Shown here piece by piece: positions 1 to 34,726 of a stretch of 34,726 bases of DNA. Origin of the DNA: an uncultured Erysipelotrichaceae bacterium (GTDB lineage: Bacteria; Bacillota_I; Bacilli_A; RF39; UBA660); assembly GCA_902793315.1 (NCBI GenBank), contig CADBCT010000001.1:1-34726 (forward strand), written 5' to 3'. The notes beneath the pieces were generated by a model. It made no database searches. It worked only from the letters and a program-made list of their open reading frames with translations, and was not told the origin of the DNA. The stretch's first letter is position 1, and each line of letters starts with the position of its first letter. Position numbers and translations under genes: made by a program.

Positions 1-95
1 AATTCTTCCTTCATTGCATCTACTAATTCTTTAATTTCTAATAAATTCATTTCTTTTAAACTACTGATAAAATCTTCTTTATTTAATTTAGCCAT
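1..95 (-). CDS. rplL: 50S ribosomal protein L7/L12, N-terminal fragment
   Basis: The window cuts this gene after about 31 codons. The visible start reads MAKLNKEDFISSLKEMNLLE, which fits the N-terminal dimerisation segment of L7/L12, the stalk protein that recruits translation GTPases. The ATG is preceded by GGAGGAAATAAAA, a strong ribosome-binding site. It lies 30 bp downstream of rplJ, the normal partner: L10 anchors L7/L12 dimers to the 50S subunit. It is presumably co-transcribed with rplJ under the L10 leader upstream. The identification rests mainly on position after rplJ and on the helical, Leu/Lys/Glu-rich N-terminus; the conserved C-terminal domain lies outside the window. Confidence 0.9.
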   Translation of the reverse strand, partial: MAKLNKEDFISSLKEMNLLEIKELVDAMKEE

Positions 96-125
96 TTTTA
101 TTTCCTCCTATTATTATATTTTTAA

Positions 126-620
126 TTAATTTTCTTCTTTTTGTTGACTATATAAGTCTAAGCAAATTGATAAATCTTTTACAAGACCAATCATACCACC
201 AGCAAGCATTGTAAGTAGTCCATCTCTAGATGGTAATTTAGCATATTCTGCTAATTTTGCTTGGTCAGCTTTTTCTCCATCCACAATCCCTACTTTTAAA
301 ATTAATGCTGGGTGATCTTTAGCAAAGTCTGATAAAACTTTGATTGGGGCAATTTGATCATCACTAAATGCAAAGGCACTTGGACCACTTAATGCTTCAG
401 TAAGATCAATTCCTAAGTCATTAAAAGCTCTAGTCATTAAAGTATTCTTATATACCTTATAATCAGCATTTGATGCTTTTAATTTTCTACGTAATTCCTT
501 TGCTTCACTATCAGTAATACCACGATAATCGAATAAAACAATAGACTTAGCATTTTCAGTACGTTCTTTAATTTCATCAATTACTAGTTGCTTTTCTTTT
601 AAGACTCTTTCACTTGCCAT
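126..620 (-). CDS. rplJ: 50S ribosomal protein L10
   Basis: L10 forms the base of the 50S stalk and binds 23S rRNA and L7/L12 dimers. The 164-residue product has the usual family length. It starts MASERVLKEKQLVIDEI and carries the typical RGITDSEAKELRRKLK and YKVYKNTLMTRAF segments in the rRNA-binding domain, with a short C-terminal helical region for L7/L12. The start ATG at 620 follows a GGAGGTGTGTGA ribosome-binding site. It heads the rplJ-rplL operon, with its own promoter on the end of rplA and an L10 autoregulatory leader in the 5' UTR, so excess L10 or L10-L7/L12 complex is expected to repress its translation. Confidence 0.98.
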   Translation of the reverse strand: MASERVLKEKQLVIDEIKERTENAKSIVLFDYRGITDSEAKELRRKLKASNADYKVYKNTLMTRAFNDLGIDLTEALSGPSAFAFSDDQIAPIKVLSDFAKDHPALILKVGIVDGEKADQAKLAEYAKLPSRDGLLTMLAGGMIGLVKDLSICLDLYSQQKEEN

Positions 621-640
621 TCACACACCTCCTTATATTT

Positions 641-752
641 TTAGGGATGCCATAAAAAAGATTCTTCACAGACGCAAAGAACCTTTAATTACTTGAATAT
701 AAGTTCCTCGGTAGGATTTACTTTTATACCTACTGTCTATGGCACCAACAAA
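641..752 (-). ncRNA. L10 ribosomal leader (autoregulatory 5' UTR)
   Basis: Read on the minus strand, this stretch upstream of rplJ shows the hallmarks of the L10 leader RNA: ATAGACAGTAGGT, then AATCCTACCGAGG, which pair through GTAGG/CCTAC, then TTCTTTGCGTCTGTGAAGA, and a closing TTTATGGCATCCC that pairs with GGTGCCATA at the 5' end. This RNA mimics the 23S rRNA site of L10. Binding of the L10-L7/L12 complex represses rplJ-rplL in Bacilli and other phyla. It lies between a strong promoter and the rplJ ribosome-binding site, exactly where expected. Confidence 0.93.
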
Positions 753-760
753 TTAATTGT

Positions 761-789
761 ATTATACATTACTTGTTTTTATTTGTCAA
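761..789 (-). promoter_or_regulatory. Promoter for rplJ-rplL
   Basis: The minus strand shows TTGACA (784-789), a 17-bp spacer and TATAAT (761-766), a perfect sigma-A consensus. The -35 box lies on the last sense codons of rplA (Phe-Asp-Lys-stop). The predicted transcript starts near 754, just before the L10 leader, so rplJ-rplL can be expressed independently of rplK-rplA. Confidence 0.88.
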
Positions 790-1474
790 AATTATTTTCA
801 ATTTTGATTCCAGGACCCATCGTAGATGAAATTGAAATATTCTTTACATAATCACCTTTAACAGATGCTGGTTTAATTCTTAGAATTTGAGCTACAAAAG
901 CATTTAAATTTTCAAGTAAATCTTCATCAGAGAATGATGCTTTTCCAATAACTCCATGAATATTACCAAAACTATCAGTTCTATATTCTACACGTCCTGC
1001 TTTAACTTCTTCAACTGCCTTCTTAATATCCATAGTAACTGTTCCAGTCTTTGGATTTGGCATTAAACCCTTTGGTCCTAATACTTTACCTAATTTTCCT
1101 AATAAAGGCATCATATCAGGTGTAGCAATCATTGTATCAAATTCAAACCAATTTTCTTTTTCAATCTTTTCTAAGATGTCAATGTCTCCTACAAAGTCAG
1201 CTCCAGCTTCTTTTGCTTCTGTAGCTTTTGGTCCTCTAGCTACTACTAATACTCTGTTAGTCTTACCTGTACCTTTTGGTAAAACAATAGCTCCTCTTAA
1301 TTGTTGATCAGCTTTTTTAGTATCTAAGTTTAATCTCATAGCTATCTCAATAGAACCATCAAACTTACTTGTAGAAGTTTCTTTTACTAGTTTTACAGCT
1401 TCTTCTTTAGAATATAATTTACTCTTTTCTACTTTTGAAACTGCTTCAGTATACTTTTTACTTCTCTTTTTCAT
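779..1474 (-). CDS. rplA: 50S ribosomal protein L1
   Basis: L1 forms the mobile L1 stalk of the 50S subunit at the E site, and in many bacteria represses its own operon by binding the mRNA. The product has 231 residues, the usual length. It begins [14 protein letters not shown] and holds the conserved [20 protein letters not shown] signature near residues 125-145, with the second rRNA-contacting segment around [15 protein letters not shown] strong ribosome-binding site (AAGGAGGAAATAAA) precedes the ATG. It follows rplK by about 65 bp, and that spacer contains a hairpin resembling the L1 rRNA-binding site. The last codons contain the -35 box of the next operon. Confidence 0.98.
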
Positions 1475-1488
1475 TTTATTTCCTCCTT

Positions 1489-1519
1489 ATGTGGTAAAAG
1501 CGGATTTTTCCTTCCACTA
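1489..1519 (-). promoter_or_regulatory. Candidate L1-binding hairpin in the rplK-rplA spacer
   Basis: On the minus strand the spacer reads AGTGGAAGGAAAAATCCG followed by CTTTTACCACATAAGG. GTGG pairs with CCAC and GGA with TCC, leaving an asymmetric loop (AA on one side, GCTTTTA on the other). The 23S rRNA helix 76 base bound by L1 has, from memory, GGTGGGAG on one strand and AAATACCACC on the other. The match in sequence and geometry suggests an L1 autoregulatory site just upstream of the rplA ribosome-binding site. Confidence 0.5.
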
Positions 1520-1539
1520 GGTATAACCTATAGAATTAA

Positions 1540-2076
1540 TTATTCTGCTACTTCTTCAGTTTCAGTAGCCTCTTCTGTTTCTTCAGTACTTTCTTCTTTC
1601 TCTTCTTCTTCTTCGTAAACAGGTTTTTCTGCAGTATGAACTTCAACTACATGTCCTTCAATACCAATTCCCATGTTTCTTGCAGTACCTTCAACAATTT
1701 TCATAGCTTCTTCAATATCATATGCATTTAAATCAGGCATCTTAATCTCAGCTATTTCTCTTAAAGTTGCTTCTGAAATAGTAGCTACTTGAGTTCTAGC
1801 ACCATTAACTGATCCCTTCTTAACTTTTGCATATTTTTTTAATAAGAAAGCTGTTGGTGGAGTCTTAACTACAAAGTCAAAACTTCTATCCTCATAGATT
1901 GAAATTTCAACAGGTAACACATCTCCCATTTTATCTCTAGTTGCTTCATTATACTTAGTACAAAATTCTTGAAGATTAATTCCGGCTGGTCCTAATACAG
2001 TACCAACTGGTGGAGCTGGTGTTGCTTTTCCTGCTTCAATTTGAATCTTTATTTTCTTAACTGCTTCTTTTGCCAC
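1540..2076 (-). CDS. rplK: 50S ribosomal protein L11 with acidic C-terminal tail
   Basis: L11 binds the GTPase-associated centre of 23S rRNA and takes part in factor binding and the stringent response. The core matches the family: KIQIEAGKATPAPPVGTVLG, then GPAGINLQEFCTKYN, and a C-terminal rRNA-binding domain ending NMGIGIEGHVVEVH. I place the start at the GTG at 2076, eight bases after AGGAGG; an in-frame GTG nine bases upstream lies inside the ribosome-binding site. That gives 178 residues against about 141 normally. The extra roughly 30 residues form a Glu/Thr-rich acidic tail, an unusual addition. It is the first gene of rplK-rplA, with its own promoter and a structured leader. Confidence 0.97.
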   Translation of the reverse strand: MAKEAVKKIKIQIEAGKATPAPPVGTVLGPAGINLQEFCTKYNEATRDKMGDVLPVEISIYEDRSFDFVVKTPPTAFLLKKYAKVKKGSVNGARTQVATISEATLREIAEIKMPDLNAYDIEEAMKIVEGTARNMGIGIEGHVVEVHTAEKPVYEEEEEKEESTEETEEATETEEVAE

Positions 2077-2105
2077 GAAAAACACCTCCTATTGTTTTAT
2101 TTCGC

Positions 2106-2161
2106 GAGTGGTCCAAATAGCTTGATTACCGCTTCAAAAATCGAAACCATGCTTCCCACTA
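2106..2161 (-). promoter_or_regulatory. Candidate L1-binding leader upstream of rplK
   Basis: The rplK 5' UTR on the minus strand contains TTTAGTGGGAAGCATGG at one end and TATTTGGACCACTCGCG at the other. AGTGG pairs with CCACT, with an inner stem GTTTC/GAAGC between them. AGTGGGAAGC and GGACCACT resemble the two strands of the 23S rRNA L1 site (GGTGGGAG / AAATACCACC, recalled). Known L1 regulation acts at exactly this place, the start of the L11-L1 mRNA. A search against ribosomal-leader models would settle it. Confidence 0.5.
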
Positions 2162-2191
2162 AATCTATATATAAAAACATATAGCCATTAA

Positions 2192-2220
2192 ATAATAACA
2201 CAACAAGTATTTATTTGCAA
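2192..2220 (-). promoter_or_regulatory. Promoter for rplK-rplA
   Basis: TTGCAA (2215-2220), a 17-bp spacer and TATTAT (2192-2197) lie on the minus strand immediately downstream of nusG. An overlapping alternative is TTGTTG-17 bp-TATATG a few bases further on. Either would give a leader of roughly 100 nt that includes the candidate L1 site. Confidence 0.6.
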
Positions 2221-2223
2221 GTA

Positions 2224-2757
2224 TTATGCCTTTTCAATTTGACTCAATTCAACTTCTACAGAAGTTTCTTGTCCAAATAAATCTACTGATAAATTAACTT
2301 TTTGAGTTGGTAGATCGACTGATTCAACCGTACCAAACATTCCTTGGAATGGTCCAGCTATAATCTTAACTTTAGCTCCTTCAGTAAGTTCTGTATCAAC
2401 ATCCATTCTACTAATACCCATATTGCCAAGAATCTTATCTACTTCATATGGTTGCAATGGAGTTGGTTTTGCTCCCTTACCACTTGATCCGATAAATCCA
2501 GTTACTCCAGGAGTATTTCTTACAACATACCATGCTTCATCTGTCATAATCATTTCAACTAAAATATATCCAGGAAACATCTTTTTTACTTTTTCCTTAG
2601 TTACTCCATCTTTTACCTCAACTACTTTTTCTTCTGGAATAATTACTCTAAAAATATAATCCTGCATATCCATTGATTCAGCACGCATTTCAAGTTTTTC
2701 TTTTACCTTATTCTCATGTCCAGAATAAGTGTTAACTACATACCATTGTTTATCCAT
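2224..2757 (-). CDS. nusG: Transcription termination/antitermination protein NusG
   Basis: NusG binds RNA polymerase through its N-terminal NGN domain and affects pausing, Rho action and coupling to ribosomes through its KOW domain. The 177-residue product begins MDKQWYVVNTYSGHENKVKE, a classic NGN start. It has KKMFPGYILVEM near residues 60-71, VRNTPGVTGFIG near 80-91, and a C-terminal KOW motif (EGAKVKIIAGPFQGMFGTV). I choose the ATG at 2757, eight bases after AGGAG; the upstream ATG at 2763 is too close to it. It follows secE by 15 bp, the standard secE-nusG pair. Confidence 0.98.
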   Translation of the reverse strand: MDKQWYVVNTYSGHENKVKEKLEMRAESMDMQDYIFRVIIPEEKVVEVKDGVTKEKVKKMFPGYILVEMIMTDEAWYVVRNTPGVTGFIGSSGKGAKPTPLQPYEVDKILGNMGISRMDVDTELTEGAKVKIIAGPFQGMFGTVESVDLPTQKVNLSVDLFGQETSVEVELSQIEKA

Positions 2758-2772
2758 AATCATTACTCCTTT

Positions 2773-3108
2773 TTAACCTATAAGTGTTTGAATTAAAGCA
2801 AAAATAACATTAATTATATAGAAAAATAATGCTAAAAATATTATAAATAAGATTGTTGTAATAGAATATTTAACCATATCCTTTTTAGTAGGCCAAAAAA
2901 CTTTATTAAACTCATTCTTAACACCATGACAAAAAATCATAAATCTAGTCCATAAGCTTTTCTTTTTAGTAGAATCCTTTTTTGCCTTTGATACTTCTTT
3001 TTCTACTTTCTTAGAATTATTCTTTTTCTTGTCCTTTGTCTTTTCTTCTTCAAGCATCTTTTCAACATTATACTTCTTAGTAGTTTGCTTTTTACGAACT
3101 TCAGCCAT
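2773..3108 (-). CDS. secE: Preprotein translocase subunit SecE
   Basis: SecE is the essential small clamp of the SecYEG channel. The product has a highly charged Lys/Glu-rich N-terminal region (about 55 residues), then the family signature FCHGVKNEFNKVFWPTKKDM and one C-terminal membrane span (about residues 80-108). I start it at the ATG at 3108 after AGGTGATA; a longer TTG reading has no ribosome-binding site. At 111 residues it is longer than the roughly 60-residue B. subtilis protein because of the charged extension. It is followed closely by nusG. The gene rpmG, which precedes secE in many Bacilli, is not here. Confidence 0.94.
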   Translation of the reverse strand: MAEVRKKQTTKKYNVEKMLEEEKTKDKKKNNSKKVEKEVSKAKKDSTKKKSLWTRFMIFCHGVKNEFNKVFWPTKKDMVKYSITTILFIIFLALFFYIINVIFALIQTLIG

Positions 3109-3120
3109 ATTATCACCTAT

Positions 3121-3155
3121 CCACTTTTTCAAAATAAAAACACTTCAAAGTGCTT
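3121..3155 (-). terminator. Hairpin with U-tract before secE
   Basis: On the minus strand AAGCACT-TTGA-AGTGTTT is followed by a run of T. It is well placed to terminate transcription of the upstream gene (ending at 3218). It lies downstream of the secE promoter, so the same hairpin would sit at the extreme 5' end of the secE mRNA. Confidence 0.6.
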
Positions 3156-3163
3156 ACACCAAT

Positions 3164-3192
3164 AAAATAGCATAATCACCTTGAAATGTCAA
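3164..3192 (-). promoter_or_regulatory. Promoter for secE-nusG
   Basis: TTGACA (3187-3192), a 17-bp spacer and TATTTT (3164-3169) on the minus strand. The -35 is perfect. Transcription would begin near 3157, a few bases before the hairpin at 3138-3155. Confidence 0.7.
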
Positions 3193-3217
3193 TAAAATAC
3201 ATTCATTTCTTATACAT

Positions 3218-3922
3218 TTAACCAATACTAATTACCCAAGAAAATATCATTATTATAATCATTACAATTATAATTACTGTTGGAATTGTTAAAACACTTA
3301 TAAATGCTGCATCTCTAAGACCATTTATTTGCCTATATATATTATCATTGACTTTATTATTAGATGGAACTTTCTTAATTTGTGCAGGTTCAAAATTCTT
3401 TTGATCATCTGGAGCTAATTGTTTTTCTAGTTCTTGTAATTCACGATTATTTTTTTCCTGAACAAATTCGCATAAATAAACTGTTGCTCCTCTTAAAATT
3501 ATTCCTCGATAGTAAGGAGTATCTCCTTCTGGAATAACTTGGGAATAAGCATCAAAATTTTCTTTTAATATTTCAGGTTTTAGATTATATAATATCGTAT
3601 TAATAGATAAACCCAAACCATCAGAATAAAAATATAGTCCTATCTGCATTAATGCTGAATTAAATAAATCCTCTTTTATCATTTGTTGCTTAATTGCAGG
3701 ATCTCTAGAAAGCTCTATTAGTTTTTTAAATTGAATATGATCCAACTCATTATTTAATATTTCAATTTCAGAGGGATAAAACACTTCAATACAATATCCA
3801 TGTTCATGAATATACTTAAGAGCTATATCCATATTAATGAATACAGTTCTTATATCTTCCTCCTTTGGATGATTCATAATCCAAAGATCTAATGGAATAG
3901 ATTCATAATTATCAGCCATCAT
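3218..3922 (-). CDS. Unrecognised tail-anchored protein, possible pseudokinase-like fold
   Basis: I do not recognise a named family. The roughly 234-residue product is soluble for about 205 residues, then has one hydrophobic C-terminal span (VLTIPTVIIIVMIIIMIFSW), so it is likely tail-anchored with the bulk in the cytoplasm. The segment around residues 30-70 (DIALKYIHEHGYCIEVFYPS) resembles the helix E and catalytic-loop region of protein kinases, without the catalytic HRD...N residues; this is a weak, by-eye likeness. A Gln/Glu/Asn-rich linker precedes the span. Two adjacent ATGs (3922 and 3919) follow GAGGGTG; either may be used. It occupies the place of rpmG between sigH and secE, with its own promoter overlapping the sigH terminator. 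Confidence 0.75.
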   Translation of the reverse strand: MMADNYESIPLDLWIMNHPKEEDIRTVFINMDIALKYIHEHGYCIEVFYPSEIEILNNELDHIQFKKLIELSRDPAIKQQMIKEDLFNSALMQIGLYFYSDGLGLSINTILYNLKPEILKENFDAYSQVIPEGDTPYYRGIILRGATVYLCEFVQEKNNRELQELEKQLAPDDQKNFEPAQIKKVPSNNKVNDNIYRQINGLRDAAFISVLTIPTVIIIVMIIIMIFSWVISIG

Positions 3923-3942
3923 GATCACCCTCTATTATCTTT

Positions 3943-3971
3943 ATTGTAAACTAAAATATAAAAAAAGACAA
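3943..3971 (-). promoter_or_regulatory. Candidate promoter for the tail-anchored protein gene
   Basis: TTGTCT (3966-3971), a 17-bp spacer and TACAAT (3943-3948) on the minus strand. The -35 box coincides with the 3' arm of the sigH terminator hairpin, so terminator and promoter share bases. Confidence 0.5.
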
Positions 3972-3985
3972 TTTCTAAATTGTCT
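3959..3985 (-). terminator. Intrinsic terminator of sigH
   Basis: Minus strand AGACAATTT-AGA-AATTGTCT followed by a T run. The 5' arm is made from the last codons of sigH (Glu-Thr-Ile-stop). Confidence 0.85.
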
Positions 3986-4559
3986 CTTTACAGCAATATT
4001 TACCTATTTCTCTTCGAATTCTTCTGATTCGATATTCTACTGTACTGCCTGGTATATCTAGTAATACTGATATTTCTCGATAATTAAAACCATTTGTTTT
4101 TAATTCTAAAATTGTACTATATTCTAGTGGCATATCATAAATCTTTTGCTTAACAAACCTATCAATATCATAGTTTTCTAACCAATCATTAATATCATTC
4201 TTATTATCTGCTATATCATAATCAGCTAAATTAACATAATTAAATGAAGGAATATTCTTATTACTATTACTTATTTTCTTGCAAAAAGTAATTAATCCAC
4301 GCTTAATACATAAATTAACAAATGTATAAAAAATACTTTCTCTAGATTCATCATATTTCATAATTGCTTTTTCAAATAAGATATTTGCTTCTTGTAAAAA
4401 GTCACTATATTCATAACCATAGTACTTGTATTGTTCATAAAAATCTCTACTAATTTTATGAATAATAGGCTCATATTTTTTATATAAAATATCCTTAATC
4501 AATTCGTTTTCTCTAACCATATAAAGAAGTTCATAGTCATTATATTGTTTGTATTTCAT
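3975..4559 (-). CDS. sigH: Sigma-70 family factor in the SigH position
   Basis: A small sigma factor (194 residues) without region 1. Region 2 is visible around residues 45-95: YEYSDFLQEANILFEKAI for core binding, then FVNLCIKRGLITFCKK for -10 recognition, matching the SigH pattern of an F-x-x-x-CI-R motif. Region 4 near residues 150-185 ends with a helix-turn-helix (FNYREISVLLDIPGSTVEYR). In B. subtilis SigH starts the sporulation programme and sits after mrnC-rlmB and before secE-nusG, precisely as here. The sequence is divergent and Tyr/Asn-rich. Its ATG at 4559 overlaps nothing and lies 4 bp after rlmB. The presence of yabG, yabP, yabQ and spoVG in the same window supports a SigH role, though direct function is inferred. 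Confidence 0.85.
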   Translation of the reverse strand: MKYKQYNDYELLYMVRENELIKDILYKKYEPIIHKISRDFYEQYKYYGYEYSDFLQEANILFEKAIMKYDESRESIFYTFVNLCIKRGLITFCKKISNSNKNIPSFNYVNLADYDIADNKNDINDWLENYDIDRFVKQKIYDMPLEYSTILELKTNGFNYREISVLLDIPGSTVEYRIRRIRREIGKYCCKETI

Positions 4560-4563
4560 AAAC

Positions 4564-5256
4564 CTACTTTCTATTTCGGATTATCTCATAAATCATTATT
4601 CCTGCTGCAACACTGGCATTCAAACTATTAGTTTGGCCATACATTGGTATTTTTGCAAGAAAATCACATTTTTTGGAAACTAAGCTAGATATTCCTGCTC
4701 CTTCATTGCCTATTATTAAGACTATTTTTCCACTATAGTCTATTTTCCTATAATCGATGCTATTCTCTAAAGATGTTCCTACTATCCAATAATTATGCTT
4801 TTTTAATTTTTCAATAGCATTAACAATATTACTTACCGAAGCTACCTTTACATTGTCTAATGTTCCAACACTTGTTTTCATAACAGTAGCATTAACTCCA
4901 ACCTGCCTATCTTTAGGAATAATTATTCCTTTTATACCAGCAGCTTCACAAGTTCTAATTATAGCACCTAAATTATGTGGATCCTCTAAATGATCTAAAA
5001 TAACTATTATTTCTTCATCTAATAGTTCATTTAATTCACTATATTGATAATCCGGAATGTCTAAAATTATACCTTGATGTACTCCTGAGCACAAATTATC
5101 AATTTCTCTTTTTGTCTTAGTCTCTACCCTTAAATTTGATTTTTCAACAAGTGAAATTATTTCTTTGTCATCAAAACTATCTTGAATAATTATTTTTCTA
5201 ATATTTTTACCTTTTTTTAATAAGTCTCTAGCGACATTTCTTCCATATACTAACAT
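4564..5256 (-). CDS. rlmB: 23S rRNA (guanosine-2'-O-)-methyltransferase RlmB-type (TrmH/SpoU family)
   Basis: A 230-residue SPOUT methyltransferase. It has the N-terminal RNA-binding substrate domain (MLVYGRNVARDLLKKGK onward) and the three family motifs: LEDPHNLGAIIRTCEAAG near residues 91-108, IIGNEGAGIS near 180, and IPMYGQTNSLNASVAAGI near 200, the trefoil-knot SAM site. B. subtilis YacO/RlmB occupies the same place between mrnC and sigH. The gene begins at 5256, one base after the mrnC stop, so the two are translationally linked. The precise modified nucleotide is inferred from family and synteny. Confidence 0.92.
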   Translation of the reverse strand: MLVYGRNVARDLLKKGKNIRKIIIQDSFDDKEIISLVEKSNLRVETKTKREIDNLCSGVHQGIILDIPDYQYSELNELLDEEIIVILDHLEDPHNLGAIIRTCEAAGIKGIIIPKDRQVGVNATVMKTSVGTLDNVKVASVSNIVNAIEKLKKHNYWIVGTSLENSIDYRKIDYSGKIVLIIGNEGAGISSLVSKKCDFLAKIPMYGQTNSLNASVAAGIMIYEIIRNRK

Positions 5257-5257
5257 A

Positions 5258-5629
5258 TTACTTTAAGATGAAATTCATTATTTCATCGATCCTTTCTTTA
5301 TTTTCACTCAACTCTAAATAACCTATTAATGCTTCTAATCCAGTTGCATATTTATAAGTAACTATATCACAATTCTTTGGATGAGAAGTTGTCTTATAAT
5401 TTCTTGCTCTTTTAACAACATCTAATTCTTCTTCACTTAACATATTATTATCAATCATCTTTTGTAGATATTTAGCCTGACTTTTAGCACTTACATAATT
5501 CAAAGATTCTGTTTGTAAATCATTAACATTGCCTATTCCTTTAGCAATTAAATACTTTCTTATATAAATCTCATATATCGCGTCTCCTAAATAAGCAAGT
5601 ACTAAAACATTTATTTCTAAGACATTCAT
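5258..5629 (-). CDS. mrnC: Mini-ribonuclease 3 (Mini-III)
   Basis: Mini-III is an RNase III catalytic domain without a dsRNA-binding domain; it matures 23S rRNA ends in Bacilli. The 123-residue product has the expected length, with LAYLGDAIYEIYIRKYL at the N-terminus (the acidic residues of the catalytic signature) and ATGLEALIGYLEL near residues 93-105 (the second metal-binding signature). The ATG at 5629 follows GGTGATATAA. It starts an mrnC-rlmB-sigH operon after the cysS terminator. Confidence 0.94.
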   Translation of the reverse strand: MNVLEINVLVLAYLGDAIYEIYIRKYLIAKGIGNVNDLQTESLNYVSAKSQAKYLQKMIDNNMLSEEELDVVKRARNYKTTSHPKNCDIVTYKYATGLEALIGYLELSENKERIDEIMNFILK

Positions 5630-5645
5630 TTATATCACCAAAATA

Positions 5646-5654
5646 ATTATACCA
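5646..5654 (-). promoter_or_regulatory. Extended -10 promoter for mrnC-rlmB-sigH
   Basis: TGGTATAAT on the minus strand, an extended -10 element with no good -35 box 17 bp upstream. It lies directly after the cysS terminator and about 20 bp before the mrnC start. Confidence 0.55.
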
Positions 5655-5681
5655 CAAAAAAGGATTAGTTTTACTAATCCT
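5655..5681 (-). terminator. Intrinsic terminator of cysS
   Basis: Minus strand AGGATTAG-TAAAA-CTAATCCT followed by TTTTTTG. The first bases of the hairpin overlap the cysS TAG stop codon. Confidence 0.9.
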
Positions 5682-7077
5682 ATATTAATTCATATGTTGT
5701 TCCTTCTCTAGTATCTATTAATTTAATGCCTTGTTCTAATAATTCATCTCTTATCTTATCAGCAGTTGCAAAATCTTTATTCTTCTTAGCTTCTTTTCTT
5801 TCAACTATTTTTTCTTGAATCATTTTTTCTAAATCAGTATCAATTACTGATTCTTCTTCTTTTAATAAATCTAATGATAAAACTTTATCAAATGATTTCA
5901 CTAATTCTAACTTTGTTTTATCATTTAAACTTTCATCTTTTAAAACATCATAAAGAATTGTAATCATAGACGAAGTGTTTAAATCATTACTTAAGGCTTC
6001 CTTATATAATTCATCATATTTAGTAAATGATTCATTATCCAAATTACCTTCATCTTTTAGAGCTAAAGTTTTACTTTTCAATCTCTTTAACGCTTTACGT
6101 GCTCCATCTAACGATTCATAAGTAAATGTTAATGGATTACGATAGTGACTGTTTAAACAGAAAAATCTATAATCTATTGGTGAATAACCCTTTGACTTTA
6201 GTAATGAAACAGTTAAAAATTCCCCTTTTGATTTACTCATCTTTCCTGTTTCATCATTTAAATAAGCACCATGGCACCAATAATTACACCATTTATGTCC
6301 TACAAAAGCCTCGCTTTGAGCAATTTCATTTGTATGATGTGGAAATATATTATCAACTCCGCCACAATGAATATCTAAGTATTCACCAAACACTTTATAA
6401 TTTATTCCAGAACATTCTATATGCCATCCAGGATATCCTACTCCCCATGGAGAATCCCATTTCATAGCTTGATTTTCAAATTTAGATAATGTGAACCATA
6501 ATACAAAGTCTGCAGGATTTCTTTTAGCTTTATCCTCTTCTACTGTATCTCTAACACCAATCATTAAATCTTCAGGATTTTTACCAGATAATTGATAATA
6601 ATCTTTTGCTTTACTAATATCAAAATAAACATTTCCATTAGAAATATATGCATAGTCATCAGCAAGCATTTTTTCAATCATCTCAATATAAACATCAATA
6701 TTATCACTAGCTTTTTCGATTGTCTCAGGTATCTTAATATTTAAATCTTTCATATCATTTAAAAAGGCTTCAGTATAAAATTCAGCAATTTCATATACTG
6801 TTTTTCCTTCTCTTTGAGCACCCTTTAACATTTTATCTTCACCAGTATCAGCATCACTAGTCAAATGTCCAACATCAGTAATATTCATTGCTCTCTTAAC
6901 ATCATATCCCAAATATTTTAAACCTTTTTCTAAAACATCTTCAAAGATATAAGTCCTTAGATTTCCAATATGAGCATAATGATATACAGTAGGTCCACAA
7001 GTATACATTTTTACTTGCCCATCTACATTAGGAACAAACTCTTCTATTTTCTTACTAAGCGTATTGTATATTTTCAT
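5680..7077 (-). CDS. cysS: Cysteinyl-tRNA synthetase
   Basis: Class I aminoacyl-tRNA synthetase that charges tRNA-Cys. The product has 465 residues, the usual length. It contains MYTCGPTVYHYAHIGNLRT near residues 23-41 with the first zinc Cys and the HIGN signature, WHIECSGINY and FPHHTNEIAQSEA with the other zinc ligands, and GKMSKSKGEF as the KMSKS loop. The C-terminal KNKDFATADKIRDEL helix is also typical. I start it at the ATG at 7077 after GGTAGGTGATTTT; an upstream in-frame start would fall on the ribosome-binding site. It lies between the degenerate clpC and mrnC, matching the B. subtilis cysS-mrnC order. Confidence 0.97.
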   Translation of the reverse strand: MKIYNTLSKKIEEFVPNVDGQVKMYTCGPTVYHYAHIGNLRTYIFEDVLEKGLKYLGYDVKRAMNITDVGHLTSDADTGEDKMLKGAQREGKTVYEIAEFYTEAFLNDMKDLNIKIPETIEKASDNIDVYIEMIEKMLADDYAYISNGNVYFDISKAKDYYQLSGKNPEDLMIGVRDTVEEDKAKRNPADFVLWFTLSKFENQAMKWDSPWGVGYPGWHIECSGINYKVFGEYLDIHCGGVDNIFPHHTNEIAQSEAFVGHKWCNYWCHGAYLNDETGKMSKSKGEFLTVSLLKSKGYSPIDYRFFCLNSHYRNPLTFTYESLDGARKALKRLKSKTLALKDEGNLDNESFTKYDELYKEALSNDLNTSSMITILYDVLKDESLNDKTKLELVKSFDKVLSLDLLKEEESVIDTDLEKMIQEKIVERKEAKKNKDFATADKIRDELLEQGIKLIDTREGTTYELI

Positions 7078-7135
7078 AAAATCACCTACCAACGTTATTA
7101 TAACAAAAAGAACTTAAAAATACACTATATTATTT

Positions 7136-8914
7136 TTAGTTAAAGTCAATTACTTTAATAGCATTTAAATATTCTTTTTTAGGTTTACTGGAATTAAAAC
7201 CAATTTGGTTATTTTCATTGTTAATTATCAAAAAAATCAGAGATTTCTTTATATAATACTTATTATAATTATTACTCATAAAACATCCTTCAGAAAAAGA
7301 CTTAAAAAGATAATCACTAACTTCTCTGTGACATTTATCTATATTTTTAATTGAAAAGACTGGAAACGTTTGCTGACTATTTTTCAATAACGAAAACTCG
7401 TTTTCTAATAATTCTTTAGTCTTCCGATAATTAGCAACATCTATTTTTATCAATTGACTACTATATAATTCTTCTATTAATATTTCTAATACTTTTTCTA
7501 TTTCCTCTAATTTTTTACCTTTCATTGTGATTAATGCTGGAACATTTCTTTTCTTATAATCTATCTTTTTTAGCACTTTTATTATCTCTTTTATATTATT
7601 TCTTTGTTTTGGCATAAGTCTTAATAATTTTAATTCAGATGTTTTATATTCTTTTTCTATAACTGGAATTTTTGTTTTTTTATAAATAACATCATAAATG
7701 TCTTTTTCTGTGATATCAATTCTTTTTTGCGAACAAAAAGTATCAAAATTGATTTTACTTAGCAAACTCTTTTCTCTACTAGTTATTTTTAATGCTTCTT
7801 CTAAATTCTTCTTTCTAATAACTATATTTTTTGTTTTTTCTAATTTTAGAATTTCTAAATTAAGTTCTTTTTCTTCATTATTCGTTTGATTCTTTAAAGA
7901 ACTATAAGTACAAACTTCATCTAATAAATCAATTGCTTTATCTGGTTGATTACGATTAAAAATAAACCCATTAGATATTTCTACTAATTTATCAATTGTT
8001 TCTCTAGATATTTCTACATTATGAAATACTTGATAATTATTTTTTAATTTTAATAAGACATTTTTTGTTTCTTGAACAGATAACTCATCAATATATATTT
8101 GTTGAAATCTCCTAGCCAAAGCTAAATCCTTTGAAATATTTCTATTATATTCTTCTATAGTAGTAGATCCGATTACTCTAATATCATTTCTAGCTAAGTA
8201 TGGTTTCAAGATATTAGCTGCATCAATTGATCCTTCATTATAAATAATTAACTTCTTTAACTTAAATGGAACTTCACCATTAACAATTCTTCTAGCTAAT
8301 TCTTCTACAATAGCTGTTTTTCCCACACCAGTTTCTCCTAATAATAATGGGTTACTCTTGTTCTTTCTTAATAATATTCTAATAACACTATTAATTTCTT
8401 CATCTCTACCATAAACCGGATCATATTCAGCACTTTTTTCATTCATATTAATAGCTAATTCCTCCAACAATACAGGTTTTTCTAGATTATAATATTTCTT
8501 ATTATTTGTAATAAAGTTATCATATATTTGATATGAATCAATATTTAAAGACAACAAAACCCTGTTAGCTATACCATCACCTTCAGATAATAAAGATATT
8601 AATAGACATCTAGGTGTTATAACATTATTGCCACTATAGTTCTCAGCATTTTCTAGTATTCTTTTTAACATTGGTGTAAATAAAAACCACTTGTTGTTTT
8701 TTTTACCTATTCCAATAATATTAACCAATTCTTTATAAAATCTTTCGTACGTAATTCCATACGTTTTTAATATAGTTACTTCTTTTAAATTTTTGTTTTT
8801 TAGAATCGCTAATAATAGATGTTCACTACCTACATAAGGATGTCTTAAATTAAACATTTCTTCTTTTGCTTGATTTATTAGTTTTTGAGACTCTTCATCA
8901 AAAGACAAATTCAT
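7136..8914 (-). CDS. Degenerate ClpC-like AAA+ protein
   Basis: ClpC is a two-ring AAA+ unfoldase of about 810 residues. This product has 592. The N-domain (residues 1-140, VGSEHLLLAIL) and linker are kept. D1 has an intact Walker A (GETGVGKT, 193-200) and an Arg-finger region (ALARRF, about 265-270). However, about residue 226 the sequence jumps from KKLIIYN straight to EGSIDAANILKP, skipping the pore loop and Walker B (roughly 50 residues) without breaking the frame. D2 (about 400-592) has no Walker A (MKGKKLEEIEK in its place), a decayed Walker B region (FSIKNIDKCHREVSDYLF) and no C-terminal small domain. ATP may bind D1 but normal hydrolysis and threading look impossible. It sits in the clpC position, yet ctsR-mcsA-mcsB are absent. 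It could be an adaptor-like pseudo-unfoldase or a gene in decay. Confidence 0.85.
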   Translation of the reverse strand: MNLSFDEESQKLINQAKEEMFNLRHPYVGSEHLLLAILKNKNLKEVTILKTYGITYERFYKELVNIIGIGKKNNKWFLFTPMLKRILENAENYSGNNVITPRCLLISLLSEGDGIANRVLLSLNIDSYQIYDNFITNNKKYYNLEKPVLLEELAINMNEKSAEYDPVYGRDEEINSVIRILLRKNKSNPLLLGETGVGKTAIVEELARRIVNGEVPFKLKKLIIYNEGSIDAANILKPYLARNDIRVIGSTTIEEYNRNISKDLALARRFQQIYIDELSVQETKNVLLKLKNNYQVFHNVEISRETIDKLVEISNGFIFNRNQPDKAIDLLDEVCTYSSLKNQTNNEEKELNLEILKLEKTKNIVIRKKNLEEALKITSREKSLLSKINFDTFCSQKRIDITEKDIYDVIYKKTKIPVIEKEYKTSELKLLRLMPKQRNNIKEIIKVLKKIDYKKRNVPALITMKGKKLEEIEKVLEILIEELYSSQLIKIDVANYRKTKELLENEFSLLKNSQQTFPVFSIKNIDKCHREVSDYLFKSFSEGCFMSNNYNKYYIKKSLIFLIINNENNQIGFNSSKPKKEYLNAIKVIDFN

Positions 8915-8931
8915 CTAGTCACCTCAATATA

Positions 8932-8960
8932 ATTTTATAAAATTAATATTCTTGTATCAA
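8932..8960 (-). promoter_or_regulatory. Promoter for the clpC-like gene
   Basis: TTGATA (8955-8960), a 17-bp spacer and TAAAAT (8932-8937) on the minus strand, followed by TTGAGGTGACTAG as ribosome-binding site. I see no CtsR-type direct heptad repeat overlapping it. Confidence 0.6.
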
Positions 8961-8993
8961 TGAAAGTAATCCCCAAAAAACAGACTTTTTTTG

Positions 8994-9021
8994 CAAAAAA
9001 AAGGAAGTCTTAAGACTTCCT
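8994..9021 (-). terminator. Intrinsic terminator of the YfcC-like permease gene
   Basis: Minus strand AGGAAGTC-TTAA-GACTTCCT followed by TTTTTTT, a few bases past the permease stop codon. Confidence 0.92.
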
Positions 9022-9027
9022 AAATTA

Positions 9028-10758
9028 TTATACTAAAGCTAGAATAATGAAAACTACTAATAAGACAACAAATAATTCTACTAATAACTTCCATACAGCT
9101 TTTAACCAATCTTTATATGAAACTTTTAAATAAGATAAAGTTCCCATCAATACTAAACTAGTTGGTGCTACTAATGCAGTTAAACCATACATAGAAGTAA
9201 AGATAATTCCTACGATTGAGAAATCTTTAAGATTAGTTACTTTAGTAACATAATATGGTAAAACGCTTTGGAATGTGTATGCAATATCAGAGTTAAAGAA
9301 ACTTGCTAAAATTGCTACAATAGTTGTTGTTAAAACGTTAAATCCTTTATTTAAACTTAGTAATGTATTATAAATTACTAATTGGAATGGATGATATGTT
9401 ACTAATACTAGGATAGCATATAACAAAATTGAAATTGCTGCTGGTCCTAATGCTTTTTTAGCACCACTCATAAATCCTTCTAGAATATCTTCAAAACTAA
9501 CTTTATAGATTAATGATAATAGAAGAACTACTAAAGCAAGTGGTACAAACATATCAGTAATTGTCCAAGCTCCAAAAGCATTTGTTGTTCCTAATAATTT
9601 TCCAAAAATTGGGAACTTAAATAGCTCATAACTAGCTACAGATTGATTTAAGTCTGCAAAGAACTTAACACCAATGCCTTCCCAAGAAAGGAATGCTAAC
9701 ACTACTACAATGAATAATAATACAAATAGTAATGTAAATGGCCATACGCTATGTTTTGAACCAGATCCTTTTGGAACATACATAGAATCTGCTACTGTAT
9801 CATTTTCTGTAAGTACAATAACTTTTCCATCTTTTAATGCTGCTTTATTATTATTTTTCTTCTTTGTTGACTTTCCTGATTTCTTAGTTGTTGTTTTACT
9901 AGAAGCTTTTTTAGCAGGCTTCTTAGTATTTTTAGTTGCCTTAACTTCAACTACTTTTTCTTTTTTAGCTACAGCTTCTCTTTTAACCACTTTAACATTA
10001 CCTAAGTTTCTCTTAACATAAACAATTACATTAAAGATTACAACTATGATAGCAGCAAGTAAGATAACTAATCTTACCCAAATGTTGTAATTAAGTTTTA
10101 AAGATAAACTTTGAGTTAAAACACTAACATTTGCATCAGCAAAAGTAGTTCCAATTAAACCTGCAGAAATACCTCCTACAGTAACTAATGCTGCAGTTAT
10201 CTTATCATATCCCATCATTAAGATAAGAGCTACTACAAAAGGAATAAACAATGCTACTCCAATATGCAATCCACAGAATGAAACAAGTAAAGCAATTAAT
10301 ACTACCATAACTGATAATAATAACATTTCTTTTCCACGGAAAGCATTTACTATCTTATCTAAGAATGAACGATATGCTGGAATTTTATATAAAATTCCAT
10401 AAAAACCTCCAACTAGAATTAAGAATAATGCTATATATCCAAAATATGACAATGCAGTTAATGGATAATTAAACATATCAAATAATCCCATTTGTGTGCG
10501 TCCTTGATCAACATACTCACTAGAAAAATAAGCAGCAGGTATTATCCAGCTAAGTAACATTAATCCAATAAATGCAATTAGAATTACTTTAGTAGCATTA
10601 TATTTTTCATCGGCATTGAAAACCATAATTCCCATTATAGCTAAAGCTAATACAAGTTCAACCATATAAGCCCATGTAGCTTTTGGAAAAATAACTGCTA
10701 AAAGTACTACTAAAAGTGCACATACCCAAAGAACGACTTTTAATGTTTTCTTTTTCAT
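9028..10758 (-). CDS. YfcC/DcuC-like membrane permease with Lys-rich cytoplasmic insert
   Basis: A 576-residue polytopic membrane protein. Two hydrophobic halves (residues about 1-250 and 340-576, roughly a dozen spans) are joined by a loop at about 255-335 packed with Lys, Ala, Thr and Ser (KKPAKKASSKTTTKKSGKST). Each half has a Gly-rich re-entrant-like segment: GYDKITAALVTVGGISAGLI followed by TFADANVS, and FFNSDIAYTFQSVLP. This layout fits the YfcC/AbgT/DcuC ion-transporter superfamily, which moves dicarboxylates, amino acids or peptides. The substrate cannot be read from sequence. The Lys-rich loop is not usual for the family and should bind polyanions such as nucleic acid or anionic lipid. 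It is monocistronic, with its own promoter and terminator, and interrupts the lysS-clpC neighbourhood known from B. subtilis. Confidence 0.8.
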   Translation of the reverse strand: MKKKTLKVVLWVCALLVVLLAVIFPKATWAYMVELVLALAIMGIMVFNADEKYNATKVILIAFIGLMLLSWIIPAAYFSSEYVDQGRTQMGLFDMFNYPLTALSYFGYIALFLILVGGFYGILYKIPAYRSFLDKIVNAFRGKEMLLLSVMVVLIALLVSFCGLHIGVALFIPFVVALILMMGYDKITAALVTVGGISAGLIGTTFADANVSVLTQSLSLKLNYNIWVRLVILLAAIIVVIFNVIVYVKRNLGNVKVVKREAVAKKEKVVEVKATKNTKKPAKKASSKTTTKKSGKSTKKKNNNKAALKDGKVIVLTENDTVADSMYVPKGSGSKHSVWPFTLLFVLLFIVVVLAFLSWEGIGVKFFADLNQSVASYELFKFPIFGKLLGTTNAFGAWTITDMFVPLALVVLLLSLIYKVSFEDILEGFMSGAKKALGPAAISILLYAILVLVTYHPFQLVIYNTLLSLNKGFNVLTTTIVAILASFFNSDIAYTFQSVLPYYVTKVTNLKDFSIVGIIFTSMYGLTALVAPTSLVLMGTLSYLKVSYKDWLKAVWKLLVELFVVLLVVFIILALV

Positions 10759-10776
10759 AATTCTCCTCCCATAATA

Positions 10777-10805
10777 ATTATAACTTTTTACGTTTGATTT
10801 TACAA
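10777..10805 (-). promoter_or_regulatory. Promoter for the YfcC-like permease gene
   Basis: TTGTAA (10800-10805), a 17-bp spacer and TATAAT (10777-10782) on the minus strand, followed by a GGGAGGAG ribosome-binding site before the ATG. Confidence 0.7.
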
Positions 10806-10823
10806 GTATTTACACTTTTTTTT

Positions 10824-10850
10824 CAAAAAAAAGAACTAAATTTCTTTAGT
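10824..10850 (-). terminator. Intrinsic terminator of lysS
   Basis: Minus strand ACTAAA-GAAA-TTTAGT followed by TC and a long T run. The hairpin encodes the final Thr-Lys-Glu-Ile-stop of LysS. Confidence 0.8.
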
Positions 10851-12329
10851 CTTTTCTTTCATTGTTGGAAATAAAATTACTTCTCTAATAGAATCTTGTT
10901 CTGCAAATAGCATAACAGTTCTGTCAATTCCGTAACCAATTCCACCTGCTGGTGGCATACCATATTCTAAAGCTTCTACGAAATCCATATCAATATCATT
11001 AGCTTCTTCATTTCCAAGCTCTCTTTCATTAAGTTGAGCTTCAAATCTCTCTAATTGATCAATAGGATCATTCAATTCTGTATAAGCATTAGCAAGTTCA
11101 GTTCCTGCTACAAACAATTCAAATCTATCAACAAATCTTGGATCATCTGGATTTTTCTTAGTAAGTGGAGAAATTTCTAATGGATGTTCACACAAGAATG
11201 TTGGTTGAATTAAAGTTTTTTCTCCATATTCTTCAAAGAACTTAGATACTATATGTCCATAAGTCTTTTCGTGCTCTTCTAATTCAATATGATGCTCTTC
11301 TGCTAATTTTATGCATTCATCTAAATCTGTTATTTTTTTAAAGTCAATTCCAGTTGTTTCTTTAATTACTTCACACATTGTTGCTTTTCTAAATGGCTTT
11401 GATAAATCTATATCTTCTCCATTCCAATGATAAATATCTTTACCAATCATTTTTGCAATATTATGATACATTTCCTCAGTTAAATCCATCCATGTATCTA
11501 AATCGGCATAAGCTAAATACGCTTCTAAAGAAGTAAATTCTGGATTATGCTTTTGATCCATTCCTTCATTTCTAAATTGTCTACCTATTTCATAAACTGC
11601 TTCCATGCCCCCTACTAATAATCTTTTCAGAGGTAACTCTAAAGCTATTCTTAAATACATATCCATATCTTGAGCATTATGATGAGTAACAAAAGGTCTA
11701 GCACTTGCACCAGTAAGTAAAGTTGTAAGTACTGGTGTTTCCACTTCAACAAAGCCCTTACTATCTAAGAAATTTTGAATACATCTAATAATTCTAGGCC
11801 TTAAGAAAGCTACTTTTTTTGCTTCTTCATTCATCATCAAATCAACATAACGTCTTCTATATCTTTCTTCTTTATCTGTTAAACCATGGAATTTTTCTGG
11901 TAAAGGTTTTAATGCTTTTACTAAGTGAGTATATTCTAAACACTTAATTGTAACTTCACCAGTCTTAGTCTTCATTACTTTACCATAAACACCAACTATA
12001 TCACCAATATCAGCTGATTTAAATAAAGTATAAGCTTCTTCTCCAATATCATTTATTGAAATATAAATTTGAATAGAACCTGTTTTATCTTGAATAGTAA
12101 AGAATGATGCTTTACCCATCTTTCTAATAAACATAATTCTACCTGCTACTTTAGCAGTATCTTCCATATTTTCAAAAGCATCATGTTCTACATCTTGATA
12201 TTTTTCTTTGATATCCTTAGCATAATCTTCTCTATCATATCTATGACCAAAAGGATCTAAACCTAATTCTCTTAACTTTTCTGCTTTTTCTCTTCTAACT
12301 AATTCTTGTTCTGTAAAATTTCTTTCCAT
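10836..12329 (-). CDS. lysS: Lysyl-tRNA synthetase, class II
   Basis: Charges tRNA-Lys. The 497-residue product has the usual length and layout: an anticodon-binding OB-fold (about residues 55-155, VAGRIMFIRKMGKASFFTIQ), then the class II core with motif 1 around RYRRRYVDLMMN, motif 2 as YEIGRQFRNEGMDQKHNPEF and motif 3 as GIGYGIDRTVMLF near the C-terminus. The start is the ATG at 12329 after GGAGTGATAAAA; an upstream GTG in frame is part of the ribosome-binding site. It ends a dusB-RDD-lysS operon; dusB-lysS adjacency is the Bacilli norm. Confidence 0.98.
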   Translation of the reverse strand: MERNFTEQELVRREKAEKLRELGLDPFGHRYDREDYAKDIKEKYQDVEHDAFENMEDTAKVAGRIMFIRKMGKASFFTIQDKTGSIQIYISINDIGEEAYTLFKSADIGDIVGVYGKVMKTKTGEVTIKCLEYTHLVKALKPLPEKFHGLTDKEERYRRRYVDLMMNEEAKKVAFLRPRIIRCIQNFLDSKGFVEVETPVLTTLLTGASARPFVTHHNAQDMDMYLRIALELPLKRLLVGGMEAVYEIGRQFRNEGMDQKHNPEFTSLEAYLAYADLDTWMDLTEEMYHNIAKMIGKDIYHWNGEDIDLSKPFRKATMCEVIKETTGIDFKKITDLDECIKLAEEHHIELEEHEKTYGHIVSKFFEEYGEKTLIQPTFLCEHPLEISPLTKKNPDDPRFVDRFELFVAGTELANAYTELNDPIDQLERFEAQLNERELGNEEANDIDMDFVEALEYGMPPAGGIGYGIDRTVMLFAEQDSIREVILFPTMKEKTKEI

Positions 12330-12341
12330 TTTTATCACTCC

Positions 12342-12941
12342 TTACTCTTTAACCACTTTAGTATGTACTAATAAATCATGTATAGCACAACCATCTTTTC
12401 TAATTAATATCATAAATATTGAAATTAAAGTAATTGAATATTGCAAAGTACTAAATGTAGTTATTCCATAAAAATAAACTAATCTTGAATTTGATAACAT
12501 AAACATAAATGTAATAAGATCTAAAAGAATTGAATTAGCAATAAACGCCCTAAAAATCATTTGATTCATTGTCAATTCTCCATGATCTGACTTTACTCTA
12601 ATCTTCATTATTTGTTTTCCAATAGTTTGTCCTTTATTATATAATTGAAAAACCATAAAATATAAAATATTCATTACCAATGTTATTAAAGAAATAATTC
12701 CATTTTTTCTAGCTACTCGATAACTAAGGTCCATATTTCTATCAGCAAACTCTCTAGTAGTTATTTCTTGTTTCGTTGTTTGATCAAGCAATTCATTAAT
12801 TTCTTCATTAACTTTCTTACTTTCCTTAGTATCAACAAATGGCATTGCAACTATAGAAGTTATAGTATACACCAATAATATATCTATCAAAAAAGCTATT
12901 AATCTTTGAACAAAATATGCTTTTTTAGTTTTCTTTTTCAT
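12342..12941 (-). CDS. RDD family membrane protein
   Basis: A 199-residue membrane protein. It begins MKKKTKKAYFVQRLIAFLID, giving the Arg-...-Asp pair of the RDD family in the first span (about residues 13-35). Two or three further hydrophobic segments follow (IISLITLVMNILYFMVFQLY, then FRAFIANSILLDLITFMFML and a last one near the C-terminus). The segment NKGQTIGKQIMKIRV is characteristic of RDD proteins. I start it at the ATG at 12941, six bases after GGGAGG; it overlaps the dusB 3' end by 17 bp, so translation is coupled. RDD proteins have varied or unknown roles, some in ion transport; none is assigned here. It is an insertion between dusB and lysS relative to B. subtilis. Confidence 0.87.
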   Translation of the reverse strand: MKKKTKKAYFVQRLIAFLIDILLVYTITSIVAMPFVDTKESKKVNEEINELLDQTTKQEITTREFADRNMDLSYRVARKNGIISLITLVMNILYFMVFQLYNKGQTIGKQIMKIRVKSDHGELTMNQMIFRAFIANSILLDLITFMFMLSNSRLVYFYGITTFSTLQYSITLISIFMILIRKDGCAIHDLLVHTKVVKE

Positions 12942-13911
12942 GATATGCCTCCCTAAATTCATTCAATAACAAGATTATATCATGAATATTTGTTGTTTGA
13001 TAGATTTTCTTTTTTAATTCATTAACTGATTTAATCCCTTTGAAATACCATGAAATATGATTTCTTATTTCTAAGCAAGCTATCTTTTCGTCTTTAATGT
13101 TCTTTAACATTTCTAAATGTTTTAAACACATATCTATTTTTTCATCAACAGATATTTCTCTAGTAGGCTTACCATCTAAATAATTAATAACATTTTCTAT
13201 TAACCAAGGATTTCCAAGAACTCCTCTTCCTATCATAACGGCATCACAATTAGTTTCATCTATCATTCTTTTAGCATCTTCAGGTGTCTTTATATCTCCG
13301 TTACCTATTACAGGAATAGTTACAGCTTCTTTAACAGCTTTTATGATAGACCAATCAGATTTACCACTATAACCTTGACTTCTAGTACGTGGATGGATGC
13401 ATATTGCAGATGCCCCTGCTTTTTCTATAATCTTTGCCACTTCAACTGCATTAATACTTTTACTATCCCAACCACTTCTAATTTTAACCGTAATTGGAAT
13501 AGGTACTGCTTCTACTACAGCTTTTACTATGTCGTATATCTTTTCAGGATTCTTTAATAAAGCTGATCCTGCTTGAGCTCTTACTGCTACCTTAGGTACA
13601 GGACATCCCATATTAATATCTATAATATCAGGTTTCATAGTCTTATATATATATTTAGCAGAAGTAACAAACGACTCTTTATCACTACCAAATATTTGTT
13701 GAACAATAGGCCTTTCTTCATCAGTCATATATAACATATCTAAAGTCTTTTTATTTTGAAATGTAATAGCTTTATCACTGACCATTTCAGCATATATTAA
13801 ACCACAACCCATTTCTTTACAAATTCTCCTGAAGGCGGAATTACAAATTCCTGCCATAGGAGCTAATACTACCTGATTTTTAATTGTAACATTACCTATT
13901 TTCCATTCCAT
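12925..13911 (-). CDS. dusB: tRNA-dihydrouridine synthase (DusB type)
   Basis: FMN-dependent reductase that makes dihydrouridine in tRNA. The 328-residue product has the TIM-barrel signatures: VLAPMAGICNSAFRRICKEM at the N-terminus, IDINMGCPVPKVAVRAQAGS near residues 97-116 with the catalytic-loop Cys region, ITVKIRSGWD, ICIHPRTRSQGYSGKSDW, and IGNGDIKTPEDA with MIGRGVLGNPW for flavin phosphate binding. The start ATG at 13911 follows AAGGGGATATTT. It lies upstream of lysS, as B. subtilis yacF does, and its 3' end overlaps the RDD gene. Confidence 0.95.
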   Translation of the reverse strand: MEWKIGNVTIKNQVVLAPMAGICNSAFRRICKEMGCGLIYAEMVSDKAITFQNKKTLDMLYMTDEERPIVQQIFGSDKESFVTSAKYIYKTMKPDIIDINMGCPVPKVAVRAQAGSALLKNPEKIYDIVKAVVEAVPIPITVKIRSGWDSKSINAVEVAKIIEKAGASAICIHPRTRSQGYSGKSDWSIIKAVKEAVTIPVIGNGDIKTPEDAKRMIDETNCDAVMIGRGVLGNPWLIENVINYLDGKPTREISVDEKIDMCLKHLEMLKNIKDEKIACLEIRNHISWYFKGIKSVNELKKKIYQTTNIHDIILLLNEFREAYHEKEN

Positions 13912-13934
13912 AAATATCCCCTTAATCCATGCCT

Positions 13935-13963
13935 AGTATATCTTATATATACCAATTAAACAA
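13935..13963 (-). promoter_or_regulatory. Promoter for dusB-RDD-lysS
   Basis: TTGTTT (13958-13963), a 17-bp spacer and TATACT (13935-13940) on the minus strand, directly after the mscL terminator. Confidence 0.6.
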
Positions 13964-13989
13964 GAAAAAAAGATTCCAATAGGAATCTT
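13962..13989 (-). terminator. Intrinsic terminator downstream of the mscL remnant
   Basis: Minus strand AAGATTCC-TATT-GGAATCTT followed by TTTTTCTTG. It is intact although the gene in front is broken. Confidence 0.92.
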
Positions 13990-13992
13990 ACA

Positions 13993-14371
13993 TTACTTTC
14001 TTTTCTTTAATAAATCTCTGATTTCTTCAAGTAAAATAGCTTCGTCAGTTTTAGGTGCAACTGCTTCTTCTGCTTCTTTTTTACCAAGAGATGCAAGTTT
14101 ATTAAATCCTTTTAAGATGAAGAATAATACTAATGCCATAATTAAGAAATTAATTATTGCAGTAATAAAATCACCATATTTAATAACTTGTCCTCCGTAG
14201 ATTTTTAAAGTTCCTCCAACTTCTGCTCCACCAATACCATTAATTAATGGATTAATGAAATCATCAGTTAATGCTGTAACGCATGATGAATTCTTTAAAT
14301 TCACCCATAAAACCTTTCCCTTTTTTAGTAACCTTAGCTAACTTTTCCTTATCAACTACTTTTTTAGCCAT
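13993..14371 (-). pseudogene. mscL: mscL, broken by an internal deletion with frameshift
   Basis: MscL is the large-conductance mechanosensitive channel that vents the cell on osmotic downshift. From the ATG at 14371 (after AAGGAGTG) the frame reads a Lys-rich leader, then MGEFKEFIMR, the conserved N-terminal helix. It then hits a stop within a few codons (RYSIN-stop). In another frame the sequence resumes at VTALTDDFINPLINGIG and continues through the second span (FITAIINFLIMALVLFFIL) to the cytoplasmic helix (EEIRDLLKKRK). The join near 14276-14284 lacks about 19 codons that should encode most of the pore-lining first span (GNVVDLAVG... in other MscL). The 103-residue open frame from 14304 has no pore helix and no good start. 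Promoter, ribosome-binding site and terminator are all intact, so the damage looks recent, or is an assembly error. Confidence 0.88.
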
Positions 14372-14393
14372 ACATTTCACTCCTTTGCCTTAT

Positions 14394-14421
14394 ATTATAA
14401 CTAATTCTTTCTATTTTGCAA
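14394..14421 (-). promoter_or_regulatory. Promoter for the mscL remnant
   Basis: TTGCAA (14416-14421), a 16-bp spacer and TATAAT (14394-14399) on the minus strand, inside the short ftsH-mscL spacer. Confidence 0.6.
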
Positions 14422-14456
14422 GAAAAAAGAATTAGTTTTTTTCATCTAATTCTTTT
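14421..14456 (-). terminator. Intrinsic terminator of ftsH, inside the coding end
   Basis: Minus strand AAAAGAATTAG, a ten-base loop, CTAATTCTTTT and more T. The 5' arm and loop encode the last residues of FtsH (Lys-Glu-Leu-Asp-Glu-Lys-Asn) and the stop codon is in the 3' arm. Confidence 0.75.
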
Positions 14457-16408
14457 AATAATTCAGCTTTATTCATTTTCGAATATCCTTCAATACCTTT
14501 TTCTTTAGCCATTGCTTTTAATTTGGTAATAGATAATGACTCTAAATTGGTATCATCTTCTTCTGGCATCTTACCATGTTCAACTAAATAATCAATTTGT
14601 TCTTTAGTTAATGTTTCATATTCTAATAATGTTTCAGCAATTAGTTTTAATAAACTCTTATTCTTCTTAATAATTTCAGTTGCTTTCTTATGACAATCAT
14701 CAATTATTTTACGCATTTCCATATCTATTTCGTTAGCAACTTCATTAGAGAAGTGTTGTGGTTTATTATAATCTCTTCCTAAGAAGACACTACCTGATGG
14801 TTGCTCGAATTGAAGAGGTCCTAAATCACTCATACCATATTCAGTAACCATTGCACGAGCTATCTTAGTAGCTTTTTCGAAGTCATTATGAGCTCCTGTA
14901 GTTATTTCTCCAAAAGTAATTTCTTCTGCTGTTCTACCACCAAGTAATCCAGTAATTTGTTCTAATAAATCTGTCTTAGTAGAACATAATTTTTCTTCAC
15001 TTGGTACCATCATATTATATCCACCTGCAGACCCACGAGGAATAATAGTTACTTTTTGAACGTCACTAGCGTTAGCTAATTTTATACCAATAACAGCATG
15101 TCCTGCTTCATGATAAGCAACTAATTTACGATCATTTTCACTATATTTATGGCTTATTTTAGCAGGTCCCATAAGTACTCTATCAGTGGCTTCATCTATT
15201 TCACTCATACCAATTTCTTCTTTATTTCTTCTAACAGCAAGAAGTGCTGCTTCATTAAGTAAGTTTTCAAGATCAGCTCCACTAAATCCAGGAGTTCTCT
15301 TAGCTAAGTTCTTTAGAGTAATTCCTTCTGCTAAAATCTTATTCTTAGCATGAACTCCTAATATTTCTTCTCTTCCTCTTACATCAGGTAAATTAACTGT
15401 AACTTGTCTATCAAATCTTCCTGGACGAAGTAATGCAGGATCTAATACATCTGGCCTATTAGTAGCAGCAATTATAATGATTCCTTCATTTTGACCAAAT
15501 CCATCCATCTCAGTAAGTAATTGATTTAAAGTTTGCTCTCTTTCATCATGTCCTCCACCTAAACCAGTACCTCTTTGACGACCTACTGCATCTATTTCAT
15601 CAATAAATATTAAACATGGTGCATTTCTTTTAGCTTGTTGAAACATATCACGTACACGACTAGCTCCTACACCAACGAATAATTCTACGAAATCAGATCC
15701 ACTTATAAAGTAAAATGGAACATTTGCTTCACCAGCAACAGCCTTAGCAAGTAAAGTTTTACCTGTTCCTGGAGGACCCATTAATAATACTCCTTTAGGA
15801 ATTCTGGCTCCTAGTTTTTGGAACTTCTTTGGATCTTTTAAGAAATCAATAAGTTCACTAACCTCTTCTTTTTCTTCTTTTAATCCAGCTACATCTTTAA
15901 ATGTAACTTGATTATCATCAGTATTTAATTTTGCTCTACTCTTACCAAAATCAAGAGAATTTCTATTACCAGCTAATTGCTTATTAAAGATCCAGAATAC
16001 TATTCCAATAAGCAATAATATTGGTACAACATTAACTAATATTATCAATAATGATGAAGCGTCAGGATCAGGCTTAACAGTCATTTTAAATTCCTGTTCA
16101 TCACTAGCAGCAACAATTTTCTTCATTACTTCTTCACTCAAAGGCAATCTAGCATAGAAAGTTTCATTTTCTTTATAACCCTTTAAAGTACCCCTAGCTT
16201 CATAGGTATAGCCTCCACCTCTAGCTATTAATTCAATCTCAGTAATTTTATTCTTATCTAATTGTTCAATAAATTCATCATATGATAATTCATGAATATC
16301 ATTATTCATTACATTCAATACATATAGTACACCTAGCATTATGATAAATAAAAACAAATATGGTAACAAACCTTTTTTTACTGTTTTTTTATCAATCTTT
16401 TTATTCAC
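14432..16408 (-). CDS. ftsH: ATP-dependent zinc metalloprotease FtsH with Rho-N/SAP-like tail
   Basis: Membrane-anchored AAA+ protease for quality control of membrane and regulatory proteins. There are two spans (about residues 14-34 and 118-141) flanking the small periplasmic domain, then the AAA module with GPPGTGKT (about 211-218), [10 protein letters not shown] (about 267-276) and the second region of homology ([18 protein letters not shown]). The zinc protease motif HEAGH is at about 433-437. The last roughly 38 residues ([20 protein letters not shown], then NKAELLKEL) match the small helical Rho-N/SAP-like motif and are not part of usual FtsH. I start it at the GTG at 16408, seven bases after AGGAGG; the ATG at 16414 is too close to the ribosome-binding site. 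It follows tilS, as in B. subtilis (there with hprT between). Confidence 0.97.
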
Positions 16409-16420
16409 AAACATTCCTCC

Positions 16421-17734
16421 TTATTTGTATTTCAATATTATATCATATCTTTCAGTCTTTTTTTTGTCAAATATTGATTTTTTTAATCCTGGAATCCAAA
16501 CAATCTTTCCAGTAGAATCACTAACAATAGGCCAAATATCTCGATTAGCTAAAGATATCTTTTTGTCTATAAAAATATCTTTTAATTTTTTAGTACCACC
16601 TAGTCCCTTAACTTGAATCTTATCACCTATTTTTCTAGTACGAACTATTAATGGTAATGTAATATCTTCACTATTTAAACGACATATATTATTACTATTA
16701 TCTTCTGTTTTTTCAATTTTTTCAATACTATGATCATTAGGCAATGTTACATAATTATCAAATTCTATTTCATAACCAGTAATTACTTCAGTTTCTCTAA
16801 CTATTTCAAAATAATTATAATCTTTTTTTGCTAATACTTCGTTTGGTAAATTAACATAACTATTAGCTTTTGGACTTTTAATTAACTTCATCATTAAATC
16901 AATATGCTTATCATTGACTAATATTAAATCATCTTGATAAAAATCATTCAACAAATAATATAATATTTCTTTTTGTAAATAATCATCTTCAAGTAAAAAT
17001 TTATCTATTAACACCTTATCATTTTCTAACACTCTATTTAAAGCTTTGTTTCTTGACTTAATAATAAATTTACTTGCTTCATCTAGAGATTTACTAAACT
17101 TTAAAAATTTTAAATGAACATCAGGTTCTTCCTCTTTCAAGAACGGTAAAACATACTTGCGATATCTATTTCTTGTATAAGTATCTTTAGTATTTGATTC
17201 ATCTACATAAAATTTTACTTTATTTTCTTGATCATATTCTTCTAATTCTTTCTTAGTCCAACTAATTAATGGTCTAACAATAGTATAATCATCCATTTCA
17301 ATTACATCCCTAAAACCAGCATATCCTGATAAATTTGAACCTCGAACTATTCTCATTAAAACTGTTTCAATTAAGTCATCTCCATGATGAGCAGTCATTA
17401 AATAATTGGCTTCATATTTATGAACAATATTTTCAAAAAAATTATATCTGATAAAGCGAGCTTCATTATGAAAATTATCATCACCATAGTTTTCTATTAT
17501 CATTGTTTCAAAAATTAAATTATTTTTAGCACAATATTCTTCTAAAAATTTAGCTTCTTCAAAACTCTCTTTTCGAACATTATGATTAACATGGGCAATA
17601 ATAATTGATAGTTGGTATTTATCCCTAATTTTAAGCAGCATATCTACTAAAGCCATAGAATCAGGTCCAGTTGAACAACCAACAACAATTTTATCATGAT
17701 TATTAAATGAAAAAGCGTCTTCTATTTTCAACAT
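16421..17734 (-). CDS. tilS: tRNA(Ile)-lysidine synthetase
   Basis: TilS modifies C34 of the tRNA-Ile CAU anticodon to lysidine so that it reads AUA, and is essential. The 437-residue product has the N-type PP-loop near residues 18-28 (VVGCSTGPDSMALV, an SxGxDS variant), a conserved TAHHGDDLIETVLMRIVRGS segment near 115-134 and the RNRYRKYVLPFL motif. The C-terminal domain includes VRTRKIGDKIQVKGLGGTKK and LANRDIWPIV. It starts at 17734 after a GATGGTG-type site, and is followed 12 bp later by ftsH. The extended -10 promoter just upstream separates it from divIC. Confidence 0.95.
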   Translation of the reverse strand: MLKIEDAFSFNNHDKIVVGCSTGPDSMALVDMLLKIRDKYQLSIIIAHVNHNVRKESFEEAKFLEEYCAKNNLIFETMIIENYGDDNFHNEARFIRYNFFENIVHKYEANYLMTAHHGDDLIETVLMRIVRGSNLSGYAGFRDVIEMDDYTIVRPLISWTKKELEEYDQENKVKFYVDESNTKDTYTRNRYRKYVLPFLKEEEPDVHLKFLKFSKSLDEASKFIIKSRNKALNRVLENDKVLIDKFLLEDDYLQKEILYYLLNDFYQDDLILVNDKHIDLMMKLIKSPKANSYVNLPNEVLAKKDYNYFEIVRETEVITGYEIEFDNYVTLPNDHSIEKIEKTEDNSNNICRLNSEDITLPLIVRTRKIGDKIQVKGLGGTKKLKDIFIDKKISLANRDIWPIVSDSTGKIVWIPGLKKSIFDKKKTERYDIILKYK

Positions 17735-17758
17735 CTAAACACCATCCAATCAAGTTAT

Positions 17759-17767
17759 ATTATAACA
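17759..17767 (-). promoter_or_regulatory. Extended -10 promoter for tilS-ftsH
   Basis: TGTTATAAT on the minus strand, a TGnTATAAT element; no convincing -35 box in the T-rich DNA upstream. Confidence 0.5.
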
Positions 17768-17775
17768 TATATAAA

Positions 17776-17808
17776 TAAAAAAAAAGAAGAATATCTTATT
17801 ATTCTTCT
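17776..17808 (-). terminator. Intrinsic terminator of divIC
   Basis: Minus strand AGAAGAAT, an eight-base loop, ATTCTTCT and a long T run. The 5' arm encodes the terminal Glu-Glu-stop of DivIC. Confidence 0.9.
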
Positions 17809-18092
17809 GGAATTTGTAAAATATATTCTCCTTCTTTTGAATATAAATATTTTTCTCTCGCATATCTAGCAATATAATCAGGATTTTGTAGTTTATCAGC
17901 ATCAACTTTTAATTCTTCTTCTTTTTCCTTCATACTTGTTAATTCACGATCTAAATTTTTCTTTTCTTGATACTTATCAATTATCTCAATCCAGTATTTA
18001 CCAATAGTGAATGTTACAGCACAAATAATAAACATAGAAGTTAATCCTAATAAGAAAAATCTAGTTCTAACTTTTTTCTTTCTCTTTGCCAT
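17799..18092 (-). CDS. divIC: Septum formation initiator DivIC/FtsB-like protein
   Basis: A small bitopic divisome protein that pairs with FtsL and helps activate septal wall synthesis. The 97-residue product has a short Lys/Arg-rich cytoplasmic N-terminus, one span (about residues 13-33, FFLLGLTSMFIICAVTFTIG), then a coiled coil (about 38-68) and the conserved end NPDYIARYAREKYLYSKEGE. The start is the ATG at 18092 after AGGTGAATGTG. It follows yabP-yabQ, the same order as in B. subtilis. Confidence 0.92.
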   Translation of the reverse strand: MAKRKKKVRTRFFLLGLTSMFIICAVTFTIGKYWIEIIDKYQEKKNLDRELTSMKEKEEELKVDADKLQNPDYIARYAREKYLYSKEGEYILQIPEE

Positions 18093-18118
18093 CACATTCA
18101 CCTACCTTTTCACCCTAT

Positions 18119-18148
18119 ATTATAACCCCTTATTTTTTACCTGTACAA
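18119..18148 (-). promoter_or_regulatory. Candidate promoter for divIC
   Basis: TTGTAC (18143-18148), an 18-bp spacer and TATAAT (18119-18124) on the minus strand, about 27 bp before the divIC start. Confidence 0.5.
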
Positions 18149-18179
18149 TAAATAGGTCAAAAAAAGATAGTATTTGACA

Positions 18180-18440
18180 TTATTTTGTCAGCTGATAAAC
18201 CACTAATATTCCAAGAACAAGTGATAGTAAATAATATAAATGTATATATCCATTATTAAGAAAATACATTATTATGAAATAAATTAATGATATAAAAATA
18301 CTAAAACCAAGGTTATAAAGAACTCTTTTACTAGTCTTTTTTATAGTTAAGTATCGATATAATTTTTTTATTAGACTAAAAATTATTGATCCATATAGAA
18401 AAGAAAATAACAAACTAATTACTTGAAACTTTATATTCAT
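18180..18440 (-). CDS. yabQ: Spore cortex protein YabQ-like membrane protein
   Basis: An 86-residue, very hydrophobic protein with about three spans (residues 3-22, 45-62 and 65-84) and a basic stretch between the first two (KKLYRYLTIKKTSKRVLYNL). Size, topology and position, immediately after yabP and before divIC, match YabQ, needed for spore cortex formation in B. subtilis. Sequence alone would be a weak assignment; synteny carries it. Its ATG overlaps the yabP stop by one base (TAATG), so translation is coupled. Confidence 0.75.
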   Translation of the reverse strand: MNIKFQVISLLFSFLYGSIIFSLIKKLYRYLTIKKTSKRVLYNLGFSIFISLIYFIIMYFLNNGYIHLYYLLSLVLGILVVYQLTK

Positions 18441-18733
18441 TATTTAAATAGCTTTGAAAAAATATTTTCTTCCTTCTTAGAATTATTATTATCTAATAGA
18501 TAATTAATATTATTAATATTTCCTTTTATTGTTACATTTCCTGCTAAAGTATCTAATTTAATTAGTTCTAATGAATCTCCTTTTATCATCATATAACCCA
18601 TGGTTGTCTCTAACAGAAAGTGAAGATTATCAAAATTTTCTATTTTCTTTACTCCTGTTATAACTAATGTTTTTCTTTCTAATAAACTAACACTATGATT
18701 ATAAGTACTAATACTAGAATTTTCTCTATTCAT
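18440..18733 (-). CDS. yabP: Sporulation protein YabP
   Basis: A 97-residue soluble beta-rich protein. The core reads NHSVSLLERKTLVITGVKKI, then ENFDNLHFLLETTMGYMMIK and GNVTIKGNINNINYLLD, the YabP/YqfC pattern (HxVxLxxRKxLxITGVxxxxxFD, ETxxGxLxIKG). YabP is made in the mother cell in B. subtilis; its biochemical role is not known. A Lys-rich tail of about 20 residues follows the domain. The ATG follows CTAGGAGGATAAA. Upstream lies a sigma-E-like promoter, and yabQ follows directly. Confidence 0.9.
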   Translation of the reverse strand: MNRENSSISTYNHSVSLLERKTLVITGVKKIENFDNLHFLLETTMGYMMIKGDSLELIKLDTLAGNVTIKGNINNINYLLDNNNSKKEENIFSKLFK

Positions 18734-18749
18734 TTTATCCTCCTAGTAA

Positions 18750-18777
18750 ATAATATGCATTATACTTGAAAATATAC
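18750..18777 (-). promoter_or_regulatory. Candidate sigma-E-type promoter for yabP-yabQ
   Basis: Minus strand GTATATT (18771-18777), a 13-bp spacer and CATATTAT (18750-18757). The B. subtilis sigma-E consensus is roughly kmATATT and CATACAnT at 13-15 bp. An overlapping TATAAT (18759-18764) has no -35 partner, so a housekeeping promoter is less likely. Confidence 0.4.
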
Positions 18778-18800
18778 AAAAAAAAGATGCCTTAGCATCT
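18776..18800 (-). terminator. Intrinsic terminator of spoVG
   Basis: Minus strand AGATGC-TAAG-GCATCT followed by TTTTTTTG. The hairpin begins on the spoVG stop codon. Confidence 0.92.
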
Positions 18801-19074
18801 ACTCTTCTGTTTGAACATCTTCTGCTTCTTCATAAGCAGTTAGAATTGCTTTTTCAAACATAGCACGAACTTCTGGATTAATTGGATGAGCTATATCACG
18901 GTATCCACCAGTTGCTGTCTTTCGGCTAGGCATAGCTATGAATAAACCGTTGTCTCCTTCAATTATTCTGATATCATGTACAGCAAAGCTATCATCTAAT
19001 AATATAGATGCTATTCCCTTCATACGAGAACCTTCTTTTTCAATCTTACGTACATTTACAGATGTGATTTCCAT
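18799..19074 (-). CDS. spoVG: SpoVG family RNA/DNA-binding regulator
   Basis: SpoVG is a small site-specific nucleic-acid-binding regulator, broadly kept in Firmicutes and named for its late sporulation role in B. subtilis. The 91-residue product carries the conserved [20 protein letters not shown] and [20 protein letters not shown] segments almost unchanged. The acidic C-terminal end is typical. It has its own promoter and terminator, so it is monocistronic here. In B. subtilis its promoter depends on sigma-H; a SigH-like gene is in this same window. Confidence 0.97.
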
Positions 19075-19119
19075 ATGAATATTCCTCCCTCATAAAGTGC
19101 AAATTAACTTTATAACCTT

Positions 19120-19148
19120 ATTCTATACTATTATTTTTGAAAATGCAA
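19120..19148 (-). promoter_or_regulatory. Promoter for spoVG
   Basis: TTGCAT (19143-19148), a 17-bp spacer and TAGAAT (19120-19125) on the minus strand. The -10 extended by one base (ATAGAAT) also fits the sigma-H pattern RnnGAAT, but I see no clear AGGAWWW -35 at the sigma-H spacing. Confidence 0.55.
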
Positions 19149-19158
19149 CAAAATTTAA

Positions 19159-19371
19159 CTACGATATTATATTTAAACTTCCTGTTGCAAAGTCGCTGTA
19201 TACAAATGATTTAATAATTCCTGTCTCTGTTTCGATGATAAAAATTGCTGGATATAGCTTAATTATTTTGCCAACAAAATTTTCGGTCTGATTACGGCTA
19301 CCTGTATAGATGAATTCATGTTTCTGATTTAGATATTTTGAAACATCTTTTTTTATTCTTTCTAAATTCAT
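19159..19371 (-). CDS. veg: Veg family protein
   Basis: A 70-residue protein of the Veg family, small SH3-like beta proteins. In B. subtilis Veg is abundant and affects biofilm gene expression. The pattern GKIIKLYPAIFIIETETGII, then KSFVYSDFATGSLNI, matches the family core (GKIvktYPsvFvve...syaDvLt). Its start overlaps the yabG stop by 4 bp (19368-19371), so it is translated from the yabG message. The yabG-veg order is the same as in B. subtilis. Confidence 0.9.
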   Translation of the reverse strand: MNLERIKKDVSKYLNQKHEFIYTGSRNQTENFVGKIIKLYPAIFIIETETGIIKSFVYSDFATGSLNIIS

Positions 19372-20147
19372 CTTGGATACCCCACATACATAGTTCCATT
19401 TGTAATAATTCCTCCTATACCAGCACTACCATATTTAGTCTTTTCTAAGGTTTTTATTAAGTCTATACTTTGATTCTTATCTGATAATGCTATGGAAGAA
19501 GCAATGATTGCTGGATCAAGAGCATGAATATTAATTCTCTTGGGACTAGATGCAAAATTAGCACCAGCTTTTATTAATTCTTCATAATTTGATTGACATG
19601 CACCCGCTATGATTATTAATTTATCTTGTGACTTTTCATACTTCCTAGCTTCCTTTATTGCTGAAATAAAATGAATAGTATTTTCATAATTTTTTAAATC
19701 ATATTTGTTATTACTTTTTAAAGAATAAGAATCATGTCCAGTAATAACAATAATATCTGGTTTGTATTCTTCTATTAATTCACTTATTCTTTTTGAAATA
19801 TTTACTTCATGAATTACTACTCCGTTAGCTTTAATATTTAGCTTTTTATAAAAATTCATACATCTTTTTAAATAAATACTGTCTCCATCAATATGAAGTA
19901 TTTTTCCAGGTATATAAAAATAGTTTTCTCTATCCATATTTAGAAATCCCATGTTTCTCTCGATTATTTCATTATCATCATTTTCAATCTGATCAACTTT
20001 TACAATATCATTAAGATCAGCATCAGCACATAATCTAACGTTTACACCTACTAAGTATACATTACTATCAATAATTTTATTTATTCTAAAAACAATATCA
20101 TTATTATGAGAATTTCTACTAACTAAATCACCTACTTTAAAATTCAA
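19368..20147 (-). CDS. yabG: Sporulation-specific protease YabG
   Basis: YabG is a cysteine-type protease that trims spore coat proteins. The 259-residue product has an N-terminal SH3-like part (FKVGDLVSRNSHNNDIVFRI) and the conserved core PDIIVITGHDSYSLKSN, HFISAIKEARKYEKSQDKLI, then IIAGACQSNYEELIKAGANF with the putative catalytic Cys, SSPKRINIHALDPAII and the C-terminal GIGGIITNGTMYVGYP. The start is a TTG at 20147, eight bases after AGGTG; the ATG upstream is out of frame and quickly stops. It follows ksgA and overlaps veg. It is strong evidence that the organism, or a recent ancestor, forms spores. Confidence 0.94.
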   Translation of the reverse strand: MNFKVGDLVSRNSHNNDIVFRINKIIDSNVYLVGVNVRLCADADLNDIVKVDQIENDDNEIIERNMGFLNMDRENYFYIPGKILHIDGDSIYLKRCMNFYKKLNIKANGVVIHEVNISKRISELIEEYKPDIIVITGHDSYSLKSNNKYDLKNYENTIHFISAIKEARKYEKSQDKLIIIAGACQSNYEELIKAGANFASSPKRINIHALDPAIIASSIALSDKNQSIDLIKTLEKTKYGSAGIGGIITNGTMYVGYPR

Positions 20148-20174
20148 ATATTCATCACCTATTTAATTCTATGC

Positions 20175-20204
20175 AAAAAAAAAGAAAGTAGAATTAACTA
20201 CTTC
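20175..20204 (-). terminator. Intrinsic terminator of ksgA
   Basis: Minus strand AAGTAG-TTAATT-CTACTT followed by TCTTTTTTTTT. The 5' arm overlaps the ksgA stop region. It may be leaky, as no clear promoter separates it from yabG. Confidence 0.75.
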
Positions 20205-21000
20205 CAAACAAACTATTAGCTAAATCAACAAACACCTCTACAGGAAATGTTTCTGCTCGCGAATTTAAATCTAAATTATAATTTTTCAACACTTCTTCTA
20301 CTTTGGCTAAATCATACTTCTTTAAATTATTTCTAATATTCTTTCTTTTATATTGGAAAGAATCCCTTAAAACTTTTTCAAAAAAATCAAAATCTTTTAG
20401 ATATAATTTTTCTTTTCTTTCGGTAAAAGAAATAACAACACTATCTACTTTAGGGACAGGAACAAACTCCCTTTTTGATACAAAAAATTCTTTTTTTACT
20501 TCATAGAAGTAATTTAATAATACAGTAATAGACCCATAATCTTTATTTCCTGGATTAGTAGAAAATCTATCTCCAACTTCTTTCTGAACCATCATAACAA
20601 TTTTATCAAAATGCAAATTAGAATTAATAATCTTCATAAGAATAGGTGTAGTTATATAGTAAGGAACATTACTTACAAAAAACAATTTATTATAAGTATA
20701 TTTTTCTATATCTTCTTTTAAATTAGCATTTAAAAAATCTCTAAATAAAACTTCAACATTGCTATAAGAACTTAATTTAATTGCTAATTCATTTTCTAAA
20801 TCAGTATCTATCTCATAAGCCAAAACATTCTTGGCTCTAGCAGCTAACTCTTTAGTCATTATGGCTCCACCAGGCCCTACTTCAATTACCAAGGAATCTT
20901 TATCAATTTCACATATATTTGTAATTTTTTTAACAATATTAGAATCTTTTAAAAAATTTTGTCCAAATTTCTTTTTAAATCTCACATCATATTTTTCCAT
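20194..21000 (-). CDS. ksgA: 16S rRNA dimethyladenosine transferase KsgA
   Basis: Dimethylates A1518 and A1519 at the 3' end of 16S rRNA, a late checkpoint in 30S assembly. The 268-residue product has KKFGQNFLKDSNIVKKI near the N-terminus, SAM motif I VIEVGPGGAIMTKELA (about residues 38-53), the acidic motif YEIDTDLE, catalytic motif IV SNVPYYITTPILMKI (about 113-127) and the C-terminal helical domain with FQYKRKNIRNNLKKY. The ATG at 21000 follows GGTGATATT. In B. subtilis it lies between rnmV and yabG; here rnmV is missing and the signal peptidase gene precedes it. Confidence 0.97.
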   Translation of the reverse strand: MEKYDVRFKKKFGQNFLKDSNIVKKITNICEIDKDSLVIEVGPGGAIMTKELAARAKNVLAYEIDTDLENELAIKLSSYSNVEVLFRDFLNANLKEDIEKYTYNKLFFVSNVPYYITTPILMKIINSNLHFDKIVMMVQKEVGDRFSTNPGNKDYGSITVLLNYFYEVKKEFFVSKREFVPVPKVDSVVISFTERKEKLYLKDFDFFEKVLRDSFQYKRKNIRNNLKKYDLAKVEEVLKNYNLDLNSRAETFPVEVFVDLANSLFGSS

Positions 21001-21035
21001 AATATCACCAGTTTTCTTATTATAAATTAAGATGT

Positions 21036-21062
21036 TAAAAAAAGAAAGCTTTAAACTTTTCT
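21036..21062 (-). terminator. Weak terminator of the SipW-type peptidase gene
   Basis: Minus strand GAAAAG-TTTAAA-GCTTTC followed by TTTTTTTAAC. The stem is imperfect. The 5' arm encodes the final Arg-Lys-Val codons and the stop. Confidence 0.5.
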
Positions 21063-21644
21063 TTTTGACATCATAAATACTATTCTCATCATTTCATATA
21101 CAATGAATATCACTGTTGGAATTAACAAACTTAAGAAGAAATTGCTAGGTCTAGCTACTAATTTTTCTAAAGTTCCTACCGCTGGTATTTTAAATAAAAC
21201 TTTTCCATATATATCACTAGTCTTTACTCGAGTCGCATCTACAACTGCATTATTATCCCCTTTTGTAGTATATATTGACTCCCCGCTTGTATAATTTTTT
21301 TTATCAACTATTCTGTGAGTTACTGCTTTACCAAGATAATTATTATCCATAGATGAAAATGTAATAATATCTCCTACTTTATATTTATCATTATCAACTC
21401 TTTTAATAACAATAGCATCATCTATTTTTATCGTGGGAACCATACTTGGAGAAACAATAACATATGCTCCAAACAAAGGATTTTTATAGATCCCTTTACC
21501 GATTGAGGCAAACATATCACCAAAGTAAATGACAGATGCTAAACAAATTAGAGACATAAAGCATAGAATTGTAATTAAGAATGAACGTGTTACAAAGTAA
21601 ACCAAATATTTTACTTGTTTCATCTTGCTACGAAAACCACTCAT
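21051..21644 (-). CDS. Signal peptidase I, SipW (archaeal/eukaryotic-like) type
   Basis: A membrane signal peptidase of the Ser-His class rather than the usual Ser-Lys class. The 197-residue product has an N-terminal span (about 21-43), the catalytic region YVIVSPSMVPTIKIDDAIVI with nucleophile Ser67, the segment VGDIITF, VTHRIVDKK with the putative catalytic His110 in the place of the bacterial Lys, TTKGDNN (about 127-132) and a second span (about 167-192). B. subtilis SipW processes the biofilm fibre protein TasA and its anchor TapA. Two paralogous membrane-anchored proteins are encoded directly upstream and are natural candidate substrates. It occupies the place of yabE-rnmV between tatD and ksgA. 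Confidence 0.9.
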   Translation of the reverse strand: MSGFRSKMKQVKYLVYFVTRSFLITILCFMSLICLASVIYFGDMFASIGKGIYKNPLFGAYVIVSPSMVPTIKIDDAIVIKRVDNDKYKVGDIITFSSMDNNYLGKAVTHRIVDKKNYTSGESIYTTKGDNNAVVDATRVKTSDIYGKVLFKIPAVGTLEKLVARPSNFFLSLLIPTVIFIVYEMMRIVFMMSKRKV

Positions 21645-21705
21645 GCTATCCCTCCAATCCTATTTTTATTATAATACTCTTACAAATAAAAAAGCCATAT
21701 TTCCG

Positions 21706-21734
21706 TAAAAAAAAGAAGTGTACTTTACACTTCT
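21706..21734 (-). terminator. Intrinsic terminator after the second paralogous surface protein gene
   Basis: Minus strand AGAAGTGTA-AAG-TACACTTCT followed by a T run. The hairpin starts on the stop codon. It separates the two surface protein genes from the signal peptidase gene, at least partly. Confidence 0.9.
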
Positions 21735-22335
21735 ACTTTGCATGTCCATTTACAACTACTTCTATGCTATAATTACCAGTTTTTGTTAAGCTCTTGTTTG
21801 AAAGCCACATTCTCAGACGATAGTTATCCTTTAGTGACTTTTTAGTACTTTCCTTGACAAGTACCATACTTCCATCAGGAGAACCTAATTTCGAATCCTT
21901 TTCTAATGGTTTATATGCTGCTGGGCCAAATACTTTATTATAAGTTCCACTTTCTTCTTTTTCTAAATAAATTCTAATATCATCATTTCCAATAGTTGAT
22001 GCTGTTTCGTTTTTTATTACAGCAATCTCATAAACAATAGTCTTAGCCTCATCTATTTCAATGTCTAGTGAAAAATCAAAGTATTGTCCTTCTTTATCAC
22101 TTTTCATACCAATTTCATCTGCAATTGGAGTAGCTTTTGAAATACTTAATCCAGTAACCGCATTTGTATAATTTAATTGAATATTTCCTCCAGATAATTT
22201 TTCTTCAATAACCTCTTCTTCTCTATTTGCAAACTTATAAAACACTATTCCTACTAAAATCACCAAAACTAAGCATGTTCCTAAAAGTACATACCAAAAG
22301 TTTTTTGATAATTCCCCACTCTTTTTATTCTCCAT
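21733..22335 (-). CDS. Putative exported beta-sandwich protein, paralogue B of a pair
   Basis: No family recognised with confidence. The 200-residue product has a short cytoplasmic N-terminus, one span (about residues 14-34, WYVLLGTCLVLVILVGIVFY) and an exported domain of about 160 residues with alternating hydrophobic beta-strand patterns. It shares with its neighbour a common frame: TPIADEIG, IVYEIAVIKNETASTIGNDD followed by IRIYLEKE, GSPDGSMVL and YRLRMWLSN. This looks like an Ig- or TasA/camelysin-like fold, by pattern only. No LPxTG or SipW cleavage motif is obvious. The ATG follows TAGGAGGACATT, nine bases after the stop of paralogue A, so the two form one operon. The signal peptidase gene follows. 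Confidence 0.8.
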   Translation of the reverse strand: MENKKSGELSKNFWYVLLGTCLVLVILVGIVFYKFANREEEVIEEKLSGGNIQLNYTNAVTGLSISKATPIADEIGMKSDKEGQYFDFSLDIEIDEAKTIVYEIAVIKNETASTIGNDDIRIYLEKEESGTYNKVFGPAAYKPLEKDSKLGSPDGSMVLVKESTKKSLKDNYRLRMWLSNKSLTKTGNYSIEVVVNGHAK

Positions 22336-22344
22336 AATGTCCTC

Positions 22345-22920
22345 CTAATTAGTCTTTACATTTATCTCAAAAGTAAACTCACGATTTTCTGTAGATACTA
22401 TATAACTATCAGATAGCCAAGCTCTTAAAATTAATTTCTTGGTTTCATTGTTTTTTAATTCACCACTATACAATAATCTTGATCCTGGCAATTCATTTAA
22501 TGCAAGTAAATCAGTATATGTTGGGACAGAATTTTGATTATATCCTTCTAAAGGGTTATCTGCTTCATCAGTCAAATAGAATTTTATATAATTACCTCTA
22601 ACTTCATTTTTTAATTCTTTTTTTGTTATATATATTTGATATTTAACACTTTCTTTTAAATTGTTTTTAATATCGAATTCTTGATATCCTTGTATACCAT
22701 CTTCAGTACCTTTACCATCTAATTTCTTTCCTAATTCATCAGAAATAGGTAAATTGCTAGTAAGAGTAATTTCCTTAGAATTATAAAATTTTGTAGAAAT
22801 ACTTTTTTCTTTTATTGGAACATTTTGACTTTTAGCATGAAAAAAGATAAAAAAAGCAGCTATTAGAAACAAAATAATTAGTATGACTAAAAAAAATTGT
22901 TTTTGGCTCTTTTTTAACAT
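22345..22920 (-). CDS. Putative exported beta-sandwich protein, paralogue A of a pair
   Basis: No family recognised with confidence. The 191-residue product has a Lys-rich start, one span (about residues 9-28, FFLVILIILFLIAAFFIFF) and an exported domain. It parallels the next gene: LPISDELGKKLDGKG, KYQIYITKKELKNEVRGNYI followed by KFYLTDEA, LPGSRLLYSGELKNNETKKL and ILRAWLSDSYIV, ending in a beta-rich tail. The shared order of motifs shows an old tandem duplication. It lies 45 bp after tatD with no terminator between, so it may be read from tatD or from weak promoter-like boxes on the end of tatD. The ATG follows TTGGAGGAAAGAT. Confidence 0.8.
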   Translation of the reverse strand: MLKKSQKQFFLVILIILFLIAAFFIFFHAKSQNVPIKEKSISTKFYNSKEITLTSNLPISDELGKKLDGKGTEDGIQGYQEFDIKNNLKESVKYQIYITKKELKNEVRGNYIKFYLTDEADNPLEGYNQNSVPTYTDLLALNELPGSRLLYSGELKNNETKKLILRAWLSDSYIVSTENREFTFEINVKTN

Positions 22921-22964
22921 ATCTTTCCTCCAACCCTATTATTAATACTACGATATCATAAAAA

Positions 22965-23723
22965 CTACTTCAAGTCAAACAAAGTAACTGCATTATTAGT
23001 AGTAATTTCAGCGATTTTTTCAACTGGAATATTTAATATTTCTGATAGTTTATCAGCAATATAAGGAATATATTTAGAAGAATTCTTTTTTCCCCTTACT
23101 GGAACAGGAGCTAGATAAGGGGCATCAGTTTCTAAAACAATATTCTCAATACCAATAGCTTCTATTACTTTATATAAATTGCTATTTTTGAATGTTACTA
23201 CTCCACCTATTCCAATTTTATATCCGATAGAAACATATATTTTAGCTGTTTCAATACTTCCACTAAAGCAATGGATATCCCCAATAACCTGTGGAAATTC
23301 TTTTAGGATAGAAATTGTATCTTTTGTTGCATCTCTACTATGAATAACTACTGGTAAATTTAGTTTTTCAGCTAATTTCATTTGTTTTCTAAAAAAATCC
23401 TTTTGTAATTCTATATCTTCTTTTCCGTAATGATAATCTAATCCTATCTCTCCAATACCTTTTACTTTCGAATTATTTCTTATTTGATCTTCTAATAATT
23501 CTAAGTCCTTTGAAGTAATTATTTTCGCTTCACTTGGATGATAACCAATAGTTAAATAAACCTCTTGATATTTATCAGCTAAAGCTATTGACTCAACAAT
23601 TGTCTCCTTTGTACATCCCGATATAATAATTCTATTAACATTTTTTTCTTTATTTTCTTTAATTACTAAATCTATGTCATCATAATCCTCTTTAGATAAA
23701 TGACAATGTGTATCTATATACAT
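22965..23723 (-). CDS. tatD: TatD family metal-dependent deoxyribonuclease
   Basis: A TIM-barrel hydrolase of the TatD family (B. subtilis YabD), thought to act as a 3'-5' DNase or D-aminoacyl-tRNA deacylase. The 252-residue product has all the metal ligand motifs: DTHCHLS at the N-terminus, GIGEIGLDYHYG (about residues 89-100), VVIHSRDAT (about 124-132), GDIHCFSGS (about 148-156) and VLETDAPYLAP (about 197-207). It follows metG, as in B. subtilis. The ATG at 23723 follows AGGTGATTAT. Confidence 0.95.
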   Translation of the reverse strand: MYIDTHCHLSKEDYDDIDLVIKENKEKNVNRIIISGCTKETIVESIALADKYQEVYLTIGYHPSEAKIITSKDLELLEDQIRNNSKVKGIGEIGLDYHYGKEDIELQKDFFRKQMKLAEKLNLPVVIHSRDATKDTISILKEFPQVIGDIHCFSGSIETAKIYVSIGYKIGIGGVVTFKNSNLYKVIEAIGIENIVLETDAPYLAPVPVRGKKNSSKYIPYIADKLSEILNIPVEKIAEITTNNAVTLFDLK

Positions 23724-23748
23724 ATAATCACCTAAAATTATTATAGTA

Positions 23749-23774
23749 CAAAAAAAAGAAGATTGGTATCTTCT
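23749..23774 (-). terminator. Intrinsic terminator of metG
   Basis: Minus strand AGAAGAT-ACCA-ATCTTCT followed by TTTTTTTG. The hairpin begins within the metG stop codon. Confidence 0.9.
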
Positions 23775-25308
23775 ATTTTTCTTGAATTCTTAAAAATATA
23801 GGTTTAGGATCATTTAATTCATATTTGTTATCTTCTACAAACTTAAATTCTTTATTATTAATGTTTATTTGCTTTAAGATTTCTTCGCTAGTTCCTGGTA
23901 AGAATGGTTCCAATAAACTAGCACATACTCTAATAGATTCTAATAAGTTATAAAGAACTGTTTCTAAATTATCTTTTTCATTTTCATCTTTAGCTAAAAT
24001 CCATGGAGTAGTTTCATCAATATATTTATTGCTAGCTCTTAGAACTTCAAATATTTCACTGATTGCATCACTTATTTGTAACTCATCCATTTTTTTAGTT
24101 ACTTTTTCATCTAAAGTATTAATACTATTTATAAACTTTTCAGATAATTCATTACTTATTTTCTTATTAGTAACGTTTCCATCAAAATATTTTTTACCCA
24201 TTGAAATAGTTCTTTGTACCAAATTTCCTAAAACGTTTGCTAAGTCACCATTAATTCTTTCTATCAATAAATCTCTCGTGAATACTCCATCGTTAGCAAA
24301 TGGGATTTCATGTAAAAAATAATATCTTACTGCATCTACACCAAATTCTTCTACTAAGTCATCAGCATAAACAACATTACCTATTGATTTAGACATTTTA
24401 CCATCAGACATGATTAACCAAGGATGTCCAAATACTTGTTTTGGTAATGGTACCTCTAAACTCATTAAGAAGCATGGCCAATATATAGTATGAAATCTAA
24501 TAATATCTTTACCTATCAAATGAAGATCACATGGCCATTTATATTTAAATTCTTCGTTACCACCATCAGTATCATAACCAATATTAGTAATATAATTACT
24601 TAAGGCATCTAACCAAACATAAACTACATGCTTATCATCGAAATCTACTGGAATTCCCCATTTAAATGAAGTCCTTGATACACATAAATCTTGTAATCCT
24701 GGTTTGATAAAGTTATTCATCATTTCATTCTTACGAGATTCTGGTTGAATGAACTCTGGATGTTTCTCAATATGCTCTTCTAATTGCTTTTGATATTTAC
24801 TAAGTTTAAAGAAATATGCTTCTTCGCTCTTTCTTTCTACTTCTCTTCCACATTCTGGACATACTAGTTTACCTTCTTCATTTTCCACTACTTGACTATC
24901 AGTCCAAAAAGCTTCATCAGGAGTACAATACCATCCTTCGTATTTACCTAAATAAATATCTCCTTTATCATACATATACTTAAAAATATGTTGAATTACT
25001 TTTTCATGAGCTGGATCTGTAGTTCTAACAAATCTATCATAGCTGGTATTCATAATATCCCAAATACGTTTAATTTCAGTAGCTACTTCATCCACAAATT
25101 CCTGTGGAGTTTTACCTGCTTCTTTCGCTTTTAACTCAATTTTTTCTCCATGCTCATCAGTACCTGTCTGAAAATAAACATCATATCCTTTTAATCTTTT
25201 AAATCTAGCTATAGCATCAGCTAAAACAATCTCATAAGTATTACCTATATGAGGTTTTCCAGAAGTATATGCAATTGCGGTTGAAATGTAGTATTTTTCT
25301 TTTTCCAT
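23773..25308 (-). CDS. metG: Methionyl-tRNA synthetase, short form
   Basis: Class I synthetase charging both initiator and elongator tRNA-Met. The 511-residue product has YTSGKPHIGNTYE at the N-terminus (HIGH loop), a connective insert with WYCTPDEAFWT and LVCPECGREVER (Cys pattern of the Firmicutes form), WLDALSNYITNIG, and DGKMSKSIGNVV as the KMSKS loop near residues 298-309. It ends after the anticodon-binding helices and lacks the C-terminal tRNA-binding (EMAP-II-like) domain that makes B. subtilis MetS about 660 residues. It is controlled by the T-box leader just upstream. Confidence 0.98.
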   Translation of the reverse strand: MEKEKYYISTAIAYTSGKPHIGNTYEIVLADAIARFKRLKGYDVYFQTGTDEHGEKIELKAKEAGKTPQEFVDEVATEIKRIWDIMNTSYDRFVRTTDPAHEKVIQHIFKYMYDKGDIYLGKYEGWYCTPDEAFWTDSQVVENEEGKLVCPECGREVERKSEEAYFFKLSKYQKQLEEHIEKHPEFIQPESRKNEMMNNFIKPGLQDLCVSRTSFKWGIPVDFDDKHVVYVWLDALSNYITNIGYDTDGGNEEFKYKWPCDLHLIGKDIIRFHTIYWPCFLMSLEVPLPKQVFGHPWLIMSDGKMSKSIGNVVYADDLVEEFGVDAVRYYFLHEIPFANDGVFTRDLLIERINGDLANVLGNLVQRTISMGKKYFDGNVTNKKISNELSEKFINSINTLDEKVTKKMDELQISDAISEIFEVLRASNKYIDETTPWILAKDENEKDNLETVLYNLLESIRVCASLLEPFLPGTSEEILKQININNKEFKFVEDNKYELNDPKPIFLRIQEK

Positions 25309-25325
25309 TTTTATCCCTCCTAAAA

Positions 25326-25553
25326 TAAAAAAGCTATTATAAACATAAGGACGATTACTCGCGGTACCACCTTACTTTATAATAACTTTGTATTATACAC
25401 TTGAATAGTTAACGCTTATCTACGCCTATACCTACATATCGATATAGAAGTTCAGAAGCCATACTTATATACTAATTTAATACTCTTTTTCACCAACCGA
25501 GTTCTCTAAAATTAAATATTTTGTACATAAGCTCTTCATCAACACATTTCAAT
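25326..25553 (-). promoter_or_regulatory. T-box riboswitch controlling metG
   Basis: Fills the roughly 310-bp gap before metG. On the minus strand it has GATGAAGAGC (base of stem I), AGAGAACTCGGTTGGTGAAA (the conserved stem I features), a specifier ATG at 25460-25462 just before the closing GCTTC, and the T-box core AAGGTGGTACCGCG (core GGTGGTACC at 25363-25371). GTTATTATAAA, then TAAGG, can pair with CCTTA and TTTATAATAGC before TTTTTT, giving the terminator. Uncharged tRNA-Met should pair with the ATG specifier and the T-box bulge and favour the antiterminator, turning on metG. Confidence 0.95.
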
Positions 25554-25560
25554 ATGCACA

Positions 25561-25589
25561 ATCATAGCACACAATTTCTTCATAATCAA
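25561..25589 (-). promoter_or_regulatory. Promoter for the T-box-metG transcript
   Basis: TTGATT (25584-25589), a 17-bp spacer and TATGAT (25561-25566) on the minus strand. The predicted start, near 25554, is just before stem I of the T-box. Confidence 0.7.
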
Positions 25590-25598
25590 GGTAATGTA

Positions 25599-25622
25599 AC
25601 AAAAAAAGATGCAATGCATCTT
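25599..25622 (-). terminator. Intrinsic terminator after the unrecognised gene at 25622
   Basis: Minus strand AAGATGC-ATT-GCATCTT followed by TTTTTTG, touching the stop codon of the gene it ends. Confidence 0.92.
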
Positions 25623-26236
25623 TATTTCTTAGGTGTATATTTATATCTTTTGCCTGCTTCAATATTTGTAACTGTATTTAATATTTCTCCATCTGGACCT
25701 ATATATGCATAATCAATGAAAAATATGTCATATGAAGTTTTATCAATACCTAATTCTTTTAGTCTATCTTTATTTATAGTTTCAATTAGCTGCTTTGAAT
25801 CAGACATAATTTTTCTTATAAACTCTTTTGTTGATTCATTATTTGTTTTTGTATATATATTAGCAATATACTCTTCAAAACTTTCTTGGTCTGAGATACC
25901 CATAATATCTTCATAAAAATAATGTGTTTTTGTGTCTATTAAAATTTTTTCATTATCTTTGTCAGTGACAACCATTAAATCAGCTACTTCACGATAATCC
26001 CAAGCAAGATTATCCCTGTCTGTTTTTAATACTACATACTTACTATCTTCATCATAAGAACGTTGTGCGAAAGCATCATCTAAACCTTGTTTATATGAAT
26101 CATCAAGTAATTCAATATAGTGTTTTTTCACGTTGTTGATTTCATCATTTTGCATTTTTATTGCTACTCCCTCAATACCTGCTACAGCTATCGATATACC
26201 AAGCAAGCCTGTTAAAACTTTTTTTTCAAAATCCAT
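25622..26236 (-). CDS. Unrecognised membrane-anchored or secreted protein
   Basis: I do not recognise the family. The 204-residue product has an N-terminal hydrophobic segment (about residues 6-24, VLTGLLGISIAVAGIEGVA) that may be a signal anchor, then an acidic alpha/beta domain. Notable stretches are AWDYREVADLMVVTDKDNEK, LIDTKTHYFYEDIMGIS, a helical part and a C-terminal IDYAYIGPDGEILNTVTNIE. It has no obvious catalytic motif, Cys pair or repeats. The start is the ATG at 26236, nine bases after AGAGGGG; an upstream GTG in frame is ahead of that site. It is monocistronic, with a perfect-consensus promoter and strong terminator, so it may be well expressed. It sits between mfd and the metG T-box. 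Confidence 0.78.
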   Translation of the reverse strand: MDFEKKVLTGLLGISIAVAGIEGVAIKMQNDEINNVKKHYIELLDDSYKQGLDDAFAQRSYDEDSKYVVLKTDRDNLAWDYREVADLMVVTDKDNEKILIDTKTHYFYEDIMGISDQESFEEYIANIYTKTNNESTKEFIRKIMSDSKQLIETINKDRLKELGIDKTSYDIFFIDYAYIGPDGEILNTVTNIEAGKRYKYTPKK

Positions 26237-26268
26237 AATTTCAAACCCCTCTTTCAAAATGTGCACAA

Positions 26269-26297
26269 ATTATACCACAAAACCTTAGTTTTGTCAA
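26269..26297 (-). promoter_or_regulatory. Strong promoter for the unrecognised gene at 25622
   Basis: TTGACA (26292-26297), a 17-bp spacer and TATAAT (26269-26274) on the minus strand. The -10 is also extended (TGGTATAAT). It is, with the rplJ promoter, the best consensus match in the window. Confidence 0.88.
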
Positions 26298-26312
26298 TTT
26301 TTTCTTTTTATA

Positions 26313-26340
26313 TCAAAGAAAAAGAAGATCATAAATCTTC
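26313..26340 (-). terminator. Intrinsic terminator after the unrecognised gene at 26345
   Basis: Minus strand GAAGAT-TTATG-ATCTTC followed by TTTTTCTTT, just after the stop codon. Confidence 0.85.
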
Positions 26341-26344
26341 TATT

Positions 26345-27004
26345 TTATTCAAAATCATTAAGCAATCTGGAATTATTTAAACTAAATATATATCTTTCAG
26401 CTAACTCTTTAGTACTATTAATTAAAGTAGTATCTTTAACTAAAATTTTAATATCTATATTTTCTAATAATTGGTTTAAATAATTTTTCTTTAAATACTT
26501 AGTCATATCCTTAATAATTTTTTCTTTTAAACTTGAATCTACATTTTTAGGAAATATTTGCTCAATTTTTGCTAATATTTCTTCTTCTAAAGATTTTATC
26601 ACTTGTTCCTTAATAGTCTTTTTAATAATTTTATTTATTGCATTAAAATCTTTTTTATTGATTTTTATTATTTCATTATCCTTTAATTTTACTGCATTTA
26701 CTTTATCAGATAATTCATTTATTCTAATTTCTTTTAATTCTTTACTTAGTTTTAAAATATCTTTACGATATTTATCAATTTTTTCATTTAATTCTTCACT
26801 ATTTAAAACTATTTTATTTTTCTTAGCCATAGATAAGAATTTGCTTTGAATTAAGTCCATTGAATCTAATGGTGGTTTTCTAATTAAAGACATAATATCA
26901 TCATCTACTAACGAGTTTGTATTATTTTTAATAACCTCAATAATTGTATTTTTGTAATTTACAATATGTTGGTTTCTTATGTCCTTTTTACTATTATTCT
27001 GCAT
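26345..27004 (-). CDS. Unrecognised Lys-rich helical protein
   Basis: No family recognised. The 219-residue product has no membrane segment or signal peptide. It is rich in Lys, Ile, Asn and Glu with heptad-like spacing, suggesting coiled coil through about residues 70-180 (EELNEKIDKYRKDILKLSKE; IIKKTIKEQVIKSLEEEILA). It could be a cytoplasmic scaffold or a nucleic-acid-associated protein, but nothing in sequence decides. The ATG at 27004 lies nine bases after AGGAG; a TTG directly on that site is rejected. It directly follows mfd, where B. subtilis has spoVT and other Bacilli have different genes. It has a promoter on the end of mfd. Confidence 0.75.
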   Translation of the reverse strand: MQNNSKKDIRNQHIVNYKNTIIEVIKNNTNSLVDDDIMSLIRKPPLDSMDLIQSKFLSMAKKNKIVLNSEELNEKIDKYRKDILKLSKELKEIRINELSDKVNAVKLKDNEIIKINKKDFNAINKIIKKTIKEQVIKSLEEEILAKIEQIFPKNVDSSLKEKIIKDMTKYLKKNYLNQLLENIDIKILVKDTTLINSTKELAERYIFSLNNSRLLNDFE

Positions 27005-27027
27005 TGTACCCAACTCCTAGCATATTA

Positions 27028-27056
27028 ACTATATCAATTTCCTTCTTTTTTATCAA
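27028..27056 (-). promoter_or_regulatory. Candidate promoter for the Lys-rich helical protein gene
   Basis: TTGATA (27051-27056), a 17-bp spacer and TATAGT (27028-27033) on the minus strand, overlapping the last codons and stop of mfd. Confidence 0.55.
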
Positions 27057-30000
27057 TAATATTTCCAAATTTGACATCAATTTTATTAAGTAAATCGACA
27101 AGATAATAGATAGGATGTTTTTCCAACTTAATAATATCTAGAATAATGATTAAATTAGTCCCTTTACTTTTAAATCTAAACATATTAGTCACTTCAAAAG
27201 CATCCATGAATATTTCTTCAGTATCTATTTTAGAAACAACTTCTTCTGGAAATACTAATTCAATAGAATTCTTATTTTGGTGAATATTACTAATTTTTAA
27301 TTTCTTAGCTAGTTTTTCAAACCATTCTTCATACATATAAACTATTAAATCTTCATCTAGTTTACCAAAACGATCTTCTAATTCTGCTTTAATTTCATTA
27401 AATTTATTTTCACTGTCTATTGAATTAATCTTCTTATGAATTTCAATCTTTAATTCTTCATCGGATACGTAATTATCATCAATATGCGTAGTTACTTCAA
27501 TTAATGGTTTAAAACTATCTGTTTCCTCTTCCTCTTCTTCTGTTATTCCGGTATTAATCTTTTCTACCTCTTCATTTAATATTTTCAAATATAAATCAAT
27601 TCCTACACTGTCAATAAATCCAGCTTGTTCACTACCTAAGATATCTCCTGCTCCTCTTATTGATAAATCACGTGTAGCAATAGAGAATCCACTACCTAAT
27701 TCAGTAAATTCTTTAATTACATTTAATCTCTTAACAGCTGTTTCTGTAAGACTCTTAAATGGTTGATACATAAGATATGCATAAGCAAACTTATCACTTC
27801 TACCTACTCTTCCTCTAATTTGATATAACTGACTAAGACCAAATCTATCAGCATCCATGATAATTAGAGTATTAACATTAGGTATATCAATTCCTGTTTC
27901 TATAATAGTTGTACAAATTAAAATATCATATTCATAATTAACAAATTTATAAATAGTATCCTCTAATTCTGTTTTATTCATTTGTCCATGAGCAATACAT
28001 ATTCTAGCATCAGGAACTATATTATGAATTCTAGCTGCAAACTCTTTGATTGATTGAACACGATTGTATAAGATAAAAACTTGTCCTTCTCTAGATAATT
28101 CTTTATATATTGCTTCTCTTAGAATTTGTTTGTTTTCTTCTACTACATAAGTTTGGATAGGATAACGATTAATTGGTGGGGTTTCTATTAAAGATAAACT
28201 TCTTATTCCTACTAAAGACATTTGTAAGGTCCTAGGAATTGGCGTAGCTGTAAGCGTTAAGACATCTATATTAGTTTTATATTCTTTTATTTTTTCTTTA
28301 TGAGCAACACCAAATCTTTGTTCTTCATCAATTATTAATAATCCTAAATCTTTTAATTTAATATCATCACTTAATAATCTATGGGTACCAATAACCATAT
28401 CAATAGTTCCTTCTTTTAAACCAGTAACAATTCTATTTACTTCTTTAGGGGTAGTAAATCTATTTAATAAAGCTATATTAACTGGGAAATTTTGAAATCT
28501 CGTTAAAGCATTATCATAATGTTGTTTAGAAAGAATTGTTGTTGGACAAAGGAATAATACCTGTTTAGAATCTAAAATTGATTTAAATGCTGCAACAAAA
28601 GCAACCTCTGTCTTACCAAAACCAACATCACCACATAATAATCTATCCATTGGAACAGATGACTCCATATCTTCCTTTATTTGAGCAATCGCCCTTTTTT
28701 GATCAATTGTTAAATCATGTTGAAAATCATTTTCAAAATCTATTGATAAATCACAATCGGGTGAAAAAGCAAATCCTTTTCTAGATTCTCTTTCAGCATA
28801 CAATTTAATTAGTCTTTCTGCTATATCAGTAACTTTAGTACGTATACGTGCTTTAGTTTTTTGCCATTCAGTACCACCTAACTTATTAAGTTTAGGTTTT
28901 ACTCCTTCTCTACCAGAGAATTTTGTTAAATATTCAATTTTTTCTACTGGAATATATATTTTATCAGTGCCTTGATATAGTATTTCTAAATAATCCTTAG
29001 TTATATCATTTAATGTAAGCGTTTTAATACCATTATAGATACCAATACCATGAATATTATGAACTACATAATCTCCTACAGATAATTTGTTAAGATCATC
29101 TATAGTAGCAGAATATTTATACTTAGTAGTATATTTGTTCTTTTTCTCTATATTTTTAAACAGTTCATTTGCTGTTAAAACAACAAAGTCTTTATAGATA
29201 AAACCTTTTGTTAATTCATTTTCAATAATATTTACTTGATTTAGTTTAATATTATCAAAATAACTATCTACTAATTTCATATTTAAATGTTTTTTAATAC
29301 TTCTAATTTGATATTTCTTTAAACATATTAAAACCGTCTTATTATCATTTATTTGCTTATTAATAAACTCATTAATTCTTTCACTATTTTCACCAAAATT
29401 ATTAATTGTTTTTACATTCAAATCATACATTTTAGATACATTATCATTAGCACTTAAATTATTTAATGAATAATAATAAATTGGATACTCTACATCTAAT
29501 TTATTAAATTCATGCATATAATTACCTTTAAATTCAATATCTTTTTCACGTCTAAATTCAATAGTTTCTTCTAAAATATTTAAGTAACTTGTTTCTAATT
29601 GTTCATAATCTTTGAATATAGTAATACAATTTTCTAAATAATTACTAATATTTGTAATTTTTTCATAGTTTGGAAGATACTTTTGTTTGTTAAACTGTTC
29701 TTCTAATACATTTTTTGTAGTTAAAAACTCCGAAAAAGGTCTGATAATTACTTTTTTTGATTCGGAAATAGATTTTTGATTATCTGGATCAAAATATCTA
29801 ATAGATTCTATTTCATCATCAAAAAATTCAATTCTTATTGGATTATCTTCAGCAATTGGAAAGATATCTACAATATATCCCCTACTTGCAAATTCACCAG
29901 TCTTATTAACTATAGTATCCCTAGTATATCCAATAGATACTAATTTATTAATCAAAGATTTTGGCTCAATTGTGTTACCTACTTCTAAAGAAATAATACT

Positions 30001-30369
30001 TTTTTGATAATCCTCTTTTAATGGTAAAAATCTTAAATAACCTGTTAAATTAGTAATAACAATACTATTATCATTTTCTAATATTTTATTAATTGTTTCT
30101 AATCTATTAATCATTAAATCTGGAGAAATAGCTAGAGCTTCACTAGTTAAAAAGTCATCCATTGGAAATAAATATGTATTTTTATGATAGTCTATTAAAG
30201 AATTATATAGTTTATTAGCTTCATAAATACTATTTACTACCATTAAAATGTTCTTATTTGTTTCTCTACTAATCTTGTTTAAAAACAAACAAAAAAATTC
30301 ATCGATAGTATTATATATACCCATGCTTTTTTTGATTTCAATATTCATAAGTTGTTCAAAAAAATTCAT
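27034..30369 (-). CDS. mfd: Transcription-repair coupling factor Mfd
   Basis: Mfd removes RNA polymerase stalled at DNA lesions and recruits UvrA. The 1111-residue product has the full layout: a UvrB-like N-terminal region (residues about 1-350; FLTSEALAISPDLMINRLET and GEFASRGYIVDIFPI), the polymerase-interacting CarD-like domain near 425-480 (VGDYVVHNIHGIGIYNG), the superfamily 2 helicase with motif I CGDVGFGKTEVA near 580, DEEQ box LIIDEEQRFG near 678, the TRG-type motif TATPIPRTLQMSLVGIRSLS, QIRGRVGRS and the C-terminal UvrA-masking domain. It begins 4 bp after pth. The pth-mfd pair is the same as in B. subtilis but sits between rsmI and metG here. Confidence 0.98.
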   Translation of the reverse strand: MNFFEQLMNIEIKKSMGIYNTIDEFFCLFLNKISRETNKNILMVVNSIYEANKLYNSLIDYHKNTYLFPMDDFLTSEALAISPDLMINRLETINKILENDNSIVITNLTGYLRFLPLKEDYQKSIISLEVGNTIEPKSLINKLVSIGYTRDTIVNKTGEFASRGYIVDIFPIAEDNPIRIEFFDDEIESIRYFDPDNQKSISESKKVIIRPFSEFLTTKNVLEEQFNKQKYLPNYEKITNISNYLENCITIFKDYEQLETSYLNILEETIEFRREKDIEFKGNYMHEFNKLDVEYPIYYYSLNNLSANDNVSKMYDLNVKTINNFGENSERINEFINKQINDNKTVLICLKKYQIRSIKKHLNMKLVDSYFDNIKLNQVNIIENELTKGFIYKDFVVLTANELFKNIEKKNKYTTKYKYSATIDDLNKLSVGDYVVHNIHGIGIYNGIKTLTLNDITKDYLEILYQGTDKIYIPVEKIEYLTKFSGREGVKPKLNKLGGTEWQKTKARIRTKVTDIAERLIKLYAERESRKGFAFSPDCDLSIDFENDFQHDLTIDQKRAIAQIKEDMESSVPMDRLLCGDVGFGKTEVAFVAAFKSILDSKQVLFLCPTTILSKQHYDNALTRFQNFPVNIALLNRFTTPKEVNRIVTGLKEGTIDMVIGTHRLLSDDIKLKDLGLLIIDEEQRFGVAHKEKIKEYKTNIDVLTLTATPIPRTLQMSLVGIRSLSLIETPPINRYPIQTYVVEENKQILREAIYKELSREGQVFILYNRVQSIKEFAARIHNIVPDARICIAHGQMNKTELEDTIYKFVNYEYDILICTTIIETGIDIPNVNTLIIMDADRFGLSQLYQIRGRVGRSDKFAYAYLMYQPFKSLTETAVKRLNVIKEFTELGSGFSIATRDLSIRGAGDILGSEQAGFIDSVGIDLYLKILNEEVEKINTGITEEEEEETDSFKPLIEVTTHIDDNYVSDEELKIEIHKKINSIDSENKFNEIKAELEDRFGKLDEDLIVYMYEEWFEKLAKKLKISNIHQNKNSIELVFPEEVVSKIDTEEIFMDAFEVTNMFRFKSKGTNLIIILDIIKLEKHPIYYLVDLLNKIDVKFGNIIDKKEGN

Positions 30370-30373
30370 ACTA

Positions 30374-30943
30374 TCACCTATTCTTATGATTGTATTTATT
30401 CATTAATTCTGTAAATTCCAATTTAAAATAGTCATCAATAACAGGACATAAATCTTTATAAAGATTATCAATTGTTCTTTTATCGTCTTTAGATAAATTC
30501 CCTAAAACATAATCTTTAGTATCTTTGTCTTTATCATTTGAAATACCTATTTTTAAACGTTTATATTCTGTTGTACCAATCTTACTTTCAATATCTCTTA
30601 AGCCGTTGTGTCCACCACAAGAGCCTTTACTCTTTAGTTTGTAGTTACCTATTGACAAATCAAGATCATCAGAAATAACTAATACATCATCAATATTAAC
30701 ATCATAATAATCCATTACTTTTCTAACAGAATTACCTGATAGATTCATATATGTTTGAGGCTTTAAAAAGATTACACTATGACCATCAATATTAACTTTC
30801 ATATATAATCCATCAAATTTCTTAATCCAATCATTACCTAAATTCTTATAATCTACATAATAATCTAAGAAATTAAAGCCTATATTATGCCGAGTATTTT
30901 GATATTCTTTACCAGGATTGCCTAATCCTACTATTAATTTCAT
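30374..30943 (-). CDS. pth: Peptidyl-tRNA hydrolase
   Basis: Cleaves peptidyl-tRNA released by stalled ribosomes, recycling tRNA. The 189-residue product has LIVGLGNPGKEYQNTRHNIG at the N-terminus with the catalytic His at residue 19, FLKPQTYMNLSG near 60-71 with the substrate Asn, VLVISDDLDLSIG near 88-100 with the catalytic Asp, and GSCGGHNGLRDIES near 106-119. I start it at the ATG at 30943, after AGGAAGTGATGTT; this clears the rsmI stop. It is followed 4 bp later by mfd. Confidence 0.97.
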   Translation of the reverse strand: MKLIVGLGNPGKEYQNTRHNIGFNFLDYYVDYKNLGNDWIKKFDGLYMKVNIDGHSVIFLKPQTYMNLSGNSVRKVMDYYDVNIDDVLVISDDLDLSIGNYKLKSKGSCGGHNGLRDIESKIGTTEYKRLKIGISNDKDKDTKDYVLGNLSKDDKRTIDNLYKDLCPVIDDYFKLEFTELMNKYNHKNR

Positions 30944-30947
30944 AACA

Positions 30948-31787
30948 TCACTTCCTATTATGATATTCATTATATATAACTGATTTAGCTACATTTCTTT
31001 CTTTAGCAACCAATTTAATTGCATCTTTTTCACTTATACCATCTTCTGTATATAATTTGACATGTTCAACAACATCTAAACTATTATAATCTACTTTTTC
31101 TTTGTTTCCTTCAACAATTATAACAAATTCACCTTTCATTTGGGAAACAAACTGTAATATATTACTTATTTTATCTCTACATACTTCTTCATGAATCTTA
31201 GATATCTCTCTACAAATAGCTATATTTCTATCACCTAAAACTTCTAACATATTTTTAAGTGTTTTTTCCATTCTATGAACTGATTCATAAAAGATTAGTG
31301 TATATTTTAAGTCTTTTAAACTCTTTAATTCAACTTTTTGCTTACTATCTTTGGCACTTAAAAATCCATAAAACAAAAATGGTGATGGTTCTATACCAGA
31401 CATAGAAAGAGCTGGAACAAAAGCTGTTGCTCCAGGCAAGCTTATTACATTATATCCTGCATTAATTACAGCACGAGAAATAATGTAACCTGGATCACTA
31501 ATGATTGGGCTTCCTTGATCAGTGACTAAACCAATATTTTTTCCTTTTTCTAAATAATCTATTACTTTACCTACTATTTTATCTTCATTATATTCATGAC
31601 AACTCAATAAAGTTTGCTTAATATCATATTTTTTTAATAATAGCCCAGTATCTCTAGTATCTTCACATAATAATACATCTACTTGTTTCAAAGTATTAAG
31701 TGCTCTTACAGTTATATCATCAAGATTACCTATTGGAGTTGGAATTAAATATAAACTAGCACTATCATCATAGCTATGTTGAATCAT
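30948..31787 (-). CDS. rsmI: 16S rRNA 2'-O-ribose C1402 methyltransferase RsmI
   Basis: Methylates the 2'-O of C1402 in the 30S P site. The 279-residue product is a tetrapyrrole-methylase-fold enzyme: YLIPTPIGNLDDITVRALN at the N-terminus, CEDTRDTGLLLKKYDI near residues 41-56, GLVTDQGSPIISDPGY near 85-100 with the SAM-binding loop, SLPGATAFVPALSMSG near 115-130, FYESVHRMEKTL and the C-terminal EGNKEKVD region. Its ATG overlaps the trmN6 stop (ATGA, 31784-31787). The same trmN6-rsmI order occurs in B. subtilis (yabB-yazA-rsmI). Confidence 0.96.
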   Translation of the reverse strand: MIQHSYDDSASLYLIPTPIGNLDDITVRALNTLKQVDVLLCEDTRDTGLLLKKYDIKQTLLSCHEYNEDKIVGKVIDYLEKGKNIGLVTDQGSPIISDPGYIISRAVINAGYNVISLPGATAFVPALSMSGIEPSPFLFYGFLSAKDSKQKVELKSLKDLKYTLIFYESVHRMEKTLKNMLEVLGDRNIAICREISKIHEEVCRDKISNILQFVSQMKGEFVIIVEGNKEKVDYNSLDVVEHVKLYTEDGISEKDAIKLVAKERNVAKSVIYNEYHNRK

Positions 31788-32512
31788 CCTAAAACCTCCT
31801 TTTGTAATCTATCATATTCTTCAGTTAATTTTCCATCTAATTCATATAAAATTAATGGTTTATCTACTTTTAAACCTACTTTTCCTAATTTTTGAGCTTC
31901 TATTAAAACTAAAGTTGATTCTTTGTTAATATTTTCATAAACAAATTTTATTTTTTTAGGTTCTAGATTGTTTTTTCTTAATACTTCTAATATTTCCATC
32001 AATCTATCACTTCTATGAACAAGGCATAAATTACCATTATCTTTTAATACTTTTTTTGCACAATCACATACATCTTGGAGATTAATTGTTATTTCATGAC
32101 GAGCGATTTTCTTTTCGTATGATTCATTTAAACTACTTTTTTCATTAATTTTAAAGTATGGTGGATTACACAAAACAAGATCAAATTTAGAAATATTTTT
32201 CTTTGAAAAGTCTTTTATATCTTCATTAACTATTTCTATTTGATCATTTAATTTATTGTATTCTATTGATTTTTTAGCTAATTTAGCTAATTTTTCTTGA
32301 ATTTCAATACCATGAATTTTTGCTTTAGTTCTCCTAGATAAAATTAATGGAATAACTGCATTACCAGTACAAAAATCAACTATTTGCTTATCTCTTAATC
32401 TTATATTTGCATAATTAGCCAAAATAATGCTATCTAGTGAAAATGCAAAATAATTGGAATTTTGGTAAATTTTTAAATTTTTATATCCTAAAATATCATC
32501 AAGTCTTTCCAT
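31784..32512 (-). CDS. trmN6: tRNA1(Val) A37 N6-methyltransferase TrmN6-like
   Basis: A Rossmann-fold adenine-N6 methyltransferase (B. subtilis YabB). The 242-residue product has SAM motif I IVDFCTGNAVIPLILSRR (about residues 44-61), the acidic motif GIEIQEK and catalytic motif IV LVLCNPPYF (about 112-120), the NPPY type used on exocyclic adenine amines. A conserved IARHEITINLQDVCDCAKKV segment follows. Its start overlaps the ricT stop by one base and its stop overlaps rsmI, giving a chain of coupled genes. The exact tRNA target is inferred from the family. Confidence 0.92.
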   Translation of the reverse strand: MERLDDILGYKNLKIYQNSNYFAFSLDSIILANYANIRLRDKQIVDFCTGNAVIPLILSRRTKAKIHGIEIQEKLAKLAKKSIEYNKLNDQIEIVNEDIKDFSKKNISKFDLVLCNPPYFKINEKSSLNESYEKKIARHEITINLQDVCDCAKKVLKDNGNLCLVHRSDRLMEILEVLRKNNLEPKKIKFVYENINKESTLVLIEAQKLGKVGLKVDKPLILYELDGKLTEEYDRLQKEVLG

Positions 32513-33309
32513 TATTTACTTTTATCCTCTTCGGTATCAAAAGTTACTATTCCTTGATCTTTTAAATCTACCGAATATGTCTTTTTAAAGATATCTACTG
32601 AAACAACTTTACCCATTCCTAATGGTGTATCTGCGACTAATCCGATTTTTGGTAAATCTTTTTTCATTTCTGTATATGTATCATTTTCATAACCCAAACA
32701 GCACAAAAGTCTACCACACAAACCATTAATCTTTGTAGGATTAAGAGCTAACATTTGATTTTTAGCCATATTAATTGAAACACTATTAAAGTCTGCTAAA
32801 AACGAATTACAACATAAGAATAATCCACATGGCCCTAAACCTCCAACTCTTTTTGCTTTATCACGTACACCAACTTGTCTTAATTCAATACGAGTTTTGT
32901 ATTTAGCAGCTAATTTCTTTGCAAGTTCCCTGAAATCAACTCTTGTTTCAGATAAGAAAAGAAAAACTAATTGTGATTTATCTAAATTATAATAAGCATC
33001 AACAAAATTCATCTCTAATTCTAACTCTTTGCTTATTTTTCTTGCCTCTACTAATGCTTTTTCTGTTTCTTTTATATTTTTTTTGAATTGATCATAATCT
33101 TTTTTCTCTGCCTTTCTTAATACTTTTGATAAAGGTAGAACTAAATTCTTTTTCTTTTCTTGATATATTTCTTTACAAACTTTTCCTAATAATAATCCGT
33201 TATCAGTTTCAAAAACCACATCATCTTCTTTTTTTAAATCTAAAGAATTAGGTGCTAAATAATAGATACTATTTGTCTGTAAAGATCTAACCACTACTAC
33301 TTCAATCAT
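32512..33309 (-). CDS. ricT: PSP1/RicT (YaaT) family protein
   Basis: RicT is part of the RicA-RicF-RicT complex that assists RNase Y cleavage, competence, sporulation phosphorelay and biofilm control in B. subtilis. The 265-residue product has the PSP1 core (DLKKEDDVVFETDNGLLLGK; RVDFRELAKKLAAKYKTRIE) and the conserved Cys cluster: GLGPCGLFLCCNSFLADF and NGLCGRLLCCLGYENDTY (about residues 157-200), which in B. subtilis takes part in iron-sulfur cluster binding. It lies after holB, as in B. subtilis; yabA, normally next, is absent. Confidence 0.95.
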   Translation of the reverse strand: MIEVVVVRSLQTNSIYYLAPNSLDLKKEDDVVFETDNGLLLGKVCKEIYQEKKKNLVLPLSKVLRKAEKKDYDQFKKNIKETEKALVEARKISKELELEMNFVDAYYNLDKSQLVFLFLSETRVDFRELAKKLAAKYKTRIELRQVGVRDKAKRVGGLGPCGLFLCCNSFLADFNSVSINMAKNQMLALNPTKINGLCGRLLCCLGYENDTYTEMKKDLPKIGLVADTPLGMGKVVSVDIFKKTYSVDLKDQGIVTFDTEEDKSK

Positions 33310-33313
33310 AATT

Positions 33314-34162
33314 TTAACCTCCTAGTATCAATTTTGAAAAAAGGGAATCTATCCACATTTTATAGTTTATATTGTACTCTAATTTTGGTAATTCCTCTTC
33401 TATTATCGATAAATATGTTAACAAATCTTTTTCTTCTTTATTGTTTAATATTTCACTAATCTTTTCACTAAAGTTTTCACCAAAATATTGATTATTTAAA
33501 TATTGAATAACCGTGCTTTCAACCTGTAATAATTTTTCTTTAGCTATATTTTTATCTGTAATATAGTTATTTATAAAATAATTGTATTTTTTAAAAAAAT
33601 CAGTTGGATTTACTACAAATTTTAAAAACTCTAAAAACTGTTCTTCTTCTTCATCTAATAAATTTGTTTCTTTTAAAGATAGTATCTGACATCTAGATAA
33701 AATTGTCTCTAAAACACTATATCTATTATCAGTTAATAAAAGGGCAATTATATTGTCTTCTGGTTCTTCTAAAAATTTAAGAATTGTATTACCTGAAGCT
33801 TGATTCATTTTTTCAGCATTCTTAATAATATAAATTCTCTTATTATTTAATAGTGATGTGTTACTATACTCTTTTTGCAGTTCAACTAATTGCCTTTTTC
33901 GAATATTATTACCATCTGGCTCAATCAACTTAATATCAGGATACATATTATTATCAATAAATTGAATTATTCCTTCATTTACTTGCTCTAATTCATTGTG
34001 TTTTTTGTTAAAAAGTATCATTTTTACGAAATCATAAATATCAACCATATCTTGATCGTAATTATCTATTTCTATAATATAGGCATGCGAAATTTTATTA
34101 TTTTCAATAATATGATCAAGATAATCAAAAAATTTCTTCTTAACAATCGATAAATTTCTCAC
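33314..34162 (-). CDS. holB: DNA polymerase III delta' subunit
   Basis: The delta' stator of the clamp loader. The 282-residue product has the RecA-like N-terminal region without a Walker A motif (KISHAYIIEIDNYDQDMVDI where a P-loop would be), which is common for delta', then YIIKNAEKMNQASGNTILKF and LEEPEDNIIALLLTDN (Walker B/sensor region) and LSRCQIL (SRC motif supplying the Arg finger). The zinc Cys cluster seen in many homologues is missing. The start is a GTG at 34162, nine bases after GAGG; no ATG fits in frame nearby. It precedes ricT, as in B. subtilis. Confidence 0.93.
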   Translation of the reverse strand: MRNLSIVKKKFFDYLDHIIENNKISHAYIIEIDNYDQDMVDIYDFVKMILFNKKHNELEQVNEGIIQFIDNNMYPDIKLIEPDGNNIRKRQLVELQKEYSNTSLLNNKRIYIIKNAEKMNQASGNTILKFLEEPEDNIIALLLTDNRYSVLETILSRCQILSLKETNLLDEEEEQFLEFLKFVVNPTDFFKKYNYFINNYITDKNIAKEKLLQVESTVIQYLNNQYFGENFSEKISEILNNKEEKDLLTYLSIIEEELPKLEYNINYKMWIDSLFSKLILGG

Positions 34163-34173
34163 CTATATCAACC

Positions 34174-34356
34174 TCACAAAAATACATAAAAAATTATTAA
34201 ACCAATCAAGCCAAAAATATCAAAAAAAGTAATAATTAATATTGTTATTATATTGATTGGAATTATTGGCAAACACTTAATAAATAAAATATTATAAAAA
34301 TATAATATAAATGCCGCTATTATTATTTTCCTAATGTCTCTTGTACATATTTTCAT
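34174..34356 (-). CDS. bofA: BofA-like small membrane protein (pro-sigma-K processing inhibitor family)
   Basis: A 60-residue membrane protein with two hydrophobic segments (about residues 10-28 and 33-59). The C-terminal part, LPIIPINIITILIITFFDIF followed by GLIGLIIFY, fits the BofA pattern (IPINxxTxxxxxxxGxxGxxxL). It lies directly after recR, where B. subtilis has yaaL-bofA. BofA inhibits the SpoIVFB protease and so delays sigma-K activation in the mother cell. It is shorter than the roughly 87-residue B. subtilis protein, lacking an N-terminal span. The ATG follows AGGTGATGAT. The assignment rests on motif plus synteny. Confidence 0.7.
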   Translation of the reverse strand: MKICTRDIRKIIIAAFILYFYNILFIKCLPIIPINIITILIITFFDIFGLIGLIIFYVFL

Positions 34357-34394
34357 ATCATCACCTATATAAAAAATATGTTATTATCAAAAAA

Positions 34395-34726
34395 CTATTC
34401 TATAACTTTACGATCACTTAAAGCTCTTTCTAATGTTAAACTATCAACATATTCCATATCTGCTCCAATTGGTACACCACTTGCTAACTTTGTTATTTTT
34501 ATATCTAAACCTTCTAATATTTTTTTTATATATAATGCAGTTGTTTCTCCTTCAATACTAGGTTTAAAAGCAAAGATAATTTCTTCAAATTTATCTTCTT
34601 TTATTCTATCAAGTAGTTTATCAAGTCCTATATCTTCTGGATTAATACCATCAAGTGGAGAAATCAAACCCTCTAAAACATGATATTTTCCACGAAACAT
34701 ATCTAATTTTTCAAATAAGAAAACAT
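34395..34726 (-). CDS. recR: Recombination protein RecR, C-terminal part
   Basis: RecR works with RecF and RecO to load RecA on gapped DNA. The window edge cuts the N-terminal part (HhH and zinc-finger domains lie outside). The visible frame runs from 34726 and reads VFLFEKLDMFRGKYHVLEG, then ISPLDGINPEDIGLDKLLDR, the Toprim segment EIIFAFKPSIEGETTALYI, and LASGVPIGADMEYVDSLTLE, matching the RecR signatures (YHVLxGxISPLDGI; TGEGExTA; LARGVPxGxxLEYxD). An internal ATG at 34700 is only an in-frame Met, not the start. The bofA-like gene follows. Confidence 0.96.
   Translation of the reverse strand, partial: VFLFEKLDMFRGKYHVLEGLISPLDGINPEDIGLDKLLDRIKEDKFEEIIFAFKPSIEGETTALYIKKILEGLDIKITKLASGVPIGADMEYVDSLTLERALSDRKVIE

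Follow-up and report, generated by a model that had tools for sequence, protein, structure and literature searches.

What are three small genes for two exported proteins and a signal peptidase doing between tatD and ksgA, inside a housekeeping block of an uncultured Erysipelotrichaceae bacterium? We analysed a stretch of 34,726 nucleotides (the window), which opens a 107-kb contig from a genome of 1.07 Mb that is 70% complete; the ruminant gut is the origin of several related MAG records. On the minus strand the genes follow in the order metG, tatD, B, A, peptidase, ksgA, yabG, a veg-like open reading frame, spoVG and yabP (Table 1), where metG, ksgA, spoVG and the veg-like frame were named by sequence and order, without a family search. 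The order metG-tatD-ksgA-yabG-spoVG is the normal one in Bacillota. An earlier note, made from the sequence alone, had placed the three genes there in place of yabE-rnmV. In the window genome, 70% complete, no rnmV was found above the cut-off; a sub-threshold match of 20.8 bits elsewhere in the genome, in a 579-aa frame that is perhaps the Toprim domain of another protein, was rejected. Other genera still have a yabE-like 3D-domain gene (recognised by eye from the sequence) between tatD and the TasA-like genes, from which we infer that the yabE-like gene once stood beside the TasA-like block and was lost here.

Table 1. Features of the tatD-ksgA interval in the window
Feature	Position	Strand	Remark
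tatD	22965-23723	-	Pfam TatD_DNase 6.8e-77; flanking housekeeping gene; 3' end holds the -35 of the B-A promoter
B-A promoter	22950-22978	-	putative; TTGACT, 17 nt, TATCGT; TG one base upstream of the -10
B, 191 aa	22345-22920	-	TasA-like; N-terminal membrane segment (helix 2-32) and beta-sandwich
A, 200 aa	21733-22335	-	TasA-like paralogue of B; membrane segment 11-36, low-confidence linker 40-47, beta-sandwich 48-200
intrinsic terminator	21714-21734	-	predicted; directly after the A stop codon
peptidase -10 element TATTATAAT	21668-21676	-	candidate separate promoter, no clear -35
peptidase, 197 aa	21051-21644	-	SipW-like ER-type signal peptidase (S26B)
Ser67 codon	21446-21444	-	peptidase
His110 codon	21317-21315	-	peptidase
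Asp130 codon	21257-21255	-	peptidase
ksgA	20194-21000	-	other flank; adjoins the peptidase gene in genus loci with a complete interval

All three open reading frames reported in the earlier note are present, and A and B are indeed paralogous single-span proteins with related soluble parts: they align in BLASTP with an E value of 8e-8 (26% over 143 aa), and the genus alignments of the two align in hhalign with an E value of 6e-19. The set of ordered motifs described for both proteins was confirmed in the window and persists, in a looser form, across 30 A and 28 B sequences. The start of A lies 9 nt past the stop of B, and the gap is 8-10 nt in most loci.

Neither A nor B gave a significant match to Pfam and NCBIfam, including the TasA, BsaA, cognate_SipW and PF12389 models, and the same searches with their sister-genus relatives returned nothing significant. 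A PF12389 search of the whole window genome found none, and a search of the PDB by sequence profile with A produced chance-level matches only. The direct profile match of A to camelysin is weak (E 2e-4, 47%), as is that of B. The two are related to camelysins in two steps: the profiles of A and B match a sister-genus family with E values of 1.6e-44 and 1.9e-32, respectively, and that family, which has proper SipW-type signal peptides, matches a PF12389-type camelysin set with an E value of 3e-11 over 174 columns. Members of the latter set carry TIGR04088 (the SipW-dependent signal) and partial TIGR04090/TasA matches. This two-step profile relation connects A and B to the TasA/camelysin superfamily.

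The predicted structures point in the same direction. AlphaFold models built from the genus alignments reached a pLDDT of 87.8 for A and 90.8 for B. The best Foldseek match of A was the TasA fibre 8aur (E 8e-4, prob 0.99), while VIA-align gave the same pair a Z of 6.1 over 127 residues, tied with other jelly-rolls. For B, 8aur was the best match in VIA-align (Z 7.6, 128 residues, rmsd 3.5, 12% identity), with archaeal cannula proteins also scoring (Z 5.7-5.9), and it was absent among the 50 Foldseek matches listed. Values of Z below 8 lie under the clear fold-match level of the tool, and for both proteins other jelly-rolls are nearly equal. Each of these results alone is weak; the convergence of two proteins and two programs on TasA makes a somewhat better case, and the profile chain a stronger one than the structure matches. 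The proposal of TasA/camelysin-type proteins is thus upheld by the profiles, whereas the structures favour it weakly, with 8aur on top in one program for each protein. In the loci of G282 and G249, including L081 (1501-3573), an A-like domain forms the N-terminus of proteins of about 640-810 aa; the C-terminal region of one of these, which was scanned, weakly resembles sulfatase-modifying factor domains.

The third gene encodes a peptidase that scores 93 bits against TIGR02228 (cut-off 51.85) and 77 bits against the SipW equivalog NF046067, below its cut-off of 190; judged by these models, it is SipW-like but not SipW itself. A Ser-His pair replaces the Ser-Lys pair, an Asp lies within a TKGDNN motif, and the catalytic residues align with the SM-P, HR and TKGDNN motifs of SEC11A (E 6e-9 to SEC11A/C of the human signal peptidase complex). 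Ser67, His110, Asp130 and Asp136 are invariant in 27 sequences, and the designation as a Ser-His signal peptidase like SipW is well founded. Within the family, 83 of 98 genomes have a match to the peptidase profile somewhere; the enzyme type is therefore widespread, and the linkage to TasA-like genes is one of several arrangements. The window genome itself has at least six more S26-profile genes, several of them adjoining proteins with SipW-type signals. The possibility that this is the sole such cassette in the genome was rejected, as S26B genes occur next to genes for exported proteins at other places too. Three further cassettes on other contigs (L093, 8488-10144; L094, 3677-5467; L095, 8762-10581) consist of an exported 168-206-aa protein with a GYA/GFA-type signal and then a long S26 peptidase of 373-382 aa with extra membrane segments, and two more S26B peptidases (L126, 4739-6085; L139, 4019-8279) lie near proteins with SipW-type signals (AWFIYIS, AWFTSNKT).

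The survey of relatives that the earlier note called for showed that A and the peptidase are retained together. A single-sequence search with A found a match in 34 of the 35 other genomes of the genus (E 1e-3), that in G024 being a weak paralogue only. In profile searches both A and the locus peptidase were present in 34 of 36 genus genomes and neither in G017 (86% complete) and G024 (58% complete), a co-occurrence to which shared contigs contribute in part. Almost every genus locus retrieved has the full order tatD-B-A-peptidase-ksgA. In G021 (L092) B is gone, A still follows tatD and the peptidase still precedes ksgA, with about 4.3 kb and four other genes, one of them encoding a 588-aa synthetase-like protein, between the two. 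Beyond the genus, in 18 genomes of 17 other genera of the same family, the slot after tatD holds one to five TasA-like genes and the peptidase; ksgA comes next except in L088 and L112, whose contigs stop there. Often there is a 3D-domain gene before the TasA-like genes and one to three small proteins after the peptidase. A peptidase without both paralogues, which the earlier note had named as evidence against its reading, does occur outside the genus, in L116 (G401), where it lies between tatD and ksgA without any TasA-like gene; within the genus, G021 lost B only. The SipW-TasA-like module is old in the genus.

Several loci (L082, 8953-10615; L111, 8204 onward; L087; L107) contain up to three small proteins of about 150-230 aa between the peptidase and ksgA, one of which is weakly B-like. 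The genus also has a third TasA-like paralogue near a tmk-like gene (L140-L146, L148) and a fourth near a yceD-like gene (L128-L133, L135); both are membrane-anchored, with a bulky P1 (by eye) and no neighbouring peptidase.

The earlier note had also suggested that enzyme and substrates are dosed separately, and the transcription signals back this. The B-A promoter straddles the tatD stop, with its -35 within the last tatD codons. The pattern TTGACT-N14-TG-N-TAT[CT]-N-T is present in 24 of 29 genus loci, and loosely in 27. In all 29 loci the Asp codon of tatD that falls within the -35 is GAC, compared with 22 of 497 other tatD Asp codons; the -35 thereby fixes a rare codon within tatD. The promoter looks like a sigma-A type with an extended -10, not like that of a sporulation sigma factor. 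A scan of 3 kb gave a single terminator, the one after A, where 0.5 would be expected; it recurs among 28 genus loci, as perfect stems in 19 by inspection and in 23 by a looser rule that 10% of shuffles satisfy. The element TATTATAAT is found in 26 of 28 regions between A and the peptidase; it is not rare in the AT-rich DNA here, but its fixed position before the peptidase is. Because of the terminator and the peptidase's own -10, the B-A pair appears to be transcribed separately from the enzyme.

The cleavage site departs from that of a SipW-TasA system. Its frame was set by alignment to canonical sister proteins (VVGVSFA|AFSYS), against which the A proteins of the genus show the pattern G-F-x|x-F. 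Of the 30, 27 have Gly, Ser, Ala, Thr or Cys at P3, 24 have Phe or Tyr at P2, and 28 have an aromatic residue at P2' (Phe in 27). P1, by contrast, is Ala in 3 of 30 and small in 7 (L011, L014 and L021, for example); the other 23 have Ile, Val, Phe, Trp, Tyr, Lys or His there, and A of the window has Tyr. Among 59 sequences from the other genera, 38 have Ala at P1 and 44 a small residue. The difference between 3/30 and 38/59 (Fisher p 1e-6) is descriptive only, as the sequences are related and not independent. The exceptions among the other genera are mostly A/B-type pairs (L105, L106, L108, L109, L110 and L086); L086 and L109 keep one extra canonical protein beside the peptidase, and L124 is cut by the contig end. 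In the B proteins no cleavage site could be recognised. The combination of small P1 and P3 that marks SipW-dependent proteins is therefore not general in A, where P1 is small in 7 of 30. With the site largely decayed, A and B probably stay fixed in the membrane, although this may not apply to all species, given those seven. The surface fibre of the earlier note, taken as a released one, is thus unsupported, P1 of the SipW site having decayed in most A/B sequences.

From the genes, their homology and conservation, the operon signals and the loss of P1, we infer a membrane-bound system, and lean towards A and B being tethered TasA-like proteins rather than released fibre subunits, with the peptidase kept alongside A. 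The two exported proteins, probably jelly-rolls of the TasA/camelysin superfamily, would be made together from a vegetative-type promoter, the terminator would cap the B-A transcript, and the downstream peptidase would be expressed from its own promoter. The ancestral peptidase presumably freed subunits by cleaving TasA-like precursors behind a conserved Ala, a state that would persist in many sister genera. In the genus the frame of the site was partly kept in A (small P3, aromatic P2 and P2'), P1 became mostly bulky, and A and B are most likely N-in, C-out membrane-anchored ectodomains. The linker of A at about residues 36-47 has low pLDDT and contains, by eye, a conserved hydrophobic Val/Ile pair. 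It would sit where TasA has its donor strand, with the pair kept, and A and B may complement one another's strand at the cell surface. The peptidase may have been retained with A because it still cuts the A proteins with small P1, cuts A slowly, or has a further substrate. The more specific history, in which the genus turned A, B and the two further paralogues from released into tethered proteins by loss of P1 while keeping the peptidase, with A as a poor or pseudo-substrate or with a new job for the enzyme, is offered tentatively, as something close to but short of an even chance.

The alternative with the greatest claim to attention, though we consider it unlikely, is an ordinary SipW-TasA system in which the unusual P1 does not prevent cleavage of A and B, and the freed subunits assemble into a fibre through donor-strand exchange, as TasA does in B. 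subtilis. The gene set is the same and the fold seems alike, the catalytic residues are intact, no genome of the genus has kept A without the peptidase or the reverse, and A keeps P3, P2 and P2', with small P1 in seven proteins and, in 27 of 30, the Phe at P2' that is a feature of TasA; TasA is cut by SipW, and LepB dislikes Phe at that position (PMC10269814). However, P1 is bulky in 23 of 30 A proteins and B has no site that could be recognised; under the Ala-X-Ala rule such sites count as poor. Less probable still, and rather doubtful, is that the peptidase serves substrates encoded elsewhere, its position next to A and B being a relic, and that these two work without it. The two peptidase-free paralogues of the genus with their bulky P1, the further S26-profile genes, several beside SipW-type-signal proteins, and the solitary peptidase of L116 would fit this reading, but the SipW-type-signal proteins lie next to a peptidase of their own, and co-retention holds in all 36 genomes (34 with both, 2 with neither), including the split locus of G021.

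A function in sporulation or the spore envelope, suggested by yabG, spoVG and yabP nearby, strikes us as very improbable. The genes do lie within the yabG-spoVG block, and the first description of TasA in B. subtilis linked it to the spore coat (PMC9674648). The block, however, is ordinary Bacillota gene order and the conserved B-A promoter reads as sigma-A type, which together leave a sporulation link unsupported. The tethered arrangement, which we prefer, can be compared with known systems.

SipW processes both TasA and TapA in B. subtilis, and TasA polymerises as its residues 28-38, the new N-terminus, pass into the next subunit (PMC9674648); TapA starts the TasA chain (PMC10151520). The tapA-sipW-tasA operon resembles the present locus in having an ER-type Ser-His peptidase beside small exported proteins, here with a predicted jelly-roll fold; in both an N-terminal membrane segment precedes a short linker, the place of the donor strand in TasA, and TasA and most A proteins have a Phe at P2'. 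It differs in that here there are two paralogues instead of one TasA, P1 is mostly bulky, the enzyme appears to be transcribed apart, the location is a housekeeping one, no TapA was found at the tatD-ksgA locus, and the TasA and SipW equivalog models give no match above cut-off. The sipW-calY1-bc_1280-calY2 locus of B. cereus has two camelysins and one SipW, one camelysin being thought to play the TapA role (PMC10151520), and is thus similar in combining two TasA/camelysin-type paralogues with one SipW-type enzyme; A and B could be such a pair, doing without TapA as the camelysins do, but they fall below PF12389 and mostly lack the standard cleavage site. In C. perfringens sipW-bsaABCRSD, a dedicated SipW accompanies an exported protein and a predicted terminator splits the transcript (PMC7395162); there sipW comes first, a two-component regulator is present and BsaA is released and polymerised, whereas A and B have no match to TIGR04090. 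Also comparable are the sister-genus TasA-like genes with canonical SipW-type signals (L111, L085, L087, L082, L088 and others), which share the slot after tatD, full-length homology and the peptidase family (138-257 bits) but have a conserved P1 Ala, one to five copies, often the 3D-domain gene and extra small membrane proteins.

The module type is already known. A limited literature search gave no description of a SipW-TasA-like module that occupies such a housekeeping slot throughout a genus, escapes curated models and has lost P1 but kept the enzyme, and no paper on SipW-dependent proteins of gut MAGs of this group. With these results the known range of the TasA/SipW matrix system grows by a large group of uncultured gut Bacilli, where curated family models miss it and where it is permanently settled in a housekeeping locus. 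That the site has eroded while the enzyme was kept amounts to a natural experiment on whether the SipW cut serves release and polymerisation, or export and display.
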